Positions 1 to 64,000 of a stretch of DNA of 64,000 nucleotides are shown in pieces. The DNA is taken from positions 1,116,001 through 1,180,000 of the forward strand of contig NZ_JANPVN010000001.1 in the NCBI RefSeq assembly GCF_026157085.1, given 5' to 3'. Both the position numbers and the translations under genes were made by a program. The DNA is from Sphingomicrobium arenosum. GTDB taxonomy: Bacteria; Pseudomonadota; Alphaproteobacteria; Sphingomonadales; Sphingomonadaceae. Numbering within the stretch: the stretch's first letter is position 1; each line of letters opens with the position of its first letter. Under the pieces are notes generated by a model, which was not told the origin of the DNA, did no database searches, and saw only the letters and a program-made list of their open reading frames with translations.

Positions 1-698
1 ACGTCGCGCGCAGACTGGTCCCGGCCCCATTCAGCGAGGCCCGCCGCGACGAGGTCGGCGGCGCGGTCGTCCAGGGCCTCGCGCCGGTCGGCGATATCGC
101 GGCGCAATTGCTGCTCGGCCTCGGCAAGCGTGCGTCCGGCGAGCCTGGCCGAGACATAATTGGCGATCTCATTGAGCGCGATGGGGCTGGTGCCGGGGGG
201 CAAGGGCACGATGCGGTTCTCGACCGAGCCGTCATCGCCCACCATCACCGCGAGCGCGCGCCCTTCGTCCAAGGCCATGAAGGCCAGTTGCTTCAGCCGC
301 GCCTCGCGCTTGGGCGCGGTGACGATTCCCGCGCAGGCGCTGAGGCCCGACAATCGCTGCGTGGCGGCGGCGAGTGCCTGTTCCATCGGCTTGCCTTCGA
401 GCTCTTCCTCGATCGCGCGGCGGGTGCCCGCGGGCGCCTTTCGCGCCTGCATCATGCCATCGACGAAGAGACGGAGGCCGGTCTCGGTCGGGATGCGCCC
501 CGCGCTGGTATGCGGACTGGCGAGGAGGCCGCGCGCTTCCAGCTCGGCCATCACGCCGCGGATCGAGGCGGGCGACAGCGCGACCCGCTCGGTCAGCGTC
601 TTCGAACCCACCGGCGCGCCCTGTTCGAGATAGGTGGACACCACCTGCCCGAAAATCTCGCGCATCCGCTCGGTAAGATCGCCCAGTCGCTCGCTCAT
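1..698 (-). CDS. hrcA: Heat-inducible transcription repressor HrcA (partial, C-terminus outside window)
   Basis: HrcA represses class I heat-shock genes (groESL, dnaK) by binding CIRCE operators. The visible 232 residues start MSERLGDLTERMREIF, followed by a winged-helix N-terminus with VGSKTLTERVALSPASIRGVMAELEARGLL and the typical SAGRIPTETGLRLFVDGM segment. Family members are about 340 residues, so roughly a third lies beyond the left edge. The ATG at 698 was chosen because the family N-terminus aligns there. It is transcribed away from rph, as is common in sphingomonads. Confidence 0.93.
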   Translation of the reverse strand, partial: MSERLGDLTERMREIFGQVVSTYLEQGAPVGSKTLTERVALSPASIRGVMAELEARGLLASPHTSAGRIPTETGLRLFVDGMMQARKAPAGTRRAIEEELEGKPMEQALAAATQRLSGLSACAGIVTAPKREARLKQLAFMALDEGRALAVMVGDDGSVENRIVPLPPGTSPIALNEIANYVSARLAGRTLAEAEQQLRRDIADRREALDDRAADLVAAGLAEWGRDQSARD

Positions 699-729
699 GC
701 GGGCGATGTAGGAACTGCGCCCCCGATCC

Positions 730-1203
730 TCAACGGGCCACGTAGATATCGAGCGGCAGCACGTCGGGCGCGTCGGCCAGCGCCTGGAACATCGCGCGGT
801 TCATCTCGAGGTCGCAGCCATAGTTGACGCGCAGCTGGTCGGTCTCGCCATCCTCGACCCAGGTGACGACCACGCCGGGCGCGTCGGTGCGCCAATTGTT
901 GCCGCATTCCTCGGGGCTGGCGAGGCTGCGCGTGCCGTCGGGCCGATAGGGCGCGAGCATGGCCCGGAAGCGTTCGAATTCGGGCAGGCTGACGACGAAC
1001 ATGCGCTGGCCGCTGATCTTGACGTGCTGGCGTCCTTCCCAGACCGCAATGCCGTCGCCGTTCACGCCCAGCTTGTAGACCGCGCAGGTGCCGAAGCAGG
1101 GCGTCGTCTCATAGGTGATGGCGAGCGGTTCGGGGCGCTTGGTCATGGTGGCGCAGCTCGCCAGCACGAGGCCCATTCCAACGATCAACATCCTGCGCAT
1201 CAC
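730..1203 (-). CDS. DUF6438-type lipoprotein
   Basis: A 157-residue predicted lipoprotein. The N-terminus has basic residues, a short hydrophobic stretch and a lipobox LASC with Cys17. The body contains [18 protein letters not shown], the pattern I associate with DUF6438 domains, in which paired cysteines sit close to the mature N-terminus. Function is unknown. It lies on the same strand as hrcA, 31 bp upstream of it, and may be co-transcribed. The start could be either of two adjacent ATG codons. Confidence 0.75.
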
Positions 1204-1268
1204 GCCCTCCCCTTTGCACTGCCAGCAGCTTGGGCTAGGGCGTGGCCAACATCAAGGAGAGACTGTCC

Positions 1269-1985
1269 ATGCGCCCATCCGGCCGTGCCCCCGACGAATT
1301 GCGTCCCGTCAGCTTCGAGGCTGGCTTCACCCGCCATGCCGAGGGCAGCGTCCTCGCCAGCTTCGGCGATACCAAGGTGCTGGTCACCGCCAGCGTGGAA
1401 ACCAACCTGCCGCCGTGGCTGCGCGGCAAGGGCAAGGGCTGGGTCACGGGCGAATATGGCATGCTGCCGCGCTCCACCCACACGCGTGGAAATCGCGAAG
1501 CAGCGCGCGGAAAACAGTCGGGCCGGACGCAGGAAATCCAGCGGCTGATCGGACGCAGCCTGCGCGCCGTGGTCGATCTCGAAAAGCTCGGCGAGCGCCA
1601 GATCACGCTGGACTGCGACGTCATCCAGGCCGATGGCGGCACCCGCACGACCAGCATCTCGGGCGCATGGGTCGCCATGCGCATCGCGGTCGACAAGCTG
1701 CTCGCCGAAGGCAAGCTCGAGGAAGATCCCATCACCGCACAGGTGGCGGCGGTCAGCTGCGGCGTCTACAAGGGCACCCCGGTGCTCGATCTCGATTATC
1801 CGGAAGATTCCTCCGCGGGGTCGGACGGCAATTTCGTCCTCACCAGCGACGGCAATATCGTCGAGGCGCAGATCTCGGCCGAGGGCGAGACCTTCGACCA
1901 GGAAGGCCTCCTGCGACTGATGCGGCTCGCCGAAATCGGCTGCAAGGAAATCTATGCAGCGCAGCTCGCGGCGGTCGGCAAATGA
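1269..1985 (+). CDS. rph: Ribonuclease PH
   Basis: Phosphorolytic 3'-5' exoribonuclease that trims tRNA 3' ends. The 238-residue protein begins [14 protein letters not shown] and has the family blocks [35 protein letters not shown] and [20 protein letters not shown]. The start at 1269 is supported by AAGGAGA at 1254-1260, eight bases upstream; the frame is open further upstream to a GTG at 1242 but family length favours 1269. Its stop overlaps the rdgB start (ATGA), so the two are translationally coupled. Confidence 0.97.
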
Positions 1986-2596
1986 AGACCATCGGCCCCA
2001 AGCTCGTCCTCGCCACCCACAACCGTGGCAAGCTGAAGGAAATCGCCGATCTCGTCGCGCGCTTCGGTATCGAGGTCGTCGGGGCCGAGGAAGCGGGACT
2101 TCCCGAGCCCGAGGAAACCGGCGTCACCTTCATCGACAATGCCGAACTGAAGGCGCGGCAGGCCGCCGACCTGTCGGGTCTTCCTGCGCTGGCCGACGAC
2201 AGCGGGCTGTGCGTCGAGGCGCTGAACGGCGATCCCGGCGTGCGGTCGGCGCGATGGGCCGAGGATGCGGACGGCAACCGCGACTTCCTGCGCGCGATGG
2301 AAAAGGTCGAGGCCGCGCTCCAATTGCTCGGCCCCGATGTCAGCCGCGATGCGCATTTCACCTGCGCCCTCAGCCTCGCATGGCCCGACGGCCGTATCGA
2401 AACTTTCGAAGGCAAGGTGCATGGACAGCTCGTCTGGCCGCCGCGCGGGGATAATGGCTTCGGCTATGACCCCGTCTTCGTGGCGAACGGACAGGACATC
2501 ACCTTCGGCGAGATGGCGCCGGCGACAAAGCATGACATGAGCCACCGTGCCGATGCTTTCCGCCAGCTCCTCGCCTGGCTCGAGGCGCAACAGTGA
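1982..2596 (+). CDS. rdgB: RdgB/HAM1 non-canonical purine NTP pyrophosphatase
   Basis: Hydrolyses dITP, ITP and XTP to monophosphates, keeping deaminated purines out of DNA and RNA. The 204 residues contain the substrate loop [11 protein letters not shown] near the N-terminus, [26 protein letters not shown] in the middle, and [12 protein letters not shown] plus the C-terminal [10 protein letters not shown] signature. The ATG overlaps the rph stop. The frame is open upstream through rph, but translation clearly begins at 1982. The rph-rdgB pair is a common alphaproteobacterial arrangement. Confidence 0.97.
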
Positions 2597-2772
2597 CGCT
2601 CTGCAAGACTTTCTATTGCCGGTTCGGGTTGCTGCTGCTGGTGCTGGCGGCGATCGGCACCGGGCTCAACGTGACGGCCAATCCCGCCGCCCCCGATGCG
2701 GTGCACATCCTGTTCGTCACGCTGATCGGGCTGGTCGTCCTCACCTACGACCGCTTCCGCTTCATCGACTAG
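2593..2772 (+). CDS. Small two-helix membrane protein
   Basis: A 59-residue reading frame starts with GTG overlapping the rdgB stop (GTGA at 2593-2596). It begins [12 protein letters not shown] and holds two hydrophobic segments, [13 protein letters not shown] (about residues 14-26) and a second around residues 39-49 ([13 protein letters not shown]), and ends in YDRFRFID. Tight coupling to rph-rdgB and the clean two-helix layout argue it is real. I do not recognise a family. It ends four bases before the convergent CAP gene. Confidence 0.6.
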
Positions 2773-2775
2773 GCG

Positions 2776-3303
2776 TCAACCGACGCGGACCCCGTCCTTG
2801 TTACCGGGCGGCGAATAGCGACAGACGAAATAGTCCATCGTCGCCGACGAGGCGAGCGCGCAGCCGACATGTGTCGTGGTCGGCCAGACGATCTGCGTAT
2901 AATGGCCGACATCGTACCAGCTGCCCGAGCGGCTGACGTGGGGGAAGGTGCCGGCGCGAAAATGGCGGACCTCGTCGGTCATGGTGCCGACGATGACGTC
3001 ATAGCCGAACTGGCCGCGCTGGCCGCGCCACATGTTCTCGCCCTGATATTTGCGCCGACCGGGCGTGCGGTCGTGATGATATTGGCCGGTCCGCGCCATG
3101 TAGCGGGCGTGCTCCATCGCGCTCGCCGCCAGGGCCGGGTCCCAGCGCAGCGGTGCGACCCCATGAGAGGCGCGCGCGCGATTGTGATTGTCGAGCACGG
3201 CGGAGCGCATATGCTCCTCGCCGCGCGCCGCAGCGGTCGTCGCCGCCCCGGCGGGCAAGGTGACGGCGAGCGCGGCCGCCAGCATGATCAGATGCTTCGT
3301 CAT
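2776..3303 (-). CDS. CAP/SCP-family secreted protein
   Basis: A 175-residue protein with a signal peptide (MTKHLIMLAAALAVTLPAGAA) and a CAP (PR-1/SCP) domain: LDNHNRARASHGVAPLRWD at the start, ENMWRG in the middle, and the signature blocks GHYTQIVWPTTTHVGCA and YFVCRYSPPGN. The histidine and glutamate positions of the CAP cavity are kept. Bacterial CAP proteins are extracytoplasmic and of varied function. The start at 3303 was preferred over 3333 because it begins directly with the signal peptide. It is a paralogue of the gene at 3445-4035. Confidence 0.85.
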   Translation of the reverse strand: MTKHLIMLAAALAVTLPAGAATTAAARGEEHMRSAVLDNHNRARASHGVAPLRWDPALAASAMEHARYMARTGQYHHDRTPGRRKYQGENMWRGQRGQFGYDVIVGTMTDEVRHFRAGTFPHVSRSGSWYDVGHYTQIVWPTTTHVGCALASSATMDYFVCRYSPPGNKDGVRVG

Positions 3304-3444
3304 GCCGCCATGCTGGCGAAAATGCGTAAACAAATCCCTGTCCCCCGAACGCGATACCGACGATCGGTCGAGCGGCTGCGGGGGATTAAATCCAGCCGTT
3401 CAAGACGGGTTTACGATGAGCGGACGAGGGGCAGCGGCGAGGCG

Positions 3445-4035
3445 TCAACGCGGCGCGATGGCGACCCCGCTGATATTGCCCTGCGGCGTATAACGGCAGA
3501 CCAGATAATCGGCCCGCGCATCGCTCGCCACGCCGCAGCCGAAAGCGGTCGTCGCGGGCCAGACGATCGCGGTATAATGGCCGACATCGCCCCAATTGCC
3601 GGTGGTCGAGACATTGGGGAAGACGCCGGGCCTGAACCACGCCTTCTCTTCAATCCAGTCGCCCGCCATCGTGCGATAATTGAAGGCGCCGCGGCTTCCC
3701 ATCCACAGATTTTCGCCCTGGGTCCCGCCGCGCCGCTGCGCGTCGGTGCTGTGCGCGAAGCGCCCGGTTCGCGCCAGTTCGCGCGCATAGGTCGTGGCAT
3801 CGGCGGCGAGCCCCGCATCCCAGCGCAGCGGCGCGACGCCGAACTCGGCGCGGGCGCGATTATGCGCCTCGACCATCACGGTGCGCAGGTCGCCGCGCGG
3901 TCCGGCATCGGCCTCGCGCGGTGCGAGGATCGGTCCCGGACGCGGCCCCGCGGTGGTGGTGCCCGCCTCGGGCAGGCAGGCGGCAAGGAAGAGTGGCGCG
4001 GCCAGCAAGGCGGCCGTAAGGGGGACAGACTGCAT
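3445..4035 (-). CDS. CAP/SCP-family lipoprotein
   Basis: A 196-residue CAP-domain protein whose N-terminus MQSVPLTAALLAAPLFLAAC carries a lipobox with Cys20, so it is probably membrane-anchored, unlike its soluble neighbour. CAP blocks are VEAHNRARAEFGVAPLRWDAG, GENLWMGSRGAFN, VGHYTAIVWPATTAFGCG and YLVCRYTPQGN. The two CAP genes are in tandem on one strand with a 141-bp gap, which suggests local duplication followed by different sorting signals. The start at 4035 gives the lipoprotein signal directly. Confidence 0.85.
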   Translation of the reverse strand: MQSVPLTAALLAAPLFLAACLPEAGTTTAGPRPGPILAPREADAGPRGDLRTVMVEAHNRARAEFGVAPLRWDAGLAADATTYARELARTGRFAHSTDAQRRGGTQGENLWMGSRGAFNYRTMAGDWIEEKAWFRPGVFPNVSTTGNWGDVGHYTAIVWPATTAFGCGVASDARADYLVCRYTPQGNISGVAIAPR

Positions 4036-4069
4036 TCGAACCTCATCGCATGGAAAAGCTTCCTCGATC

Positions 4070-5197
4070 ATGAACGCGCCCCTCGCCCTCTATATCCACT
4101 GGCCCTTTTGCGCGAAGAAATGCCCCTATTGCGACTTCAACAGCCATGTTCGCGAGACGGTCGACCAAGCGGCATGGCGCGACGCGCTGCTCGCGGACCT
4201 CGCGCATGAAGCCGCGCTGACGCCTAACCACGAGTTGACCAGCATCTTCTTCGGTGGCGGCACACCAAGTCTCATGCCGCCCGCCACCGTCGCCGCGCTC
4301 ATCGAAGCGGCAGGACGCCATTGGCAGGTCGCCGAGGATCTGGAAGTCACGCTCGAGGCCAACCCGCAAAGCGCGGAGGCGGAGAAGTTCAAGGCCCTCG
4401 CCAGCGCCGGGGTCAACCGCCTCAGCCTCGGGCTACAGCGCTTCGATGATGCCAGCCTCGCTTTCCTTGGCCGCCTGCACAGCGCCGCCGAGGGGTTGCG
4501 CGCGCTCGAGGCGGCGCAGGCGGCGGTGAAGCGGGTCAGCTTCGACCTCATCACCGCGCTGCCGGGCGACACGCTGGAGAGTTTCGACGAGGTGCTCACC
4601 CGCGCCATCGGCCTCGGTACCAGCCACATCTCGCTCTACCAGCTGACCGTCGAGCCGGGCACGCGCTTCGAGACGATGGTGCGCAAGGGCGACTTCACCC
4701 CCATCGACGAGGAGCTGGGCGCCGACCTGTTCGACCTGACCACCGAGCGCATGACCGCCGCCGGCCTGCCACCCTACGAGATTTCCAACCACGCCCGCCC
4801 CGGCATGGAGAGCCGCCACAACCTCAGCTACTGGCGCTATCACGATTATGTCGGGGTCGGCCCGGGGGCGCACGGGCGGCGTGGAGGGATGCGCACCTTC
4901 CGCCACAAGAAACCCGAGAATTTCCTGTCGGGGGTGGCACGCAACGGCCATGGGCTGCGCGAGGAGGAGGCGCTCGCCCCCCGCGAGGCGGCGCGCGAGG
5001 CGCTCGTCATGGGGCTGCGACTGACCGAGGGGATCGACCCCGCAGCCATGGCAGCGCGCTTCGGGGTGCCCGTCATCGACCCCGCCGCCACGCGCCGCCT
5101 CGTCGATCAGGGCCTATTGGCGTGGAACGAGCGACTTCGGCTGACGAGTGCCGGAAGACTGCTCAACGACGCCATCCTCGCCGAGATCGCGCTCTAA
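4070..5197 (+). CDS. hemW: Radical SAM heme chaperone HemW
   Basis: HemW (formerly annotated HemN-like) delivers heme to target proteins and is related to coproporphyrinogen III dehydrogenase. The 375-residue protein opens with LYIHWPFCAKKCPYCDFNSH, giving the radical SAM CxxxCxxC cluster site at Cys14, Cys18 and Cys21. Then come IFFGGGTPSLM, LEANPQS and the GVNRLSLGLQRF segment. The C-terminal HemN domain is present. Its stop overlaps the convergent lipoprotein gene by four bases (5194-5197). Confidence 0.93.
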   Translation: MNAPLALYIHWPFCAKKCPYCDFNSHVRETVDQAAWRDALLADLAHEAALTPNHELTSIFFGGGTPSLMPPATVAALIEAAGRHWQVAEDLEVTLEANPQSAEAEKFKALASAGVNRLSLGLQRFDDASLAFLGRLHSAAEGLRALEAAQAAVKRVSFDLITALPGDTLESFDEVLTRAIGLGTSHISLYQLTVEPGTRFETMVRKGDFTPIDEELGADLFDLTTERMTAAGLPPYEISNHARPGMESRHNLSYWRYHDYVGVGPGAHGRRGGMRTFRHKKPENFLSGVARNGHGLREEEALAPREAAREALVMGLRLTEGIDPAAMAARFGVPVIDPAATRRLVDQGLLAWNERLRLTSAGRLLNDAILAEIAL

Positions 5198-6363
5198 TCC
5201 TCGAAGCGCGTCGAGGCCGGGCTGACGATCTCGCTGCCGGTGGCGGTGACGCGGCGCACTTCCAGGGCGCGCTCGGCGATGCCGTCGCGGCCGAAGCGAA
5301 AGATGCCGTCGACCCCGCCGAACCCGCCATCGTCGACGAGCAGCGCTTCGGGGAAGGCCTCGCCCGCGTCCCAGTCGCGTGCGAGCCGAACGACCAGCAG
5401 CGTGGCGTCATAGCCGAGGCTGGCGAGACGGAAGGGCGCATTGCCATAGGTCGAGCGGTAGCGCGTGACGAGCCGGTTGAATTGCGCATCGGGCACGGCC
5501 GCATAGATGCTCCCCCGCATCGGCGCGACCGTCCCGAGGTCGCTGTCGGCGGCCCACAATTCGGTGCCCATCAGCGTGCCGGAAAGCTGGAGCGAGGGGG
5601 CGGCGATCTGGGCGATGCGCCCCGAATCGGCGATGAGGATCATGTCGACGCCCTCGGTCCCGCCGATGGCGCGCGCGGCGGCCTCGACGCTCGAGCGGCT
5701 GCGCTCATAGGTTTCGAGCCGCGCCACGCGTCCGCCGACGCGGTCGACAGCATTGAGGAAAGCCTGCGTCGCGCGCTGGCCGTAAACGCCCGTCGAGCTC
5801 ATCCCCGCAAAGATATCGGCGCCCTGCCCCGCGGCATAATCGACGATGCGATCGATCGACTGGGTCGGCGTGAAGCCCATGATATAGACGCCCTCGCCCG
5901 CCACGCCCTCGTCGTTGGAAAAGGCAAGGACGGGGACGTCGGCGGCATCGGCGATGGGCGCGACCAGCCCGACATTCTCTCCGCGAAGCGGGCCGAGGAA
6001 CAGGCGATTGCCGTCGGCGAGCGCGGTGCGCGCCGCCGCCGCCGCGCCGCCTGCACCGGCGGTGTCGTAGATCTTGAGCTCGATCGATTCTTCCTTGGTG
6101 TCGGTCAGCGCCATGCTCGCGGCCTGCGCGATCGACAGGCCGATAGCGGCATTGTCGCCGGTCAGCGGTACAAGCACCGCGACCCGGTTCTTCTGTTCCT
6201 CGATGACCGGTTCGGGGGTCACGGGCTCGGGCGCCTCGCTGGTCGTCGGCGCCGCCACGGTTTCGACGGGCGGGGTCGACTGGCACCCTGCCAGCAACAG
6301 CGCGGCCAAGGCCAGTCCGCCCAATTTGGAAGTGGCTCGTGCTTGCGCGCACCGGTCAATCAT
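5194..6363 (-). CDS. Penicillin-binding protein activator (LpoA-like) lipoprotein
   Basis: A 389-residue outer-membrane-type lipoprotein. The lipobox is LLAGC near residue 27, followed by a Pro/Glu/Thr-rich linker and a periplasmic type I solute-binding fold (VAVLVPLTGDNAAIGLSIAQAA at the start). Sphingomonad proteins of this layout are annotated as penicillin-binding protein activators, resembling the C-terminal half of LpoA. It sits divergent to rsmI, as in many proteobacteria where the LpoA gene neighbours rsmI and yraN. Activation of a peptidoglycan synthase is inferred from that context. Confidence 0.85.
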   Translation of the reverse strand: MIDRCAQARATSKLGGLALAALLLAGCQSTPPVETVAAPTTSEAPEPVTPEPVIEEQKNRVAVLVPLTGDNAAIGLSIAQAASMALTDTKEESIELKIYDTAGAGGAAAAARTALADGNRLFLGPLRGENVGLVAPIADAADVPVLAFSNDEGVAGEGVYIMGFTPTQSIDRIVDYAAGQGADIFAGMSSTGVYGQRATQAFLNAVDRVGGRVARLETYERSRSSVEAAARAIGGTEGVDMILIADSGRIAQIAAPSLQLSGTLMGTELWAADSDLGTVAPMRGSIYAAVPDAQFNRLVTRYRSTYGNAPFRLASLGYDATLLVVRLARDWDAGEAFPEALLVDDGGFGGVDGIFRFGRDGIAERALEVRRVTATGSEIVSPASTRFED

Positions 6364-6368
6364 GGCTC

Positions 6369-7217
6369 ATGTCCCTCATGAAGAATCTCGAACGTCTGCC
6401 GGGCCTCTATATCGTTGCGACCCCGATCGGCAATCTTTCCGATCTAGCGCCCCGCGCGGCATCAATGATCGAACAGGCCGACCTGCTCCTTGTCGAGGAC
6501 AGCCGGGTGACGGGCAAGCTTCTCCAGCACCTCGGCCTCAAGAAAAGCATGCGCCCCTATCATGACCATTCGAGCGAAGCCGATCGCGAGGCGATCCTCT
6601 CGATGCTCGGTGACAAGATGGTGGTGCTGGTCTCGGACGCGGGCACGCCGCTCATCTCGGACCCCGGCTACAAGCTGGTTCACGAAGCCCGCGCGCGCGG
6701 GCTCCATGTCGGCGCGGTGCCGGGGCCGAGCGCGCCGACCATGGCGCTGACCCTGTCGGGGCTGCCGACCGACCGTTATCTGTTCGCGGGCTTCATCCCC
6801 AACAAGGACAAGGCGCGCGTCGACCTGTTCGAGGAATTCGTGGGCCTGCGCGCGACCCTCGTCTTCTTCGAGACGGGCCCGCGCCTCGCCAAGAGTCTCG
6901 CCGCTGCGGGACAAGTGCTGGGCGACCGCCCCGCCGCCGTCGCGCGCGAACTCACCAAGATGTTCGAGGAGGTGGCCACCGGCACGCTAAACGAGCTTAC
7001 CCAACGCTATGCCGACGCGCCGCCCAAGGGCGAGATCGTCCTCGTCATCGGCCCGCCCGGCGAGGCGTCCGCCCCCGACGAGGCCGACGTGGATGCCGCT
7101 ATCGACGAGGCACTGGAGACGATGACCCCGAGCCGCGCCGCCAAGGAAGTGGCCGCCCGCCTGGGGCTCAAGAAGAACGACGTCTACGCCCGCGTCCAGC
7201 AACGAGCGAAGCACTGA
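6369..7217 (+). CDS. rsmI: 16S rRNA (cytidine(1402)-2'-O)-methyltransferase
   Basis: Methylates the ribose of C1402 in the ribosomal P site. The 282-residue protein has the tetrapyrrole-methylase fold with YIVATPIGNLSDLAPRA, LLVEDSRVTGKLL, SDAGTPLISDPGY and VPGPSAPTMALTLSGLP, followed by the C-terminal RsmI helical domain. Start codons at 6369 or 6378 are both possible. The divergent lipoprotein gene starts only five bases away, so the promoters must overlap coding sequence. yraN follows with an overlap. Confidence 0.95.
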   Translation: MSLMKNLERLPGLYIVATPIGNLSDLAPRAASMIEQADLLLVEDSRVTGKLLQHLGLKKSMRPYHDHSSEADREAILSMLGDKMVVLVSDAGTPLISDPGYKLVHEARARGLHVGAVPGPSAPTMALTLSGLPTDRYLFAGFIPNKDKARVDLFEEFVGLRATLVFFETGPRLAKSLAAAGQVLGDRPAAVARELTKMFEEVATGTLNELTQRYADAPPKGEIVLVIGPPGEASAPDEADVDAAIDEALETMTPSRAAKEVAARLGLKKNDVYARVQQRAKH

Positions 7218-7573
7218 ACCGCCAGCGACAGGCTGCCGAGGCGCGGGGACGCCAGGGCGAACGCATTGCCGCCTGGTGGCTGCGGCTCAAGGGCTGGCGC
7301 ATTCTCGACAAGCGCGTGCGCACCGGCGTCGGCGAAATCGACCTCGTCGCGCGGAAGGGCAATCTCGTCGCCTTCGTCGAGGTAAAGACCCGGCCCACCC
7401 TCGAGGAAGCGCATGCCTTCCTCGAACCGCGCAGCCTGCAACGCGTCGTCGCTGCCGCCGAAGTACTCGCGCCGACCTATACCGCCATGGGCCATGACGT
7501 GCGCATCGACGCCGTGCTGTGCGCCCCCGGCCACCGCCCTCGCCACCTCGAAAATATCTGGCAGGGTTGGTGA
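7214..7573 (+). CDS. yraN: UPF0102 protein YraN with probable CTG start
   Basis: YraN is a small restriction-endonuclease-like-fold protein of unknown exact role, usually next to rsmI. Conserved residues are present: WWLRLKGWRILDKRVRT, GEIDLVARKGNLVAFVEVKTR and DAVLC. No ATG, GTG or TTG occurs in frame upstream of the conserved AAWWLRLKGW block; the first standard start (GTG 7316) would delete it. A CTG at 7214 overlaps the rsmI TGA as CTGA and yields LNRQRQAAEARGRQGE, which matches the usual family N-terminus. Coordinates therefore assume a CTG start (119 residues). Confidence 0.85.
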   Translation: MNRQRQAAEARGRQGERIAAWWLRLKGWRILDKRVRTGVGEIDLVARKGNLVAFVEVKTRPTLEEAHAFLEPRSLQRVVAAAEVLAPTYTAMGHDVRIDAVLCAPGHRPRHLENIWQGW

Positions 7574-7606
7574 CAATTTAAGCCATTGACCCTAGGGGCC
7601 TCGATC

Positions 7607-8551
7607 ATGACCCGCACCATTGCTTTCCAGATGGACCCGCTCGAGAGCGTCAATATCGCTGGCGACAGCACCTTCGCGCTGATGCTGGAGGCGCAGGCGC
7701 GCGGTTATGATTTCTACGAGTACCAGCCGGGCGCGCTCTCCTATCTCGATGGCCGGGTGCGCGCCTATGCGCGCCCCGTCACCGTGCAGCGCGTAGAAGG
7801 TAATCATTTTAGCGCGGGCGACTATCGCCACCTCGACCTCGGCACCGGCGTCGACGTCGTCTGGGTGCGGCAGGACCCGCCCTTCGACATCGCCTATGTC
7901 ACCGCCGCGCATCTGCTCGAGCGGTTGAAGGGCGAGACCCTCGTCCTCAACGACCCCGAGGCGATCCGCGGTGCGCCTGAAAAGCTCTTCGTGCTCGATT
8001 TCGCGCGCTTCATGCCGCCGACGCTCATCACGCGCTCGGAAGCCGACATCCGCGCCTTCCTCGCGCAGCACGGCGAGATCGTCGTCAAGCCGCTTCACGG
8101 CAAGGGCGGCGAAGGCGTGTTCCGCATCGGTAGCGACGCGCGCAACCTCTCCAGCCTCGTCGAATTCTTCCGCCAGGAGATGAAGGAGCCCTTCATCGCG
8201 CAGGCTTTCCTCCCCGCCGTGACGGAAGGCGACAAGCGCATCATCCTCGTCGATGGCGAGCCGATCGGCGCGATCAACCGCATCCCGGCGGCGGGCGAAT
8301 TTCGCTCTAACCTCGTGGCGGGCGGCAAGGCGGCGAAGGTCGAACTGACGGAGCGCGAACGCGAGATTTGCGCGGCATTGGGCCCCGAGTTGAAGCGCCG
8401 CGGCCTCCTCTTCACCGGCATCGACGTCATCGGCGGCATGCTCACCGAAATCAACGTCACCAGCCCCACCGGCCTCGTCGCCCTCGACCGGTTCGACGGC
8501 ATCAACTCGGCGGGCCTGATCTGGGACGCGGTCGAGGCGCGCCTCGCATGA
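7607..8551 (+). CDS. gshB: Glutathione synthase
   Basis: ATP-grasp ligase that joins gamma-glutamylcysteine and glycine. The 314 residues begin MTRTIAFQMDPLESVNI, then show VWVRQDPPFDIAY, LNDPEAIRGAPEKL, VVKPLHGKGGEGVFRI and the C-terminal GIDVIGGMLTEINVTSPTG block, all typical of the family. Start 7607 was chosen on family alignment over an upstream in-frame codon at 7586. The dedA gene begins inside its stop codon (ATGA). A glutathione reductase is also encoded in this window (19599-20951). Confidence 0.96.
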   Translation: MTRTIAFQMDPLESVNIAGDSTFALMLEAQARGYDFYEYQPGALSYLDGRVRAYARPVTVQRVEGNHFSAGDYRHLDLGTGVDVVWVRQDPPFDIAYVTAAHLLERLKGETLVLNDPEAIRGAPEKLFVLDFARFMPPTLITRSEADIRAFLAQHGEIVVKPLHGKGGEGVFRIGSDARNLSSLVEFFRQEMKEPFIAQAFLPAVTEGDKRIILVDGEPIGAINRIPAAGEFRSNLVAGGKAAKVELTEREREICAALGPELKRRGLLFTGIDVIGGMLTEINVTSPTGLVALDRFDGINSAGLIWDAVEARLA

Positions 8552-9156
8552 CCGACTGGGTGGTCGACCTCATCGACAAGGGCGGGCTTATCGCGGTCGC
8601 CTTCCTGATGTTTCTCGAAACCGTTTTCCCGCCGATCCCGTCCGAGCTCATCATGAGCCTCGCGGGCATTCGCGCGGGCCAAGGCGAACTCTCACTCACC
8701 GGCATCATCATCGCGGGCACCTTCGGGGCGATGGCCGGCAATGTCGTCTGGTACGTCATTGCGCGCTGGCTCGGTATCGAGCGGTTCAAGCCGCTGATCG
8801 ACCGCTGGGGGCGCTGGATCACCATGACCTGGGCCGAGGTCGAGCGCGGCCAGCTATGGTTCGAGCGTTATGGCACCTTCTTCGTCTTCATGGGACGGAT
8901 GCTGCCCACGGTGCGCAGCCTCGTCTCGGTGCCGGCCGGGCTCCTCAAGATGCGCTGGCGCAGCTTCCTCATCGCCTCGACCATCGGTACCGCGGGCTGG
9001 ACCGCGCTGCTGGCGCTGGCAGGGTACAAGCTTGGTTCGAGCTTCGAGGAAATCGACAATTTCCTCGGCCCCATCTCGACCGCGATCGTCGTCACGATCC
9101 TGCTCGCTTATGTCTGGCGGCTGTGGACCCACCGCAAGGTGCGACCCGTCGACTGA
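8548..9156 (+). CDS. DedA-family membrane protein
   Basis: A 202-residue polytopic inner-membrane protein of the DedA/SNARE-associated family, whose members are linked to undecaprenyl-phosphate or lipid translocation and proton-motive-force maintenance. Family marks are FLETVFPPIPSELIMSLAG, GTFGAMAGNVVWYVIARWLG, and FERYGTFFVFMGRMLPTVRSLVSVPAGLLKM with its conserved arginines. Start overlaps the gshB stop. The specific substrate is unknown. Confidence 0.9.
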   Translation: MTDWVVDLIDKGGLIAVAFLMFLETVFPPIPSELIMSLAGIRAGQGELSLTGIIIAGTFGAMAGNVVWYVIARWLGIERFKPLIDRWGRWITMTWAEVERGQLWFERYGTFFVFMGRMLPTVRSLVSVPAGLLKMRWRSFLIASTIGTAGWTALLALAGYKLGSSFEEIDNFLGPISTAIVVTILLAYVWRLWTHRKVRPVD

Positions 9157-9168
9157 TCGCCGCCGCGC

Positions 9169-10080
9169 CTACCCGCGCGGATGCGCGTTGCGATAGACGT
9201 CCAGCAGCCGCGCCGCATCGACCTTCGTATAGATTTGCGTCGAGGACAGGCTGGCGTGGCCGAGCAGTTCCTGGAGCGAACGCAGGTCGCTGCCGGCGGC
9301 GAGCAGGTGGCTGGCAAAACTGTGTCTCAGCGCGTGCGGCGTCAGGCTGTCGGGCAGTCCCAACTCGCGGCGGGCGTTGCGCACCGAGCGGCGCACCATG
9401 TCGGCGGACAGGCGCCCGCCGCGCACCCCGCGAAACAGCGGGTCGCCCTTGTCCATCGGCCAGGGGCATTCGCGCGCATAATCGCCGATCGCTTGCGCCA
9501 CGGCGGGCAGGATCGGCACGTCGCGCTGCTTGCCACCCTTGCCGGTGACGCGGATCGCAGCGCCCAAGGGCAACAGGTCGGCATCGAGCGCCATGGCCTC
9601 GGAAATGCGAAGCCCCGCGCCGTAAAGGAGCAGCAGGATCGCAAGATCGCGCTTGCCGACCCATGGCTCGTCCTGCGCCGCTTGCGCCGATTGGCCGAGC
9701 GCCGCGACATCGGCGGGACTCGAGGGGCGCGGCAGCGTCTTGGGCCGCTTGGGTGCACGCGTCGCGGGCAGGCGCGGCGTCTCGCCTGCCGCCTCGGCGA
9801 CCCACTTGAGGAAACTGCGAACGCCCGACAATTCACGCGCCGCCGAGGCCGCGCCGAGACCTTCTCCCCGCCGCGCGGCGAGGAAGGCGCGCAGGTCGAC
9901 CGCCTTTAGCCCGAGCAGCATCGACGCATCCACCGCTTCGCCGCGATGGCGCCCGAGAAAGTCGATGAAGCGAAAACCGGTGGCGCGATAGGCGCGCACG
10001 CTATGCGCGCTCATCCGCCGGTCGTGGAGGAGATGGTCAGCCCAGCGCGTGACGTCCCCGCGCGCCGGATGGTCGTTCAG
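9169..10080 (-). CDS. xerC: Site-specific tyrosine recombinase XerC with probable CTG start
   Basis: XerC with XerD resolves chromosome dimers at dif. The core-binding domain begins RWADHLLHDRRMSAHSVRAY, and the catalytic domain has GAGLRISEAM (Arg), TGKGGKQRDVPI (Lys), LTPHALRHSFASHLL (His-x-x-Arg), GHASLSSTQIYTKV (His and Tyr). The only in-frame ATG (10014) would cut into the conserved first helix. A CTG at 10080 overlaps the stop of the upstream DUF484 gene as CTGA and gives 303 residues, the usual XerC length. DUF484 next to xerC is a standard pairing. Confidence 0.88.
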   Translation of the reverse strand: MNDHPARGDVTRWADHLLHDRRMSAHSVRAYRATGFRFIDFLGRHRGEAVDASMLLGLKAVDLRAFLAARRGEGLGAASAARELSGVRSFLKWVAEAAGETPRLPATRAPKRPKTLPRPSSPADVAALGQSAQAAQDEPWVGKRDLAILLLLYGAGLRISEAMALDADLLPLGAAIRVTGKGGKQRDVPILPAVAQAIGDYARECPWPMDKGDPLFRGVRGGRLSADMVRRSVRNARRELGLPDSLTPHALRHSFASHLLAAGSDLRSLQELLGHASLSSTQIYTKVDAARLLDVYRNAHPRG

Positions 10081-10634
10081 CCCCGGCCGCACCGCACCAG
10101 CATCGCGCCCAGCGTCTCGCCGAGAAAGGCAAGCAGCTTGGCCCCATGCGCTCCGTCCAGCGGCAAACTGTCTTCCTGGCCCAAGAGGATCAGCCCCGCG
10201 AGCCGCCCCTTTTCCGCCTCGAAGGGAATGAGCGCCTCGGTGCGGACCCGCGCGGCGATCTTGCCGAACAAGGGATCGCCATGGTTTGTGGCGCGCATCT
10301 GCACCTTGCCCAGCCCCATGGCGCGGGTGATCCACGCCGGTTCGAGCATATGATTGCCATCCTCGTCGATGCGATAGGCGCGCCCGCCCGCCTTCAGCGC
10401 CACAGCGGCATGATCGACCTCTAGGAGGCGCGCCCAGTCATGGACGATGGTGTCGAACAGGCAGGGCACGCTTTCGCAGCGCATCAGCGACAGCGCGGCG
10501 TGATGGATAGAGGCGGTCGCCCCGGCATGGCCACGCGCGAAGGCGATCGCATCGTCGCGCGCCTCCTCGGCGGCCCCGAGACGGTCGCGCAGGCTCTTCA
10601 GGGCCCGATCTTCAAAGCGAATCACTTCTGCCAT
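10077..10634 (-). CDS. DUF484 (GAF-like) family protein
   Basis: A 185-residue cytoplasmic protein of family DUF484, which has a short N-terminal coiled-coil-like helix (MAEVIRFEDRALKSLRDRL) and a GAF-like sensor domain. In many proteobacteria it lies directly upstream of xerC, as it does here with a four-base overlap. Its molecular role is not established. Visible features include LFDTIVHDWARLLEVDHAAVAL and LIPFEAEKGRLAGLILLGQED, the latter resembling the conserved GAF core. Confidence 0.85.
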   Translation of the reverse strand: MAEVIRFEDRALKSLRDRLGAAEEARDDAIAFARGHAGATASIHHAALSLMRCESVPCLFDTIVHDWARLLEVDHAAVALKAGGRAYRIDEDGNHMLEPAWITRAMGLGKVQMRATNHGDPLFGKIAARVRTEALIPFEAEKGRLAGLILLGQEDSLPLDGAHGAKLLAFLGETLGAMLVRCGRG

Positions 10635-10706
10635 TCGCCACTCTTACCGCAGGAGGGTTAATTTCCCGACAGCCTCGATGCTTTTTCGATGCTGCACCGC
10701 AACGAA

Positions 10707-11360
10707 TTAACCGATCTTCTGGCCGGTCGCTTCCCAGTCCTTGAGGAAGGCGGCGAGGCCCTTGTCGGTGAGCGGGTGGTTGAACATCTTCCAGATCACC
10801 TCGGGCGGGGCGGTCATCACGTCGGCGCCCATCTTAGCCGAATCATGGATGTGGATGGGGTTGCGCACGCTGGCCACGAGGATCTCGGTGGCAAAATCGT
10901 AATTGTCGTAGATGAGGCGGATGTCGGCGATGAGCTCGATGCCGGGATAGCCGACATCGTCGTGGCGCCCGACAAAGGGCGAGACGAAGCTCGCCCCCGC
11001 CTTGGCCGCGAGCAACGCCTGGTTGGCCGAGAAGCAGAGGGTGACATTGACCATCGTGCCATCGCCGGTCAGCGCCTTGCAGGTCTTCAAGCCCGCGGGC
11101 GTGAGCGGCACCTTGATGGCGATATTATCGGCGATTTTCCTGAGGACCTCGGCCTCGCGCATCATCTCGTCATGCTCGGTGGCGACGACTTCGGCGGAGA
11201 CGGGGCCGTCGGTGATGGTGCAGATTTCTTTCGTCACCTCGATGATGTCGCGGCCCGACTTCTTGATCAGCGAGGGGTTGGTGGTGACCCCGTCGAGGAG
11301 TCCGGCGTCGGCCAGTTCCTTGATGTCGTCGATGTCGGCGGTGTCGGCGAAGAATTTCAT
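10707..11360 (-). CDS. fsa: Fructose-6-phosphate aldolase/transaldolase (short TalC type)
   Basis: A 217-residue class I aldolase of the small MipB/TalC transaldolase group. It starts [16 protein letters not shown] and has [12 protein letters not shown], the Schiff-base lysine Lys83 in NIAIKVPLT, and [28 protein letters not shown]. Proteins of this length serve either as true transaldolase in the pentose phosphate pathway or as fructose-6-phosphate aldolase; which applies cannot be decided by eye. It diverges from the enoyl-CoA hydratase gene across an 89-bp intergenic region. Confidence 0.93.
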
Positions 11361-11393
11361 GGTGGAGGCTCCCCTCGGGCTGGCGCTGCGTTC

Positions 11394-11408
11394 GGCTATC
11401 CGATAGCC
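11394..11408. promoter_or_regulatory. Short palindrome in divergent intergenic region
   Basis: GGCTATC-C-GATAGCC is a perfect seven-base inverted repeat with a one-base centre. It lies in the only shared promoter region of the divergent transaldolase and enoyl-CoA hydratase genes and could be a regulator site. Two GACAGGAA copies (11411-11418 and 11437-11444) follow; the second supplies the ribosome binding site of the hydratase gene. Confidence 0.3.
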
Positions 11409-11449
11409 AAGACAGGAAGCCCCGTCACCCGGTCAGGACAGGAAATTTC

Positions 11450-12223
11450 ATGAGCGAACACGTCAAGGTCAGCAACGCAGGCGGCAGGCTCGACATCGTG
11501 CTGGCCCGCCCCGATCGCCGCAACGCCATCACCATCGCCATGTATGCCGCCATGGCCGAGGCGATCGAGGGGGCCAATGCCGACGGCTCGGACACGCGGC
11601 TCATCACCCTGTCGGGCGAGGGCGTGGACTTCACCGCGGGCAACGACCTCATGGACTTCATGCAGGAAATGCCCAAGCCCGGCGAAGAGGTCGATATTCC
11701 CGTCTGGCGCTTCCTGCGAGCAATGGCGACCAACCGGGTGCCGGTGCTGGCCAAGGCGCACGGCAATGCCATCGGCATCGGCACGACCATGCTGTTCCAC
11801 TGCGACCTCGTCATCGCCGCCGAGGACACGCGCTTCAAGATGCCCTTTACCGAATTGGGGCTGGTGCCCGAGGCGGCAAGCTCGCTCATCCTGCCCGAAT
11901 TGGCGGGAAGGCGCGCGGCAGCGCGCTACCTGTTGTTGGGCGACAGTTTCGGGGCGGCCGAGGCCAAGGCCATCGGGCTGTTGAGCCACGTCGCGCCGCA
12001 TGACGCGCTCGACGAGAAATTCGACGCCATCGCCGCGACGATCCTGTCGCGCCCGCCCGAGGCGATGCGCCAGACGCAGGCGCTGCTCAGGAAGGTCGAT
12101 ACGGGCCGCATCCTCGAGCGCATGACGCTGGAAAACGGCAAGTTCGCCGAACGCTTGGCGTCCGACGAACTCAAAGGCGCCATTGCCGCCTTTTTCGCCG
12201 CGCGCGGCGGCGGCGCGGGCTAG
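11450..12223 (+). CDS. Enoyl-CoA hydratase/isomerase family protein
   Basis: A 257-residue crotonase-fold protein. LARPDRRNAITIAMYAAMAEAI, the oxyanion-hole block TAGNDLMDFM and AHGNAIGIGTTMLFHCDLVIA are present, along with a proline/glutamate pair at FTELGLVPEAASS. Crotonases hydrate or isomerise acyl-CoA substrates. The glutamate usual near the NAIGIG block is replaced by small residues, so exact hydratase activity is uncertain. AGGAA five bases before the ATG supports this start. It is convergent with the Tad cluster. Confidence 0.85.
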   Translation: MSEHVKVSNAGGRLDIVLARPDRRNAITIAMYAAMAEAIEGANADGSDTRLITLSGEGVDFTAGNDLMDFMQEMPKPGEEVDIPVWRFLRAMATNRVPVLAKAHGNAIGIGTTMLFHCDLVIAAEDTRFKMPFTELGLVPEAASSLILPELAGRRAAARYLLLGDSFGAAEAKAIGLLSHVAPHDALDEKFDAIAATILSRPPEAMRQTQALLRKVDTGRILERMTLENGKFAERLASDELKGAIAAFFAARGGGAG

Positions 12224-12226
12224 CGC

Positions 12227-12625
12227 CTAATTGGCGACGTAGACGCGCTTGTTGCGCGAAATGGCGATGTCCGGACCCGGCAGGAACAGAAGATCGGTCT
12301 TCTGGTTATAGGTCACCCTCAAATCCACATAGCCACCCGTATTGTTGTACACCGGCGCGTCGATGGCGAAATTGCCCGGCCCGATGCCGTAGACGCGATT
12401 GTTGATCTCGTTGGTGATGTCGTTGGTGGTCGGGGTGGGATAGATGGTCGCGAGGCGCGCGCCCTCACCCAGCGCATGCTGCATCCCTGCGACCGCGCGC
12501 ATGACGAGCCCCATCTGCACGACCATCCACAGCATGACGATAAAGATCGGCAGCGCGAAGGCCATCTCGATGGCGGCGGCCCCTTCCTCGCTGCGATTGA
12601 GCCGTTTGACGAAGCGCTTGATCAT
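12227..12625 (-). CDS. TadE-family pilus assembly protein (second copy)
   Basis: A 132-residue TadE-like minor pseudopilin: basic N-terminus, then EEGAAAIEMAFALPIFIVMLWMVVQMG, with the glutamate of the prepilin-type helix preserved. Such proteins are processed by the Tad prepilin peptidase and take part in Flp/Tad pilus assembly or related secretion. The ATG overlaps the stop of the upstream TadE gene (12622-12625), so it is the third gene of a coupled cluster. No Flp pilin or Tad ATPase is visible here. Confidence 0.85.
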   Translation of the reverse strand: MIKRFVKRLNRSEEGAAAIEMAFALPIFIVMLWMVVQMGLVMRAVAGMQHALGEGARLATIYPTPTTNDITNEINNRVYGIGPGNFAIDAPVYNNTGGYVDLRVTYNQKTDLLFLPGPDIAISRNKRVYVAN

Positions 12626-13152
12626 TGCGTGCGAATCCCTGTTTCGACGGTGATCGGAAACTTGCCGTCCTTGGAACCGAGACCGGCGAGGCGTGGATCG
12701 AGGACGGGATCGAAATTGTCGGTGATGGTGACGGTCAGGTAGCGCCGCTCGAGCGTGGTGGTCGACGGGCAATCCATGGCCGACGTATCGATATTCTCCC
12801 ACGCGGTACCGGCATCGATCAGCGCCTGCACCGCAGCGACCGCCGTCGTGATGTTGGTTTCCGTTCCGTCGCATTCGCGGACATATTTCACCGACACTTG
12901 GCTTTCAGGCACTCCGGCGGCGGCGGCGGCTTCCTTGGCCAGCGTGCCGTGCACGGTCTCGGTGGTGGTCGTCTGCATCACCTTTTCGATCGCGCGCTGC
13001 GCGCCCTGCTCGATGGCGAGCTTGCGGCTATAGGCCATGGACATGTCGACGACGCCGACGATCATCACCGCCATCACGGGCGCGACCAGCGCCAGTTCGA
13101 TGGTGGCCGAGCCACGATCTTCGGCAGCCAGGCGTTTGAACATCCCCATCAT
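12622..13152 (-). CDS. TadE-family pilus assembly protein (first copy)
   Basis: A 176-residue TadE-like protein: MMGMFKRLAAEDRGSATIELALVAPVMAVMIVGVVDM, a single hydrophobic helix with the expected glutamate, then an extracytoplasmic domain containing two cysteines. The start codon overlaps the stop of the TadG-like gene (TGATG); ATGs at 13149 and 13143 are alternatives. Together with the neighbouring genes it forms a TadG-TadE-TadE unit transcribed from about 14507. Confidence 0.83.
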   Translation of the reverse strand: MMGMFKRLAAEDRGSATIELALVAPVMAVMIVGVVDMSMAYSRKLAIEQGAQRAIEKVMQTTTTETVHGTLAKEAAAAAGVPESQVSVKYVRECDGTETNITTAVAAVQALIDAGTAWENIDTSAMDCPSTTTLERRYLTVTITDNFDPVLDPRLAGLGSKDGKFPITVETGIRTQ

Positions 13153-14507
13153 CACGCCACCAGTCGGACGAGACGCCCGCCTTCGAACGAAGGAATGCCC
13201 TTGGACGCGCAATCCTTTTTGATCTTGGTGGTGTTGCCCGTGGTGTTGTTACCCGAGAAGGTCACGCGCCGCGACACGATGCGCGTGCAGACAAAATCGC
13301 TCGTGCCATCACCGTTATAGGCCAGCCCCTGGTTGGGGAAATAGAGCACGCCTTCGATGATGCCCGTGGAGCCGCCGTTGATCTTGTTGGGGTTCTGCTT
13401 GGGCTGGTTGACCGCGCGACGGTCCTGATAAATCGCCATGCCGGCCCAGGTCCCGGTCGTCGGCGCCGACAAGGTCATCTTCGCTTGGGCGTTCATGTCG
13501 AAGGTACCGATGGTCGCGGTCGACGAGGTATTCCTGTTGGTCAGGACGATCGTCACGTCGGTCCCGGTCAGCGTCCCTTGGATGTTCACATTGCCGCCAT
13601 CGATATAATAGACACCCGCGGGCAGGTTCACGGTCGTGTTGGAGGCGACGTCGATGCCGGAAAAGCAATTGATGGACTTGTTGCCGTTGGCGGCATAGCT
13701 CGCGTCGAAATCGTAATCGGCAGTGATCGTCGGCGCGGTGCTGATGGTCTCGTTCGGTCCGCCGCGAACCACAACCTTGGTGGAGGTGCAGTCCATCACC
13801 GAGGGATCGGGCGACAGGCTGGCATAGGGGTCGGTCATCTTCGACACATAGGGATCGTATTTCTCGACGACCCAGTTATCCGATTTCTCGATGCCGCCGA
13901 CCGAGGCGATGACGCTCGCCTTCATCGTGACATTGCCCTTGGCGATCGCCGAGTTGGCGGCCGAGGAATTGGTGATCATGCCGCAGTCCATCTCGACCCC
14001 GGCATTACCCGAACCGGTGATGCCGGTGTTCGAGGTGTCCTCGAGGCTGATGACGCAATAATCGTCGGTGCCGGGCACCGAGGCGGCGGTCGATTCGGCG
14101 TAGATGGCGGGCGCGGCCGACATGAACATGCCGCTGAAGGAGAGCGGGCGCGCCACTTGGAGCGCCACCTTCACCCGCAGCGTCTGCGTGCCGTCGGTGC
14201 TGTCGGCAACGAGGCTCGTTTGCGGGAAGCCTGAGGAAAGCGCGATACCGGTATGGTGGTTGAGCGCGAGATCCTTGGTGACCGCGGCCTTCACCTTGTC
14301 GAGGTCGTTCTTATACTGGACGCGCTCGTAGACGCCCGCGATGGCGGCCGAGTCTGCCGCGCGCTGCAACTGGCGCTTCCACAAGGTCCACTGGATCGTG
14401 TCGGTGGCAAGACCCGCCGCGCCCACGAACAGCGGCAGTGTCGCCCCCATCACGACCAGCACATTGCCTCGCTCGTCATTCCACATCTTGTTCAGCAGCT
14501 TGCGCAT
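13152..14507 (-). CDS. TadG-like pilus assembly protein
   Basis: A 451-residue protein beginning MRKLLNKMWNDERGNVLVVMG, with one N-terminal helix (VLVVMGATLPLFVGAAGLATDTI) of the Flp-assembly TadE/G-like type. The C-terminal part is rich in Ser, Thr, Asn and Gly, without the von Willebrand A domain often found in full TadG. It ends in a right-handed-repeat-like stretch (VNLPAGVYYIDGGNVNIQGTL). GGAGG at 14516-14520 supports the 14507 start. It leads the three-gene Tad-like cluster. Confidence 0.83.
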   Translation of the reverse strand: MRKLLNKMWNDERGNVLVVMGATLPLFVGAAGLATDTIQWTLWKRQLQRAADSAAIAGVYERVQYKNDLDKVKAAVTKDLALNHHTGIALSSGFPQTSLVADSTDGTQTLRVKVALQVARPLSFSGMFMSAAPAIYAESTAASVPGTDDYCVISLEDTSNTGITGSGNAGVEMDCGMITNSSAANSAIAKGNVTMKASVIASVGGIEKSDNWVVEKYDPYVSKMTDPYASLSPDPSVMDCTSTKVVVRGGPNETISTAPTITADYDFDASYAANGNKSINCFSGIDVASNTTVNLPAGVYYIDGGNVNIQGTLTGTDVTIVLTNRNTSSTATIGTFDMNAQAKMTLSAPTTGTWAGMAIYQDRRAVNQPKQNPNKINGGSTGIIEGVLYFPNQGLAYNGDGTSDFVCTRIVSRRVTFSGNNTTGNTTKIKKDCASKGIPSFEGGRLVRLVA

Positions 14508-14750
14508 GCGTTTGGCCTCCCGGCTTTCTCCCAATTGGACCATGCCATAGCGCGCGGATGGTGAGCGAAGCCTTGAACTTCATGGTTAACGAAGCGTAAC
14601 GAACCGCCGCCACCTGTCCCTCCCCGCTCCCCCTTGTCGCCGCGCACGCGCCGTCTTACATTGGTGATACAGTGATTATGGCTTGCCATGGCGCGCCCGC
14701 TTGGGTCACCCTCGCGAAAACGTCAGGCTCCAGCCGAAAAGAGGGACTTC

Positions 14751-15965
14751 ATGGCCGAACCGACCACGACCGCGACCGCGACCGAGACCACCACCACGAT
14801 CAAGCTCGACCCGCCCGAGGTGTTGCAGCCGATCGCCAGCCATCAGGCCGCCGGGCTCGTCCCCTTGAAGGAAGAAGAGCGCAGCCAGCTCGACAACAAG
14901 GTCGACAGCTTCGTCGAGGAATTGGCCGCGCTCGACGCCAACAGCCCCGAATTCGGCAAGAAGGTTGACCAGCTGACCGCCATGGGCCGCAAGGAAATCC
15001 AGGAGGCCGCCGGCGCCTCCTCGCGCTTTCTCGACCGCCCGGTAAAGGCGATCGACAGCGACACCGGCATCGGCGCCGATCTCACCAAGCTTCGCCAGAC
15101 CGTCGAGGAACTCGATCCCAGTGAGAATTCCAAGATGTTCACCGGGCGCAAGCTCTTGGGCATCATCCCCTTCGGCAATCGCGTGAACCGCTATTTCGAC
15201 AAATATCGCTCGGCGCAGAGCCATATCAGCGCGATCCTCGACCGTCTCGGCAACGGCAAGGACGAGCTCCTCATGGACAATGCCGCGATCGATACCGAGC
15301 GCGCAGGGCTCTGGAAGACGATGCACAAGCTCGAGCAGATGATCCACATCTCCAAGCAGCTCGATGCCGCGCTCGAGTCCAAGGCGAACGAATTGGACGC
15401 GACCGATCCCGCCAAGGCCAAGGCGATCCGCGAGAGTGCGCTCTTCTACACCCGCCAGCGCACGCAGGACCTGCTGACGCAAATGGCGGTAACGGTGCAG
15501 GGCTATCTCGCATTGGACCTCGTCAAGAAGAACAATGTCGAGCTGGTGAAGGGCGTCGATCGCGCCTCGACCACCACCGTCGCGGCGCTGCGCACCGCGG
15601 TTACCGTCGCGCAGGCGATGAGTAACCAGAAGCTTGTGCTCCAGCAGATCACCGCGCTCAACACCACGACGGCGGGCATGATCGACAGCACCGGCGAATT
15701 GCTCAAATCTAACACCGCGCAAATCCACGAACAGGCCGCGAGCTCGACGATCCCGCTGGAGACGCTCCAGCGTGCCTTCCAGAACATTTACGACACGATG
15801 GATTCGATCGACCAGTTCAAGCTGCAGGCCTTGGGCAACATGAAGCAGACCGTCGACGTGCTCGAGGACGAGGTGAAGAAGTCGAAGGGCTATATCGCCC
15901 GCGCCGAAGGGGTCGAACAGGCCAAGCTCGAAAAGCAGCCCTCGCCCTTCGAGGCGCTCGAATAG
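14751..15965 (+). CDS. TelA-family (toxic anion resistance) protein
   Basis: A 404-residue soluble, largely helical protein of the TelA family, named from tellurite resistance but seemingly linked to envelope stress. The start at 14751 has AGAGGGA upstream. Family signs include ENSKMFTGRKLLGIIPFGNRVNRYFDKYRSAQSHI, AIRESALFYTRQRTQDLLTQMAVTVQGYLALDLVKKNN and VDRASTTTVAALRTAVTVAQAM. A membrane protein follows 13 bp downstream and is probably its partner. Confidence 0.88.
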   Translation: MAEPTTTATATETTTTIKLDPPEVLQPIASHQAAGLVPLKEEERSQLDNKVDSFVEELAALDANSPEFGKKVDQLTAMGRKEIQEAAGASSRFLDRPVKAIDSDTGIGADLTKLRQTVEELDPSENSKMFTGRKLLGIIPFGNRVNRYFDKYRSAQSHISAILDRLGNGKDELLMDNAAIDTERAGLWKTMHKLEQMIHISKQLDAALESKANELDATDPAKAKAIRESALFYTRQRTQDLLTQMAVTVQGYLALDLVKKNNVELVKGVDRASTTTVAALRTAVTVAQAMSNQKLVLQQITALNTTTAGMIDSTGELLKSNTAQIHEQAASSTIPLETLQRAFQNIYDTMDSIDQFKLQALGNMKQTVDVLEDEVKKSKGYIARAEGVEQAKLEKQPSPFEALE

Positions 15966-15978
15966 GAGCAGCCAGGCC

Positions 15979-16758
15979 ATGAGCATCGAGGAAGGCATCG
16001 CCGCGGTCGAGCGGCAGGCGCGCGAGATGGAGCGGCTTCCCGCCGTACAGGCGCGCACCGACGCGTCGATCAGCCGCGCGACACGAGTGATGACCAACCT
16101 CGACCGCGAGACGCGCCGCGCCGATCTCGAACAGATGGGCCGCGACATTACCGACGGGCTCATTCGCGCCGGGCTGGCCATCGGGCTCGTCAGCATCGTC
16201 ACCATCGGCATCGGCATGGTCGTGCCGATCGGCCTGTTCGGCTTCCTCGCCGCGGTCGGCATCGCCATCGGGCTGGCCGCCATCGCCGCCTTCTTCCCGC
16301 GCCAGGCCGCCGCGACGATGGGCGAGGTCGCAAGCAGCATCGGCAATGCCGACCTTGCCAAGCGCTTCGACAATTTCCTGCACCGGGCCCGCCGCGACCT
16401 GCCCAACGTCGCGCGCGCCGAACTCGACGAGCTGCGGCGCAAGGTCAAGGAAATGGCACCGCTGCTCGATAATGCCGATGCCGGCGATCCGCAGGTCGCC
16501 GATGCGCGCCGCTTGATGAGCCAGCACCTGCCGCTCCTCATCGAGCGCTATGAGCAGGTCCCCGAAAGCTATCGCCTGACGCGCGACAACGAAGGGCTGA
16601 CGGCCAACCAGCGGCTCGCCGACGGGCTTCGCTCGGGCCGTCAGGCATTGGACGAGCTGGGCGAAAGCCTCGCCAGGAAAGACATGCACGCGCTCGAAAG
16701 CCACGGCCGCTTCATGCGCGACCGCTATGGCGAGAAGAAGAGCGAGTTCGACCGCTAA
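15979..16758 (+). CDS. Membrane protein co-transcribed with telA
   Basis: A 259-residue protein with about 60 charged N-terminal residues, then two closely spaced hydrophobic segments (LAIGLVSIVTIGIGMVVPIGLFGFL and AVGIAIGLAAIAAFF, residues about 66-107), and a long charged helical C-terminal domain. The layout recalls XpaC-type proteins encoded beside telA in Firmicutes, but I cannot confirm homology. The 13-bp gap to telA implies one transcript. The likely role is anchoring or partnering TelA at the membrane. Confidence 0.72.
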   Translation: MSIEEGIAAVERQAREMERLPAVQARTDASISRATRVMTNLDRETRRADLEQMGRDITDGLIRAGLAIGLVSIVTIGIGMVVPIGLFGFLAAVGIAIGLAAIAAFFPRQAAATMGEVASSIGNADLAKRFDNFLHRARRDLPNVARAELDELRRKVKEMAPLLDNADAGDPQVADARRLMSQHLPLLIERYEQVPESYRLTRDNEGLTANQRLADGLRSGRQALDELGESLARKDMHALESHGRFMRDRYGEKKSEFDR

Positions 16759-16771
16759 TCGACACGTCAAC

Positions 16772-16800
16772 CGTCGCCCCAGCGCTTCGCTGGGATGACG
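16772..16800. repeat. Solo REP-like palindrome
   Basis: CGTCGCCCCAGCG-CTT-CGCTGGGATGACG forms an imperfect hairpin with a CCCAGCG/CGCTGGG stem. It belongs to the same repeat family as the elements near 46.6, 48.0 and 61.6 kb. It fills the gap between two convergent genes and could also help terminate transcription in both directions. Confidence 0.7.
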
Positions 16801-16801
16801 A

Positions 16802-18016
16802 TCAGCTGGTGACGCCGGAAGCCTTGAGAGCGGCAAGCGTGTCGGCATCGCAATAGCGCGCCAGCACCTCGTCCGTATGCTCGCCCAGCGCGGGCGGGGC
16901 GAGGCGCGCATCGGCACGCGCACCGTCGAGGCGGATGGGCGAGCCGACCATGGGCACTTCGCCCAAGGCCCCCTCCCCGCGCTGCTGCAGTGCGCCGCGA
17001 TGCCGCGCCTGCGGATCGCCGAGCGCTTGGCTCACGCTGTTGATCGGCCCTGCCGGAATGCCCGCCTCGAGCAGCTTTTCCATCCAGTGCGCGGCGGGTG
17101 CATCGGCGATGACCGCGCCGACCTTGGCGACGATCGCCTCGCGATTGGCGACCCGCGCGGCATTGGTGGCGAAGCGTTCGTCGCTGACCCATTCGGGATG
17201 GCCGCAGAGCTTGGCGAGGCGCGCGAACTGGCCGTCATTGCCGACCGCGATGATGAGCGGCTGATCCGCCGCCATGAAGGGCTGGTAGGGCACGATATTG
17301 GGGTGGCTGTTGCCCTGCCGCCCCGGATCGTGTCCCGAGACCAGCGCGTTCGATGCCTGGTTGGCGAGCACGGCAAGCTGGGTATCGAACAGCGCCATGT
17401 CGATATGCGCGCCCTCTCCTGTCTTCTCGCGCTCGTGGAGCGAGGCGAGGATGGCGGAGGTCGTATACATGCCCGTGAAGATGTCGGCGATGGCGACGCC
17501 GACGCGCAAGGGCCCACCATTTTCCATCTCGTCGGGCAGACCGGTGAGGCTCATCATCCCGCCCATCGCCTGGACGATATAGTCATAGCCCGCGCGGGCG
17601 GCATAGGGCCCGTCCTGCCCGAAACCGGTGACCGAGGCGTAGATGAGCTTCGGATTGGCTTCCCGCAGGCTGGCGGCATCGAGACCATATTTGGCCAGCC
17701 CACCGACCTTGTAATTCTCGACCAGCACGTCGGCCTCGGCGGCCATCTTTCGCACCACCGCCGCGCCGTTTTTAGACGAGAAATCGAGGGCGACGCTCTT
17801 CTTGCCGCGATTGGCGGCGAGAAAATAGGCGGCGACGCGTGTCCCCTCATGCTCGTGCCACGGCGGCCCCCAATGGCGCGTGTCGTCACCCGCGCCGGGG
17901 CGCTCGATCTTGATCACATCGGCGCCGAGATCGGCGAGCAATTGCGTGCACCACGGCCCCGCCAGCACGCGGCTGAGGTCGAGAACCTTGAGGCCTTTCA
18001 GCGGCGCAGCACTCAT
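16802..18016 (-). CDS. CaiB/BaiF-family CoA transferase
   Basis: A 404-residue family III CoA transferase, moving CoA between carboxylic acids through a covalent aspartyl-CoA intermediate. N-terminal GLKVLDLSRVLAGPWCTQLLADLGADVIKIERP and ANRGKKSVALD are diagnostic, and the probable catalytic aspartate lies in VAIADIFTGMY. Substrates are unknown. Its ATG overlaps the stop of the upstream FAD oxidoreductase gene (18013-18016). It is the last gene of the pgi-gor operon. Confidence 0.93.
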   Translation of the reverse strand: MSAAPLKGLKVLDLSRVLAGPWCTQLLADLGADVIKIERPGAGDDTRHWGPPWHEHEGTRVAAYFLAANRGKKSVALDFSSKNGAAVVRKMAAEADVLVENYKVGGLAKYGLDAASLREANPKLIYASVTGFGQDGPYAARAGYDYIVQAMGGMMSLTGLPDEMENGGPLRVGVAIADIFTGMYTTSAILASLHEREKTGEGAHIDMALFDTQLAVLANQASNALVSGHDPGRQGNSHPNIVPYQPFMAADQPLIIAVGNDGQFARLAKLCGHPEWVSDERFATNAARVANREAIVAKVGAVIADAPAAHWMEKLLEAGIPAGPINSVSQALGDPQARHRGALQQRGEGALGEVPMVGSPIRLDGARADARLAPPALGEHTDEVLARYCDADTLAALKASGVTS

Positions 18017-19599
18017 GCCGCATTCCTCCATTTTTTCTTGTCGGACAGGATGGTTTTGGCGGCATTATGCCCCGGCGCGCCGGTCACTCCGCCGCCGGGA
18101 TGCGCGCCCGAACCGCACAGATAGAGCCCGTCCAATGGCATCCGGTAGCTCTGGTCGCCGAGCCTTGGTCGGGCGGAGAAGATCTGGTCCAAGGTCATTT
18201 TGCCATGGAAGATATCGCCGCCGATCAGGCCGAAGCGACTTTCGAGGTCGGCGGGCGAGTGGATCTGGCGCGCGATGACGCTGTCGGCAAAGCCCGGCGC
18301 ATAGCTGTCGACCGCCGCGATGACCGCATCGGCCGCCGCCTCGCGCTCCTCAGCCCACTTCCGCTTGCCCGGCAGCTTGTAACGGAAGTGCTGGCAGAAG
18401 AGGCTGGCGACATGCTGGTGCTTGGGCGCGAGCGTGTCGTCCAAGGTCGAGGGGACCAGCATCTCGACGATCGGGTCCGCGCTCCACCCATCGAGCACGG
18501 CGCTGGCGTGCGCGCGCGCCATGTGATCGAGGCTGGGTGCCATGATGATGCCTGCGGTCAGATGATCGCCGCGCCCGGGGATGCTGATGAAGCTCGGCAG
18601 GCGCTTCAGCGCCACGTTCATGCGGAAGGTCGCGCTTTCGCAGGCCCAGCCCGCATAGTGCGCCGCCACCTCCTCGGGCAGCGCGCCCTCGGGCATGAGC
18701 TGTGTCGCAAGGAGGCGCGGATTGGCGTTCGACACGACGACTTTCGCGCGGATCGCCTTGCCCCCGACCACCACGCCGCAGGCGCGCCCGCCTTCGACGA
18801 TGACTTCCTCGACCGGCGCGCCGAGGCGGATGTCGCCGCCCGCCTCGCGCACGCTGCGCGCCATCGCCTGCGTGATCGCGCCCATCCCGCCAATGGCATG
18901 GCCCCACGCCCCCTGCACCCCGTTCGCCTCGCCGAGGAGGTGGTGAAGGAGGACATAGGCCGTGCCGGGCTCGTAGGGCGACGCTAAATGGCCGACGATG
19001 CCATCGAAACCGAACAGCGCCTTCGTCAGCTCGCCCTCGAAACGCGTGTCTAGGACGTCGCCCGCGCTCTTGAGGAAGAAGCGGCTCAGCGTCTCCACCT
19101 CGGCGCGATCCATGCCGACGACATCGCGCGCCAGCCGAAGCCAGTCGCCAAGCCCCGAGACGCTTTTCGCAGCCACGGGCGGCGCTTTCAGCATCCAGCG
19201 TCGCACCAGCGCGACGAGGCCCTGCAACTCGGCCTCATAGCCGTCATAAGCGGGTCCGTCGGCCTTGTGATGGCGCACGATCTCGCTGCGCGTCAGCCCG
19301 CCGCGCCCGCTGAGCAGGTATTCGGCCCCGCGCGTGGGCAGGAAATTATCGACCTTGCGCAGCACCACTTCGAGCCCGTGGCGGTACAATTCCATGTCGC
19401 GGATGATCTTGGGCTGGAGGAGGCTCACCGTGTAGCTGGCAGCCGAGTTGCGAAAGCCCGCGTGGAATTCATCGGTCACCGCCGCGCCGCCGACCGTATC
19501 GGCCGCCTCGACGACGAGCACGTCCAGCCCCTTCTTCGCGAGGTAGAAGGCGCAGGTCAGCCCATTATGGCCGCCACCGATGATGACGGCGTCATGCAT
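18013..19599 (-). CDS. FAD-dependent oxidoreductase, phytoene desaturase/PYROXD2-like
   Basis: A 528-residue flavoprotein. The N-terminal dinucleotide fold is IIGGGHNGLTCAFYLAKKGLDVLVVEA, and the C-terminus has LDGLYLCGSGAHPGGGVTGAPGHNAA, the pattern of carotenoid-desaturase-like amine oxidases and human PYROXD2. Substrate is unknown; it need not be a carotenoid enzyme since no carotenoid genes lie nearby. Its start overlaps the gor stop (TGATG) and its stop overlaps the CoA transferase start, so it is embedded in a translationally coupled operon. Confidence 0.87.
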   Translation of the reverse strand: MHDAVIIGGGHNGLTCAFYLAKKGLDVLVVEAADTVGGAAVTDEFHAGFRNSAASYTVSLLQPKIIRDMELYRHGLEVVLRKVDNFLPTRGAEYLLSGRGGLTRSEIVRHHKADGPAYDGYEAELQGLVALVRRWMLKAPPVAAKSVSGLGDWLRLARDVVGMDRAEVETLSRFFLKSAGDVLDTRFEGELTKALFGFDGIVGHLASPYEPGTAYVLLHHLLGEANGVQGAWGHAIGGMGAITQAMARSVREAGGDIRLGAPVEEVIVEGGRACGVVVGGKAIRAKVVVSNANPRLLATQLMPEGALPEEVAAHYAGWACESATFRMNVALKRLPSFISIPGRGDHLTAGIIMAPSLDHMARAHASAVLDGWSADPIVEMLVPSTLDDTLAPKHQHVASLFCQHFRYKLPGKRKWAEEREAAADAVIAAVDSYAPGFADSVIARQIHSPADLESRFGLIGGDIFHGKMTLDQIFSARPRLGDQSYRMPLDGLYLCGSGAHPGGGVTGAPGHNAAKTILSDKKKWRNAA

Positions 19600-20951
19600 C
19601 AGCGCATCAGCACCAGTTCTTCGGCCATCGTCGGATGCAGCGCGATCGTGTCGTCGAACGCCTGCTTGGTCAGCCCTGCCTTCACCGCCACGGCGGCGGC
19701 CTGCATGACCTCGGGCACTTCGGGGCCGATCATGTGGATCCCGACGATGACGTCGGTGTTGGCGTCGGTGACAATCTTGTAGAGCGAGCGCTCGTTGCGC
19801 CCCGCGAGCACATTCTTCATGGCGCGAAAATCGCTGGTGTAGGTCTTGTAGGCCCCGCCCAATTTCTCGCGCGCCTCGCTCTCGGTGAGGCCGACGGCGG
19901 CGATGGGCGGGTGGCTGAAGACCGCGCTCGGGATATTGTCGTAATCGACCGTGCGATCTTGTCCGTCGAACAAATTGTCGGCCACCGCATGACCCTCGCG
20001 GATCGCGACGGGGGTCAGTTGCACCCGGTCGGTGACATCGCCCACGGCATAGATGTGATCGACGCTGGTCTTAGAATATTCATCGACGCAGATGGCGCCC
20101 CTATCGCCCGTCTTCACGCCCGCTTCCTCGAGCCCCAGCCCTTCGACATTGGGCTCGCGCCCGGTGGCGAAGAGCAGCGCGTCCACCTCCATGTCCTCGC
20201 AGCCGTTCATGGTGAGGTGGAGCGAGCCGTCCTCCTTCTTCTCCACCTTGTCGAAGGTCGAGTTGAAGATGAAGCGGATGCCCTTGGTCATCGAGATCTG
20301 GAGCAAGCGGTCGCGCACCTGATGGTCGTAGCCGCGCAGGATGCGATCGCCGCGATTGACGATGGTGACGGTCGAGCCGAACTCGTTGAAGATACCTGCG
20401 AACTCATTGGCGATATAGCCGCCGCCGGAGATGGCGATGCGTTTCGGCAGCTTGTCGAGCTTGAACACGTCGTTGGAGACGATGGCATGTTGCTGGCACC
20501 CCTCGATCTCGGGAACGTGCGGGCGCGCGCCCACCGCGATGAGGATGTTCTTGGCAGTGACGCTGCTGCCGTCCGACAGCTTCACCTCGTGCCCGCCGCC
20601 GAGCGATGCGCGGCAGTCGTGGATGGTGACCTCATTGCCCTTGAGCGTGTTGCGATAGAGGCCCTCCAGCCGGTCGACCTCGTCGGCGACATTGTCGCGC
20701 AATTTCTTCCAGTCGAAGCTCTTGCCCTCGACTTCCCAGCCGAAGCGCGCGCAATCCTCGAGATCCTCGGCGAAATGCGCGCCATAGACGAGCAGCTTCT
20801 TGGGCACGCAACCGCGAATGACGCAGGTCCCGCCGACGCGATATTCCTCGGCGATTCCGACCTTGGCGCCATGGCTTGCGGCGATGCGCGCGGCGCGCAC
20901 CCCGCCAGAACCGGCGCCGATCACGAACAGGTCATAGTCGAAATCACTCAC
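19599..20951 (-). CDS. gor: Glutathione-disulfide reductase
   Basis: NADPH-dependent flavoenzyme that regenerates GSH. The 450-residue sequence has the FAD site VIGAGSGGVRAARIAA, the redox disulfide GGTCVIRGCVPKKL (Cys43, Cys48), NADPH-binding ISGGGYIANEFAG followed by VNRGDRILRG, and the C-terminal ALHPTMAEELV catalytic His-Glu motif. It is coupled to pgi by a four-base overlap. Pgi-derived glucose 6-phosphate feeding NADPH supply is a plausible reason for the linkage. Confidence 0.95.
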   Translation of the reverse strand: MSDFDYDLFVIGAGSGGVRAARIAASHGAKVGIAEEYRVGGTCVIRGCVPKKLLVYGAHFAEDLEDCARFGWEVEGKSFDWKKLRDNVADEVDRLEGLYRNTLKGNEVTIHDCRASLGGGHEVKLSDGSSVTAKNILIAVGARPHVPEIEGCQQHAIVSNDVFKLDKLPKRIAISGGGYIANEFAGIFNEFGSTVTIVNRGDRILRGYDHQVRDRLLQISMTKGIRFIFNSTFDKVEKKEDGSLHLTMNGCEDMEVDALLFATGREPNVEGLGLEEAGVKTGDRGAICVDEYSKTSVDHIYAVGDVTDRVQLTPVAIREGHAVADNLFDGQDRTVDYDNIPSAVFSHPPIAAVGLTESEAREKLGGAYKTYTSDFRAMKNVLAGRNERSLYKIVTDANTDVIVGIHMIGPEVPEVMQAAAVAVKAGLTKQAFDDTIALHPTMAEELVLMR

Positions 20952-22468
20952 AGGCCGGCCTTTCCGATCAATGCCTTGGTGGAGGGGTCGAAGTCCTCGC
21001 GGGTCTCGGGATCCTCGATCGCGCGCGCCATATCCTTGCCGAGCTCGACGCCGAACTGGTCGAAGGGATTGATGCCCAGCATCACCGCTTCTGCAAAGGT
21101 GCGATGCTCGTAAAAGGCGATGAGCGCACCGAGCGTGTGCGCATCGAGCTTGTCGAGGAGCAGCGTTGCCGACGGGCGGTCGCCCGGATAGGCGCGCGCC
21201 GCATCCTCCTCATTGGCCCGCCCCGCCATCAGCGCGGCGCCCTGCGCGAAGGCATTGAGGAGGAGCTGGCGATGCTGACGCGGATCCTGGCTGTCCTCAT
21301 TCTCGATGACGGCGACGAATTCCACCGGCACGAGATGGCTGCCTTGGTGCAGCAGCTGAAACACCGCATGCTGCCCATCGGTCCCCACCCCGCCCCACAG
21401 GATCGCGCTGGTCGGACGGGTCAGCGGCGTGCCATCAGCGGTCACGCCCTTGCCGTTCGATTCCATCACCAGCTGCTGAAGATAAGGGGCGAGGAGCCGC
21501 AGCCGCTCGTCATAGGCGAAGATCGCGCGCGTCTCGGCCCCGCGGTTCTGTGTGTAATATAGATCGCTGAACGCCGCGAGGATCGGCGCATTCTTCTCGA
21601 CCGGCGATAGTTTGAAATGGCGGTCCATCGCGGCGGCGCCTTCGAGCAATTCTTCGAACCGCTCGTAGCCCAGCGCCAGCGCGATCGAGACGCCGACCGC
21701 GCTCCACAGCGAATAGCGCCCGCCGACGCTCTCGGCGAAGGGCAGGATGCGGGTCTCGTCGATCCCGCTCTCGATCGCCTTGTCGGGGCTCGCGGTCACG
21801 GCAATGACGCGGCCATAGGGATCCTCCAGCCCCGCGCCCTCGAGCCAGTCGATGGCGGCATCCAAATTGGTCAGCGTCTCCATGGTCGACCAGCTTTTCG
21901 ACACGGCGACGACCAGCGTCGTCTCGGGGTCGAGGCCGATCAGCGCCTCGTCCATCGCCTCGCCGTCGATATTGGCGACGAAGCGCAGGTCGACATTCTG
22001 CCCCTCGCGGCCCAGCGCATCGACGATTAGCGCGGGGCCGAGCACCGAGCCGCCGATGCCGATGTGGAGCACCGCCTCCACCTCGCCGAAGGCCTCGGCC
22101 TCGATGGCATCGATCAGCTGGCGCATCCGGCGGCGCATCGCGGCGGCGAGCTCATTGTCCTCATTGCCGCCCTCGCCGCGCTCGGCGACATGGGTGGCGG
22201 CGCGCCCCTCGCTGGGGTTCACCACCGCGCCCGAGAAGAGCGCCTTGCGCGCCTCGTGAAGCTCGCTGGCGTCCGCCAGTTCGCCGAACATCTTGACGAG
22301 GTCGGCATCGAGATGGGTTTTGGAGAAGTCGAAGCGAATGCCGCAATCCTCGACCACCAGCCGCTCCAGCCGATCGGGTTCGGCGTCGAACAACGCGCCG
22401 ATCGGCGGGCCTTCGTAATTGGCGATGGTGTCGAGGGCGGCGGCGCGGGGATCGTTGCTGTCGGTCAT
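20948..22468 (-). CDS. pgi: Glucose-6-phosphate isomerase
   Basis: Interconverts glucose 6-phosphate and fructose 6-phosphate. The 506-residue protein has HIGIGGSVLGPALIVDAL, the SIS-domain block VAVSKSWSTMETLTN, GGRYSLWSAVGVSIAL, and the C-terminal GINPFDQFGVELGK signature. The start at 22468 (MTDSNDPRA) was preferred to 22555 since the extra upstream residues do not resemble the family and would run into lepB's leader. It heads the operon pgi-gor-FAD oxidoreductase-CoA transferase and diverges from lepB. Confidence 0.95.
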   Translation of the reverse strand: MTDSNDPRAAALDTIANYEGPPIGALFDAEPDRLERLVVEDCGIRFDFSKTHLDADLVKMFGELADASELHEARKALFSGAVVNPSEGRAATHVAERGEGGNEDNELAAAMRRRMRQLIDAIEAEAFGEVEAVLHIGIGGSVLGPALIVDALGREGQNVDLRFVANIDGEAMDEALIGLDPETTLVVAVSKSWSTMETLTNLDAAIDWLEGAGLEDPYGRVIAVTASPDKAIESGIDETRILPFAESVGGRYSLWSAVGVSIALALGYERFEELLEGAAAMDRHFKLSPVEKNAPILAAFSDLYYTQNRGAETRAIFAYDERLRLLAPYLQQLVMESNGKGVTADGTPLTRPTSAILWGGVGTDGQHAVFQLLHQGSHLVPVEFVAVIENEDSQDPRQHRQLLLNAFAQGAALMAGRANEEDAARAYPGDRPSATLLLDKLDAHTLGALIAFYEHRTFAEAVMLGINPFDQFGVELGKDMARAIEDPETREDFDPSTKALIGKAGL

Positions 22469-22548
22469 CGCGCGCACCCATAGCGAAGCCTCGCGCGTTT
22501 GCCATCCCTGCTTGACCTTGCCCGCGCGGGCGTCGAAGGGAAGCCGTG

Positions 22549-23373
22549 ATGGCAAAGACCAAAGAAAAGAAGCCCGAAACGCTGGGCTCGATGACCCGCT
22601 TCCTCCTCGGCCTCGCGCTGTTTGCCTGGATTTTCAGGAGCTTCATCGTCGCGCCCTTCTCGATCCCCTCGGGCTCGATGCTGCCGACCATGTGGATCGG
22701 CGATTATCTGTTCGTCGGCAAATGGCCCTATGGCTATTCCAAATACAGCTTCCCGCTCGGCATCCCCTCGTTCGAAGGTCGCATCATGGAAAGTCTGCCG
22801 ACACGCGGCGATGTCGTCGTTTTCCGCCCGCCGGGGCAGGAAGACAGCGATTTCGTCAAGCGCGTGATCGGGCTTCCCGGCGATCGCGTGGAATTGCGGG
22901 GCGGGGTGGTGATCCTCAACGGCGAGCCGATCAAGCGCGAGCGGCTGCCACGCGACTTCGCCATGCCGGTCACGCCCAACAGCGAATGCAAGCCCGCGCC
23001 CCGTGCCCGGCCCTTCGTCCAGCCGGGCAATGACGGCGTGATGCGCTGTCTCTACCCCGCCTTCCGCGAGACGCTGCCCTCGGGCCGGAGCTATACCGTG
23101 CTCGACCAGACCACCGTCGGCGACGGCGACGACCGGGCGCCGGTCACGGTGCCCGAAGGGCATGTCTTCCTGATGGGCGACAATCGCGACGACAGTCTTG
23201 ACTCGCGCTTCACGCCGGCGGTGGGCGGTGTCGGGCTCGTCCCAATGGAGAATCTCGTCGGACGCGCGCTCGGTAACTTCTGGTCCACCGATGGTTCGGC
23301 CGAATGGTATTTGCCGTGGACCTGGTTCACCGCGCTCCGCCCGGGACGCATCGGGGTCGGCTATGGCGACTGA
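22549..23373 (+). CDS. lepB: Signal peptidase I
   Basis: Membrane serine protease that removes signal peptides from Sec and Tat substrates. The 274 residues have one N-terminal transmembrane helix, the catalytic serine in IPSGSMLPTM (Ser43), the lysine block DFVKRVIGLPGDRVEL, and the C-terminal VFLMGDNRDDSLDSR signature. Start 22549 (ATG) is adjacent to a GTG at 22546 that could be used instead. It forms the conserved lepB-rnc-era operon. Confidence 0.96.
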   Translation: MAKTKEKKPETLGSMTRFLLGLALFAWIFRSFIVAPFSIPSGSMLPTMWIGDYLFVGKWPYGYSKYSFPLGIPSFEGRIMESLPTRGDVVVFRPPGQEDSDFVKRVIGLPGDRVELRGGVVILNGEPIKRERLPRDFAMPVTPNSECKPAPRARPFVQPGNDGVMRCLYPAFRETLPSGRSYTVLDQTTVGDGDDRAPVTVPEGHVFLMGDNRDDSLDSRFTPAVGGVGLVPMENLVGRALGNFWSTDGSAEWYLPWTWFTALRPGRIGVGYGD

Positions 23374-24058
23374 TCCCGCGATCGAGGCGGCGGCGCTGGC
23401 GCGCACGCTGTTCGACCACGAACCTGCCGATCCGACCCTCTTCGTCGCCGCCCTTACCCATGGCAGCCACACCAGCACCCATCGCGGCTCGGCCAGCTAC
23501 GAACGATTGGAATTTCTCGGCGACCGCGTCCTCGGGCTCGTCGTCGCCGACTGGCTCTACTCCCGCTTCCCAAACGAGGAAGAGGGCAAGATCGCGCGGC
23601 GCTACAATGCGCTGGTCGCGCGCGAGACCTGCGCCGAGGTCGGCCGCTCGCTCGGCCTGCCCGACCATATCCGTCTCGGCCGCCAAGCGCGCGACGACAA
23701 GGCGCAGCAAAGCGACAATGTCATCGGCGATGTCGTCGAGGCGCTGATGGGCGCGCTCTATCTCGAAGCCGGCATGAAGAAGTGCGAGCGCTTCGTCCAC
23801 ACGCATTGGGCCCCGTGGCTCGATGGGCAGCGCAAGGCCCCCGTGCATCCCAAATCGGCGCTGCAGGAACTGGCCGCGGCGAAAAAACTCGGCGCGCCGA
23901 CCTATGAAAAAACGGGCATCAAGGGCCCGCCGCACAATCCGATTTTCACCGTGCGCGTGACCCTGCGCCACTATACCGCCGAGGCCGAAGGCTCCTCCAA
24001 GCAGGAAGCCGAAACCGAAGCCGCCAAGGCGCTCCTGAAGGAATTGAAAGCATCATGA
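23363..24058 (+). CDS. rnc: Ribonuclease III
   Basis: Double-strand-specific endoribonuclease for rRNA and mRNA processing. The 231-residue protein has the signature YERLEFLGDRVLGLVVADWL with metal-binding acidic residues, DNVIGDVVEALMGALYLEAG, and a C-terminal double-stranded RNA-binding domain (KSALQELAAAKKLGAPTYE). The start ATG lies inside the end of lepB (11-bp overlap), and its stop overlaps the era start. Confidence 0.96.
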   Translation: MATDPAIEAAALARTLFDHEPADPTLFVAALTHGSHTSTHRGSASYERLEFLGDRVLGLVVADWLYSRFPNEEEGKIARRYNALVARETCAEVGRSLGLPDHIRLGRQARDDKAQQSDNVIGDVVEALMGALYLEAGMKKCERFVHTHWAPWLDGQRKAPVHPKSALQELAAAKKLGAPTYEKTGIKGPPHNPIFTVRVTLRHYTAEAEGSSKQEAETEAAKALLKELKAS

Positions 24059-24945
24059 CCAGCTGTGGTCTCGTCGCCGTCCTCGGTGCCCCCAATGCAG
24101 GCAAGTCGACGCTCGTCAACGCGCTCGTCGGCCAGAAGGTCGCGATCACCAGCCCCAAGGCGCAGACGACCCGCGCGCGCCTCATGGGCATCGCCATCCA
24201 TGACCAGGCGCAGATCCTGCTCCTCGACACCCCCGGCATCTTCGCACCGGGCCGCCGCCTCGACCGCGCGATGGTCAAGGCCGCCTGGGACGGCGCCGAG
24301 GATGCCGACCGGCTCGTCGTCATCGTCGATGCCGCCGCCGGGATCGGCAAGCGCGTCGAGATGCTCGTCGAGGGCGTTCTGGAGCGCAAGGAGCCGCGCA
24401 TCCTCGTCCTCAACAAGGTCGATCTCGTCAAGAAGGCCAAGCTGCTCGAACTGGCGCAAGCGCTGTCCGAACGGCTCGAACCCGAGGCGGTCTTCTTCGT
24501 CTCCGCGACCAGCGGCGACGGCGTGGCGGACCTCAAGCAGCATCTCGCCGATGCCATGCCCGAGGGGCCCTGGCACTTCCCCGAGGACCAATTGTCGGAC
24601 GCCACCGACCGCATGATCGCGGCCGAATTCACCCGCGAACAGCTCTACAACCAGCTCCATCAGGAACTGCCCTACGCTTCCACCGTCGTCACCGAGAAGT
24701 GGGAAGAGCGAAAGGACGGCTCGACCGCCATCCACCAGCAGATCCGCATCGCCCGCGACAGCCAGAAGGGCATCGTGCTCGGCAAGGGCGGCTCCAAGCT
24801 GAAGGCGATCGGCGAACGCGCGCGTGCGGAAATCGCCGAGCACCTCGGCCGCCCCGTCCACCTGTTTCTCCACGTCAAGGTCGATCCCAAATGGGACGAG
24901 GACCGAGAGGTCTATGACGAGGTCGGCCTCGACTGGAAGGTCTGA
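24055..24945 (+). CDS. era: GTPase Era
   Basis: Essential GTPase for 16S rRNA and 30S subunit maturation. The 296 residues show G1 GAPNAGKST, G3 DTPG, G4 NKVD, and a C-terminal KH domain with KGIVLGKGGSKLKAIG. It completes lepB-rnc-era. The usual recO neighbour is not present immediately downstream here. Confidence 0.97.
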   Translation: MTSCGLVAVLGAPNAGKSTLVNALVGQKVAITSPKAQTTRARLMGIAIHDQAQILLLDTPGIFAPGRRLDRAMVKAAWDGAEDADRLVVIVDAAAGIGKRVEMLVEGVLERKEPRILVLNKVDLVKKAKLLELAQALSERLEPEAVFFVSATSGDGVADLKQHLADAMPEGPWHFPEDQLSDATDRMIAAEFTREQLYNQLHQELPYASTVVTEKWEERKDGSTAIHQQIRIARDSQKGIVLGKGGSKLKAIGERARAEIAEHLGRPVHLFLHVKVDPKWDEDREVYDEVGLDWKV

Positions 24946-24971
24946 CGTACGGCGGATTTTGCCACTTCCGA

Positions 24972-25000
24972 GGTGCGAAATGCCAAGACGGCATCGCACC
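24972..25000. other. Imperfect hairpin downstream of era
   Basis: GGTGCGA/TCGCACC plus TGCC/GGCA form a stem with an AA bulge and an AAGAC loop, 26 bases after the era stop. No T-run follows, so it is not a typical intrinsic terminator; it may still stabilise the 3' end of the lepB-rnc-era message. Confidence 0.35.
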
Positions 25001-25050
25001 GAATGCGTATTGCCGTATTAAGTCACTGCAATAGCTGGCAAAGGCGTTTC

Positions 25051-25066
25051 TGGCACGGTTCTTGAA
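25051..25066 (+). promoter_or_regulatory. Sigma-54-like promoter motif
   Basis: TGGCACGGTTCTTGAA matches the sigma-54 consensus TGGCACG-N4-TTGCW except that the -12 GC is GA. It ends 53 bases before the ATG of the 78-residue gene at 25120. The single mismatch falls in the most conserved dinucleotide, so this is a weak call that may be chance. Confidence 0.25.
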
Positions 25067-25119
25067 CCTTTTCCCCCGAGCGGTCCGACCGTCGGATCGC
25101 GCTGAAAGAGGGAAGATTC

Positions 25120-25356
25120 ATGATCACCATGCTGACCGCCGCCGCGCTCGCCGCCAATCCCGCGCCGACCTACCATCAGGTCGACGTCGACGGCGACACG
25201 ATCACCTACGAGATGCGAAAGGATGCCAAGGGGCGCGACGAATTTGTCGGCCGCACCCGCGACGGGCGCCTGTTCCGCTTCCTGCTGCGCGACAACGGCG
25301 TGGTTACCGGCCGCGTCGGCAAACAATCGGTGCGCTTTCGCGTCGACCTCGACTAG
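25120..25356 (+). CDS. Small basic protein with possible signal sequence
   Basis: A 78-residue frame with GAGGGAAG ten bases upstream of the ATG. It starts MITMLTAAALAANPAPT, which looks like a short signal or membrane-targeting region, then a charged body with DGDTITYEMRKDAKGRDEFVGRTRDGRLFRF. I do not recognise a family. Good ribosome binding site, codon pattern and four-base convergent overlap with the sirtuin gene support a real gene. Confidence 0.6.
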   Translation: MITMLTAAALAANPAPTYHQVDVDGDTITYEMRKDAKGRDEFVGRTRDGRLFRFLLRDNGVVTGRVGKQSVRFRVDLD

Positions 25357-26051
25357 CCGTCCAGCACTTCATCGACGAACGCCGGCACGATCTCGCTCGC
25401 GGGACCGTGCCGGTGCTCGTGGAACAGCTCGCTCCCCGCGCTCGGCTCGAGGTTCAATTCGACGCAATGCGCGCCGCGATAGCGCGCCGACTGGACGAAG
25501 CCCGCCGCCGGATAGACCGCACCCGAGGTGCCGATCGACACGAACAGGTCGGCGCGCATCAGCGCCTCCTCGATGCGGTCGAGACCATGCGGCATCTCGC
25601 CGAACCAGACGATGTCGGGACGAAGCTCTGGCGCGCGGCACCACGGACAGGGCGGCGCGGGCAGCAGATCGCCCTCGATCGGCGACCGCTCGGCACAGTT
25701 GAGGCAGAGCGCGCTTTTGAGTTCGCCATGCATGTGGAGCAGCCGCTTGGCCCCTGCCCGCTCGTGCAAATCGTCGACATTCTGGGTGACGATGAGCAGG
25801 TCGCCATCCCATTCGGCATCGAGATAGGCGAGCGCCTCATGCGCGAGGTTGGGCTGTGCCTCGGCAAGCTGCGCGCGCCGCGCGTCATAGAAGCGCTGCA
25901 CCAGCTCGGGATCGCGCGCGAAGGCCTCGGGCGTGGCGACATCCTCGACGCGATGCCCTTCCCACAGGCCATCGGCCCCGCGAAAGGTGGCAAGGCCGCT
26001 TTCCGCGCTGATCCCCGCGCCGGTCAGGATGACGATATTCTCATAGTGCAT
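25353..26051 (-). CDS. cobB: NAD-dependent protein deacylase (sirtuin)
   Basis: Sirtuin removing acyl groups from lysines with NAD cleavage. The 232-residue protein has LTGAGISAESGLATFRG, TQNVDDLHERAG, the catalytic histidine in LHMHGEL, two zinc cysteine pairs (CLNC, CPWC) and IGTSGAVYPAAG. The Tyr-Arg pair in QRFYDARR matches the class III (SIRT5/CobB) signature, predicting desuccinylase as well as deacetylase activity. Starts at 26051 (MHYENIVI) or 26063 are both possible. Confidence 0.93.
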   Translation of the reverse strand: MHYENIVILTGAGISAESGLATFRGADGLWEGHRVEDVATPEAFARDPELVQRFYDARRAQLAEAQPNLAHEALAYLDAEWDGDLLIVTQNVDDLHERAGAKRLLHMHGELKSALCLNCAERSPIEGDLLPAPPCPWCRAPELRPDIVWFGEMPHGLDRIEEALMRADLFVSIGTSGAVYPAAGFVQSARYRGAHCVELNLEPSAGSELFHEHRHGPASEIVPAFVDEVLDG

Positions 26052-26091
26052 GCCCCCGACCATGGCGGGCCGGGGGCAGCGAGGAAAGGGT

Positions 26092-27183
26092 CTAGCCCCA
26101 ATCCTCCATTAGATATTCCTGCCAGCGCTTGTCATCGTCGAGCGCGACCGCGAGGCGGCGGATGACTTCCCAGCCGTCGGCGCCATTGGTGAGGATCACC
26201 ACGCCATTGCGATTGACGAGGTCGTAATAGGCCAGCGCCGCCTCGCCGAAATCGCCGCCGGTATGCTCCATGATCTTGCGGTCGCCATAATCGAAGATGA
26301 ACCAGCCAAGCCCCCAACCCGATGCCGGGGCGCAGAAATCGGCGCGATCCTCGCCCTTGCAGGCGCTTTTCGCGCGGAAGTCATGCTGGATCGTGCGCTG
26401 CTCTTCGCGCAGTTCGGGCGAGACATCGTCGCCTTCCATCGCATCGATCATGAAGCGCGCATATTCGCGCGGGGTAGAGCGCATGTCGTCGGAGGCGACC
26501 ATCTCGTCTTCGTGCACCGCGTTGCGCACGCTCATCCCCTTCTTATAGGGAACCGCGAGGCGACCGCGAAAGTCGCGGGTCTTGGTGAAACTGGTGAGCG
26601 GCATATCGTTTTCGGCAAAAACCAGCCTCTTGGCGGTGCGTTCGAAATCGCGCCCCGTCGCCTGTTCGACCGCCTTGTACATCCATTCATAGCCCTCGCC
26701 CGAATAGCCAATGTCGGTATCCGGATCGCGAATGAACTTGAGGACACCGTCGGTTTCGAAGCGCCAATTGGGAAAGCCGGTGCGATGACGCATGACCAGC
26801 CGCGGCGTGATCAGCTGCGCGCGCGGATCATCCTTGATGTCATCCTCGAGGATATGGTCGGCCAGCGTCATGCTGAGGTCGACCTCGCCGCGAGTGGCGA
26901 GGCGCAGCACCGTCTCGGCGGTCACCGGCTTGGACAGCGAGGCGACATTGTAGAGCGTCTCCTCGTGGGCATCGACGCCCCATTCCTGTTCGCCATGATG
27001 GGTGACGAACTGGATCTCGCCATCCTCGATATAGGCGATGCCGACGCTGGGCACGTCATATTGCGCGAGCAGGCGCGGCGCCATTTCATCGACAATGGCC
27101 AGCTTGGGATGGGCGGCGGGTGCCGCAGAGGGAGCTTCGGGGGCAGGAGCGGCAAGCAGCGCCGCGGCAAAAGTGAGAAACAT
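26092..27183 (-). CDS. Serine hydrolase, class C beta-lactamase-like
   Basis: A 363-residue exported protein of the beta-lactamase/transpeptidase fold. A signal peptide (MFLTFAAALLAAPAPEAPSAAPAA) is followed by the nucleophile motif SLSK within YNVASLSKPVTAE, a YSGEGYEWM motif at the YxN position and HTGG in place of KTG. Such proteins are often peptidases or esterases rather than lactamases. It diverges from a membrane-anchored winged-helix regulator, which may control it. Confidence 0.87.
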   Translation of the reverse strand: MFLTFAAALLAAPAPEAPSAAPAAHPKLAIVDEMAPRLLAQYDVPSVGIAYIEDGEIQFVTHHGEQEWGVDAHEETLYNVASLSKPVTAETVLRLATRGEVDLSMTLADHILEDDIKDDPRAQLITPRLVMRHRTGFPNWRFETDGVLKFIRDPDTDIGYSGEGYEWMYKAVEQATGRDFERTAKRLVFAENDMPLTSFTKTRDFRGRLAVPYKKGMSVRNAVHEDEMVASDDMRSTPREYARFMIDAMEGDDVSPELREEQRTIQHDFRAKSACKGEDRADFCAPASGWGLGWFIFDYGDRKIMEHTGGDFGEAALAYYDLVNRNGVVILTNGADGWEVIRRLAVALDDDKRWQEYLMEDWG

Positions 27184-27247
27184 ATCGGGTTTCCATAAGC
27201 AGTTGAACGTTGCGCCCTCGGGCTGCCGCACCGCCTCCCGCCCTGTC

Positions 27248-27290
27248 ACCTCAATCTTCCTGAAAATGGCTACCTCAAGATTTCTGAAAG
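27248..27290. promoter_or_regulatory. 24-bp-spaced direct repeat (putative operator)
   Basis: ACCTCAATCTTCCTGAAA at 27248-27265 and ACCTCAAGATTTCTGAAA at 27272-27289 match at 15 of 18 positions and are offset by 24 bp. They sit between the divergent serine hydrolase gene and the winged-helix regulator gene, where OmpR/CadC-type regulators usually bind direct repeats. The role is inferred. Confidence 0.45.
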
Positions 27291-27329
27291 CCGTTGACCT
27301 TGCAGGATGAATTGCGCACCTCCGCGGCC

Positions 27330-28028
27330 ATGGAGCCCTTTCGCCTCGACGACCTCGTGATCGACCCTGTCGCCGGCACCGCGACCCGCGATGTCGAACC
27401 CGTCGCGCTGTCCGACCTGTCCGTGCGCGTGCTGGTCGCGCTCGCCGAGGCTTTTCCCGAGCCGCTCGATCGCGACGCGCTGGCCGAGAAAGCCTGGGGG
27501 CAGGCGCATGTCAGCGAACAGACGCTGATGCAGCGCATTACCATGATCCGACGCGAACTCGGCGATGACCGGGCGCGCCCACGCTATGTCCGCACGGTGC
27601 GCGGCAAGGGCTATGCGCTCGCCGTCTCGCCCGACCAGCTGCCCGCCCACACCGGCGATGCTCCGCCGCCACCTCGTCGGCGCTGGCGTCGTCTCGTCGT
27701 CGGCTTCCTCCTGTTCCTCGCGCTGCTCGCTGCCGCGCTCTACGCCACGCGCCAGGCGACCATCGAACCCGTGCTCTACGACGCCCGGCGCCAGTCGCTG
27801 CGCATCGATGGCCATGGCGCGACCTTCCTGCCCCCGATCCGCGCCGAGGCGGCAGGGCACGACCTGCTCATCGTCGGCCTGCCCGAACAAGAGGAGGTGC
27901 TCGTCCACCCAGAGGCGCGCAACATCCTGTGCGCACTGGCGCGTGGCGAGGGTATCTATACTACCAGCCCACCCGAGGAATTGCGCGACTGGCTCGCCGA
28001 GCTAACCTCCTCCTGCCCCTCGAACTGA
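27330..28028 (+). CDS. CadC/ToxR-like membrane winged-helix regulator
   Basis: A 232-residue protein with an N-terminal OmpR/PhoB-type winged helix (LSDLSVRVLVALAEAFPEPLDRDALAEKAWG, then SEQTLMQRITMIRRELGDD and YVRTVRGKGYAL), a Pro/Arg linker, one transmembrane helix (VVGFLLFLALLAAALY, about residues 132-147) and a roughly 85-residue periplasmic domain with two cysteines. This is the one-component ToxR/CadC layout. The ATG at 27330 was chosen; TTG at 27294 or 27300 would add 10-12 residues. Confidence 0.82.
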   Translation: MEPFRLDDLVIDPVAGTATRDVEPVALSDLSVRVLVALAEAFPEPLDRDALAEKAWGQAHVSEQTLMQRITMIRRELGDDRARPRYVRTVRGKGYALAVSPDQLPAHTGDAPPPPRRRWRRLVVGFLLFLALLAAALYATRQATIEPVLYDARRQSLRIDGHGATFLPPIRAEAAGHDLLIVGLPEQEEVLVHPEARNILCALARGEGIYTTSPPEELRDWLAELTSSCPSN

Positions 28029-28133
28029 GCCGTTCGCGCCACACCGCCGCTTTTTGTCCCGGATGGGGAAACTATCTCGAATGTGACGCTTTTTCGCGTT
28101 GACACTCATGTCAACAGGGGCAACATTGTGACC

Positions 28134-28529
28134 ATGTCAGAGCGTGCTTTCCATCATCCGATCGGGATCGAACCGACCGACATCGACCATATGGGTCATG
28201 TCAACAATTCGGTCTATCTCAAATGGGTGCAGGACGCCGTCGTCGACTATTGGTCCAAGGTCGCGCCGCCCGACGCGGTCGCGCGCCACCTGTGGGTCGC
28301 CTTGAAGCATGAGATCAGCTACCGCCGCCCCACCTTCCTCGATGATGTCGTCGTCGCCGACGTGATCGCCGAAAAGGTCTCGGGCGCGCGCGCTTTCTTC
28401 ACTACCGTGATCAAGCGCGGCGAGGAAACCATCGCCGAGGTGAAGAGTGTCTGGTGCTGCCTCGATGCCGTCAGCCAGCGCCCCGCGCGGCTCGCCAAGG
28501 ACGTCGTCGCCCGCTTCGTCGAGCGCTAG
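28134..28529 (+). CDS. Acyl-CoA thioesterase (4HBT hot-dog family)
   Basis: A 131-residue hot-dog thioesterase. The catalytic signature is TDIDHMGHVNNSVYLKWVQDAVVDYW, with the aspartate and GHVNN of the 4-hydroxybenzoyl-CoA thioesterase group, then LKHEISYRRPTFLDD. It hydrolyses acyl-CoA; the acyl group cannot be inferred. The start at 28134 (MSERAF) was chosen over 28083 because the added residues are not family-like. A C-terminal CC pair is unusual. Confidence 0.87.
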   Translation: MSERAFHHPIGIEPTDIDHMGHVNNSVYLKWVQDAVVDYWSKVAPPDAVARHLWVALKHEISYRRPTFLDDVVVADVIAEKVSGARAFFTTVIKRGEETIAEVKSVWCCLDAVSQRPARLAKDVVARFVER

Positions 28530-28724
28530 GCGCGCCCCCCACCCACGCGCTGTGCAACCGGCGAAACGACTCGCCTTTCTGTTTAATTTCGATTAACCCT
28601 GTTTTCGGGGACGACGCCGGCCTGGCCGTAGCGTTCGTAATTTTCCGCCCGCTTGTCCGGGCGACGTTGTTCTCTTGCTGAAACGCCGGTCCGTGGGGGC
28701 TCGGCCATCACATAGGGGACGATC

Positions 28725-29162
28725 ATGAAAAAGCTGATGCTCGCGGCCACCATTGCCGCTGCCACCATCTGGGCCGCGCCCGCCGCTGCGCAGGACTGGC
28801 CGATGACGCCGGGCCATTATTGGGAAGTCACCGGGGTGAGCGTGGATGACGGCCACGCGCTCGACTATGCCAACTGGCTTGCCTCGCGCTGGGTCTCGAA
28901 CCAGGAATTCGCCAAGTCGCAGGGCTGGATCGCGGGCTATCACATCCTCAACAACGTCCACGCCCGCGATGACGAGCCCGATCTCTACCTCATCACCATC
29001 TTCGACGAGATGGTCGATGCCGAGGAAGGCGAGCGCCGCCGCCTCGCCTATCAGCAGCACATGCAACGCAGCGCCGCGCAGCTTCAGCAGGAAAGCGGCC
29101 AGCGCGCCACCTATCGCCATGTCGGCAGCACCATCCTGCTGCGCGACATGGTGATGGACTAG
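28725..29162 (+). CDS. Exported protein of unknown function
   Basis: A 145-residue protein with a clear Sec signal peptide (MKKLMLAATIAAATIWAAPAAAQ, cleavage after AAAQ or nearby) and a mature domain rich in aromatic and charged residues (WPMTPGHYWEVTGVSVDDGHALDYANWLASRW). AGGGGA precedes the ATG. Similar short periplasmic proteins recur in sphingomonads without assigned function. It stands alone, 195 bp after the thioesterase; that gap shows no recognisable signal. Confidence 0.75.
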   Translation: MKKLMLAATIAAATIWAAPAAAQDWPMTPGHYWEVTGVSVDDGHALDYANWLASRWVSNQEFAKSQGWIAGYHILNNVHARDDEPDLYLITIFDEMVDAEEGERRRLAYQQHMQRSAAQLQQESGQRATYRHVGSTILLRDMVMD

Positions 29163-29227
29163 ACGATCGACTGCCCCCGCCGCGGCCTCGCTTGCGCGGG
29201 GCCGCGCGGACGGGCAAGAAGATGCGC

Positions 29228-29917
29228 ATGAAAATCGCGCTCATCGCTCCCGACGGCCGCATGGGGCAGGCCATCAAGGCCGCCGCAGCGGATACCGACA
29301 TCGCCATTGTCGACACGGGCGCCGACGTGCTCATCGACTTTTCCGCGCCCGATGCGCTGCGCGGCTCGATCGACCGCGCCTTGAGCGAGAATGTCCCGCT
29401 TCTCGTCGGCACCACCGGGCTCGACGAAGGCCATGACCAGCTGCTCGAGGAAGCCGCGCGCGACATCGCTGTCTTGAAGGCGCCCAATACCTCGCTTGGC
29501 GTCGCGCTGCTCGCCGACCTCGTGACCCGGGCCGCGCGTATCCTCGGCGAGGACAGTTGGGACATCGAGATCGTCGAGGCGCACCACCGCCGCAAGGCCG
29601 ATGCCCCCTCGGGCACCGCACTCCACCTCGGCCTCGCCGCCGAAAAGGGCCGCGGCGAGGATGCGCATGACGAACTCGGCCGTTGCGGCACGGGCCTCAA
29701 GCGCGAAGCCGGCGAGATCGGCTATGCCGCCGTGCGCGGCGGCACGGTTGCGGGCGATCACGACGTCCTCTTCCTCGGCCCCGATGAGCGCCTGATCCTG
29801 TCGCACCGTGCCGAAAGCCGCGCCATCTTCGCGCGCGGCGCACTCACCGCCGCGCGCTTCCTGAACGGCCGCGAGCCTGGCCTCTATTCGATGGCGGACG
29901 TGATCGACGCCGAATGA
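29228..29917 (+). CDS. dapB: 4-hydroxy-tetrahydrodipicolinate reductase (compact form)
   Basis: NAD(P)H-dependent reductase in lysine and diaminopimelate synthesis. The 229-residue protein has the nucleotide site IALIAPDGRMG, VLIDFSAPDAL, LVGTTGL, APNTSLGV, and the catalytic EAHHRRKADAPSGTAL. It is about 40 residues shorter than enteric DapB, missing the segment between the first strand-helix unit and the DFS block. Starts at 29222 or 29228 are equally plausible. nth overlaps its stop by four bases. Confidence 0.93.
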   Translation: MKIALIAPDGRMGQAIKAAAADTDIAIVDTGADVLIDFSAPDALRGSIDRALSENVPLLVGTTGLDEGHDQLLEEAARDIAVLKAPNTSLGVALLADLVTRAARILGEDSWDIEIVEAHHRRKADAPSGTALHLGLAAEKGRGEDAHDELGRCGTGLKREAGEIGYAAVRGGTVAGDHDVLFLGPDERLILSHRAESRAIFARGALTAARFLNGREPGLYSMADVIDAE

Positions 29918-30567
29918 AGAAGGCCGACGTTTTCGAATTTTATTCGCGGCTTGCCGAGGACAACCCCTCGCCCGAGACCGAGCTCGAATATGGCAATGCC
30001 TACCAGCTCGTCGTCGCGGTCGCGCTGTCGGCGCAGGCCACCGATGTCGGGGTCAACAAGGCCACGCGCGCCTTGTTCGAGAAGGTGAAGACGCCGCAGC
30101 AAATGCTCGACCTCGGGCTCGAGGGACTGAAAGAGCACATCAAGACCATCGGCCTGTTCAACCAGAAGGCCAAGAATGTCATCGCCGCCGCGCGCATCCT
30201 CGTCGAGGAACATGGCGGCGAGGTGCCCGAGACGCGCGAGGCACTGGAAGCGCTGCCGGGCGTCGGGCGCAAGACCGCCAATGTCGTGCTCAATACCGCT
30301 TTCGGCCAGCCTGCCATCGCGGTCGACACGCATATCTTCCGCGTCTCCAACCGCACCGGGCTCGCCCCGGGCAAGACCGTGTTGGCGGTCGAGAAGAAAC
30401 TGGAAAAGGTCACGCCCGAGCCCTTCCTCCTCGGCGCGCATCACTGGCTCATCCTCCACGGGCGCTATACCTGCAAGGCACGCACGCCCGAATGCTGGCG
30501 CTGCATCGTGTCCGACCTGTGCCGCTTCAAGAAGAAGACCCCAGCGCCAAAGGGTAAGGCCCGCTAG
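29914..30567 (+). CDS. nth: Endonuclease III
   Basis: DNA glycosylase/AP lyase for oxidised pyrimidines. The 217-residue sequence has the helix-hairpin-helix with catalytic lysine (LPGVGRKTANVVL), the catalytic aspartate (VDTHIFRVSNR) and the [4Fe-4S] loop with cysteine spacing C-X6-C-X2-C-X5-C (CKARTPECWRCIVSDLC). It is coupled to dapB by ATGA. The C-terminus ends in a lysine-rich tail. Confidence 0.96.
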   Translation: MKKADVFEFYSRLAEDNPSPETELEYGNAYQLVVAVALSAQATDVGVNKATRALFEKVKTPQQMLDLGLEGLKEHIKTIGLFNQKAKNVIAAARILVEEHGGEVPETREALEALPGVGRKTANVVLNTAFGQPAIAVDTHIFRVSNRTGLAPGKTVLAVEKKLEKVTPEPFLLGAHHWLILHGRYTCKARTPECWRCIVSDLCRFKKKTPAPKGKAR

Positions 30568-30756
30568 GCTGCAACGCCATCGCGGCGGCGCACTACACCG
30601 CGTCCGCCACCTTCACCACCGGGCTTCGTATGCGCTCGAAGCCGCCGACACTTCTGCGCCCACGGCACCCACAGGGGCTACCTGTCACAAAAGTGACGCC
30701 AATAAACCTCGTAATACCGCCGAAGCTCCTGCGCGAATATGACAGTTTGATGAAAT

Positions 30757-30780
30757 ATTTGCAGCAGTGGCGTTGCAAAT
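30757..30780. promoter_or_regulatory. Inverted repeat ATTTGCA-N10-TGCAAAT
   Basis: A perfect seven-base inverted repeat with a ten-base spacer lies 45 bases upstream of the ATG of the 121-residue exported protein, in the AT-richest part of this 257-bp intergenic stretch. Spacing of about 17 bp centre to centre suits a dimeric regulator. Nothing else recognisable is in this gap. Confidence 0.35.
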
Positions 30781-30824
30781 CTGCCCGCCTTCTGTCATGA
30801 GAATGCAAGAGAAGGAGATCGCCC

Positions 30825-31190
30825 ATGCGCCGTTTGACCCTTGCCGCTGCCGCCTTGACGGCCATGACCGCCACCCCCGCCCTCGCCCAGCAAGGCGGCT
30901 ATGGCAGCGATACCGCCTTCGAGGAGATGATGGCAGGCGACTATGACCGCGCCGAGCGCAAGCTGCTCGAAAGCGCCCGCACCGATGTCGGCGCGCGAAT
31001 CAACCTTGCCCAGATTTTCGCGTCGTCGGGCCGCGAACGACAGGCTGCGATCCTATTGCGATCGGTCATGACCAATGACGATATCGCGCTCGAAGGCGTC
31101 GATGGCCGCATCCTGTCGAGCCATGATGTCGCCCAGACCCTGCTCGGCCGCATGGGCCAGGCCGAAATGCTCGCCAGCGCCGAGCGCTAG
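30825..31190 (+). CDS. Exported TPR-like small protein
   Basis: A 121-residue protein with a signal peptide (MRRLTLAAAALTAMTATPALA) and a mature helical domain containing one tetratricopeptide-like unit (AFEEMMAGDYDRAERKLLESAR, then NLAQIFASSGRERQAAILLRSV). AGAAGGAGA precedes the ATG. Likely periplasmic; function unknown. It converges with alr, whose stop lies three bases downstream. Confidence 0.75.
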   Translation: MRRLTLAAAALTAMTATPALAQQGGYGSDTAFEEMMAGDYDRAERKLLESARTDVGARINLAQIFASSGRERQAAILLRSVMTNDDIALEGVDGRILSSHDVAQTLLGRMGQAEMLASAER

Positions 31191-31193
31191 GCC

Positions 31194-32231
31194 TCAGTCC
31201 TCCCAGACCCGCTCGAAACGCTGGCCGAGCCCGGTCAGCACTTCATAAGCGGAAATGCCGACCGCCTTGGCGATGAGCGAAGGCACCATGTCGAGCGCTA
31301 GCCAATCGCCTTCGCGCAAGTCTCGCCCGCGCGCTACGTCGACCGCGACCAAGTCCATCGACACCCGCCCCAGCAAGGGCAGCATCGTGCCCCCTTGGCG
31401 CGCATGGCCCTGCCCGCTCATGTTGCGCGGATAGCCGTCGGCATAGCCGATGTTGAGGATCGCGACCGGCGTGTCGCGCTCGGCCACGAAGGTCGCGCCA
31501 TAGCCGATCGCCTCGCCCGCATGGAGCGTCTTCAATTGCAGGATCTGCGCTTCGGCACGCACCACCTGCTCGAACATCCACGCGCCGTCGGCCACTGGGC
31601 TGGCGCCATAAAGCGCGAGGCCCGGACGCGTCAGGTCGAAGGCATAGTCGCGCCCCAGCAGCACGCCCGCCGAATTGGCAAGACTGTAGCGCTTTGCCGC
31701 GACCTTGCCCTTGGCCTCGACAAAACGGGCCAGCTGCGCCGCATTCATCGGATGATCGGCTTCGTCGGCGCAGGCGAGATGGCTGTGCAACGTGTCGATC
31801 CGAAGCCCGTCCAGCTGCCCCAACTCCTCCATCGCCACACCCAGCCGGTTCATGCCGGTATCGACCATGAGATCGCAGGACCGGTCCGCGAAGGCCGCGC
31901 GCCAGCGTCGAACCTGGCCCATACTGTTGAGCACGGGGCGCGCCGCGATGTCCTTCGCCGCCGCCGCATCGTCCGGCCCGAAACCATGGAGCACCGCCAG
32001 CCGCGCGCCTTCGGGCAGGTCGCCCAGCGCCTCGGCCTCGCTCCACGTCGACACGAAGAAGTCGCGTGCCCCCGCCGCATGGAGCGTGTCGAGCACCTCG
32101 CGCGCGCCGAGCCCATAGCCATCGGCCTTGATCGCGGCGCCCGTCTCGACCCCGCATAGCTCGCGGAGCTGGCGCCAGTTGTCGGCAAGAGCGGCGCGCG
32201 AAAGGCGCAGGCGAAGCGGGCGGTGAACCAT
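31194..32231 (-). CDS. alr: Alanine racemase
   Basis: PLP enzyme supplying D-alanine for peptidoglycan. The 345-residue protein has the PLP lysine in AAIKADGYGLGA (Lys35), the segment DTGMNRLGV, the catalytic tyrosine region GEAIGYGATF and NIGYADGYPRNMSG, and RVSMDLVAVD. The start at 32231 (MVHRPLRLRLS) fits the family; the frame continues upstream but only as the out-of-frame overlap of the GFA gene. It is the last gene of a three-gene minus-strand operon. Confidence 0.95.
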   Translation of the reverse strand: MVHRPLRLRLSRAALADNWRQLRELCGVETGAAIKADGYGLGAREVLDTLHAAGARDFFVSTWSEAEALGDLPEGARLAVLHGFGPDDAAAAKDIAARPVLNSMGQVRRWRAAFADRSCDLMVDTGMNRLGVAMEELGQLDGLRIDTLHSHLACADEADHPMNAAQLARFVEAKGKVAAKRYSLANSAGVLLGRDYAFDLTRPGLALYGASPVADGAWMFEQVVRAEAQILQLKTLHAGEAIGYGATFVAERDTPVAILNIGYADGYPRNMSGQGHARQGGTMLPLLGRVSMDLVAVDVARGRDLREGDWLALDMVPSLIAKAVGISAYEVLTGLGQRFERVWED

Positions 32232-32242
32232 GATCAACCGCG

Positions 32243-32626
32243 CTAGCCGCCCTCGGGCGTCCCGTCGAGAGCCGCCTTCGCCGCTTCCCAATTCGCCCCA
32301 TCGAACGCACGCACGTCGAGCGGCACGTCCTCGTCGAAACAGCGGGCGTTGAGGCTCCAATCCTCGGGATGGCTGCGCGGCTGGTAGAAGCTCTTCACGC
32401 CGCAGAAGCGGCAGAAGAGATGCACTGCCGCCCCGGTGTTGAATCGATAGCGCGTCAGCGCGTCATCGCCCCTCAGCAACAGGAAGTCGCCATGCGGCAC
32501 GAACACGTGCAGATGTCCCGTCTTGCGGCACATCGAGCAATTGCAGTCGAGCACCTCGAGCGGCGGCTCGGGCAATTGCGCCTGCCAGCGCACCGCGCCG
32601 CAATGGCAACCGCCCTCGACCTTCAT
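32243..32626 (-). CDS. GFA-family (CENP-V/GFA domain) zinc protein
   Basis: A 127-residue protein of the glutathione-dependent formaldehyde-activating fold. It has the zinc ligands CHCGAV and CNCSMCRKTG, then FCRFCGVKSFY. Most short GFA proteins are uncharacterised; the name does not prove formaldehyde activity. Its start overlaps the stop of the alpha/beta-hydrolase-OsmC gene and alr follows after 11 bp, so a single transcript is likely. Confidence 0.9.
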   Translation of the reverse strand: MKVEGGCHCGAVRWQAQLPEPPLEVLDCNCSMCRKTGHLHVFVPHGDFLLLRGDDALTRYRFNTGAAVHLFCRFCGVKSFYQPRSHPEDWSLNARCFDEDVPLDVRAFDGANWEAAKAALDGTPEGG

Positions 32627-33840
32627 TTCCCGCTCGTCGTGTGAATATGCAATTCGCCCTCCAGCGTGCGATGGACCGGGCAGCGGTCGGCAATCTCGAT
32701 CATGCGCTCGCGCTGCGCCTCGGTAAAGTCGCCTTCGAGCCGGATATGCCGGTCGATCGCCTCGATCCGCTTTGCCGCGCTGCCATCGACATCCGAGCGC
32801 GTGTCCTCGAGATGGTCGCGACTATGCTCGAGCTCGATCGACACATGTTTGAGGTCGATGCCCTTGTGGCGCGCATACATGGCGATGGTCATCGAGGTGC
32901 AACTGCCGAGCGCGCCCAAGAGCAGGTCGTAGGGCGTCGGCCCGTCGTCCTCGCCGCCATAGGAGACGGGTTCGTCGGCGAGGAAGCGATGCGACGGCGT
33001 CGACACCCATTGCGCGAACTTGCCCCCCGCCGTCTCGACCCGAACGGTACCCGTCAGCGTTTCGGGCGGTGCCTCCTCGCGTCCCGGTGCATAGCGCGCC
33101 GCCCAGGCCGCGATCACGCCTGCGGCATAGCGCGCGTCACTGTCGCGGGTCAGCAGGTGATCGGCATCATCGAGGCTGACGAAACTCTTGGGATGCTTGG
33201 CGGCCTCGAAAATGGCACGGGCATGCTCGATCCCGACCAGTTCATCGGTCGGCGAGTGCATGACGAGCAAGGGGTGGTCGAGGTGCGCCAGCCGCTCGGC
33301 CTGAAGCGCGCCGCGCGTTTCCTCGATGAAATCCTTCTTCACGCAGAAATCGCGCCCGCCGATATGGACCGTCGCCTCGCCCTCGACCTCGATCTCCTCG
33401 ATCTTGTCGCCGAGATGGTGGAGGACATGGTCGGTGTCCGACGGCGCACCGATGGTGGCGACGGCGCGCACGCCCTCGATCCGCCCCGCCGCCGCGATCA
33501 CCGCCGCGCCGCCGAGGCTGTGGCCGATGAGCAGGCTCGGCGGCAGACCGGCATCGCGCAGCGCACCGGCCGCCGCCTCGAGGTCCGCGACCTGCGTCGC
33601 GAAGCTCGCGAAATCGCCCTCCGACCCGCCCAACCCTGCGAAATCGAAACGCAGCACCGCAATCCCCTCCGCCGCCAGTGCGCGCGTGATCAGCGTCGCC
33701 CCACGGCTGTCCTTCCCGCAGGTGAAGCAATGGGCAAAAATGGCGACGGCGCGCGGGCTGACATAACGCGGGCGCTCCAGCCGCCCGTCGAGCCGGTGCC
33801 CGCCATGGCCGGTAAAGGCGAAGGGTTCGGTATCCTGCAT
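32623..33840 (-). CDS. Bifunctional alpha/beta-hydrolase and OsmC-family protein
   Basis: A 405-residue natural fusion. Residues about 1-255 form an alpha/beta-hydrolase (HCFTCGKDSRGATLITRAL, nucleophile elbow GHSLGG). Residues about 260-405 are an OsmC/Ohr-like domain (GPTPYDLLLGALGSCTSMTIAMYA and a CPVHRTL motif) with two reactive cysteines, as in peroxiredoxin-like OsmC proteins. The fusion is a known family. Likely roles are esterase plus organic hydroperoxide handling; substrates are unknown. Confidence 0.9.
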   Translation of the reverse strand: MQDTEPFAFTGHGGHRLDGRLERPRYVSPRAVAIFAHCFTCGKDSRGATLITRALAAEGIAVLRFDFAGLGGSEGDFASFATQVADLEAAAGALRDAGLPPSLLIGHSLGGAAVIAAAGRIEGVRAVATIGAPSDTDHVLHHLGDKIEEIEVEGEATVHIGGRDFCVKKDFIEETRGALQAERLAHLDHPLLVMHSPTDELVGIEHARAIFEAAKHPKSFVSLDDADHLLTRDSDARYAAGVIAAWAARYAPGREEAPPETLTGTVRVETAGGKFAQWVSTPSHRFLADEPVSYGGEDDGPTPYDLLLGALGSCTSMTIAMYARHKGIDLKHVSIELEHSRDHLEDTRSDVDGSAAKRIEAIDRHIRLEGDFTEAQRERMIEIADRCPVHRTLEGELHIHTTSGK

Positions 33841-33863
33841 GCCTCTTCCAACGAGGGGATGCG

Positions 33864-33896
33864 AAAAAGGGTGCCGCGACCCTCGTCACGGCACCC
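33864..33896 (-). terminator. Rho-independent terminator of the UrcA gene
   Basis: On the minus strand, GGGTGCCG (33896-33889), a 12-base loop and CGGCACCC (33876-33869) form a perfect eight-base-pair stem, followed at once by TTTTT (33868-33864). It lies 27 bases past the UrcA stop and upstream of the hydrolase-OsmC operon, which therefore needs its own promoter. Confidence 0.88.
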
Positions 33897-33922
33897 TCCC
33901 GGGGGAAACCCCGTGCGTTCTC

Positions 33923-34210
33923 CTAGCGCTTCGCGGCGAGCGCGGCTTCGACCTGCGCCAGCGCATCGGCGCGGCATTCGCGCACGCCGCGTCGACCCTG
34001 CAGGTCGATCTGATGCGCCTTGCCGCAGCTCTCCACGACGAGGCGGTGGGCGCGCTCGCGCAGCGCAGCGCGGCCGGCCGGCGAGCGCAGGTCGAGGTCG
34101 CCTGTCTCGACGGTGACGCTGATCGTGGCGGGCTTGGCCTCCACGGTGGGCGCGATCAGCAGGCTGGAGGTGGCGATGGCAGTGGCGGCGATCATCAGGC
34201 GGTGGAACAT
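33923..34210 (-). CDS. UrcA family protein
   Basis: A 95-residue exported protein with a signal peptide (MFHRLMIAATAIATSSLLIAPTVEA) and the UrcA pattern: VTVETGDLDLRSPAGRAALRERAHRLVVESCGK, then a second cysteine in REC. UrcA proteins are small periplasmic proteins widespread in Caulobacterales and Sphingomonadales, of unknown function. It diverges from the LysR gene and ends in a strong terminator. Confidence 0.85.
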   Translation of the reverse strand: MFHRLMIAATAIATSSLLIAPTVEAKPATISVTVETGDLDLRSPAGRAALRERAHRLVVESCGKAHQIDLQGRRGVRECRADALAQVEAALAAKR

Positions 34211-34305
34211 GGTCTTTCTCCCTCTTGGCAGGACCCGGCGGGATCCGATGGGGAGTTTATTTACAGGAGCAATTCCTCGGTCGGCAGCAACCAGTTCGCC
34301 TCCCT

Positions 34306-34325
34306 ATTCTGCATTTTTGCAGAAT
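34306..34325. promoter_or_regulatory. LysR-type operator palindrome
   Basis: ATTCTGCA-TTTT-TGCAGAAT is a perfect eight-base inverted repeat with a four-base spacer, 17 bases before the lysR ATG and 95 bases before the divergent UrcA start. It contains T-N11-A, the core of LysR-type binding sites. Position suggests autorepression of lysR and possible control of the UrcA gene. Confidence 0.6.
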
Positions 34326-34342
34326 GAGCTACAGTGCTGCCG

Positions 34343-35239
34343 ATGTACGACTGGGATGACCTTCGTTACTTCCTCGCCGTCGCCGAGGAAGGCAGCACCT
34401 TGAAAGCCGCCGCGCGGCTCGGTGCCAACCAGACCACGGTGGCGCGGCGCATCGCCGCGCTCGAAAGCGCCCTCGGCCACCAATTGTTCGAGCGGCGCAA
34501 GGCGGGCTATCGGTTGACGCAGACGGGGGCGCGCTTCCTCGACCTCGCCCGACCCGTGCGCGAGGCGGCAAACGCGCTTGCCGCCGAGGCCGATGCCAGC
34601 AGCCGCTCGCTGTCGGGCACCGTGCGACTGTCGACCAACGAGCTGTATTCCGAAGCCATGCTCACCCCGCTGCTTATCGCCTACAAGAAGGCGCACCCCG
34701 AGGTCCGCATCGATCTCGACCACAGCCACGAGGCGCGCGATCTCGGCGCCGGCGAGGCCGATATCGCGCTGCGTGTGGCCGAGGGGATGAAGGGCGATGC
34801 CCTGGTCGCCCGCCGGATCGGCGAGGATCGCTGGACCTTTTATTGCAGCACCGCCTACGCCGCCGCCAACGGCAAGCCGAAACGCTTCCGCGACATCGCC
34901 GACCATCCCGTCGTGGGCGGCGGCGGCCCGGGGATCTGGGACGTCTACGGCCGCTGGCTGGAGCTGCACGCGCCAGGGCTGGAGCCCGTCATGACCTATG
35001 ACAGTTCGACCGGCCTTCTCGCCGCCGTGCGCTCGGGCGCGGGGCTTGCCGCCCTTCCCTGCATGGCCGTCGATGACGACCCGCAGCTGGTGCGCTGTTT
35101 CTCCTCGAGCGGCAGCGTGTCGCGCAGCGTCTGGCTGGTCACGCACGAGCGCGTGCGCCACGCCCCGCATGTGCGCAGCGTGATGGACTTCCTCGGCGAG
35201 CGGCTGACCGAGCGCGCAAAGGCACTCGGCCTCGCCTGA
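34343..35239 (+). CDS. LysR-family transcriptional regulator
   Basis: A 298-residue LysR regulator. The N-terminal helix-turn-helix is YDWDDLRYFLAVAEEGSTLKAAARLGANQTTVARRIAALE. The C-terminal substrate-binding domain runs from about residue 90 (VRLSTNELYSEAML, GEADIALRVAEG). The group with DWDDLRYFLAVA is usually autoregulated and controls a neighbouring gene. The start at 34343 is preferred to GTG 34334. A strong palindrome sits immediately upstream. Confidence 0.92.
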   Translation: MYDWDDLRYFLAVAEEGSTLKAAARLGANQTTVARRIAALESALGHQLFERRKAGYRLTQTGARFLDLARPVREAANALAAEADASSRSLSGTVRLSTNELYSEAMLTPLLIAYKKAHPEVRIDLDHSHEARDLGAGEADIALRVAEGMKGDALVARRIGEDRWTFYCSTAYAAANGKPKRFRDIADHPVVGGGGPGIWDVYGRWLELHAPGLEPVMTYDSSTGLLAAVRSGAGLAALPCMAVDDDPQLVRCFSSSGSVSRSVWLVTHERVRHAPHVRSVMDFLGERLTERAKALGLA

Positions 35240-35243
35240 GGCG

Positions 35244-37066
<1,823 letters not shown>

Positions 37067-37067
<1 letters not shown>

Positions 37068-38470
37068 TAATATTTGTCCTTTTCATTGCCGAGCGCGGCC
37101 GCGACCTGTCGCTTGCCCACGCCCTCTTTCTTCTTCGCCGCCGCCTTGTCGCGGAAGCTCTTGGCGGCGCCGTCGAGCTGCTTTTGCGCCCCGCGCGCGA
37201 TGGCGATGGCGTCGGCCTCGATGTCCTTGGTCACGACGCTGCCCGCGCCGACGATCGCGCGTTCGCCGATGACGACGGGCGCGACCAGCGCGCTGTTCGA
37301 ACCGATGAAGGCATCGGCGCCGACGATGGTCGGCCATTTGTTGAAGCCGTCGTAATTGCAGGTGATCGTGCCAGCCCCCAGATTGGCGCGCGCCCCGATA
37401 TTGGCATCGCCGACATAGGTCAGGTGATTGGCCTTGGCGCCCGCGCCCAGCACGGCATTCTTCACCTCGACGAAATTGCCTACCTTGGCGCCGGCTTCGA
37501 GACGCGCGCCGGGACGCAGGCGGGCATAGGGGCCGACCTCGCAGCCTTCGCCCACGTCGCAGCCCTCGAGATGCGAATGGGCGCGAATGGTGGCGCCTTC
37601 GGCAACGCTCACGCCGGGGCCGAAGGTGACGAAGGGCTCGACCGTGACGTCGGGCCCGAGCTCGGTATCCCAGCTGAAAAAGACGGTGTCGGGGGCGCGC
37701 AGCGTGACGCCGGCGTCCATCGCCTCCTCGCGCTTATACGCCTGCCATTGCGCCTCGGCCTGGGCCATTTCGCTGCGGCTGTTGATCCCCGTGACCTCGC
37801 GTTCTTCGGCGGTGACGACCACCGGGCGACGACCTTCGCGCTTGGCGATATTGACGATGTCGGGGAGATAGTATTCGCCCGCCGCATTGTCGTTGGTGAC
37901 CTTGCCCAGCCAATCGAACAGATGCGCGCCCTCGACCGCCATCATGCCCGAATTGCACATCCGGCACTGCCGCTCCTCGGGGCTCGCATCCTTATGCTCG
38001 ACCATCTTGTCGATGCTGTCGTTGCCCAAGGTGATGATGCGCCCATAGGCCTTGGGGTCGGCGGGCTCGAAGCCCAGCACGACCACGCCCGGCCGGTCAT
38101 CTGCCCCCAGCCGTTCGACCATCATGCGCATCGTCTCAGGCCGCACCATCGGCACGTCGCCGAACAGGAGGATGACGGGCCCCTCATGCCCCTCCAGCGC
38201 GCCCTGCGCCTGCTGCACCGCATGACCGGTGCCGAGCTGCTCGCGCTGTTCGGCAAAGGCGATGTCGCGATCCGCCAGCGCTGTTTCGAGCTGTTCCTTC
38301 CACTGGCCGACCACGACCACCGTCCGGCTCGCCGCCAGTTCGGCACAGCTCGACAGCAGATGCTCGATCATCGGGCGTCCGGCGATCGGGTGCAGCACCT
38401 TGTGCAGGCGCGACTTCATCCGGGTGCCCTTGCCCGCGGCAAGGACGATGATGGCGGGGGTCTGTTGCAT
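37067..38470 (-). CDS. glmU: Bifunctional UDP-GlcNAc pyrophosphorylase/GlcN-1-P N-acetyltransferase
   Basis: Catalyses the last two steps to UDP-GlcNAc. The 467 residues have the uridylyltransferase signature LAAGKGTRMKSRLHKVLHPI near the N-terminus and LFGDVPMV. The C-terminal left-handed beta-helix shows isoleucine-patch repeats (AHSHLEGCDVGEGCEVGPYARLRPGA, VEVKNAVLGAGAKANHLTYVGD). The start at 38470 (MQQTPAIIVL) was chosen by alignment over 38488. Confidence 0.96.
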
Positions 38471-38527
38471 ATCGGGGTCCACTGGCACGAGACGGTCGGA
38501 AATTCCAGACGATGCGATGCGCCGCCG

Positions 38528-39058
38528 CTACTTTTTCGTGCTGCCCTTGGGGGTCGTTTTCGTCCCCGCCTTGGTCGCGGCCTTCTTCCTGGGAGCAGCC
38601 TTTTTCGGCGCTGCCTTCTTGGCGGCCGCAGCCTTTGTCGACGACGCGCGCTTGGTCGCCGGTTTTTTCGCCGCTGCCTTCTTCTTCGGAGCCGATTTGG
38701 CGGTCGCGCCCTTCTTCACCGGAGCGGCAGGCTTGGCCTTGGGCGCCTCGGTCGGCTGGTGCGGATCGACATGATGATCCTCCCATTCGCCCGACAGCAT
38801 GCGCTGCGCGGCATCGGCAAGTCCCTCGACGATCATCGCGCCCATGCGGGTCGCGGTGGTCATCGTCTCGGTCGCCGCCTTGTTGGCGCGGTCGGCCGCC
38901 TCGAGCGTGGCTTCCTGGATTTTCTTTCGTGCCTTGGGACTGGCCGCGATCGCCGCCGCCGCCGCCGCGAGCCCTGCCGCGATCACCTCGGGGCTCATCG
39001 CCACCTTGGCGAACTTGTCGGCCCGTTCCTTGCCGCTCTTGCGCTTGTTTTCAGCCAT
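38528..39058 (-). CDS. Lys/Ala-tailed protein encoded beside phaR (PhaM/phasin-like candidate)
   Basis: A 176-residue protein. Residues 1-100 are amphipathic and helical (AGLAAAAAAIAASPKARKKIQEATLEAADRANKAA), like phasins. Residues about 105-176 form a histone H1-like tail of KKAAAKKP-type repeats. GGAGGGA lies four bases before the ATG. PhaF of pseudomonads and PhaM of Cupriavidus have a similar granule-binding plus DNA-binding plan, and phaR lies directly upstream. Tethering PHA granules to the nucleoid is therefore a reasonable inference. Confidence 0.72.
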   Translation of the reverse strand: MAENKRKSGKERADKFAKVAMSPEVIAAGLAAAAAAIAASPKARKKIQEATLEAADRANKAATETMTTATRMGAMIVEGLADAAQRMLSGEWEDHHVDPHQPTEAPKAKPAAPVKKGATAKSAPKKKAAAKKPATKRASSTKAAAAKKAAPKKAAPRKKAATKAGTKTTPKGSTKK

Positions 39059-39088
39059 TTCGTCCCTCCATGCTCTTCCTTCAGAAGA

Positions 39089-39113
39089 GACGGTTGGGGA
39101 CGCGGAACGTTCC
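39089..39113 (-). promoter_or_regulatory. EcfG-like promoter candidate for the Lys/Ala-tailed gene
   Basis: On the minus strand GGAAC (39113-39109), 16 bases, then CGTC (39092-39089) approximates the EcfG consensus GGAAC-N16/17-CGTT with one mismatch. It lies in the gap after phaR, about 30 bases before the start codon of the 176-residue gene. GGAAC also forms half of a GGAACGTTCC palindrome, so other roles are possible. Confidence 0.3.
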
Positions 39114-39616
39114 TACAGCTTGTCGACCTTGGCCTTCAATGCCGCCAGTTCGGCGCGAAGCTTCTCGACCTCGCCGGCCTCCGCATCGCCCTTGGCGGGT
39201 GCCGCGCCCGGGGTAAAGGCAGAGGCTGCCGACTGGAACATCTCCATGTTGCGCTGGGCCATCTGCGTCAGCATCGTCGGATCGAACGCCCCGCCCATGG
39301 CCTTTTGCTGTTCGCGAAAAGCCTGCATCGCGGCATCGAGATAATTGGGCACCGCGCCCTGCATCGCGCCGCCATACATGCTGATCAATTCGCGCAGGAA
39401 GGACACCGGCAGCATCCCGCCGCCGTCGGCCTCTTCCTCGACGATGATCTGGGTCAGCACCTGATGAGTGATATCCTCGCCCGACTTGGCGTCGACCACC
39501 TCGACCTCGCGCCCTTCGCGGATCATCTGCGACAGGTCATCGAGCGTGATATAGCTCGATCGGTCGGTGTCGTAGAGACGGCGGTTGGCATATTTCTTGA
39601 TGACGACCTTGGACAT
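39113..39616 (-). CDS. phaR: Polyhydroxyalkanoate synthesis repressor PhaR
   Basis: PhaR binds PHA granules and DNA and represses phasin genes until granules form. The 167-residue protein begins MSKVVIKKYANRRLYDT and has the PHB/PHA accumulation DNA-binding domain (SYITLDDLSQMIREGREVEVVDA, ITHQVLTQIIVEEE) followed by PHB_acc repeats and a short C-terminal coiled coil. The start at 39616 is set by the family N-terminus. The phaR gene diverges from the buf operon; their promoters share about 185 bp. Confidence 0.95.
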   Translation of the reverse strand: MSKVVIKKYANRRLYDTDRSSYITLDDLSQMIREGREVEVVDAKSGEDITHQVLTQIIVEEEADGGGMLPVSFLRELISMYGGAMQGAVPNYLDAAMQAFREQQKAMGGAFDPTMLTQMAQRNMEMFQSAASAFTPGAAPAKGDAEAGEVEKLRAELAALKAKVDKL

Positions 39617-39725
39617 GATCGCTCCTGACGCTGATTGCTGTTCGAGGCGCTCATAGCACCCTGCGATGCGGCGCTGCAACAAAAGTGCGGCGGGTGCAGC
39701 AAAGCGCACAAATACTCCGCCCCAT

Positions 39726-39752
39726 GTAACCGATCGCCCTGCTGCCGCGAAC
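39726..39752 (+). promoter_or_regulatory. SigF-type ECF promoter of the buf operon
   Basis: GTAACC (39726-39731), 16 bases, then CGAAC (39748-39752). This agrees with the GTAACC-N16-CGAA pattern I recall for Caulobacter SigF targets. It is placed 50 bases upstream of the bufA start and the operon itself encodes a SigF-type factor, which makes autoregulation very likely. Confidence 0.7.
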
Positions 39753-39801
39753 TGGAGGTCAGCGGGGCATGAGCTTCCGCGCAACATCGGAGCATCATCA
39801 C

Positions 39802-40140
39802 ATGACCAACCTGAAAACCACCGCCGCCGCCACCGCACTGCTCGCCCTCGCCGCCTGTTCGAGCGAGGGTCAGGCCCCCGCCTCCCCCGACAGCGGTGCC
39901 AGCACATTGGAAGGCGCCGAGCTCACCGACGCCAGCGCCGAGAAGGTCAAATGCTATGGCGTCGCGCTGGCCGGCAAGAACGACTGCGCCGCCGGCCCCG
40001 GCACCAGCTGCGCGGGGACCTCGACCGTCGATTACCAGGGCAATGCCTGGAAATATGTCGATGGCGGCGAGGAGGCCTGCACCGATCTCGGCGGTACGCT
40101 GACCGAGCAGGACAACGACGAGCCGGGCCTGCCCGCCTAG
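39802..40140 (+). CDS. bufA: DUF2282 bufferin-type RiPP precursor (BufA1-like) with lipobox
   Basis: A 112-residue DUF2282 protein. The N-terminus [19 protein letters not shown] ends in a lipobox (Cys19), where most family members have an ordinary signal peptide. The core has [25 protein letters not shown] with Cys51, Cys62 and Cys70, then Cys93. Known bufferins are periplasmic, cysteine-modified peptides that bind copper and are matured by a DUF692 enzyme, encoded just downstream here. The start at 39802 is chosen over 39769, whose ribosome site would lie at the predicted transcript start. Confidence 0.88.
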
Positions 40141-40153
40141 AGGCACGGCTCAT

Positions 40154-40209
40154 GGTGCCCCGCCCGCCCGCATGCCCGATCCCTCCGGGTGCCGAGCGGG
40201 AGGGGCACC
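40154..40209 (+). terminator. Intra-operon hairpin between bufA and bufB (attenuator)
   Basis: GGTGCCCCGCCCGC (40154-40167) pairs with GCGGGAGGGGCACC (40196-40209) in a 14-base stem with one mismatch, followed by GCCCTTTCCTT. It begins 14 bases after the bufA stop. A leaky terminator or stabilising hairpin here would give more precursor mRNA than enzyme mRNA, as in many RiPP operons. Confidence 0.55.
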
Positions 40210-40237
40210 GCCCTTTCCTTCCTCAGGGACACGCATC

Positions 40238-41098
40238 ATGACCCAGCCCTCTCTCCCGACCAGCGGCGGCATCGGACTGAAGCCCGAGCATTTCGAGGCC
40301 TTCCTCGACGCCCGCGCCAAGGGCACCGGCCCGACATGGGTCGAGGTGCACCCGCAAAATTACATGATGGCGGGCGGGCCGATGCATCGCTGGCTTGAGG
40401 CCGTGCGCGACGCGGCCCCCGTCAGCTTTCATTCGGTCGGCCTGTCGATTGGCGATCCCGACGGCTGCGACCGCGACGAATTGGGCCGCCTCGCCCGCCT
40501 CGCCGAGCGCTACGAACCGGCCATGATCTCCGACCACCTCAGCTGGTCGAGCCTCGGCGGCGAAGCGCTACCCGATCTCCTGCCGCTCCCCATGACCGAC
40601 GAGAGCCTCGCCCATTTCGTCCGCGAAGTGGACCGCATCCAGACCCGTCTCAAACGCCCGATCCTGATCGAGAACCCCAGCCGCATGATCGCCTTCGCGC
40701 AGGACAGCTATGACGAAGCCGACTTCCTCGCCGAACTGTCGCGCCGCTCGGGATGCGGGCTGCTCGTCGACGTCAACAACATCCTCGTCGCGCGCACCAA
40801 TGTCGGGCTCGATCCCATCGCCTATCTCGATGCGCTCCCGCTCCACGCCATCGCCGAGGTCCATGTCGCGGGACATATGGTCGAAGAGCATGAGGGCGGC
40901 GCGTTCCTCGCGATCGACGATCACGGCAGCCCCGTCAGCGAGGAATGCTGGGCGCTCCTCGACGCGCTGCTCGCCCGCACCGGCCCGCGCCCGGTGTTGG
41001 TTGAGCGCGACAATGACGTGCCGCCCTTCGCCGAATTGGCCGCCGAAGCCGCGCGCGCCACCCGCGCCATCCAAGGGGCGCTGCGCCATGCAGCCTGA
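40238..41098 (+). CDS. bufB: DUF692 multinuclear iron oxygenase (MNIO), BufB-like
   Basis: A 286-residue TIM-barrel enzyme of the DUF692/MNIO family, which oxidatively modifies cysteines of RiPP precursors (MbnB and BufB are known members). Probable metal ligands lie in SFHSVGLSIG (His65), ISDHLSW (His100), ILIENPS (Glu145), LLVDVNNI (Asp178), EVHVAGH (His209, His213) and IDDHGSPV. AGGGA precedes the ATG at 40238. The next gene begins inside it. The target is presumably the bufA product. Confidence 0.94.
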   Translation: MTQPSLPTSGGIGLKPEHFEAFLDARAKGTGPTWVEVHPQNYMMAGGPMHRWLEAVRDAAPVSFHSVGLSIGDPDGCDRDELGRLARLAERYEPAMISDHLSWSSLGGEALPDLLPLPMTDESLAHFVREVDRIQTRLKRPILIENPSRMIAFAQDSYDEADFLAELSRRSGCGLLVDVNNILVARTNVGLDPIAYLDALPLHAIAEVHVAGHMVEEHEGGAFLAIDDHGSPVSEECWALLDALLARTGPRPVLVERDNDVPPFAELAAEAARATRAIQGALRHAA

Positions 41099-41774
41099 TG
41101 CGCACATCGCCCTTGCCGACACGCTCGCCCACGGGCCCGCGCGTCTGCCCGCCGATCTCCTCGCCGGACCGCGCGCCGCCCAACTGCGGGGTCTCAAGGC
41201 CTATGCCAATACGATCAGCCATGCGCGCCACGTCGCGCTCGAGGATAGCTACCCCCGCCTTCGCGACGCCATGGGGCACGGCGCCTTCCACGACGCCGCG
41301 CGCGCGTTCTTCCTTGCCCGCGAACCGCGCCGCCGCCCCCTGCGCCTGATCGGCGCGGGGTTCGCCGAAACGCTTACCGCACCAGCACAGCGCGACCTCG
41401 CCCGCGCCGAATGGCTCTGGCTCGAGGCGCATGGTGCGCCCGATGCCCCCGCCGTCGGACTCGCGACCATCGCCGGTCTCACGCCCGAGGCGCTTCTCGC
41501 CGCGCGCGTCGCCGCGCATCCGGCGCTGCGCTCCCTCGCGCTCGAGGACCCCGCGTCCTTCGCCTGGGACGGGGTGGAACCGGGCGCCACCCACCTCCTC
41601 GTCACCCGCCCTGAGGCGCGCCGCGCGATGAACGCCATCACGCCTGAAACCTTCGCCCTTGCCTGCGATCTGAACCGCCCTGCCACCATGACGGCGCTGC
41701 TCGAGCGCGACCCCGCCGCCACCACCGCGCTCGTCGCCGCCGGCGCGCTCACCCCTGTCCCGGAGCTCCTCTAA
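41088..41774 (+). CDS. bufC: DUF2063 partner protein, BufC-like
   Basis: A 228-residue protein with an N-terminal DUF2063 DNA-binding-like/partner domain (GLKAYANTISHARHVALEDSYPRLRDAMG) and a C-terminal domain. DUF2063 proteins accompany DUF692 enzymes; MbnC, a related partner, forms the heterodimer that holds the precursor leader. The ATG lies 11 bases inside bufB, so synthesis is coupled. This supports a BufB-BufC complex acting on BufA. Confidence 0.9.
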   Translation: MQPDAHIALADTLAHGPARLPADLLAGPRAAQLRGLKAYANTISHARHVALEDSYPRLRDAMGHGAFHDAARAFFLAREPRRRPLRLIGAGFAETLTAPAQRDLARAEWLWLEAHGAPDAPAVGLATIAGLTPEALLAARVAAHPALRSLALEDPASFAWDGVEPGATHLLVTRPEARRAMNAITPETFALACDLNRPATMTALLERDPAATTALVAAGALTPVPELL

Positions 41775-42217
41775 TGCCCCTGTTCGACCGCTTCCGCCGC
41801 CTCGCCGAGCGCCCCCTCGTCTCCGACCTTGTCCTGCTCGCCGCCCGCCTCGGCCTCGCTGCCATCTTCTGGCAGTCGGGCCGCACCAAGGTCGAGGAGG
41901 GCAGCCTGTTCACGATCAGCGACACCACCTATTTCCTCTTCGCCAACGACTATGCCGGCGTGCCTTTTCTCCCGCCCGCCATCGCCGCATTACTGGCGAC
42001 CGCCGCCGAGCATCTCTTCCCCATCCTCCTCGCGCTGGGTCTGACCACCCGTCTCGCCGCCGCCGGGCTGCTCGGCATGACGCTGGTCATCCAGCTGTTC
42101 GTCTATCCGCAGGCCTTCTTCGTCCCGCACCTTGGCTGGATCGCGCTGAGTCTTGTTCTCCTCACGCAGGGACCGGGACGCCTCAGCACTGATTTCCTGC
42201 TAGGTAGACGGGCATGA
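41774..42217 (+). CDS. bufD: DoxX-family membrane protein, BufD-like
   Basis: A 147-residue DoxX/quinol-oxidase-subunit-like protein with about four transmembrane helices (LVLLAARLGLAAIFWQSGRTKVE; FLPPAIAALLATAAEHLFPILLALGL). DoxX proteins are the usual fourth member of bufferin and gig operons; their role there is unproven, with redox or metal handling in the membrane suggested. Start overlaps the bufC stop (TAATG), and its stop overlaps the sigma factor start. Confidence 0.9.
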   Translation: MPLFDRFRRLAERPLVSDLVLLAARLGLAAIFWQSGRTKVEEGSLFTISDTTYFLFANDYAGVPFLPPAIAALLATAAEHLFPILLALGLTTRLAAAGLLGMTLVIQLFVYPQAFFVPHLGWIALSLVLLTQGPGRLSTDFLLGRRA

Positions 42218-42747
42218 GCCGTCTTGGCGATCACGACCTGCGCACCCTGATGCGCGCCGCACAGGCCGGCGACCGCGCCGCCTATCGCAGTGCGCTCGCG
42301 GCGCTCGCCGACTGGTTGCGCGGCTATTTCGCCCACCGCATCGCGCCCGGACAGGTCGACGATCTCGTCCAGGAAGTGCTCATCGCGGTCCATGCCAAGC
42401 GTGCCACCTACGACCCCGACCTGCCCATCTATCCCTGGGTCGCGGCCATCGCCCGCTACCGCTGGATCGACGCCTTGAGAAAGATGGCACGCACGCCCGA
42501 GACCGCGCTCGATATCGAGCCGCCCGTCGACAGCGAGGAAGAACCCGTGCTCGCCCGCCTCAGTCTCGATCAGTTGCTGGGCCAATTGCCAACGGCCCAA
42601 GGCCAGGCGATCACCCTGACCAAGGTCGAAGGACGCTCGGTCGCCGAAACCGCCACCATCACCGGGCAGAGCGAAAGCGCGGTGAAAGTGAATGTCCATC
42701 GCGGCCTCAAGAAACTGGCCGCGCTCGTCGAAAGCCAACCCCTATGA
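42214..42747 (+). CDS. sigF: ECF RNA polymerase sigma factor, SigF-type
   Basis: A 177-residue ECF sigma factor. Region 2 includes QVDDLVQEVLIAVHAKRATYDPDLPIYPWVAAIARYRWIDALR, and region 4 is LSLDQLLGQLPTAQGQAITLTKVEGRSVAETATITGQSESAVKVNVHRGLKKL. The helix-turn-helix is clear. It is followed by a DUF1109 anti-sigma gene with a four-base overlap, the arrangement of sigF-nrsF in Caulobacter. It probably drives its own operon from the promoter at 39726. Confidence 0.9.
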   Translation: MSRLGDHDLRTLMRAAQAGDRAAYRSALAALADWLRGYFAHRIAPGQVDDLVQEVLIAVHAKRATYDPDLPIYPWVAAIARYRWIDALRKMARTPETALDIEPPVDSEEEPVLARLSLDQLLGQLPTAQGQAITLTKVEGRSVAETATITGQSESAVKVNVHRGLKKLAALVESQPL

Positions 42748-43373
42748 ACACCGATTATCTCATCGACCAGCTCAGCGCCGACGCCGCGCCCGTGCGCCCG
42801 CTGTCACTGCCCCTCGTCCGCCTCGCGCTTGTCGCCACCGCCTTGGGGACCATCCTCCTCACGCTCGCGTTCTGGGGACCGCGCCCGCAACTCCTCACCG
42901 GCACTGCCGATGCCGTCACCCTTCTCCTTGCCGCGCTCCTCGGCCTGCTCGCCATCGCCGCGGGTCTCGCCGCGACGCGGCTCGCCCGCCCTGCCGTGGG
43001 CGGCGTCCCCGGAGGCGGGCTGTGGCTGTTCGGCGCGATCCTGCTCTTTCCTGCCATCGCTCTCGTGCAGCAGCTGCTCGGTCATGACGAGGGCGCCCAG
43101 TCGTTCCTCGGCATCTATTGCCTCGCCTCCGGCCTCGGCATGAGCCTGTTCACCGCCGCCTTCCTGACCCTCCACCTGCGCCGCGGTGCCCCCGTGCTGC
43201 CCGAGCGCGCTGGCCTCCTCGCAGGCATCGCCTCGGGCGCGGTCGGCGCGCTCGCCATTACCTTGGAATGCGGCGGCTCGACCTTCGCGCATCTCGCCCT
43301 TTGGCATGTCGCGATCGTTGCGGCCTGGGCGCTGGTCGGGCGGACGCTGCTGGCGCGGCTGATCCGCTGGTAG
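42744..43373 (+). CDS. nrsF: DUF1109 anti-sigma factor, NrsF-like
   Basis: A 209-residue membrane protein with six predicted transmembrane helices and a short cytoplasmic N-terminus (MNTDYLIDQLSADAAPVRPL) suited to hold the sigma factor. Two cysteines, Cys126 (GIYCLAS) and Cys176 (LECGGS), are 50 residues apart, the same spacing as the sensor cysteines I recall for Caulobacter NrsF (131 and 181). Metal binding to them would release the sigma factor. It ends the operon. Confidence 0.88.
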   Translation: MNTDYLIDQLSADAAPVRPLSLPLVRLALVATALGTILLTLAFWGPRPQLLTGTADAVTLLLAALLGLLAIAAGLAATRLARPAVGGVPGGGLWLFGAILLFPAIALVQQLLGHDEGAQSFLGIYCLASGLGMSLFTAAFLTLHLRRGAPVLPERAGLLAGIASGAVGALAITLECGGSTFAHLALWHVAIVAAWALVGRTLLARLIRW

Positions 43374-43461
43374 CAGCCCGACCTGCAACTACTTCCGCGC
43401 CGCTTAAGACTTGCCAGTCACGCGGCGCAAAGCTAAGCGCTGGACCTTACCGGGACCCAAG

Positions 43462-43538
43462 GCACCCATAGCTCAGCTGGATAGAGCGCTGCCCTCCGAA
43501 GGCAGAGGCCAGAGGTTCGAATCCTCTTGGGTGCGCCA
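43462..43538 (+). tRNA. tRNA-Arg (anticodon CCG)
   Basis: A 77-nt cloverleaf with encoded CCA. The acceptor stem is GCACCCA/TGGGTGC; the D arm is GCTC...GAGC; the anticodon stem CTGCC/GGCAG encloses the loop CTCCGAA with CCG at positions 34-36; the T arm is AGAGG-TTCGAAT-CCTCT. It reads CGG codons. It lies alone between the buf operon and the TonB receptor gene. Confidence 0.95.
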
Positions 43539-43945
43539 CCGGTCCCGAGCGTTCAGCCACCCTGTGCGCGCCGCGTCGGATGCCTCAACGCCCCAGACGC
43601 AATTGTGACAGAATCGGGTCAGCGTGAGCCCGAGGACTGTACAAAATTCGCCTTAAAACGGTTTGATGACGCATTTGTTCCGGGAAAATGCGTGACAATA
43701 TTGCCGCTCTCCAACTTTTTTTGCGCTGCGACACACGCGGTGAACAGCGCGTTAAATATCCGAAAAGCCTTGGTTTTCCCTCAGTTTTTTAGGCGTCCGA
43801 AACCGTCGCCGAGCAAGCCTCCCGACCGCTTCGGGCAATCTCGCCTCATTCTTGTAACAATTGGCGGGTTAAGGGCGCGCAGCACTTCACTTCGTCGAGT
43901 GTTTTTTCGCAATTCAACTGCTCATCCTTCAGGGAAACCAACGCA
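43539..43945. other. AT-richer leader region of the TonB receptor gene with an inverted repeat
   Basis: About 400 bases without a gene. The stretch is clearly less GC-rich than its surroundings, with T-runs near 43715 and 43785. It contains ACGCATTT-N9-AAATGCGT (43669-43693), a perfect eight-base inverted repeat. A reading frame across the tRNA into this stretch is spurious. The region most likely holds the promoter and leader of the receptor gene. Confidence 0.55.
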
Positions 43946-46558
43946 ATGAAAAAGATGCTTCTTTGCAGCAGCGCCCTCGTGGCCGTTGCTCTCCCGGGTG
44001 TCGCCAGCGCGCAGTCGACCGGCTCGGTCGACTTCGACGATGACGCGATCGTCATCACCGGCACCGCCGAAACCGACGTCGGTGGCGTCGAGATCCCCGA
44101 CACTCCCAAGGCCAAGCAGGTCCTCGACGAGGAAATCATCCGTCGTCAGCGCCCCGGTCAGTCGGTCAACGACATCGTCAATCTCGTCCCGGGCGTCAGC
44201 TTCCAGAACAACGACCCCTGGGGTTCGTCGGGCGGCGGCTTCACCATCCGCGGCTTCACCTCGGATCGCATCTCGCAGACGCTCGACGGCATCCCGCTGA
44301 ACGATTCGGGTAACTACGCGCTCTACACCAACCAGCAGGTCGACAGCGAAGTCCTCGAAGAGGTCAACGTCAACCTCGGCGTCACCGACGTCGACAGCCC
44401 GACCGCCTCGGCCGTCGGTGGCACCATCAACATCCGCACCCGTCGTCCGGCCAAGGACATGGGCTTCACCGGCACCGTCAGCTACGGCAACGTCATCGCC
44501 GACGGTTCGAACATGGAGCGTCACTACAACCGCGTGTTCGGCATGGTCGACACCGGCGACATCACCGGCAATGGCCTCACCGCCTTCGTGTCGGGTAGCT
44601 ACACCTATTATCGTGTTCCGTGGAACGACTATGGCAAGGTGCGCAAGCAGCAGTACAACGCCCGCCTGTTCCAGGAACTGGGCAATGGCGACTTCATCTC
44701 GCTGACCGGTCACTACAACCAGAACCGCAACAACTTCGGTGGTTCGGTGCGCTTCAGCGCGCTCCAGAATGCGCTCGAGGCCGGCAACAAGGAATTCCGC
44801 TTCACCGCCGACGACGTCGATGGTGACTGCACGATCGCGCCGCCGACCCCCGGCGTCGCCGACTTCTACAGCGACAGCTCGTCCTCGGGCGATTGCGGCT
44901 CGGAATTCTCGCGTCGTTACAACCCGTCGAACACCGGCAACATCCGCGGTTCGGCGCTGTTCAACCTGACCGACAAGCTGGTTCTGACGCTCGACCCGAG
45001 CTTCCAGTACGTCAAGGCCAACGGTGGCGGCCCCGAAGGTCTCATCGAAGCGCCCTGCTACGTGCGTGACGACGGTCGCTTCCCGTTCTGCTCGACCAGC
45101 GACAACGGCAACCAGGCCATCACTGGCGTCATCGGCGGTCGCTACTATCTCGGTCGCGACCTCAATGGCGACGGCGATATCCTCGACACCGTTGCGGGCA
45201 ACGATCCCAGCCAGACGCGCACCTATCGCTACGCGCTGATCTCGGGCCTCGCCTATGATATCAACGACGATCACCGCATCCGTTTCGCCTACACGTTCGA
45301 TTTCTCGGACCACCGTCAGACCGGCCAGGTTGCGCTGATGGACCAGTTCGGCGAACCGCTCGACGTGTTCCCGGTGAACATTGCGCTCGAAACCGTCGAT
45401 GGGTTCGAACTCAACAAGCGTAACCGTCAGTCCTATGCGATCCTCAACCAGTTCTCGACCGAATATCGCGGTCGTTACCTGAATGATGATCTCACGCTGG
45501 TCGCCGGTCTTCGCCTGCCGTTCTTCACGCGTGAACTCGACAACCGCTGCTACTCGACCACGGGTGACGCGGGCGACGCCTTCGTCGACTGCGTCGGCTA
45601 TGACGCTGGTCAGGACGTGAGCGACTTCATCGACGCGCGTCCGTACGAAATCGACCCAGTGACGGGCGAAGTGTCGGGCATCGCCCCGCCGCAGGAGCGC
45701 ACGCTCGAGTATAACGAGCTGCTTCCCAACGTCGGCTTCACCTATGCCTTTGGCGACGCGTCGGTCTTCGGCAACTATGCCCGCGGCCTCTCGGTCCCGA
45801 GCACCGACACGCTCTATGCGGCGCTGTACTATCCGGAAGGCGACGTTCGCGCCGAACCGGCTCCGGAAACCACCGACAGCTTCGACGGCGGTCTTCGTTT
45901 CCAGAACCGCAACGTGCAGGCTCAGATCGCTGGCTACTACACCAAGTACAACAACCGCCTCGCGGTCAGCTACGATCCGGAACTCGACGAGTCGATCACG
46001 CGCAACCTCGGCCCGGTCAACAAGTATGGCTTCGATGCGTCGGTGGCCTACAGCGTGACCCCCGACACCCTGCTTTACGTCTTTGGCGGCGTGAACGAGT
46101 CGGAAATCACCGAGAACGTGCTCGAGGGTCGCACCTGCGATGCCGACGATGTCACCGATCCGATCTACTTCTGTGACGGTGGTGACGGCGGCGTTCGTTA
46201 CTTCGCGACCGAAGGCAAGCGTGAAGCCGGTGCCCCGCTGTGGATGATCGGCGGTCGTGTTCAGCAGCGCTTCGGTGCGGTGGAACTCGGTGCGCAGGCC
46301 AAGTACACTGGCAAGCGCTTCGCCAATGACGTGAACACCATCGAAGTCGACCCCTATGCGGTCGTCGATCTCGACGCGCGTATCGACCTTGGCTACCTCG
46401 GCGACACGCTGGGTGACGCTGCGCTGCAGCTGAACGTCACCAACCTGTTCGACGAAGGCTATCTCGGTTACGTGAGCCCGTCGTTCGACAGCGATCCGTT
46501 CTTCATCCAGATCGGTGCGCCGCGTGCGTTCTCGGCCTCGCTGCTCTTCGGCTTCTAA
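43946..46558 (+). CDS. TonB-dependent outer-membrane receptor
   Basis: An 870-residue TonB-dependent receptor: signal peptide (MKKMLLCSSALVAVALPGVASAQ), a TonB-box-like DDAIVITGT, a plug domain (QSVNDIVNLVPGVSFQ, FTIRGFTSDRISQTLDGIPLND) and a 22-strand barrel ending in aromatic SASLLFGF. Cysteine pairs in loops (near residues 293/313, 368/378, 533/549, 731/747) suggest disulfide-stabilised extracellular loops. Arginine is mostly CGT/CGC and glycine mostly GGT/GGC, unlike neighbours, which points to high expression. The ligand is unknown. Confidence 0.93.
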   Translation: MKKMLLCSSALVAVALPGVASAQSTGSVDFDDDAIVITGTAETDVGGVEIPDTPKAKQVLDEEIIRRQRPGQSVNDIVNLVPGVSFQNNDPWGSSGGGFTIRGFTSDRISQTLDGIPLNDSGNYALYTNQQVDSEVLEEVNVNLGVTDVDSPTASAVGGTINIRTRRPAKDMGFTGTVSYGNVIADGSNMERHYNRVFGMVDTGDITGNGLTAFVSGSYTYYRVPWNDYGKVRKQQYNARLFQELGNGDFISLTGHYNQNRNNFGGSVRFSALQNALEAGNKEFRFTADDVDGDCTIAPPTPGVADFYSDSSSSGDCGSEFSRRYNPSNTGNIRGSALFNLTDKLVLTLDPSFQYVKANGGGPEGLIEAPCYVRDDGRFPFCSTSDNGNQAITGVIGGRYYLGRDLNGDGDILDTVAGNDPSQTRTYRYALISGLAYDINDDHRIRFAYTFDFSDHRQTGQVALMDQFGEPLDVFPVNIALETVDGFELNKRNRQSYAILNQFSTEYRGRYLNDDLTLVAGLRLPFFTRELDNRCYSTTGDAGDAFVDCVGYDAGQDVSDFIDARPYEIDPVTGEVSGIAPPQERTLEYNELLPNVGFTYAFGDASVFGNYARGLSVPSTDTLYAALYYPEGDVRAEPAPETTDSFDGGLRFQNRNVQAQIAGYYTKYNNRLAVSYDPELDESITRNLGPVNKYGFDASVAYSVTPDTLLYVFGGVNESEITENVLEGRTCDADDVTDPIYFCDGGDGGVRYFATEGKREAGAPLWMIGGRVQQRFGAVELGAQAKYTGKRFANDVNTIEVDPYAVVDLDARIDLGYLGDTLGDAALQLNVTNLFDEGYLGYVSPSFDSDPFFIQIGAPRAFSASLLFGF

Positions 46559-46585
46559 GCCCTAGACAGCATCCGAAAAGAGGAA

Positions 46586-46614
46586 GGGCGGTGCCGCAAG
46601 GCGCCGCCCTTTTT
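46586..46614 (+). terminator. Rho-independent terminator of the TonB receptor gene
   Basis: GGGCGGTGCC (46586-46595), loop GCAA, GGCGCCGCCC (46600-46609) with one G-T pair, then TTTTT. It lies 27 bases past the receptor stop. Confidence 0.93.
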
Positions 46615-46640
46615 CTATGCTCCCCACCTCAATTGCGCTC

Positions 46641-46725
46641 CGTCATCCCAGCGAAGGCTGGGATCCATGTCCTTTGGAATTTGGCGAGGCGGCGTTGAAC
46701 GGGCTCCAGCCTACGCTGGGGGCAC
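46641..46725. repeat. REP-like doublet (CGTCATCCCAGCGAAGGC type), copy A
   Basis: A head palindrome CGTCATCCCAGCGAAGGCTGGG and, about 35 bases later, an inverted tail copy GGGCTCCAGCCTACGCTGGGG. The spacer resembles that of the copy at 48.0 kb. It lies downstream of the E2 gene. Confidence 0.85.
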
Positions 46726-46743
46726 TGTTGATACAGGCGACAG

Positions 46744-46774
46744 AAAGGGCGCCCTGCCGATTGGCGGGGCGCCC
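46744..46774 (-). terminator. Terminator of the 2-oxoacid dehydrogenase operon
   Basis: GGGCGCCCTGCC (46747-46758), loop GATT, GGCGGGGCGCCC (46763-46774) form a 12-base stem with one G-T pair. On the minus strand it is followed by TTTCTG. It lies 27 bases past the E2 stop and could act weakly in the plus direction too. Confidence 0.8.
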
Positions 46775-46801
46775 TTCTCATTTCAATCTGCCAGAGCTGG
46801 C

Positions 46802-48004
46802 TCAGGCCGTCGGCCAACCCTCGAGGATCTCGACGAAGCGCGACAGCCACGCATTGGTCTGATGCCCATCGACGACGCGATGGTCGATCGTCAGCGTCAC
46901 ATAGGCCATCGGGCGGATGACCATGACGTCCTGCCCGTCGAGTTCGCGCACCACGACGCGCTTTTCCAGCTTGCCGATGCCGAGGATCGCCGCCTGCCCC
47001 TGGTGCAGGATGATCGGGCTGGCGAGCAGGCTGCCCGACACGCCATGATTGGAGATGGTGAAGCTGCCGCCCGACACATCTTTCCGATCGAGCTTGCCGT
47101 CGCGCGCGCGGCTCGTGAGGTCGCCGAGCTGACGCCCGATCTCCTCGAGGCTCGCGGGCCCGCAATCACGCACCACCGGCACGACGAGTCCTTTGTCGCC
47201 AAGCGCCGTGCCGACGCCGATATCAATGCTGTCCGAGATCGCGATGCGATCCTCTTCCCAACGACCGTTGATCGCGGGGGCGACCGCCATCGCTTCGGCG
47301 GCGGCCTTCACGATGTAAGCGGTGTAGCTGAGCTTGACGCCCCTCGCCTTCATTGCCGCCTTGTGCGCGGCAATGGCCGAAAAATCGGCTTCGAACAGCG
47401 CGGTGACATGGGGCGCGTCGGTGACGGCCCGAACCATATTTTCCGCGATGGTGCGGCGCATCCGGTCGTGCGGGATGTCGGCGCTGTCGAAATGCTCCAC
47501 GACGCGCGGCTGCGCCGTCTTGGGCGCGCCGACATGGGAGACGGTCGCCGAGGCCACTGCCTTGTCGACATCCTCCAGCGTCACGCGCCCGTCGCGGCCC
47601 GTGCCGGTGATGTGCGCGGGGTCGATATCATGCTGCAGCACCGCACGCTTGACCGCAGGCGACAGCCGCGTTTCGCGCAGCACCTCGGCCTTGGCCGTCG
47701 CCTTGGGCGCGGGGGCTTCGGCCTTGGGCGTCACTTCGACCTTCGGCTGGACGGCCGTCTCGCTTGCCTCGCCCGCCGGATCGATCCGCGCCAGCAGCGC
47801 GCCGGGCTCGGCCTCGGCATCGCTGTCGAGGAGTATTTCGACCAGCACGCCGCTGGTGGGCGCGGGCACTTCCTGCGTCACCTTGTCGGTCTCGAGCTCG
47901 ACCAGCGGATCATTTTCCTCGACCCGCTCGCCGATCGCCTTCAGCCAGCCGCGCACGACCGCCTTGGTGCCTTCCTGCTCCTCGGGAACCAGCACGTCGA
48001 TCAT
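46802..48004 (-). CDS. 2-oxo acid dehydrogenase E2 (dihydrolipoyl acyltransferase)
   Basis: A 400-residue E2 subunit: an N-terminal lipoyl domain with the lipoylated lysine in VELETDKVTQEV, an Ala/Pro/Lys linker, a peripheral subunit-binding domain (SPAVKRAVLQHDIDPAHITGTGRDGRV) and a catalytic core ending with DHRVVDG. The paired fused E1 upstream resembles branched-chain 2-oxoacid dehydrogenases, so the acyl group is probably isobutyryl or isovaleryl type. The E3 subunit is not in this window. Confidence 0.92.
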   Translation of the reverse strand: MIDVLVPEEQEGTKAVVRGWLKAIGERVEENDPLVELETDKVTQEVPAPTSGVLVEILLDSDAEAEPGALLARIDPAGEASETAVQPKVEVTPKAEAPAPKATAKAEVLRETRLSPAVKRAVLQHDIDPAHITGTGRDGRVTLEDVDKAVASATVSHVGAPKTAQPRVVEHFDSADIPHDRMRRTIAENMVRAVTDAPHVTALFEADFSAIAAHKAAMKARGVKLSYTAYIVKAAAEAMAVAPAINGRWEEDRIAISDSIDIGVGTALGDKGLVVPVVRDCGPASLEEIGRQLGDLTSRARDGKLDRKDVSGGSFTISNHGVSGSLLASPIILHQGQAAILGIGKLEKRVVVRELDGQDVMVIRPMAYVTLTIDHRVVDGHQTNAWLSRFVEILEGWPTA

Positions 48005-48018
48005 GACGACATCCCCCC

Positions 48019-48108
48019 GTCGTCATTCCAGCGAAGGCTGGGATCCATGTCTTGGAAGGCTAGGCGTAGCGGCATGGCATGGGCCCCAGCCTGCGCTGGG
48101 GCGACGGC
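48019..48108. repeat. REP-like doublet, copy B, inside the E1-E2 operon
   Basis: CGTCGTCATTCCAGCGAAGGCTGGGATCCATG and an inverted GGGCCCCAGCCTGCGCTGGGGCGACG are separated by about 35 bases. It occupies nearly all of the 116-bp gap between the E1 and E2 genes, so it is transcribed and could modulate the E1:E2 ratio through RNA structure. Confidence 0.85.
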
Positions 48109-48120
48109 GGTGTTCATCGT

Positions 48121-50166
48121 CTAGAACTCCAGCATCTCGGTGATCTTGGCGCGAATGTCCTCGACGGAGGGCACGGCGGCCTCGAGCAATTTGGGGTGAT
48201 GGGGCGAGGGAATGTCGGGCATGGTCACCCGCTCCACCGGCGCGTCGAGGTCGAGGAAGGCCTCGTCGGCGACCACTGCGGCGATCTCCGCCCCGAAACC
48301 GCCCGTGCGCAAATCCTCGTGGACGATCAGGCAGCGGTGGGTCTTGGCGATGCTCTCCAGCACCATCTCCTTATCCCACGGCTGCAGTGTGCGCAGGTCG
48401 ATGACGTCGGCGCTCACATCCTTTGCCGCTTCCTCGCAGCGCGGCACCATGGCGCCCCAGCTGACGATAGTGATTTGATCGCCCTCGCGCGTTTTCTTCG
48501 CCTTGCCAAAAGGCAGCACATAGCCGTCGCCGGGATAGGGCCGCCGCGCCCAGCTTTCATCGAGCATCGCGCGATGTTCGAAGAAGATGGTGGGGTCGTT
48601 GGACCTGAGCGCCATACGCAACAGGCCCACCGCATCCTCGGCGTTCGACGGCACCGCGACCTTCCAGCCCGGATTGTGCACGAACTGCACCTCGTTGGTC
48701 TGGCTGTGCCACGGGTCACCGCATTTGAAGAAACCGCCCGGGATGCGCAGCACCATGGGCGCGGCAAAGCGGTTGTGGGTGCGCCAGCGAATGGTGCCGC
48801 AATCGTTGATCTGCTCGGTCGCGGGCTCGGCATATTTGCGGAACTGGATCTCGGGCACGGGCAGCAGCCCCGCCATCGCCATCCCGATCGCGCGTCCGAC
48901 GATGCCTTCCTCGTTCAGCGACGTATCGAAGACGCGCTCCTTGCCGAACTTGTCCTGCAGCCCGAGCGTCACCGCATGGACACCGCCCTTGGGGCCGACA
49001 TCCTCGCCGAAGACGCTCATCTTCGGGTTCTGTTCGAGTTCGAGGTCGAGCACCCGCCGAATAGCGGTCACCATGTTGATGCGCTGCCCCTCGGGGCGCG
49101 GATCCTCATGCGTGTCATCGAGGCTCAGCCCCGCCTGCCCGCCGACCTTGGCATGTTCGCCTTCATAGAAGACGCCCTTGGTCACGAGCGAAGGATCGGA
49201 CACAGCGCGCGCTTCGGCTTCCTGCCGTGCGGCATCCACTTCTTGCGCGACCGAAGCCTCGATCATGTCCCAGTCGAGATTGTTGGCGAGCTTCTTCAGC
49301 TTGGGCAGCGGGTCGCGCGCCCATTCGGCGGCCTTTTCCTCTTCCGACTTGTAGGCCTGCGTGTCCTGTGCGCTATGCCCCTCGAGCCGCGGTACGGTGA
49401 GGCGGCACAGCACCGGTCCCTTGCGGTTCCGAACATGCGACACTGCCTCGCCGATCTGCTTGGCCGCGGCTTCCGGATCGGTCCCGTCACCGTCGAAGAT
49501 GGTGAGGTTCTTGAAGCTGGCGAGGTTGGCCGCGATGTTGCGCCCCGGCGTCTGGTAATCGCTCGTCACCGAGATGCCGTAGCCATTGTCCTCGATGAAG
49601 AAGAGAAGCGGCAAATTCTGCGTCGTCGCAATCGTCAGCGCCGACCAGAAGCCGCCGGTCGCGCAGCTCGCATCACCGCCGAGCACGACCGCGATCGCGC
49701 CATCGTCCTTCTCGCCCAGCACGCGGGCCTTGTAGGTGATCGCCTGCGCCCAGCCGGCCGCGGGCGTATATTGCGCCCCCACCCCGCCGCACATCGGCAG
49801 CGCGTGGGCCCCGCCCGGATTGGGATAGTTGAACACGACGCCGATATCGCGCCCGTCCGAATAGCCGCCCTCGCGACCCATGTTGGAGCCCAGCGCATCG
49901 GCCAATGCGACCCCCAGCGCCAGCAGCATCGGCCGCGAGCGATAATAGCCGCAGGCCGCATCGCCATCGCGCAAATGCAGGCCGAGCATGACCTGCGCCA
50001 TGTCATGACCACGTGCGGAGAATTGGTAGAGCACCTTCCTCGCCGGAACGAGCTCTTCTTCCTCCAGCCGATCCATCTCGCGGCTCGTCAGGACGAGGCG
50101 CGCGACATCCTCCCACGCAAAGGCGGGTTCGTCGGTCTTCGTCTCGGGGTCGGCGAGGCTAGCCAT
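48121..50166 (-). CDS. Fused alpha-beta E1 of 2-oxoacid (branched-chain type) dehydrogenase
   Basis: A 681-residue fusion. Residues about 1-310 are the E1 alpha domain with the thiamine-diphosphate motif GGDASCATGGFWSALTIATTQNLPLLFFIEDN. Residues about 360-681 are the E1 beta (transketolase pyrimidine and C-terminal) domains, e.g. INMVTAIRRVLDLELEQNPKMSVFGEDVG and the closing HEDLRTGGFGAEIAAVV. In most bacteria these are two genes; the fused form occurs in several alphaproteobacteria and Bacteroidetes. It overlaps the aminotransferase gene by eight bases. Confidence 0.92.
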   Translation of the reverse strand: MASLADPETKTDEPAFAWEDVARLVLTSREMDRLEEEELVPARKVLYQFSARGHDMAQVMLGLHLRDGDAACGYYRSRPMLLALGVALADALGSNMGREGGYSDGRDIGVVFNYPNPGGAHALPMCGGVGAQYTPAAGWAQAITYKARVLGEKDDGAIAVVLGGDASCATGGFWSALTIATTQNLPLLFFIEDNGYGISVTSDYQTPGRNIAANLASFKNLTIFDGDGTDPEAAAKQIGEAVSHVRNRKGPVLCRLTVPRLEGHSAQDTQAYKSEEEKAAEWARDPLPKLKKLANNLDWDMIEASVAQEVDAARQEAEARAVSDPSLVTKGVFYEGEHAKVGGQAGLSLDDTHEDPRPEGQRINMVTAIRRVLDLELEQNPKMSVFGEDVGPKGGVHAVTLGLQDKFGKERVFDTSLNEEGIVGRAIGMAMAGLLPVPEIQFRKYAEPATEQINDCGTIRWRTHNRFAAPMVLRIPGGFFKCGDPWHSQTNEVQFVHNPGWKVAVPSNAEDAVGLLRMALRSNDPTIFFEHRAMLDESWARRPYPGDGYVLPFGKAKKTREGDQITIVSWGAMVPRCEEAAKDVSADVIDLRTLQPWDKEMVLESIAKTHRCLIVHEDLRTGGFGAEIAAVVADEAFLDLDAPVERVTMPDIPSPHHPKLLEAAVPSVEDIRAKITEMLEF

Positions 50167-51337
50167 CGATCACCGCCTTCACGCTGTTACAGAAATAGGC
50201 GACCTGGTCATCGCCCATGCCGCAGATGTTGAAGCGGCCCGAGCCGGCGACATAGATGGCGAATTCCTCGCGCAGCCGGACGACCTGTGCGGGGCTGACG
50301 GGCAGCATCGAGAACATGCCCTTCTGGCGCCCGATATATTCGAGCCGCGGGTCGCAGGCGGCGATCTTTTCGCGAAGGCTGTTGATGCGATCGCGCATGC
50401 TGTCGAGCTCGGCGCGCCATTCCTCGCGCAGGGCCTCGTCCTCGAGCACCATGCGCACCACGGCGGCACCATGATCGGGCGGCATCGACCAGAGTTCGCG
50501 CGCCAGCTGCATGATCCAGTCGAGCGCCAGCTTGGTGGCGTCGGCATCGCGGCCCTTCACGAACAGCGTGCCGACACGGTCGCGATACATGCCGAAATTC
50601 TTGTCGCAGCTTTGCGCGACGATCGCCTCGTCGACCGCTTCCACCACACTGCGCGCGCCCGCTGCATCCTCCTCGAGCCCGTCGCCCAGCCCTTGATAGG
50701 CAATATCGACGAAGGGGATGAGCCCGCGCGCCGCGACGATGCTGCGCACCTTGGCCCACTGCCCCGCATCCAAGTCCGCGCCCGTCGGATTGTGGCAGCA
50801 GCCATGGAGCAGCACGACATCGCCCTCTTCGGCGCGTTCCAGCGCGGCAACCATCTCGTCGAACTGGATGCTGGTCGATGCCTTGTCGTAATAGGGATAG
50901 GTCTCGATGGTTAGCCCAGCGCCCTTGATGAGCGGCTCGTGATTGGGCCAGGTCGGGGTCCCCACCCACACCTTGGCCCCAGGCCGCGCCGCCTTCACCA
51001 GCGCGAAACCGAGCGCCAGCGCGCCGCATCCGCCCGGCGTCTGCAGGCCGACCAGCCGGTCGTCGCCCCAGGCCTTGCCGAAAAGGAGCTTGCCGATCTC
51101 CTCGGCATAGCCCGCATCGCCGCGCATCCCGAGATAGGATTTGCTGTCCTGGGCATCGTGCAAGCGCTGCTCGGCCTTGCGGACCGCGCTCATCACGGGG
51201 GTCTTGCCGTCCGAGGTCTTGTAGACCCCGACACCCGCATCGATCTTTTGCGGGCGATCATCGGCGCGCGCCATCACCATCAGCTGGAGAAGCGCATCGG
51301 GCTGGATGGGCGAAAGCCCAGAAAACAATCCTGACAT
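50159..51337 (-). CDS. Aromatic/aspartate aminotransferase
   Basis: A 392-residue class I aminotransferase of the aspartate/tyrosine group: GVGVYKTSDGKTPVMSAVRKAE, LQTPGGCGALALGFALVKAA, CCHNPTGADLD, the PLP lysine in SCDKNFGMYRDRVG, and C-terminal SGRFNICGM. The stop overlaps the start of the downstream E1 gene, so transamination feeding a 2-oxoacid to the dehydrogenase is an attractive link. The 51337 start (MSGLFSGL) matches the family. Confidence 0.92.
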   Translation of the reverse strand: MSGLFSGLSPIQPDALLQLMVMARADDRPQKIDAGVGVYKTSDGKTPVMSAVRKAEQRLHDAQDSKSYLGMRGDAGYAEEIGKLLFGKAWGDDRLVGLQTPGGCGALALGFALVKAARPGAKVWVGTPTWPNHEPLIKGAGLTIETYPYYDKASTSIQFDEMVAALERAEEGDVVLLHGCCHNPTGADLDAGQWAKVRSIVAARGLIPFVDIAYQGLGDGLEEDAAGARSVVEAVDEAIVAQSCDKNFGMYRDRVGTLFVKGRDADATKLALDWIMQLARELWSMPPDHGAAVVRMVLEDEALREEWRAELDSMRDRINSLREKIAACDPRLEYIGRQKGMFSMLPVSPAQVVRLREEFAIYVAGSGRFNICGMGDDQVAYFCNSVKAVIDG

Positions 51338-51378
51338 GGCGCCGGTCCTAGCGCCCAATCGGCCTTTCCGTAAAGGCG

Positions 51379-52458
51379 TCAGGCGTCATAATCGACGCGC
51401 ACATCGTCGCCCACCGGCACCGACTGGCAGGTCAGCACGTAACCTGCCTCGATTTCCTCGTCGGTGAGGCCATAGCGAGCGCCCTGCTCGACCTTGCCCT
51501 TGGTGACCTTCGCCCGGCAGGTCGCGCACACGCCCGCCTTGCAGGCATAAGGCGCGGGCAGCCCCGCCTCGCGCGCGGAATCGAGGATATTCTCGCCGTT
51601 GAACTCGACCTTGCGATTGCGCCCGTCGAGATTGACCCAGAAGGTGTGGCCCGCCGCCTCGGCCTTGGCGGCCATGACCTTCTCGGCGTCCGCCGCCGAA
51701 GGAGTTGAGGCGGTGAAGCGCTCTATATGCACCCGCTCCTTATCGACGCCATGATCGAGGAGCGAGGCTTCGGCGGCATCCATCATCGGCCCCGGGCCGC
51801 AGATGAAGAAGGCATCGACGGCCTTGGGATCGTCGAGCAGATCCTCGATCACCGCATCGCAGGTCGCGCGATCGAGCATGCCGTTGAACAGGTCGACATC
51901 GCCTTCCTCGTCGGAGAGGAAATGGAAGGGCTGGAAGCGCGACAGGTAACGGTCCTTGAGGTCCGAAATCCCGTCGAGAAAGATGACGCTGGCGCTGTCG
52001 CGATTGCCATAGAACAGCGTGAAGCGCGCCTTCGGTTCGACCGACAAGGCGGTACGAATGAGGCTCATCACCGGGGTGATGCCCGACCCGCCCGCGAAAC
52101 CGACATAATGGCGCGGCGGCGCGTCGGCGTCGAAGGGATAGGTGAACGACCCGTGCGGCGGCATCACCTCCATCGTATCGCCGGCCTTCAGATGATCGCC
52201 GACCCAGTTGGAAAAACGCCCACCCGCGATCCGCTTCACCGTCACCTTGAGCTGATTCTCGTGCGGCGCGACGCAGAGCGAATAATTGCGCCGCACTTCC
52301 TCGCCGTCGATCTGCGCTTTCAGCGTCAGATGCTGTCCCGCCTTGAAGGCGAACAGCGGCTTGTGTTCGTCGGGCACGTCAAAACGAACGCTGTTCGCAT
52401 CCTCGGTCTCGCGCACGATTTCCGCGACGCGAAGCGCGATGAAATGATCTGAACTCAT
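51379..52458 (-). CDS. paaE: Phenylacetyl-CoA epoxidase reductase subunit PaaE
   Basis: Electron-transfer subunit of the phenylacetyl-CoA 1,2-epoxidase. The 359-residue protein has an FAD-binding domain (RRNYSLCVAPHENQLKVTVKR), an NAD domain (FAGGSGITPVMSLIRTAL, FFICGPGPMM) and a C-terminal plant-type [2Fe-2S] ferredoxin domain with CKAGVCATCRAKV and a distal cysteine in LTCQSVP. The start follows paaC by four bases; no paaD lies between them. Confidence 0.95.
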   Translation of the reverse strand: MSSDHFIALRVAEIVRETEDANSVRFDVPDEHKPLFAFKAGQHLTLKAQIDGEEVRRNYSLCVAPHENQLKVTVKRIAGGRFSNWVGDHLKAGDTMEVMPPHGSFTYPFDADAPPRHYVGFAGGSGITPVMSLIRTALSVEPKARFTLFYGNRDSASVIFLDGISDLKDRYLSRFQPFHFLSDEEGDVDLFNGMLDRATCDAVIEDLLDDPKAVDAFFICGPGPMMDAAEASLLDHGVDKERVHIERFTASTPSAADAEKVMAAKAEAAGHTFWVNLDGRNRKVEFNGENILDSAREAGLPAPYACKAGVCATCRAKVTKGKVEQGARYGLTDEEIEAGYVLTCQSVPVGDDVRVDYDA

Positions 52459-52462
52459 GCTG

Positions 52463-53314
52463 TTACCACTTGGCGTCGGGATAGGTGCGCGGGAGATATT
52501 GCATCACCGCAAGCAAATGCCCGAGATGCTCCGAATGATGACCGCGCCGGCCGCCAAGGATGGGGCGCTGCTCGTCCGGCGCCGCCAGCGTCGCTTCCTC
52601 TAGCGTCACTGCAATCGCCGCGCGATACTCCTCCTCGAAGCTGCGCGGGTCGACCGCGATGCCGCGCTCCACGAGGCCTTCCAGCTCCTCGGTCACCTCG
52701 AACAGTTCGGGGATGAAGCGCCAGCACCAGTCGAGCCCCTCGGCCATCCGGCGTTTGCTCTCCTCGGTCCCATCGCCCAGCCGCACGATCCAGTCGGCCG
52801 ACAATTCGCGGTGATAGGCGACTTCCTTGACGCTCTTGGCGGCGATGCCCGCGATCGCTTCATCGCTCGACCCGGCCAGCCGCTCGAGCAGCATATGCTG
52901 CCAGGTGGAGAAGAGAAACTGCCGCGCCATCGTCTGCGCGAAATCGCCATTGGGCTGCTCGACCAGCAAGCAGTTGCGAAAATCGAGCACGTCGCGGTGG
53001 AATGCCAGCGCATCGGCATCCTTCGCTTCGCCATGCTCCGCCGCCAGCCCGAGCCAGTTGGTCGCCTGCCCGATCAGGTCGAGCCCCACGTTGGCAAGGC
53101 TCAAGTCCACCTCGAGCGCAGGCGCATGGCCGCACCATTCGCTGAGGCGCTGGCCGAGGATCAGCGCATCGTCGCCAAGCGCCGTCACATAAGCGGTAGT
53201 GGCCTCGTCATGCGCGCCGGCGGTCGGCGCGTCGAACTGGCCCTCGGGCGCGCCCGCATCCTTGGCGGCGGCCTTGGCTTCATCCTTTTCGGAGATGGTC
53301 GGCAGGCTCGGCAT
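52463..53314 (-). CDS. paaC: Phenylacetyl-CoA epoxidase structural subunit PaaC
   Basis: Non-catalytic ferritin-like subunit that pairs with PaaA. The 283-residue protein has ALILGQRLSEWCGHAPALEVDLSLANVGLDLIGQA, NFAQT-type DFAQTMARQFLFSTWQ and KEVAYHRELSADWIVRLGDGT, all characteristic of PaaC. About 30 N-terminal residues rich in Ala, Lys and Asp (MPSLPTISEKDEAKAAAKDAG) are extra compared with the usual protein. It overlaps the paaB stop by one base. Confidence 0.95.
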   Translation of the reverse strand: MPSLPTISEKDEAKAAAKDAGAPEGQFDAPTAGAHDEATTAYVTALGDDALILGQRLSEWCGHAPALEVDLSLANVGLDLIGQATNWLGLAAEHGEAKDADALAFHRDVLDFRNCLLVEQPNGDFAQTMARQFLFSTWQHMLLERLAGSSDEAIAGIAAKSVKEVAYHRELSADWIVRLGDGTEESKRRMAEGLDWCWRFIPELFEVTEELEGLVERGIAVDPRSFEEEYRAAIAVTLEEATLAAPDEQRPILGGRRGHHSEHLGHLLAVMQYLPRTYPDAKW

Positions 53315-53595
53315 TAGATGTGCTTCACCTCTTCGGGAATTTCATAGAAGGTCGGGTGCCGATAGATCTTGTCCTCGGCGGGCGCGAAGGTCGGCCCCGA
53401 CTGGTCGGGATCGCTGGCGACGATGTCCGAGGATTTCACCACCCACAGCGACACGCCCTCCATCCGCCGCGTATAGGTATCGCGCGCATGGTTCAGCGCC
53501 ATCTCCTTGTCGGGCGCATGGACGCTGCCGACATGACGGTGGCTGAGCCCCCCCTTGGCACGGACGAACACTTCCCAAAGCGGCCAATCGGACAT
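53314..53595 (-). CDS. paaB: Phenylacetyl-CoA epoxidase subunit PaaB
   Basis: Small bridging subunit of the epoxidase. The 93-residue protein begins MSDWPLWEVFVRAKGGLSHRH, then VGSVHAPDKEMALNHARDTYTRRMEGVSLWVV, the PaaB pattern. The start at 53595 was chosen over 53616 by family alignment. A repeat element separates it from paaA upstream. Confidence 0.95.
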   Translation of the reverse strand: MSDWPLWEVFVRAKGGLSHRHVGSVHAPDKEMALNHARDTYTRRMEGVSLWVVKSSDIVASDPDQSGPTFAPAEDKIYRHPTFYEIPEEVKHI

Positions 53596-53610
53596 GATCT
53601 CTCCCTGTAT

Positions 53611-53686
53611 CGTCATTGCGAGCGTAGCGAAGCAATCCAGTCACGCCGCTGTGGATTGCCGCGTCGCTACGCTCCTCGCAATGACG
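53611..53686. repeat. Inverted repeat CGTCATTGCGAGCGTAGCGAAGCAATCC between paaA and paaB
   Basis: CGTCATTGCGAGCGTAGCGAAGCAATCC is answered by GGATTGCCGCGTCGCTACGCTCCTCGCAATGACG, forming a long imperfect hairpin with a roughly 15-base loop. This repeat type is widespread in alphaproteobacterial genomes and differs from the CCCAGCGAAGGCTGGG family. It fills the paaA-paaB gap and is transcribed with the operon. Confidence 0.85.
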
Positions 53687-53697
53687 ATGTCAAACGA

Positions 53698-54690
53698 TCA
53701 GGCGACCTTCTTCGCCGCCTTCTTCGCCTCATGCGCATCGGCGGCCTCGCGCACCCAGGCGCCATTCTCCCACGCCTCACGGCGCGCCTTCATGCGCTCC
53801 TTGGCGACCGGCCCCTCGCCGCGCACGACGGCATAGAATTCTTCCCAGTCGATGTCGCCGAAATCGTAGCCGCCCTTGTCTTCGTTCCACGCGAGATCGG
53901 GATCGGGAACGGTCAGACCCGCATATTCAGCCTGCGGCACGGTGATATCGACGAACTTCTGCCGGAGCTCGTCATTGGTCTCGCGCTTGATGCGCCAGCG
54001 CATCGAGCGCTCGGTGTTGGGCGACTGATCGTCAGGCGGGCCGAACATCATCAGGCTCGGCCACCACCAGCGGTTGATCGCATCCTGCGCCATCCGCTTC
54101 TGCTCCTCGGTGCCGTTCGACAGCGCCAGCATCGCTTCATAACCCTGCCGCTGATGGAAACTTTCCTCCTTGCACACACGCACCATGGCGCGGGCATAGG
54201 GACCATAGCTCGCCCGCTGGAGCGGCACCTGGTTCATGATCGCCGCGCCATCGACCAGCCAGCCGATCGCCGCGATGTCCGCCCAGGTGAGCGTGGGATA
54301 ATTGAAGATGGTGCTATATTTCGCCTTGCCCGAATGCAGCGCCTCGACCATTTCCTCGCGGCTCGTGCCCAGCGTCTCGGCAGCGCAATAGAGGTAGAGG
54401 CCGTGCCCGCCCTCGTCCTGCACCTTGGCGAGCAGGATGGCCTTGCGGCGAAGGCTCGGCGCGCGGGTGATCCAATTGCCCTCGGGCAGCATCCCGACGA
54501 TTTCCGAATGCGCATGCTGCGAAATCTGGCGGACCAAGGTCTTCCTGTACGCCTCGGGCATCCAATCCTTGGGCTCGATGAACTCGTCGGCCGCCACGCG
54601 CGCCTCGAAGGCGTCGATCAGCTCCTGCGGCTCGGCCTCGCCGATCGCGGTGACATTCTTCTTCTGCTTGTCGAGTTCGGTCGTATACAT
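53698..54690 (-). CDS. paaA: Phenylacetyl-CoA epoxidase catalytic subunit PaaA
   Basis: Di-iron oxygenase subunit that epoxidises phenylacetyl-CoA. The 330-residue protein has ferritin-like iron motifs [18 protein letters not shown] and [16 protein letters not shown] (both ExxH), plus [22 protein letters not shown]. The C-terminus is lysine/alanine-rich. It heads paaA-B-C-E and diverges from the unknown gene at 54768 across about 75 bp. Confidence 0.96.
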
Positions 54691-54767
54691 ACCCCTGAGT
54701 TAGGCCGTTTGCCGGGCTTTTTCAATCTGGGCATATGGCCGTGCGTGGCGTGAGGGGGATGAGCTGC

Positions 54768-55901
54768 ATGAACGAGGCATTTGACGGGCCGCTGCTGCAA
54801 TGGGGCAATGGCGCGATCCTGTGCGAGGGCCATGTCCGCGTCTCGGGCGACGGCCCCGAACTGGCTGCGCTCGGCACGCTGCCTACCGGACCCGTCTGGA
54901 TCAGCGACTATTCGCACGATGCCACGCGGATGCACCTCGCCATCGCCAGCCACGAAGGGCCCGACGCCTACGGCTTCGTCCACCAGCTGAAGCGCCTCTT
55001 TTCCTTGAGCCTCCCACGCCAGCTCGGCGGCCTGCGTGACCTGCCATTGCTCATTGGCAGCCCTTCCAAGCGCCTTGAATATGATGTCGCCAAGGGCCGC
55101 GAGGACGAGCTTCATCTGATGACCAGCGTCGACATGCCCGCGCATCTCGGCGCTTGGGGCGACCGCTTCCGCTGCAAGCTCGCCGGCGCGCCCGGCGGGA
55201 CGAGACTCCTACTCGATGCAACCCTCCACCCGCGCAAGGGCGGCCCCCAGCCGCTCCCCGAGGAAATCCGCGTCGAGGTCGATATCCTCATCCCCCCGCC
55301 CTACGGCCAGCACCAGACCCGCTACGACAGCGAGGCGCGCTTCGACGACCCGCAGGCCCTGGACTGGCGCGCCCGCCGCTTCGCCAGCGCAGGGCCCGGC
55401 CATGTCGACTGGGGCCAGGGCGAGGGCCGCGGCCCCTTCGTCGCCTTTCACGAAAACAACGACCCACCATCGAGCGAGCCGCGCCTTCTGCTGCGCCCCG
55501 CCAGCGAGATGGTGCGCAGTTCGAGCGGCCATTATCGCGCCGTGACCGCCACCGACGGCCCCGAACTACTCCTTCCCATCAATTGGCGCCGCATCGCCGA
55601 ACTACTTTACGAAAAACCTTCCGCCCGCGTTGCCATGGCGGGCGACGGCATCGGCCATCTCGACGGCCAGTCGGGGCGGAGCGTCTATGAGTGCGGCGGC
55701 TACATGCGCCAGCCGATCGAGGAAGTGCTGATCGACCTCGACTGGGACGGCACCTGGCTGCGCATCGCCGCCGAGGGCACGCTTCAACAGGTCGAACGCA
55801 AGCTCGGCCCCCGCTTCACCGCCGCGCTCGACGTGCACGCCAACTGGCTGTCCGCCCACGCCCGCCTTCCCGCCGCCAAACCGACAGGAGCCGCCCGATG
55901 A
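54768..55901 (+). CDS. Uncharacterised protein divergent from paaA
   Basis: A 377-residue protein I cannot place. It starts MNEAFDGPLLQWGNGAILCEGHVRV, has mixed beta-rich composition, no signal peptide or membrane helix, and segments such as ISDYSHDATRMHLAIASHEGPDAYGFVHQLKRLFSLSLPRQLGGLRDLPLLIG. GAGGGGG precedes the ATG at 54768; 54759 and 54735 are alternative starts. It is the first of three overlapping genes. Position beside the paa genes may be coincidental. Confidence 0.7.
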   Translation: MNEAFDGPLLQWGNGAILCEGHVRVSGDGPELAALGTLPTGPVWISDYSHDATRMHLAIASHEGPDAYGFVHQLKRLFSLSLPRQLGGLRDLPLLIGSPSKRLEYDVAKGREDELHLMTSVDMPAHLGAWGDRFRCKLAGAPGGTRLLLDATLHPRKGGPQPLPEEIRVEVDILIPPPYGQHQTRYDSEARFDDPQALDWRARRFASAGPGHVDWGQGEGRGPFVAFHENNDPPSSEPRLLLRPASEMVRSSSGHYRAVTATDGPELLLPINWRRIAELLYEKPSARVAMAGDGIGHLDGQSGRSVYECGGYMRQPIEEVLIDLDWDGTWLRIAAEGTLQQVERKLGPRFTAALDVHANWLSAHARLPAAKPTGAAR

Positions 55902-56107
55902 TGCGTGAATGCCCCAAATGCCAGTCGATGCAGATCGAGGAAGGCTGGGTCCCCGACAACGGCTATGGCGCAATCCACGCCCCCGCCTTTCACCCCGGGA
56001 CGCCCGACAAGCGTTGGTGGGGTTTGAAGCACGCCAAGAAGGCGCTGATCCCCATCATCACCTACCGCTGCACCCGTTGCGGCTATCTCGAAAGCTATGC
56101 GAAGTGA
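55898..56107 (+). CDS. Small zinc-ribbon protein
   Basis: A 69-residue protein with two CxxC knuckles, ECPKCQS near the N-terminus and RCTRCGYLESYAK at the C-terminus, separated by about 50 residues containing GYGAIHAPAFHPGTPDKRWWG. AGGAG lies eight bases upstream and the ATG overlaps the preceding stop. A zinc-binding role is likely; target unknown. Confidence 0.78.
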   Translation: MMRECPKCQSMQIEEGWVPDNGYGAIHAPAFHPGTPDKRWWGLKHAKKALIPIITYRCTRCGYLESYAK

Positions 56108-56541
56108 AAGACTTTCTCGGTTTTTGCTGGTTGGGTGCGCTCCTCTTTCTGGCGGGGTGCGACAGGGGTGACGAAGGCTGTTTCAGAGTCCCCGTCGAGG
56201 AGGGAGGGCCTTCCCTGCCAACCGAAGCCCGATGCTTCGACGACCAACCGAGCGAGCGGATCGACGGCTATTTGAACTACCAGTTCGAAGCCGTGAGCTT
56301 CCATTCGGAGATGCCGCTACATGACGACATCTATTCCGACCTTGATGAAATGACTTGGGTTTACATCCCGGACGACGCTTCGGACCAGCTAGGCGGCGAG
56401 GCCATCTACAAGGTCAGCTTCGTCGGCAAGCGCGCCCGGGAGGCCGGCTTATACGGCCACATGGGCATGTTCGGCAGCGCCGTCAGTGTCGAACGCTTCG
56501 AAACGGTCGAGCGCATCCGCGACGTCTACCCGTGGTATTGA
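56104..56541 (+). CDS. Putative lipoprotein of unknown function
   Basis: A 145-residue protein starting with GTG that overlaps the previous stop (GTGA). The N-terminus MKDFLGFCWLGALLFLAGC carries a lipobox with the cysteine near position 19-20. The acidic mature domain contains CFRVPVEEGGPSLPTEARCFDD and VSFVGKRAREAGLYGHMGMFG. No family recognised. It completes the coupled trio 54768-56541. Confidence 0.68.
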   Translation: MKDFLGFCWLGALLFLAGCDRGDEGCFRVPVEEGGPSLPTEARCFDDQPSERIDGYLNYQFEAVSFHSEMPLHDDIYSDLDEMTWVYIPDDASDQLGGEAIYKVSFVGKRAREAGLYGHMGMFGSAVSVERFETVERIRDVYPWY

Positions 56542-56588
56542 CAGCCTTTGCGGTTGATTTGGGCGCTGCCTACGGAAAGAAGGATCAC

Positions 56589-57368
56589 ATGACCGACCAG
56601 ACCATCCTCATCACCCGCGACGATCACGTCGCCACCCTCACCCTCAACCGCCCGGACCGGTTGAACAGCTTCACCGCCGACATGCACGCCGAGCTGCGCC
56701 GCGCCATCCGCGAAGTCCATGATGCGCGCGTCCTCATCCTCACCGGCGCGGGGCGCGGTTTCTGTGCGGGCCAGGACCTCAACGACCGAAAGGTCGGCCC
56801 CAAGGATGCGGTCGATCTGGGCGAGACGGTCGAGGAGAGCTGGAACCCGCTCATCCGCACCATCGCCACCCTGCCCCAGCCGGTGCTGTGCGCGGTCAAC
56901 GGCGTGGCCGCCGGTGCGGGCGCCAATATCGCGCTCGCCTGTGACATGACCTTCGCCGCCCGCTCGGCGCGCTTCATCCAGAGCTTTTCCGCATTGGGCC
57001 TCATCCCCGATTCGGGTGGCAGCTGGCACCTCCCCCGCCTCGTTGGCCAGCAGCGCGCGCTCGGTCTCGCGCTCACGGGCGAGCCGCTCGGCGCCGAGCA
57101 GGCCGCCGACTGGGGCCTTATCTGGAAGGTTGTCGAGGACGACCTCCTCATGGAAGAGGTCCGCGCCACCGCGCACAAGCTCGCTTCCCTGCCGCCTTTG
57201 GGCCTCGCCGCCATCAAGAAGCTCATCCGCACGACGGGCAGCCGCGACCTCGATCACGAGCTCGCACTCCAGCGCGACGAGATGCGCCGCCTCGGCTACA
57301 CCGAGGACTATAAGGAAGGCGTCGCCGCCTTCCTCGAAAAGCGCAAGGCCACCTTCAAGGGCAAATAG
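56589..57368 (+). CDS. paaG: Enoyl-CoA hydratase-isomerase PaaG
   Basis: Probable 1,2-epoxyphenylacetyl-CoA isomerase (oxepin-CoA forming), the step after PaaABCE. The 259-residue crotonase has LTLNRPDRLNSFTADMH, AGRGFCAGQDLNDRK, VNGVAAGAGANIALACDM and the isomerase aspartate region LIPDSGGSWHLPRLVGQQRALGLALTGE. GFCAGQDL and LIPDSGG are typical of PaaG. AAAGAAGG lies a few bases before the ATG. paaZ is further downstream on the same strand. Confidence 0.92.
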   Translation: MTDQTILITRDDHVATLTLNRPDRLNSFTADMHAELRRAIREVHDARVLILTGAGRGFCAGQDLNDRKVGPKDAVDLGETVEESWNPLIRTIATLPQPVLCAVNGVAAGAGANIALACDMTFAARSARFIQSFSALGLIPDSGGSWHLPRLVGQQRALGLALTGEPLGAEQAADWGLIWKVVEDDLLMEEVRATAHKLASLPPLGLAAIKKLIRTTGSRDLDHELALQRDEMRRLGYTEDYKEGVAAFLEKRKATFKGK

Positions 57369-57572
57369 CCTTCGCTCCACGAAAAAGGTCCGCCGATAGT
57401 CGATTCGACTGGCGTATCCGACCGTTCCTCCGGAAAATCGTTGCTCGGTTCGCGCCTGATCGCGGCCCGCGATCGCACCGACATGCCGCTCTGCCGCGTC
57501 ATTTGTCGAACCGTTTAGACCGGTCGTCGTTCGCTTCTGTCGCCGGGTCATGGCACGACCTAGTCGAAAGGG

Positions 57573-58220
57573 ATGAAAGTTCACGGCGACTATCATCGCG
57601 ACGGCTATGCGCATCTCGAGCATGTGCTCGCGCCCGAGATCACGCGCGCCTTCCTCGGCAAGCTGCACCGCGACTTGGGCGGCGGCCCTATCGACATGCG
57701 GCGCATGAAGCAGGTCAATCTCGTCGAACGCCCGACCGCCGACATCTACGGCATGCATTATGCGCCGATGCTGGCGCTGTTGTGGGGACTGACGCCGACG
57801 ATGGAGCAACTTGTGGGCAAGCGCCTCCTGCCGACCTACGACTATTTCCGCCTCTATCGCGAGGGCGATATCTGCCGGGTCCATCACGACCGCCCGAGCT
57901 GCGAGCACAGTCTCTCGCTCACTCTCGATTATGCTGATGACCGGATCTGGCCCATCGAGGTCGGGGCCGACGCGCGCGAGCCCAATGCCGGTGTCGACGA
58001 GGATTTCGGCAAGGAGGCGTTCAGTCGGATCGAGATGCGCGCGGGCGATGCGCTGCTCTACAATGGTGTCGCGCATCGGCACGGCCGCATCACCCGCAAC
58101 CCCAATCGCTGGTCGGCGCACCTGTTCATGCATTGGGTCGATGCCGACGGCCCTTATGCGGACCATGCCTTCGACCAGCAGCCCGTGCCCGAGAAAATCG
58201 ACTTCCAGTTCATTGCCTGA
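57573..58220 (+). CDS. 2OG-Fe(II) oxygenase-like protein
   Basis: A 215-residue protein resembling prolyl-hydroxylase-type dioxygenases: an iron HxD motif in VHHDRPSCEHSLSLTLDYADD, and a distal His with Arg in GVAHRHGRITRNPNRWSAHLFMHWV. The N-terminus HRDGYAHLEHVLAPEI is also typical. AAAGGG abuts the ATG, so the ribosome site is unusually close. The substrate is unknown. It is preceded by 204 bp and is not clearly part of the paa unit. Confidence 0.8.
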   Translation: MKVHGDYHRDGYAHLEHVLAPEITRAFLGKLHRDLGGGPIDMRRMKQVNLVERPTADIYGMHYAPMLALLWGLTPTMEQLVGKRLLPTYDYFRLYREGDICRVHHDRPSCEHSLSLTLDYADDRIWPIEVGADAREPNAGVDEDFGKEAFSRIEMRAGDALLYNGVAHRHGRITRNPNRWSAHLFMHWVDADGPYADHAFDQQPVPEKIDFQFIA

Positions 58221-58237
58221 GCCGTCCGACGCCAGCG

Positions 58238-58264
58238 TCGCCCCTCGCCCCTCGCCCCTCGCCC
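58238..58264. repeat. Tandem TCGCCCC heptamer
   Basis: Three perfect TCGCCCC units and a fourth partial copy (TCGCCC), followed by a very GC-rich stretch of CGCGCC motifs to about 58300. It lies just after the oxygenase stop; a slippage-prone microsatellite. Confidence 0.8.
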
Positions 58265-58457
58265 GGCGCCACGCGCCGCTCGCCGCGCGCCGCGCGCCGC
58301 CAACTCCTTTTCGAGATCGGATCGCGGAAAAAACGCCCGACACTTCGGCGAGCATCGGGTGATGCCATAGCACCCCCTGCCCGTTCGAAGACCGATCGCA
58401 CAGCCCTTCCCAGAGCCCTGTCGCCAAGACCAATGCCGCAGCACGCGACGCGGTGGT

Positions 58458-58814
58458 CTACCCCAAGACCCTTGTTAAGGCGGCCGCACCGCTGACCAGC
58501 CCCTGTGCCAGCGCCGCGCCGCACAGCACGCCGACCACACCGACGATCACCGAATGCAGCAGGGACGGCTCCTCAGCCCGCGCCTCATCACGCCTCCACT
58601 CATGCGCGTGCCGGGGCACCAGTCGCCGTAACTGCGCCTGTCGTCCGTCGGGCACCTCCGCACCCCCATGCGGCACGAGCAACGAACGACTGTCCTCGAC
58701 CCGGCGTGGGTAGCTGTTCGGCACGTCGATCGCTGCCCGCTCCCATGCCGAGCGTGGCAGCTCGTCGGGGGTCGGGCGGCGCGGGGCCGGGTCGAAGCGG
58801 TGACGCATGTCCAT
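58458..58814 (-). CDS. Hypothetical single-pass membrane protein
   Basis: A 118-residue frame with a basic, proline-rich N-terminus (MDMRHRFDPAPRRPTPDELPRSAWERAAIDVP) and a C-terminal hydrophobic helix (SVIVGVVGVLCGAALAQGLVSGAAAL), a tail-anchored layout. It lies in a GC-rich region with several open frames on both strands, so the call is tentative, although this frame has the most protein-like composition. Confidence 0.45.
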   Translation of the reverse strand: MDMRHRFDPAPRRPTPDELPRSAWERAAIDVPNSYPRRVEDSRSLLVPHGGAEVPDGRQAQLRRLVPRHAHEWRRDEARAEEPSLLHSVIVGVVGVLCGAALAQGLVSGAAALTRVLG

Positions 58815-58981
58815 GACCCGCTTCTACGCCTGCTCGGCCGCGAAGGCTCGAAAGAGAGGGTCCGAAACGGACCTCGACCCCCGCAGGTGACACCATCGAG
58901 GACGTGGAGAACATCGGTTGCCCCTTGCCCCCGCCCCCCGCTACGAGGGGCGCCGGACCCGCGTCAGGAGAGAGTGACCCC

Positions 58982-61003
58982 ATGAAGACCGCCGAACTGA
59001 TGAATTACGCCCGTGACGAATGGACGCGGGGCCAGGGCGATCTTCGCGCCATCCCCAGCGCCATCGACGGCAGCCCCATCGCCGCGACCGGTTCGGACGG
59101 CCTCGATTTCGCCGCCATGCTCGCCCACGCCCGCACCGTCGGCGGCCCCGCGCTGCGCGCCATGACCTTTCACGAACGCGCCTGGATGCTGAAGACGCTG
59201 GGTCTCGCCATCATGGAGCGAAAGGAAGAGCTGTACGCGCTCAATCCGCATTCGGGCGCCACGCGCAAGGATGGCTGGATCGACATCGACGGCGGCGCGC
59301 TCACGTTGCTGAGCTACTCCTCCACCGGGCGCAAGAAGCTGCCCGACGCCCATGTCCTCCTCGACGGCGAACAAGAGCCGCTCGCCAAGGAACCGGGCTT
59401 CGTCGGCCAGCATATCATGACGCCCAAACAGGGTGCGGCGGTCCACATCAACGCCTTCAATTTCCCCGTCTGGGGGATGCTCGAGAAGGTCGCGCCGACG
59501 CTGCTCGCGGGCATGCCCTGCATCGTGAAGCCCGCCACCGCGACCGCCTATCTCGCCGAAGCCGCCTTTCGCATCCTGATCGAGACGGGCGTACTGCCCG
59601 AAGGCGCGGTCCAGCTGATCGTCGGCGGGGTCGGCGACCTGTTCGACCATCTCACCGGCCAGGACGTCGTCAGCTTCACCGGCTCGGCGCAGACGGCGAA
59701 CAAGCTCAAGAACCATCCGACTGTGCTGCGCGAGAGCGTCACCTTCGTCGCCGAACAAGACAGCCTCAACGCCTCCGTCCTCGGCCCCGACGCCACGGAG
59801 GGCAGCCCCGAATTCGCGATGTTTATCGACGAGGTCGTGCGCGAAATGACGGTCAAGGCGGGGCAGAAGTGCACCGCGATTCGCCGCGCGATCGTCCCCG
59901 CCGCGCAGCTCGACGCGGTCGAGAAGGCGATGACCGAGAAACTTTCCGCGCTCACCATCGGCGACCCGCGCGAGAAAGAGACCCAGCTGGGCGCCCTCGT
60001 CTCGTGCAGCCAGCGCGACGACGTCCGCGCCAAGATCGCCGAACTGGTGGAGGGCGGCGCGCGCGTCGTGTGCGGCGACCCCGATGCCAATGTCGGCACC
60101 GAGGGCGGCGCCTTCATCACCCCCTGCCTCCTGCGCGCCGACGATCCGTGGAGCGCCGATGCAGTGCATGACGTCGAGGCCTTCGGCCCCGTCGCCACCA
60201 TCATGCCCTACAAGGACGTGGACGACGCCATCGCGCTCGCCAATCGCGGCATGGGCAGCCTCGCCTTGTCGATGTTCAGCCATGATCCCACCGCCGCCGC
60301 CACCTTCATCCGCGGTGCCGCCGCCTTTCACGGCCGCATGCTCGTCCTCAACCGCGACAATGCCAAGCTTTCGACCGGTCACGGCAGTCCCCTCCCCGTC
60401 CTCGTCCATGGCGGCCCTGGCCGCGCCGGCGGTTCGGAGGAAATGGGCGGCGTGCGCGGCCTGCATCATTATATGCAGCGCACCGCCATCCAATCGACCC
60501 CTTCGATGATCGCGGCGATCAGCGGCCAATATGTCGCGGGCGCGCCCAAGCACGAGAGCCCCGTCCACCCCTTCCGCCTCAAGATGAGCGAGATGGAATT
60601 GGGCCAGACCTTCTTTTCCAAGAGCCGTCAGGTGAACATCGAGGACATCGAACGCTTCGCCCGCTTCACCGGCGACACCTTCTACGCCCATATGGACGAG
60701 GAAGCCGCCAAGGCCTCGCCGATCTTCGAGGGCCGCGTCGCCCACGGCTATCTGATCCTCAGCTTCGCCGCCGGCCTGTTCGTCGACCCCGAGCCCGGCC
60801 CCGTCCTCGCCAACACCGGCATAGAGGATCTGAAGTTCCTCACCCCGCTCTATCCGGGCGACAGCATGCGCGTCGAACTCACGGTGAAGTCCAAGTCGAT
60901 CAAGTCGGAAGAGACCGGGGTCGTGAAGTGGGCGGTCGAGATCTTCAACCAGGACGAAGAGCTCGTCGCGACCTACACACTCCTCACCGAAAACACGCCC
61001 TAG
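58982..61003 (+). CDS. paaZ: Bifunctional oxepin-CoA hydrolase / semialdehyde dehydrogenase PaaZ
   Basis: Opens the oxepin-CoA ring and oxidises the resulting semialdehyde. The 673-residue protein has an aldehyde dehydrogenase domain (HINAFNFPVWGMLEKVAPTLLAGMPCIVKPA, SFTGSAQTANKL, catalytic cysteine in GQKCTAIRRAIVPAAQ) and from about residue 540 a MaoC-like hydratase domain (FTGDTFYAHMDEEAAKASPIFEGRVAHGYLILS). AGGAGAGAG precedes the ATG. Both catalytic halves appear intact. Confidence 0.95.
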   Translation: MKTAELMNYARDEWTRGQGDLRAIPSAIDGSPIAATGSDGLDFAAMLAHARTVGGPALRAMTFHERAWMLKTLGLAIMERKEELYALNPHSGATRKDGWIDIDGGALTLLSYSSTGRKKLPDAHVLLDGEQEPLAKEPGFVGQHIMTPKQGAAVHINAFNFPVWGMLEKVAPTLLAGMPCIVKPATATAYLAEAAFRILIETGVLPEGAVQLIVGGVGDLFDHLTGQDVVSFTGSAQTANKLKNHPTVLRESVTFVAEQDSLNASVLGPDATEGSPEFAMFIDEVVREMTVKAGQKCTAIRRAIVPAAQLDAVEKAMTEKLSALTIGDPREKETQLGALVSCSQRDDVRAKIAELVEGGARVVCGDPDANVGTEGGAFITPCLLRADDPWSADAVHDVEAFGPVATIMPYKDVDDAIALANRGMGSLALSMFSHDPTAAATFIRGAAAFHGRMLVLNRDNAKLSTGHGSPLPVLVHGGPGRAGGSEEMGGVRGLHHYMQRTAIQSTPSMIAAISGQYVAGAPKHESPVHPFRLKMSEMELGQTFFSKSRQVNIEDIERFARFTGDTFYAHMDEEAAKASPIFEGRVAHGYLILSFAAGLFVDPEPGPVLANTGIEDLKFLTPLYPGDSMRVELTVKSKSIKSEETGVVKWAVEIFNQDEELVATYTLLTENTP

Positions 61004-61007
61004 GCCC

Positions 61008-61033
61008 GGAACGATCGGCGATTTTCTCCCGTT
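61008..61033 (+). promoter_or_regulatory. EcfG general-stress promoter
   Basis: GGAAC (61008-61012), 17 bases, CGTT (61030-61033): an exact match to the alphaproteobacterial EcfG consensus GGAAC-N16/17-CGTT. It begins five bases after the paaZ stop and lies 38 bases upstream of the CBS-domain gene, giving a plausible leader with GGGAG before the ATG. Confidence 0.75.
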
Positions 61034-61071
61034 AGTCTGTTGAATTTAGACAGAAAAGTGGGAGTACGACC

Positions 61072-61503
61072 ATGCAGATCGATCAAGTCATGACCAAGGA
61101 CATCAAGACGGTGTCGCCCTCGGAATCGGTGAAGAAGGCCGCGAGCTTCATGCTCAATGAAGATACCGGCTCGATTCCCGTCTGCGATGGCGACAAGCTC
61201 GTCGGGATGATCACCGACCGCGACGTTGCCGTGCGCGGCATCGCCGAAGGCAAGGACCCCGATTGTTCGGTCTCCGAACTCATGAGCAAGGACCCCGTGT
61301 GGATTCGCTCGAGCGACGACGTCGACACTGCCGCCCTCAAGATGAGCGAATGTCAGGTCCGTCGCCTGCCGGTGATCGACGAGAACGACAAGCTCGTCGG
61401 CATGGTGAGCCTCGGCGACATCGCCCGTCAGACCGATGGCGATGCCGAAGATATCGCGCTGGAAGGCGTCAGCGAACGCGGCGAACTGCACCAGCAGTCG
61501 TAG
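61072..61503 (+). CDS. CBS-domain protein under general-stress control
   Basis: A 143-residue protein made of a tandem CBS pair: VMTKDIKTVSPSESVKKAASFMLNEDTGSIPVCDGDKLVGMITDRDVAVRGIAEGK, then LMSKDPVWIRSSDDVDTAALKMSECQVRRLPVIDENDKLVGMVSLGDIARQ. (Segments are continuous in the protein.) CBS pairs bind adenosine nucleotides. Such stand-alone proteins are common general-stress genes in alphaproteobacteria, in agreement with the exact EcfG promoter upstream. Confidence 0.9.
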   Translation: MQIDQVMTKDIKTVSPSESVKKAASFMLNEDTGSIPVCDGDKLVGMITDRDVAVRGIAEGKDPDCSVSELMSKDPVWIRSSDDVDTAALKMSECQVRRLPVIDENDKLVGMVSLGDIARQTDGDAEDIALEGVSERGELHQQS

Positions 61504-61552
61504 TACGACATAACGAGAGAGAGTTTCTTCCGCCGCCGTGCGGAAGGATGAC

Positions 61553-61586
61553 AGGGGCGCGGATGGCCATGGCCATCCGCGCCTCT
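61553..61586 (+). terminator. Perfect long palindrome, probable terminator of the CBS gene
   Basis: GGCGCGGATGGCC-AT-GGCCATCCGCGCC (61556-61583) is a perfect 28-base palindrome, extended to a 16-base stem by flanking pairs, then TTTCG. It lies 50 bases after the CBS gene stop. The T-run is short, so it may be a terminator of modest efficiency. Confidence 0.55.
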
Positions 61587-61620
61587 TTCGTCATGGTGGC
61601 GGCGCGAGTTTTTCCTTATC

Positions 61621-61719
61621 CGTCGCCCCAGCGAAGGCTGGGGCCCATGACATCGCGCCTTCATCCGAGCGCCCGAGCGACGCGCCGACATGGATTTCAG
61701 CCTTCGCTGGGATGACGGA
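61621..61719. repeat. REP-like doublet, copy C
   Basis: CGTCGCCCCAGCGAAGGCTGGGGCCCATG and, about 50 bases on, an inverted copy CATGGATTTCAGCCTTCGCTGGGATGACGG. Same family as the elements near 16.8, 46.6 and 48.0 kb. Together with the hairpins on both sides it accounts for most of the 303-bp gap between the CBS gene and the ATP synthase genes. Confidence 0.85.
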
Positions 61720-61749
61720 TGATAGGGACACGTCTCCCAACGCGACAAA

Positions 61750-61780
61750 GGGGCCCGAAAGCCTTTCGCTCCCGAGCCCC
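61750..61780 (-). terminator. Possible terminator of the ATP synthase Fo operon
   Basis: GGGGC (61750-61754) and GCCCC (61776-61780) bracket an inner CGAAAG/CTTTCG stem; outer AAA and GACAA/TTGTC can extend it. On the minus strand the hairpin is followed by TTTGTC, 27 bases past the subunit b stop. Confidence 0.5.
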
Positions 61781-61806
61781 TCATTGTCTTGTCCGCCAAC
61801 CCGCGC

Positions 61807-62355
61807 TTAGCCGAGCTTTGTGATCGCCTCGTCGATCAGCTTGGCGTCGGTCGCCTCGTCCGCCTTGGCGGCGATGATCTTGGCCGATGCATCGCGCGCG
61901 GCGTTGGCGGCGAGCGCTTTCAGCTCGGCAACCGCGGCACGCTGCTCGGCAGCGATCTTCGCTTCAGCCATCGCCTGCTTGCGCTTGACCATGTCCTTGG
62001 CGTCGGCCTCGGCCTTGGCGACCAGCGCGCTAGCGTCTTCCTCGGCGCGGGCGCGGATCGCGTCGGCGTCCTTCTTGGCCGCTTTCGCCTTGGCCTCATA
62101 TTCGGACCGGAGCGCTCCGGCTTCGGCGCGCAACTGCTTGGCCTCGTCGAGCTGCGCCTTGATCGCCTCGATCTTGGCGTCGAGTGACTTGCCGATTGCG
62201 GCAGGCACCTTCTTCCACAGCATCAGCGCGATGACCGCGAGCATGGCGAAGGCCACCCAAACGGCGCCATCTTCGAAATAGCCGTATTGGGCAGGCGCGT
62301 CCTCGTGGGTCGCGACCGGCACGTCGATCACGGCGTCGCCAGGCAGGTTAGCCAT
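61807..62355 (-). CDS. atpF: ATP synthase Fo subunit b
   Basis: Peripheral-stalk subunit. The 182-residue protein has a short N-terminal extension, one membrane helix (GAVWVAFAMLAVIALMLWKKVP, about residues 30-51) and a long Ala/Lys/Glu coiled coil. As the second of two b-type genes in the alphaproteobacterial order a-c-b'-b it is assigned as b. It overlaps the b' gene by eight bases. Confidence 0.92.
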   Translation of the reverse strand: MANLPGDAVIDVPVATHEDAPAQYGYFEDGAVWVAFAMLAVIALMLWKKVPAAIGKSLDAKIEAIKAQLDEAKQLRAEAGALRSEYEAKAKAAKKDADAIRARAEEDASALVAKAEADAKDMVKRKQAMAEAKIAAEQRAAVAELKALAANAARDASAKIIAAKADEATDAKLIDEAITKLG

Positions 62356-62842
62356 TGGCCAATTCCTTCTTCACCGCGCTGGTGGCGGTGCGCTTGTCGA
62401 CCTTGAGACCGGCAACTTTCAGCACCATCGCCTGCGTCGCTTCGGCGGCCAGCGCCTCCAGCTCGGCCCGCGCGGCGGTGCGCTGCGCATCGAGTTCGGC
62501 GGCCGCCTCGGCCAGCGTCGCGTCGATGCCCTTGTCGGCCTTCGCCAGCGCCTTTTCGGTCCGCTCGGCGGCGGCTTCCTTGGCGTTGGCGTTGAATTTG
62601 GCCGCGTCGGCGCGGGCGGCATCGAGGTCAGCGCGATAGCCTTCCTCGAGACCGTCCGCCGCCTTTTGCGCGGCTTCGGCTTCCTTGAGGTCGGCTGCGA
62701 TCTTGTCGTCGCGCAGGTCGACCGTCTTCTGGATCTTGGGCACCATGCCATAGCCGATGAAGACCAGGATGGCGCCGAAGAAGACCGTCAGCCAGAACAG
62801 CTGCGAGGCATAGATTTCAGCAATCTGTGCAAGTTGCGGCAT
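62348..62842 (-). CDS. atpG: ATP synthase Fo subunit b'
   Basis: The 164-residue second b-type stalk subunit typical of alphaproteobacteria: N-terminal helix (ASQLFWLTVFFGAILVFIGYGMVPKI), then a charged coiled coil (VDLRDDKIAADLKEAEAAQKAADGL). It follows the c-subunit gene by about 30 bases and overlaps atpF. Naming of b and b' is by gene order and could be swapped. Confidence 0.9.
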   Translation of the reverse strand: MPQLAQIAEIYASQLFWLTVFFGAILVFIGYGMVPKIQKTVDLRDDKIAADLKEAEAAQKAADGLEEGYRADLDAARADAAKFNANAKEAAAERTEKALAKADKGIDATLAEAAAELDAQRTAARAELEALAAEATQAMVLKVAGLKVDKRTATSAVKKELANG

Positions 62843-62871
62843 GTGCCGACCCCTTGGAAGCTAAAGTGTTG

Positions 62872-63099
62872 TTACGCGACGAAGAGCAGGATCATCGCGA
62901 CGACGAACGCCAGCAGGCCGAGAAGTTCGGCAGCGGCGAAGCCGATGAACAGGCGACCCTGCTGGCCGTCAGCGGCGGCCGGGTTGCGCAGCGCGCTCTC
63001 GAGGAACGAGCCGAAGACGTTACCAACGCCAAGGGCGGCCATACCAACGCCAATCGCGGCGAGACCGGCACCGAGCAGCTTTGCGGCTTCTGCGTCCAT
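62872..63099 (-). CDS. atpE: ATP synthase Fo subunit c
   Basis: The 75-residue hairpin proteolipid of the rotor ring. Glycine-rich first helix (GAGLAAIGVGMAALGVGNVFG), polar loop ALRNPAA, and the proton-binding carboxylate Glu58 in GFAAAELLGLLAFVV. AGGAG lies upstream of the ATG at 63099. The frame continues upstream but the short form is the correct length. Confidence 0.96.
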   Translation of the reverse strand: MDAEAAKLLGAGLAAIGVGMAALGVGNVFGSFLESALRNPAAADGQQGRLFIGFAAAELLGLLAFVVAMILLFVA

Positions 63100-63130
63100 T
63101 TTAAAAACTCCTGTGTTGAAAATTCTGGGA

Positions 63131-63922
63131 TTAGTGAAGGTTGATCGCGTCGTTGAGATACAGCGACGTGAGCAGGGCGAAAACATAGGCCTGGATACCG
63201 GCGACGAGGATCTCGAGCATCGAGATGCCGATCATCAGGATGAAGCTGGGCACCGAGACGATCGCGAGCGTCATGATGCCGCCGGCAGTCCCGTTGATGA
63301 CGAAGCCCGCCAGCACCTTGAGCAGGATATGCCCCGCGGTCATGGCGACGAAGAGACGAAGGCCGAGGCTGATCGGGCGGAACATGAAGCTGAACAGCTC
63401 GATCAGGAAGATGAGCGGGACCATCACGGTCGGCGTGCCGTGCGGCACGAACAGGCTGAAGAAATGGAGCTTGTGACGCCAGAAACCGACCACCAGCACG
63501 AGAAGGAAGCTCACGATGGCGAGCACCCCGGTGATGGTGATGTGGCTGGTCACGGTAAAGGCATGGAGTCCCGCCGCTGCCGTCGGCAGCAGGCCGAGGA
63601 GGTTGGCGAACAGGATGAACATGAACAGGCTAAAGACATAGGGCACGAACTTGCGCCCCTCCTTGCCGATGTTCGTGTCGATCATCGAGGTGATGAAGCC
63701 AGTAAAGCCCTCGACCGCCATCTGCCAGCGGCCGGGCACGAGCTCGCGGCGCATGCCGCCGAGCATGAACAGGCCGAGCACGACCAGCGTCAGCGCCATC
63801 CACGCCGCCGAGTTGGTGAAGGGGATTTGATATCCCGCGATTTCCCAACCCTGCCCGAAGAGGGGCTGCACCTCGAACTGGTGCATCGGATCGATCTTGC
63901 CGCCTTCTGCCACTGTGCTCAC
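63131..63922 (-). CDS. atpB: ATP synthase Fo subunit a
   Basis: The 263-residue proton-channel subunit with five to six membrane helices. The essential arginine is in FRPISLGLRLFVAMTAGH, and FANLLGLLP is conserved. The GTG start overlaps the atpI stop as GTGA. Gene order atpI-B-E-b'-b on the minus strand is standard for alphaproteobacteria, with F1 genes encoded elsewhere. Confidence 0.95.
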   Translation of the reverse strand: MSTVAEGGKIDPMHQFEVQPLFGQGWEIAGYQIPFTNSAAWMALTLVVLGLFMLGGMRRELVPGRWQMAVEGFTGFITSMIDTNIGKEGRKFVPYVFSLFMFILFANLLGLLPTAAAGLHAFTVTSHITITGVLAIVSFLLVLVVGFWRHKLHFFSLFVPHGTPTVMVPLIFLIELFSFMFRPISLGLRLFVAMTAGHILLKVLAGFVINGTAGGIMTLAIVSVPSFILMIGISMLEILVAGIQAYVFALLTSLYLNDAINLH

Positions 63923-64000
63923 TCGCTCTTGTCGCCGGGCACGCGCCCGGTGGAAATTCTCACGATGCTCCAGAACCCGCCGATGATCCCGAGGATCAGG
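63919..64000 (-). CDS. atpI: ATP synthase accessory protein AtpI (partial)
   Basis: Only the last 26 codons are inside the window. The minus-strand frame reads LILGIIGGFWSIVRISTGRV and ends PGDKSE before a TGA that overlaps the atpB GTG. A final membrane helix followed by a short charged tail is typical of AtpI. The start lies beyond the right edge. Confidence 0.75.
   Translation of the reverse strand, partial: LILGIIGGFWSIVRISTGRVPGDKSE

Follow-up and report, generated by a model that had tools for sequence, protein, structure and literature searches.

Bufferins are described as periplasmic copper sponges, and a gene cluster in Sphingomicrobium arenosum raises the question of where such a sponge would be held: is its peptide free in the periplasm, or tethered to a membrane? 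The cluster lies at positions 39726..43373, + strand, of the stretch of DNA that we analysed (64,000 nt; hereafter, the window). The initial annotation had read it as a six-gene bufferin unit ending in its own sigma/anti-sigma pair, and this identification of a bufferin (Buf1) operon is supported, with profile, motif and fold tests in agreement. We consider it quite probable that the cluster is a copper-stress operon under autoregulation by SigF/NrsF, that its product is a copper buffer with thiooxazoles and a membrane tether, and that MsrA belongs to its regulon.

Gene content and promoter of the operon

An ORF check of the 64-kb window found the six + strand ORFs exactly where they had been placed, and profile searches assigned each product to its expected Pfam family. 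bufA (39802..40140) encodes a 112-aa Buf1/DUF2282 precursor (E 3e-20) with the four core cysteines that had been claimed for it (C51, C62, C70 and C93); the start at 39802 is preferred over an upstream ATG at 39769 because the nearest relative aligns from 39802. bufB (40238..41098) encodes an MNIO bufferin maturase (PF05114, the Pfam family formerly called DUF692, E 4e-93), which scores 334.7 bits against a cut-off of 310 for NCBIfam MNIO_BufB. These genes are followed by bufC (41088..41774), encoding a DUF2063 and RRE-like partner protein (E 7e-11); bufD (41774..42217), encoding a DoxX-family membrane protein (E 1e-17) that stays below the cut-off of the NCBIfam HvfX-family model (50.9 of 80 bits); sigF (42214..42747), encoding an ECF sigma factor (sigma-70 r4 and r2, E 3e-14 and 2e-8); and nrsF (42744..43373), encoding a membrane anti-sigma factor (NrsF family, PF06532, E 2e-30; DUF1109 is the name given for Caulobacter NrsF in PMC3511200). 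Neighbouring genes overlap by 11 nt (bufB/bufC), 1 nt (bufC/bufD), 4 nt (bufD/sigF) and 4 nt (sigF/nrsF), and this spacing, together with the gene order, suggests a single transcript from bufA to nrsF. The 97-nt gap between bufA and bufB contains a long, G+C-rich hairpin (40154..40209, + strand) that is strong (z -2.2, equalled by 5 of 200 dinucleotide shuffles); folding the hairpins of relatives one by one gave a mixed result.

The maturation genes look intact. Eleven BufB residues (H65, H100, E145, D178, N180, N181, H209, D227, H229, E256 and D258) are conserved in 80-81 of 81 aligned rows and are identical at the equivalent places in the solved structure 3BWW; we take these residues to bind iron. 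In the order A-B-C, the bufferin-type MNIO gene adjoins its precursor gene. The AlphaFold model of BufC is confident (pLDDT 93.9), and at full length it has only two Foldseek matches at E <= 0.001: NGO1945 (3dee; E 6.8e-4, TM 0.57/0.63) and chain A of the TglHI complex (8hi7_A; E 3.9e-4, TM 0.48/0.42, rmsd 7.9), which, judging from its length, is probably the partner chain. Both NGO1945 and the TglHI partner are named as DUF2063/RRE partners (PMC12452194 section 18), and the predicted BufC thus folds like known MNIO partners.

A sequence identical to the SigF motif of Caulobacter, GTAACC-N16-CGAA (PMC3511200 section 6, figure legend), forms a predicted promoter box at 39726..39751 (+ strand). 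It starts 76 nt before bufA and is the only exact copy in the window; allowing one mismatch gives three sites, against 1.6 expected by chance. Exact boxes (spacer 15-18) occur within 300 nt upstream of 51 of the 108 sampled DUF2282 precursors, as against 2 of 2160 mononucleotide shuffles. One test of the identification fell short: NrsF misses the NCBI curated cut-off for the Caulobacter type (AntiSigF_NrsF, 58.3 bits against 300). Since this score is so far below the cut-off, we call the pair SigF/NrsF-like rather than a Caulobacter equivalog, and its NrsF is a putative, not a proven, equivalent of the Caulobacter protein. Of 59 aligned NrsF rows, all have C126 and all but one have C176; by order and spacing, they probably correspond to Caulobacter C131 and C181.

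The operon itself is not new. Its plan is already in print, and the self-contained layout is no novelty either, because sigma and NrsF genes have been described in Buf1 clusters (PMC12452194 section 14). We considered a recent insertion and did not adopt it: the flanks (glmU-phasin-phaR and tRNA-Arg) are retained in four of seven compared loci (L047, L048, L049 and L062, not L063-L065), which makes this a resident locus within its branch.

A precursor with a lipobox

The initial annotation was silent on a fifth cysteine of BufA. C19 (codon 39856-39858) closes the hydrophobic stretch, directly after LAA, in a lipobox; the export signal was called by eye and by rule, and the lipobox by rule. The bufA product is a predicted lipoprotein, whose lipidation and location we infer. 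AlphaFold gave too poor a model of BufA to use (pLDDT 58.9); the core retains its motif residues. Genome searches found one DUF2282 gene, adjoining the one MNIO gene found; a search of the genome for a BufA2-type precursor gave no match, and its control was also silent.

We asked how common such precursors are in a family-weighted sample, calling a precursor lipidated if a Cys at residue 17-24 follows a lipobox tripeptide and is itself followed by Ser, Gly, Thr or Glu. Before the count, we excluded L061 (no recognisable core), rows with BufA2-type CKG motifs, L116 (which has N-masked letters) and one identical protein, leaving 108 DUF2282 precursors. Twenty-six are of the lipidated type, the stricter lipobox rule having removed three false automatic calls (L077, L097 and L113); among the 82 that fail it, a few are doubtful (a single row from each of L135, L099 and L057). 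The linker before the core has a median of 31.5 residues in the 26 and 15 in the rest, and the median net charge of the mature part is -12 against +6, with overlapping ranges. Linker length and acidity are features outside the lipobox rule, yet they differ between its two groups. An exact SigF box lies at -73 to -86 in 13 of the 26 lipidated precursors; the other 13 have none within 300 nt upstream, and 11 of these lack an adjoining bufB. Lipidated Buf1 precursors had also seemed to be limited to this family, with none at the 21 classifiable loci from elsewhere; we dropped this idea when two, L235 and L238, were found outside.

In six sampled Sphingomicrobium genomes, two precursor genes form a tandem: the first is of the lipidated type, and the second, of the soluble type, adjoins bufB. 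At the window locus, unlike in several close relatives, the soluble partner is missing, and in four operons of the branch (the window, L047 from Sphingomicrobium astaxanthinifaciens, L184 and L199) bufB has only a lipidated precursor beside it. On the BufB tree, tandem and lipidated-only loci group together no more than shuffled labels do (399 and 400 of 500 shuffles were as low), so which of the two arrangements gave rise to the other is presumed rather than proved.

Could the C19 motif be coincidental and unused, with signal peptidase I freeing an ordinary soluble bufferin as in Caulobacter? The first bufferins described act in the periplasm (PMC12452194 introduction), and most sampled precursors fail the lipobox rule. 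We nonetheless regard this as quite unlikely, given that the hydrophobic stretch ends at C19 and that further differences in linker and charge accompany the lipobox. NedA, a lipidated MNIO product of a related family, has been purified (PMC12636315 section 12), and the same paper assigns SPII signals to a subset of bufferins. The tandem arrangement, in which it is the soluble precursor that adjoins bufB, would also fit a lipidated precursor that is an unmodified accessory, left behind after loss of the soluble substrate, with BufB and BufC now lacking their native substrate. That seems highly improbable: both maturation genes are intact and conserved, the BufA core keeps its motif residues, and four branch operons retain bufB with the lipidated precursor alone.

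A probable copper response and the proposed SigF regulon

In the membrane-tethered buffer model that we favour, the sequence itself shows what the genes are, the promoter box, the two cysteines of NrsF, the lipobox, the single copy and the fold of the partner protein; modification, metal and signalling are carried over from published relatives. Envelope metal stress, most likely copper, would disturb NrsF via its two cysteines and free SigF, which would use the 39726 box to transcribe all six genes, its own and nrsF among them, giving autoregulation. BufB and BufC would oxidise BufA core cysteines in the cytoplasm to 5-thiooxazoles, most likely C62 and C70, and Sec would export the precursor, which would receive its lipid on C19 and be cleaved before that residue. 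By the sorting rule for lipoprotein residue +2, which in BufA is Ser rather than Asp, the peptide would probably be moved to the outer membrane. Once tethered, it would bind Cu(I) and buffer envelope copper, with BufD assisting the bufferin system and an exported MsrA, likely of the same regulon, repairing oxidised methionines. In published Buf1, the modification sits on the central Cys (PMC12452194 section 14 legend). According to the abstract of PMC3511200, SigF of Caulobacter shows no strong autoregulation when metals are the stress, an observation that counts against the autoregulation step here.

Copper binding may instead be secondary to a response to another stress, such as Cr, Cd, Au, hypochlorite or another oxidant. 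Caulobacter SigF was first linked to Cr and Cd (PMC3511200 abstract and section 6), the gig system answers gold besides copper (PMC10304878), and hypochlorite elicits an ECF regulon that comprises msrAB and a DoxX operon (PMC7907618 abstract). We judge it unlikely that such a stress is the main one: PMC8224329 describes the Caulobacter counterpart operon as SigF-dependent and Cu-induced, with a sigF mutation impairing growth in Cu and leaving Cr and Cd sensitivity unchanged, and thiooxazole peptides bind Cu (PMC13097082 section 11).

The initial annotation also made no mention of an msrA gene elsewhere in the genome. A SigF-type box precedes exported MsrA in 12 of 16 Sphingomicrobium genomes with NrsF and in 0 of 14 without it, and msrA is therefore likely to belong to the same SigF regulon; the predicted product is exported and probably lipid-anchored too. 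In the source genome, the msrA box sits inside the 3' end of the upstream ORF (FA_hydroxylase); in one close, nearly identical relative (G302), NrsF is present and the msrA box was not found. It is this genome comparison, not an exact-box search, that makes msrA a credible target: exact boxes are not enriched genome-wide (14, against 28 for the reversed pattern) and so are uninformative alone, and we abandoned them as a route to more SigF targets.

The less expected features are the lone lipidated precursor without a soluble partner and the SigF-type box before exported MsrA. We tentatively suggest that in one Sphingomicrobium branch the sole Buf1 bufferin is an envelope-membrane lipoprotein, perhaps shed in vesicles, beside a lipid-anchored MsrA of the same regulon. 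If so, the membrane surface, and not the free periplasm, would be the site of copper buffering and methionine repair. Because the one DUF2282 precursor found here is a predicted lipoprotein, encoded next to the one MNIO gene found, this organism offers a clean natural test of lipid-anchored Buf1: whether tethered bufferins are modified and functional, and why the sponge should be tethered.

Comparison with known systems

Several described systems share parts of this design. The Haemophilus RpoE2 regulon, with its Neisseria relatives, likewise places an exported MsrAB and an operon with a DoxX-like protein under an ECF sigma factor (PMC7907618 abstract); its anti-sigma factor is a 67-residue cytoplasmic protein, unlike the membrane NrsF here, and H. 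influenzae has an EGKCG-type peptide (PMC13097082 section 10) rather than DUF2282. The MNIO RiPP-lipoproteins DybA and NedA (PMC12636315) similarly combine a lipobox Cys with modified cysteines, but of the two kinds established by experiment in that set, one is chryseobasin-like and the other an EGKCG oxazolin, so neither belongs to DUF2282. The gigPABT genes of Cupriavidus metallidurans are of the same four core types, are induced by Cu and Au, and adjoin ECF sigma and predicted membrane anti-sigma genes (rpoQ-rsqA), as here (PMC10304878); those sigma genes are divergent, whereas here they stand at the operon end, and GigP is described there as periplasmic, with a 22-residue leader.

The closest parallel is the Caulobacter Buf1 system (CC3254-CC3257/CCNA_03363-03366 with SigF/NrsF), with which the locus shares the precursor, the MNIO, the DUF2063 partner, DoxX, the ECF sigma factor, an NrsF with two conserved cysteines, the GTAACC-N16-CGAA motif and, as predicted here, an exported methionine sulfoxide reductase in the regulon. 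Unlike in Caulobacter, the gene string itself ends with sigF and nrsF, its DUF2282 precursor, the sole one found, carries a lipoprotein signal, and MsrA stands in place of MsrPQ, the genome giving no match to MsrP (PF00174). The MsrA box in this genus parallels MsrPQ in the Caulobacter SigF regulon, which suggests that the coupling of copper buffering to envelope methionine repair is a stable part of the regulon, within which the repair enzyme has been swapped.

Gene content and genomic setting of the operon

The six plus-strand open reading frames at 39802-43373 are those named in the initial annotation, in the order bufA-bufB-bufC-bufD-sigF-nrsF, and Pfam backs every one of them; with BufB also above the NCBIfam cut-off, the description of this locus as a bufferin-type operon was right. 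BufB aligns with the solved homologue 3BWW (E 1.3e-35), with eleven conserved His, Asp, Glu and Asn positions identical in the two proteins, and these positions are kept in 80-81 of 81 BufB rows. DUF2063 is the sole Pfam match in BufC. A BufC profile from 40 relatives matched a single PDB sequence at E <= 0.01, NGO1945 (3dee; E 9e-4), and the AlphaFold model (mean pLDDT 93.9) had Foldseek matches at E <= 0.001 solely to NGO1945 and to the TglHI complex (8hi7, chain A); the TM-scores were moderate, at 0.42-0.63. Both are named as MNIO partners in passages of PMC12452194, which gives the bufferin partner type as DUF2063 plus RRE.

The operon lies between the glmU, phasin and phaR genes and a tRNA-Arg(CCG) gene. 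Four related loci (L047, L048, L049 and L062) share these neighbours; L063, L064 and L065, which come from three Sphingomicrobium genomes with a soluble precursor (without a lipobox) and a more distant BufB (45-48% identity), do not. By its flanks, then, the operon is resident in one branch. Directly 3' of bufA, folding predicts a long, strong hairpin (40154-40209). Eight of ten operons folded contain, after the lipidated precursor gene, a 75-nt segment whose fold was equalled by no more than one of 40 mononucleotide shuffles (in one of the eight, L184, the segment falls inside bufB); when the entire gap was folded by a simpler method, the same ten operons gave z-scores of -2.4 to +0.6. Our guess is that the hairpin may bias expression towards the precursor over the enzyme.

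A predicted lipoprotein as sole precursor

BufA starts with a signal peptide that has a lipobox at its end (LAA-C19), followed by an acidic linker of 31 residues and a core that runs through SCAG to a further Cys. Among 108 unique DUF2282 precursors from 95 stretches, mostly of one family (11 stretches, L051-L061, are from outside the sphingomonads), 26 pass the lipobox rule. Median linker length is 31.5 in these 26 versus 15 in the other 82, and the mature part is acidic, with a median net charge of -12 versus +6, although the ranges overlap; Ser, Gly, Thr or Glu directly follows the lipobox Cys. A profile built from 22 of the 26 had a match in 100 of the 289 genomes of the class searched. 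Thirty-six matched genomes outside the Sphingomonadaceae were represented by one locus each, 28 returned as best loci and eight picked because the match extended as far as the signal region. Judged by the rule or by inspection, 33 encode a soluble-type precursor, two have a lipobox and one (L229) is cut off. These counts, 26 of 108 and two of 36 on non-random sampling, argue that Buf1 precursors with predicted lipidation are frequent in this family and sparse elsewhere. The idea that they are confined to the family was withdrawn, since the two lipobox precursors, L235 (genome G406) and L238 (G365), lie outside it. The L238 precursor has Asp at +2, after the lipobox Cys; under the E. coli rule, such an Asp would lead to inner-membrane retention. 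Separately, four stretches (L131, L138, L141 and L084) hold adjacent pairs of lipidated DUF2282 genes, one member of each pair having a variant core, and an MNIO gene was not found within the stretch; these are possibly orphan bufferins that use a maturase encoded elsewhere.

The genome that holds the operon (G000; 2.56 Mb, with a computed completeness of 100%) carries a single DUF2282 gene and a single MNIO gene. DUF2282 is present in 104 of 298 genomes of the family and in 29 of 61 genomes of the genus. By our tally of those 29, five have a lipidated precursor as their only DUF2282 protein (G000, G302, G328, G344 and G348; bufB was not found in the G328 stretch holding it), six have a lipidated and a soluble precursor in tandem, two have a lipidated precursor plus further copies of unassigned type, 15 have soluble precursors among the copies inspected, and one is unclassified. 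In all six tandem operons the promoter box is followed first by the lipidated gene and then by the soluble one; the opposite order also occurs outside the genus (L068 and L132). For a BufB tree, 60 sources were chosen by hand and BufB was found in 56, nine of which were dropped as apparent duplicates, close relatives or fragments, leaving 47 rows. The tree has an 11-row branch (support 100/98) of the six tandem operons, one soluble-only operon and four lipidated-only operons (the operon studied here, L047 of S. astaxanthinifaciens, L199 and L184), so that in these four the only substrate encoded beside BufBC would be the lipidated precursor. The row nearest to our operon is a tandem one, L177. 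The simplest reading, of which the tree is no proof, would be a tandem ancestor from which the soluble copy was lost repeatedly.

The SigF box and a putative second target, msrA

The published Caulobacter SigF motif, GTAACC-N16-CGAA (PMC3511200), occurs exactly once in the whole window, at 39726-39751, 76 nt upstream of the bufA start. Among relatives, an exact box (spacer 15-18) lies within 300 nt upstream of 51 of 108 unique DUF2282 precursors, compared with 2 of 2160 shuffled upstream sequences and with 106 of 5668 when these loci were cut into 300-nt tiles and all tiles were counted, among them the true promoters. Half of the lipidated precursors (13/26) have the box, every one at -73 to -86; of the remaining 13, two (L068 and L132) come after a soluble precursor in the same gene string and 11 have no adjoining bufB. 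Because sigF and nrsF belong to the same overlapping gene string as bufA, SigF should drive its own synthesis through this box. Autoregulation of Caulobacter SigF is weak, and the gene arrangement differs there (PMC3511200). The NrsF cysteines C126 and C176 are kept in 59/59 and 58/59 rows, and the corresponding Caulobacter pair is required to keep SigF-dependent genes at basal level (PMC3511200). Downstream of the tRNA-Arg gene lies a TonB-dependent receptor gene (43946-46558; plug and barrel by Pfam), before which the window scan found no exact box.

Elsewhere in the genome, an exact box (G000:C1:688692-688717) lies 32-35 nt before a gene for an exported MsrA with its own lipobox (L142, G000:C1:688753-689400; PF01625, E 2e-54). 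Taken alone this site is not above chance, because it sits in the end of the upstream gene and a genome-wide scan found no enrichment of exact boxes. We therefore rely on the genus, in which 58 of 61 genomes searched have an MsrA match, and on the best loci from 30 of the 58 (spacer 16, at most one mismatch, 190 nt examined). In these 30, the msrA box is found in 12/16 genomes with NrsF versus 0/14 without (Fisher p 2e-5), and in 11/17 with DUF2282 versus 1/13 without (p 0.002), p-values that are optimistic because the mismatch limit was set after some sites had been seen and the genomes are related rather than independent. As controls, stretches taken from other parts of these loci had the box in 1/96 (NrsF genomes) and 1/84 (genomes without NrsF), the opposite strand of the msrA stretch had it in 1/16 and 0/14, and the reversed motif was found in 0/16 and 1/14. 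Four NrsF genomes (G334, G302, G327 and G274) have no msrA box. In L156 (G347:C85), an exact box precedes msrA and an NrsF gene lies ~5 kb away on the same contig. From the co-occurrence of msrA box and NrsF across the genus, the exported MsrA is probably a second SigF target. The Caulobacter SigF regulon includes MsrPQ (PMC8224329); a profile search found no PF00174 match in the G000 genome.

Relation to described bufferin systems

Systems of this kind are known, and the operon itself is ordinary for its group: clusters that join DUF2282, MNIO, DUF2063 and DoxX genes to sigma and NrsF genes have already been reported (PMC12452194). The product's metal, modification and location at the membrane are predictions. 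Among the main-text matches listed in literature searches on bufferin or DUF2282 lipoproteins, on copper and sigma factors in Sphingomicrobium, and on sigma factors together with Msr, DUF692 and DoxX, none described this locus or a genome whose only precursor is a lipidated Buf1. PMC12452194 puts predicted lipoproteins at about 16% of Buf2 precursors, and its sole mention of lipoproteins concerns something other than Buf1. The available text of PMC12636315 describes SPII signals in a subset of bufferins, subtype unspecified, and lipidation shown for NedA, an oxazolin. Set beside these systems, the predicted lipid-anchored sole precursor and the putative link to MsrA make this operon a variant that merits a focused experiment.
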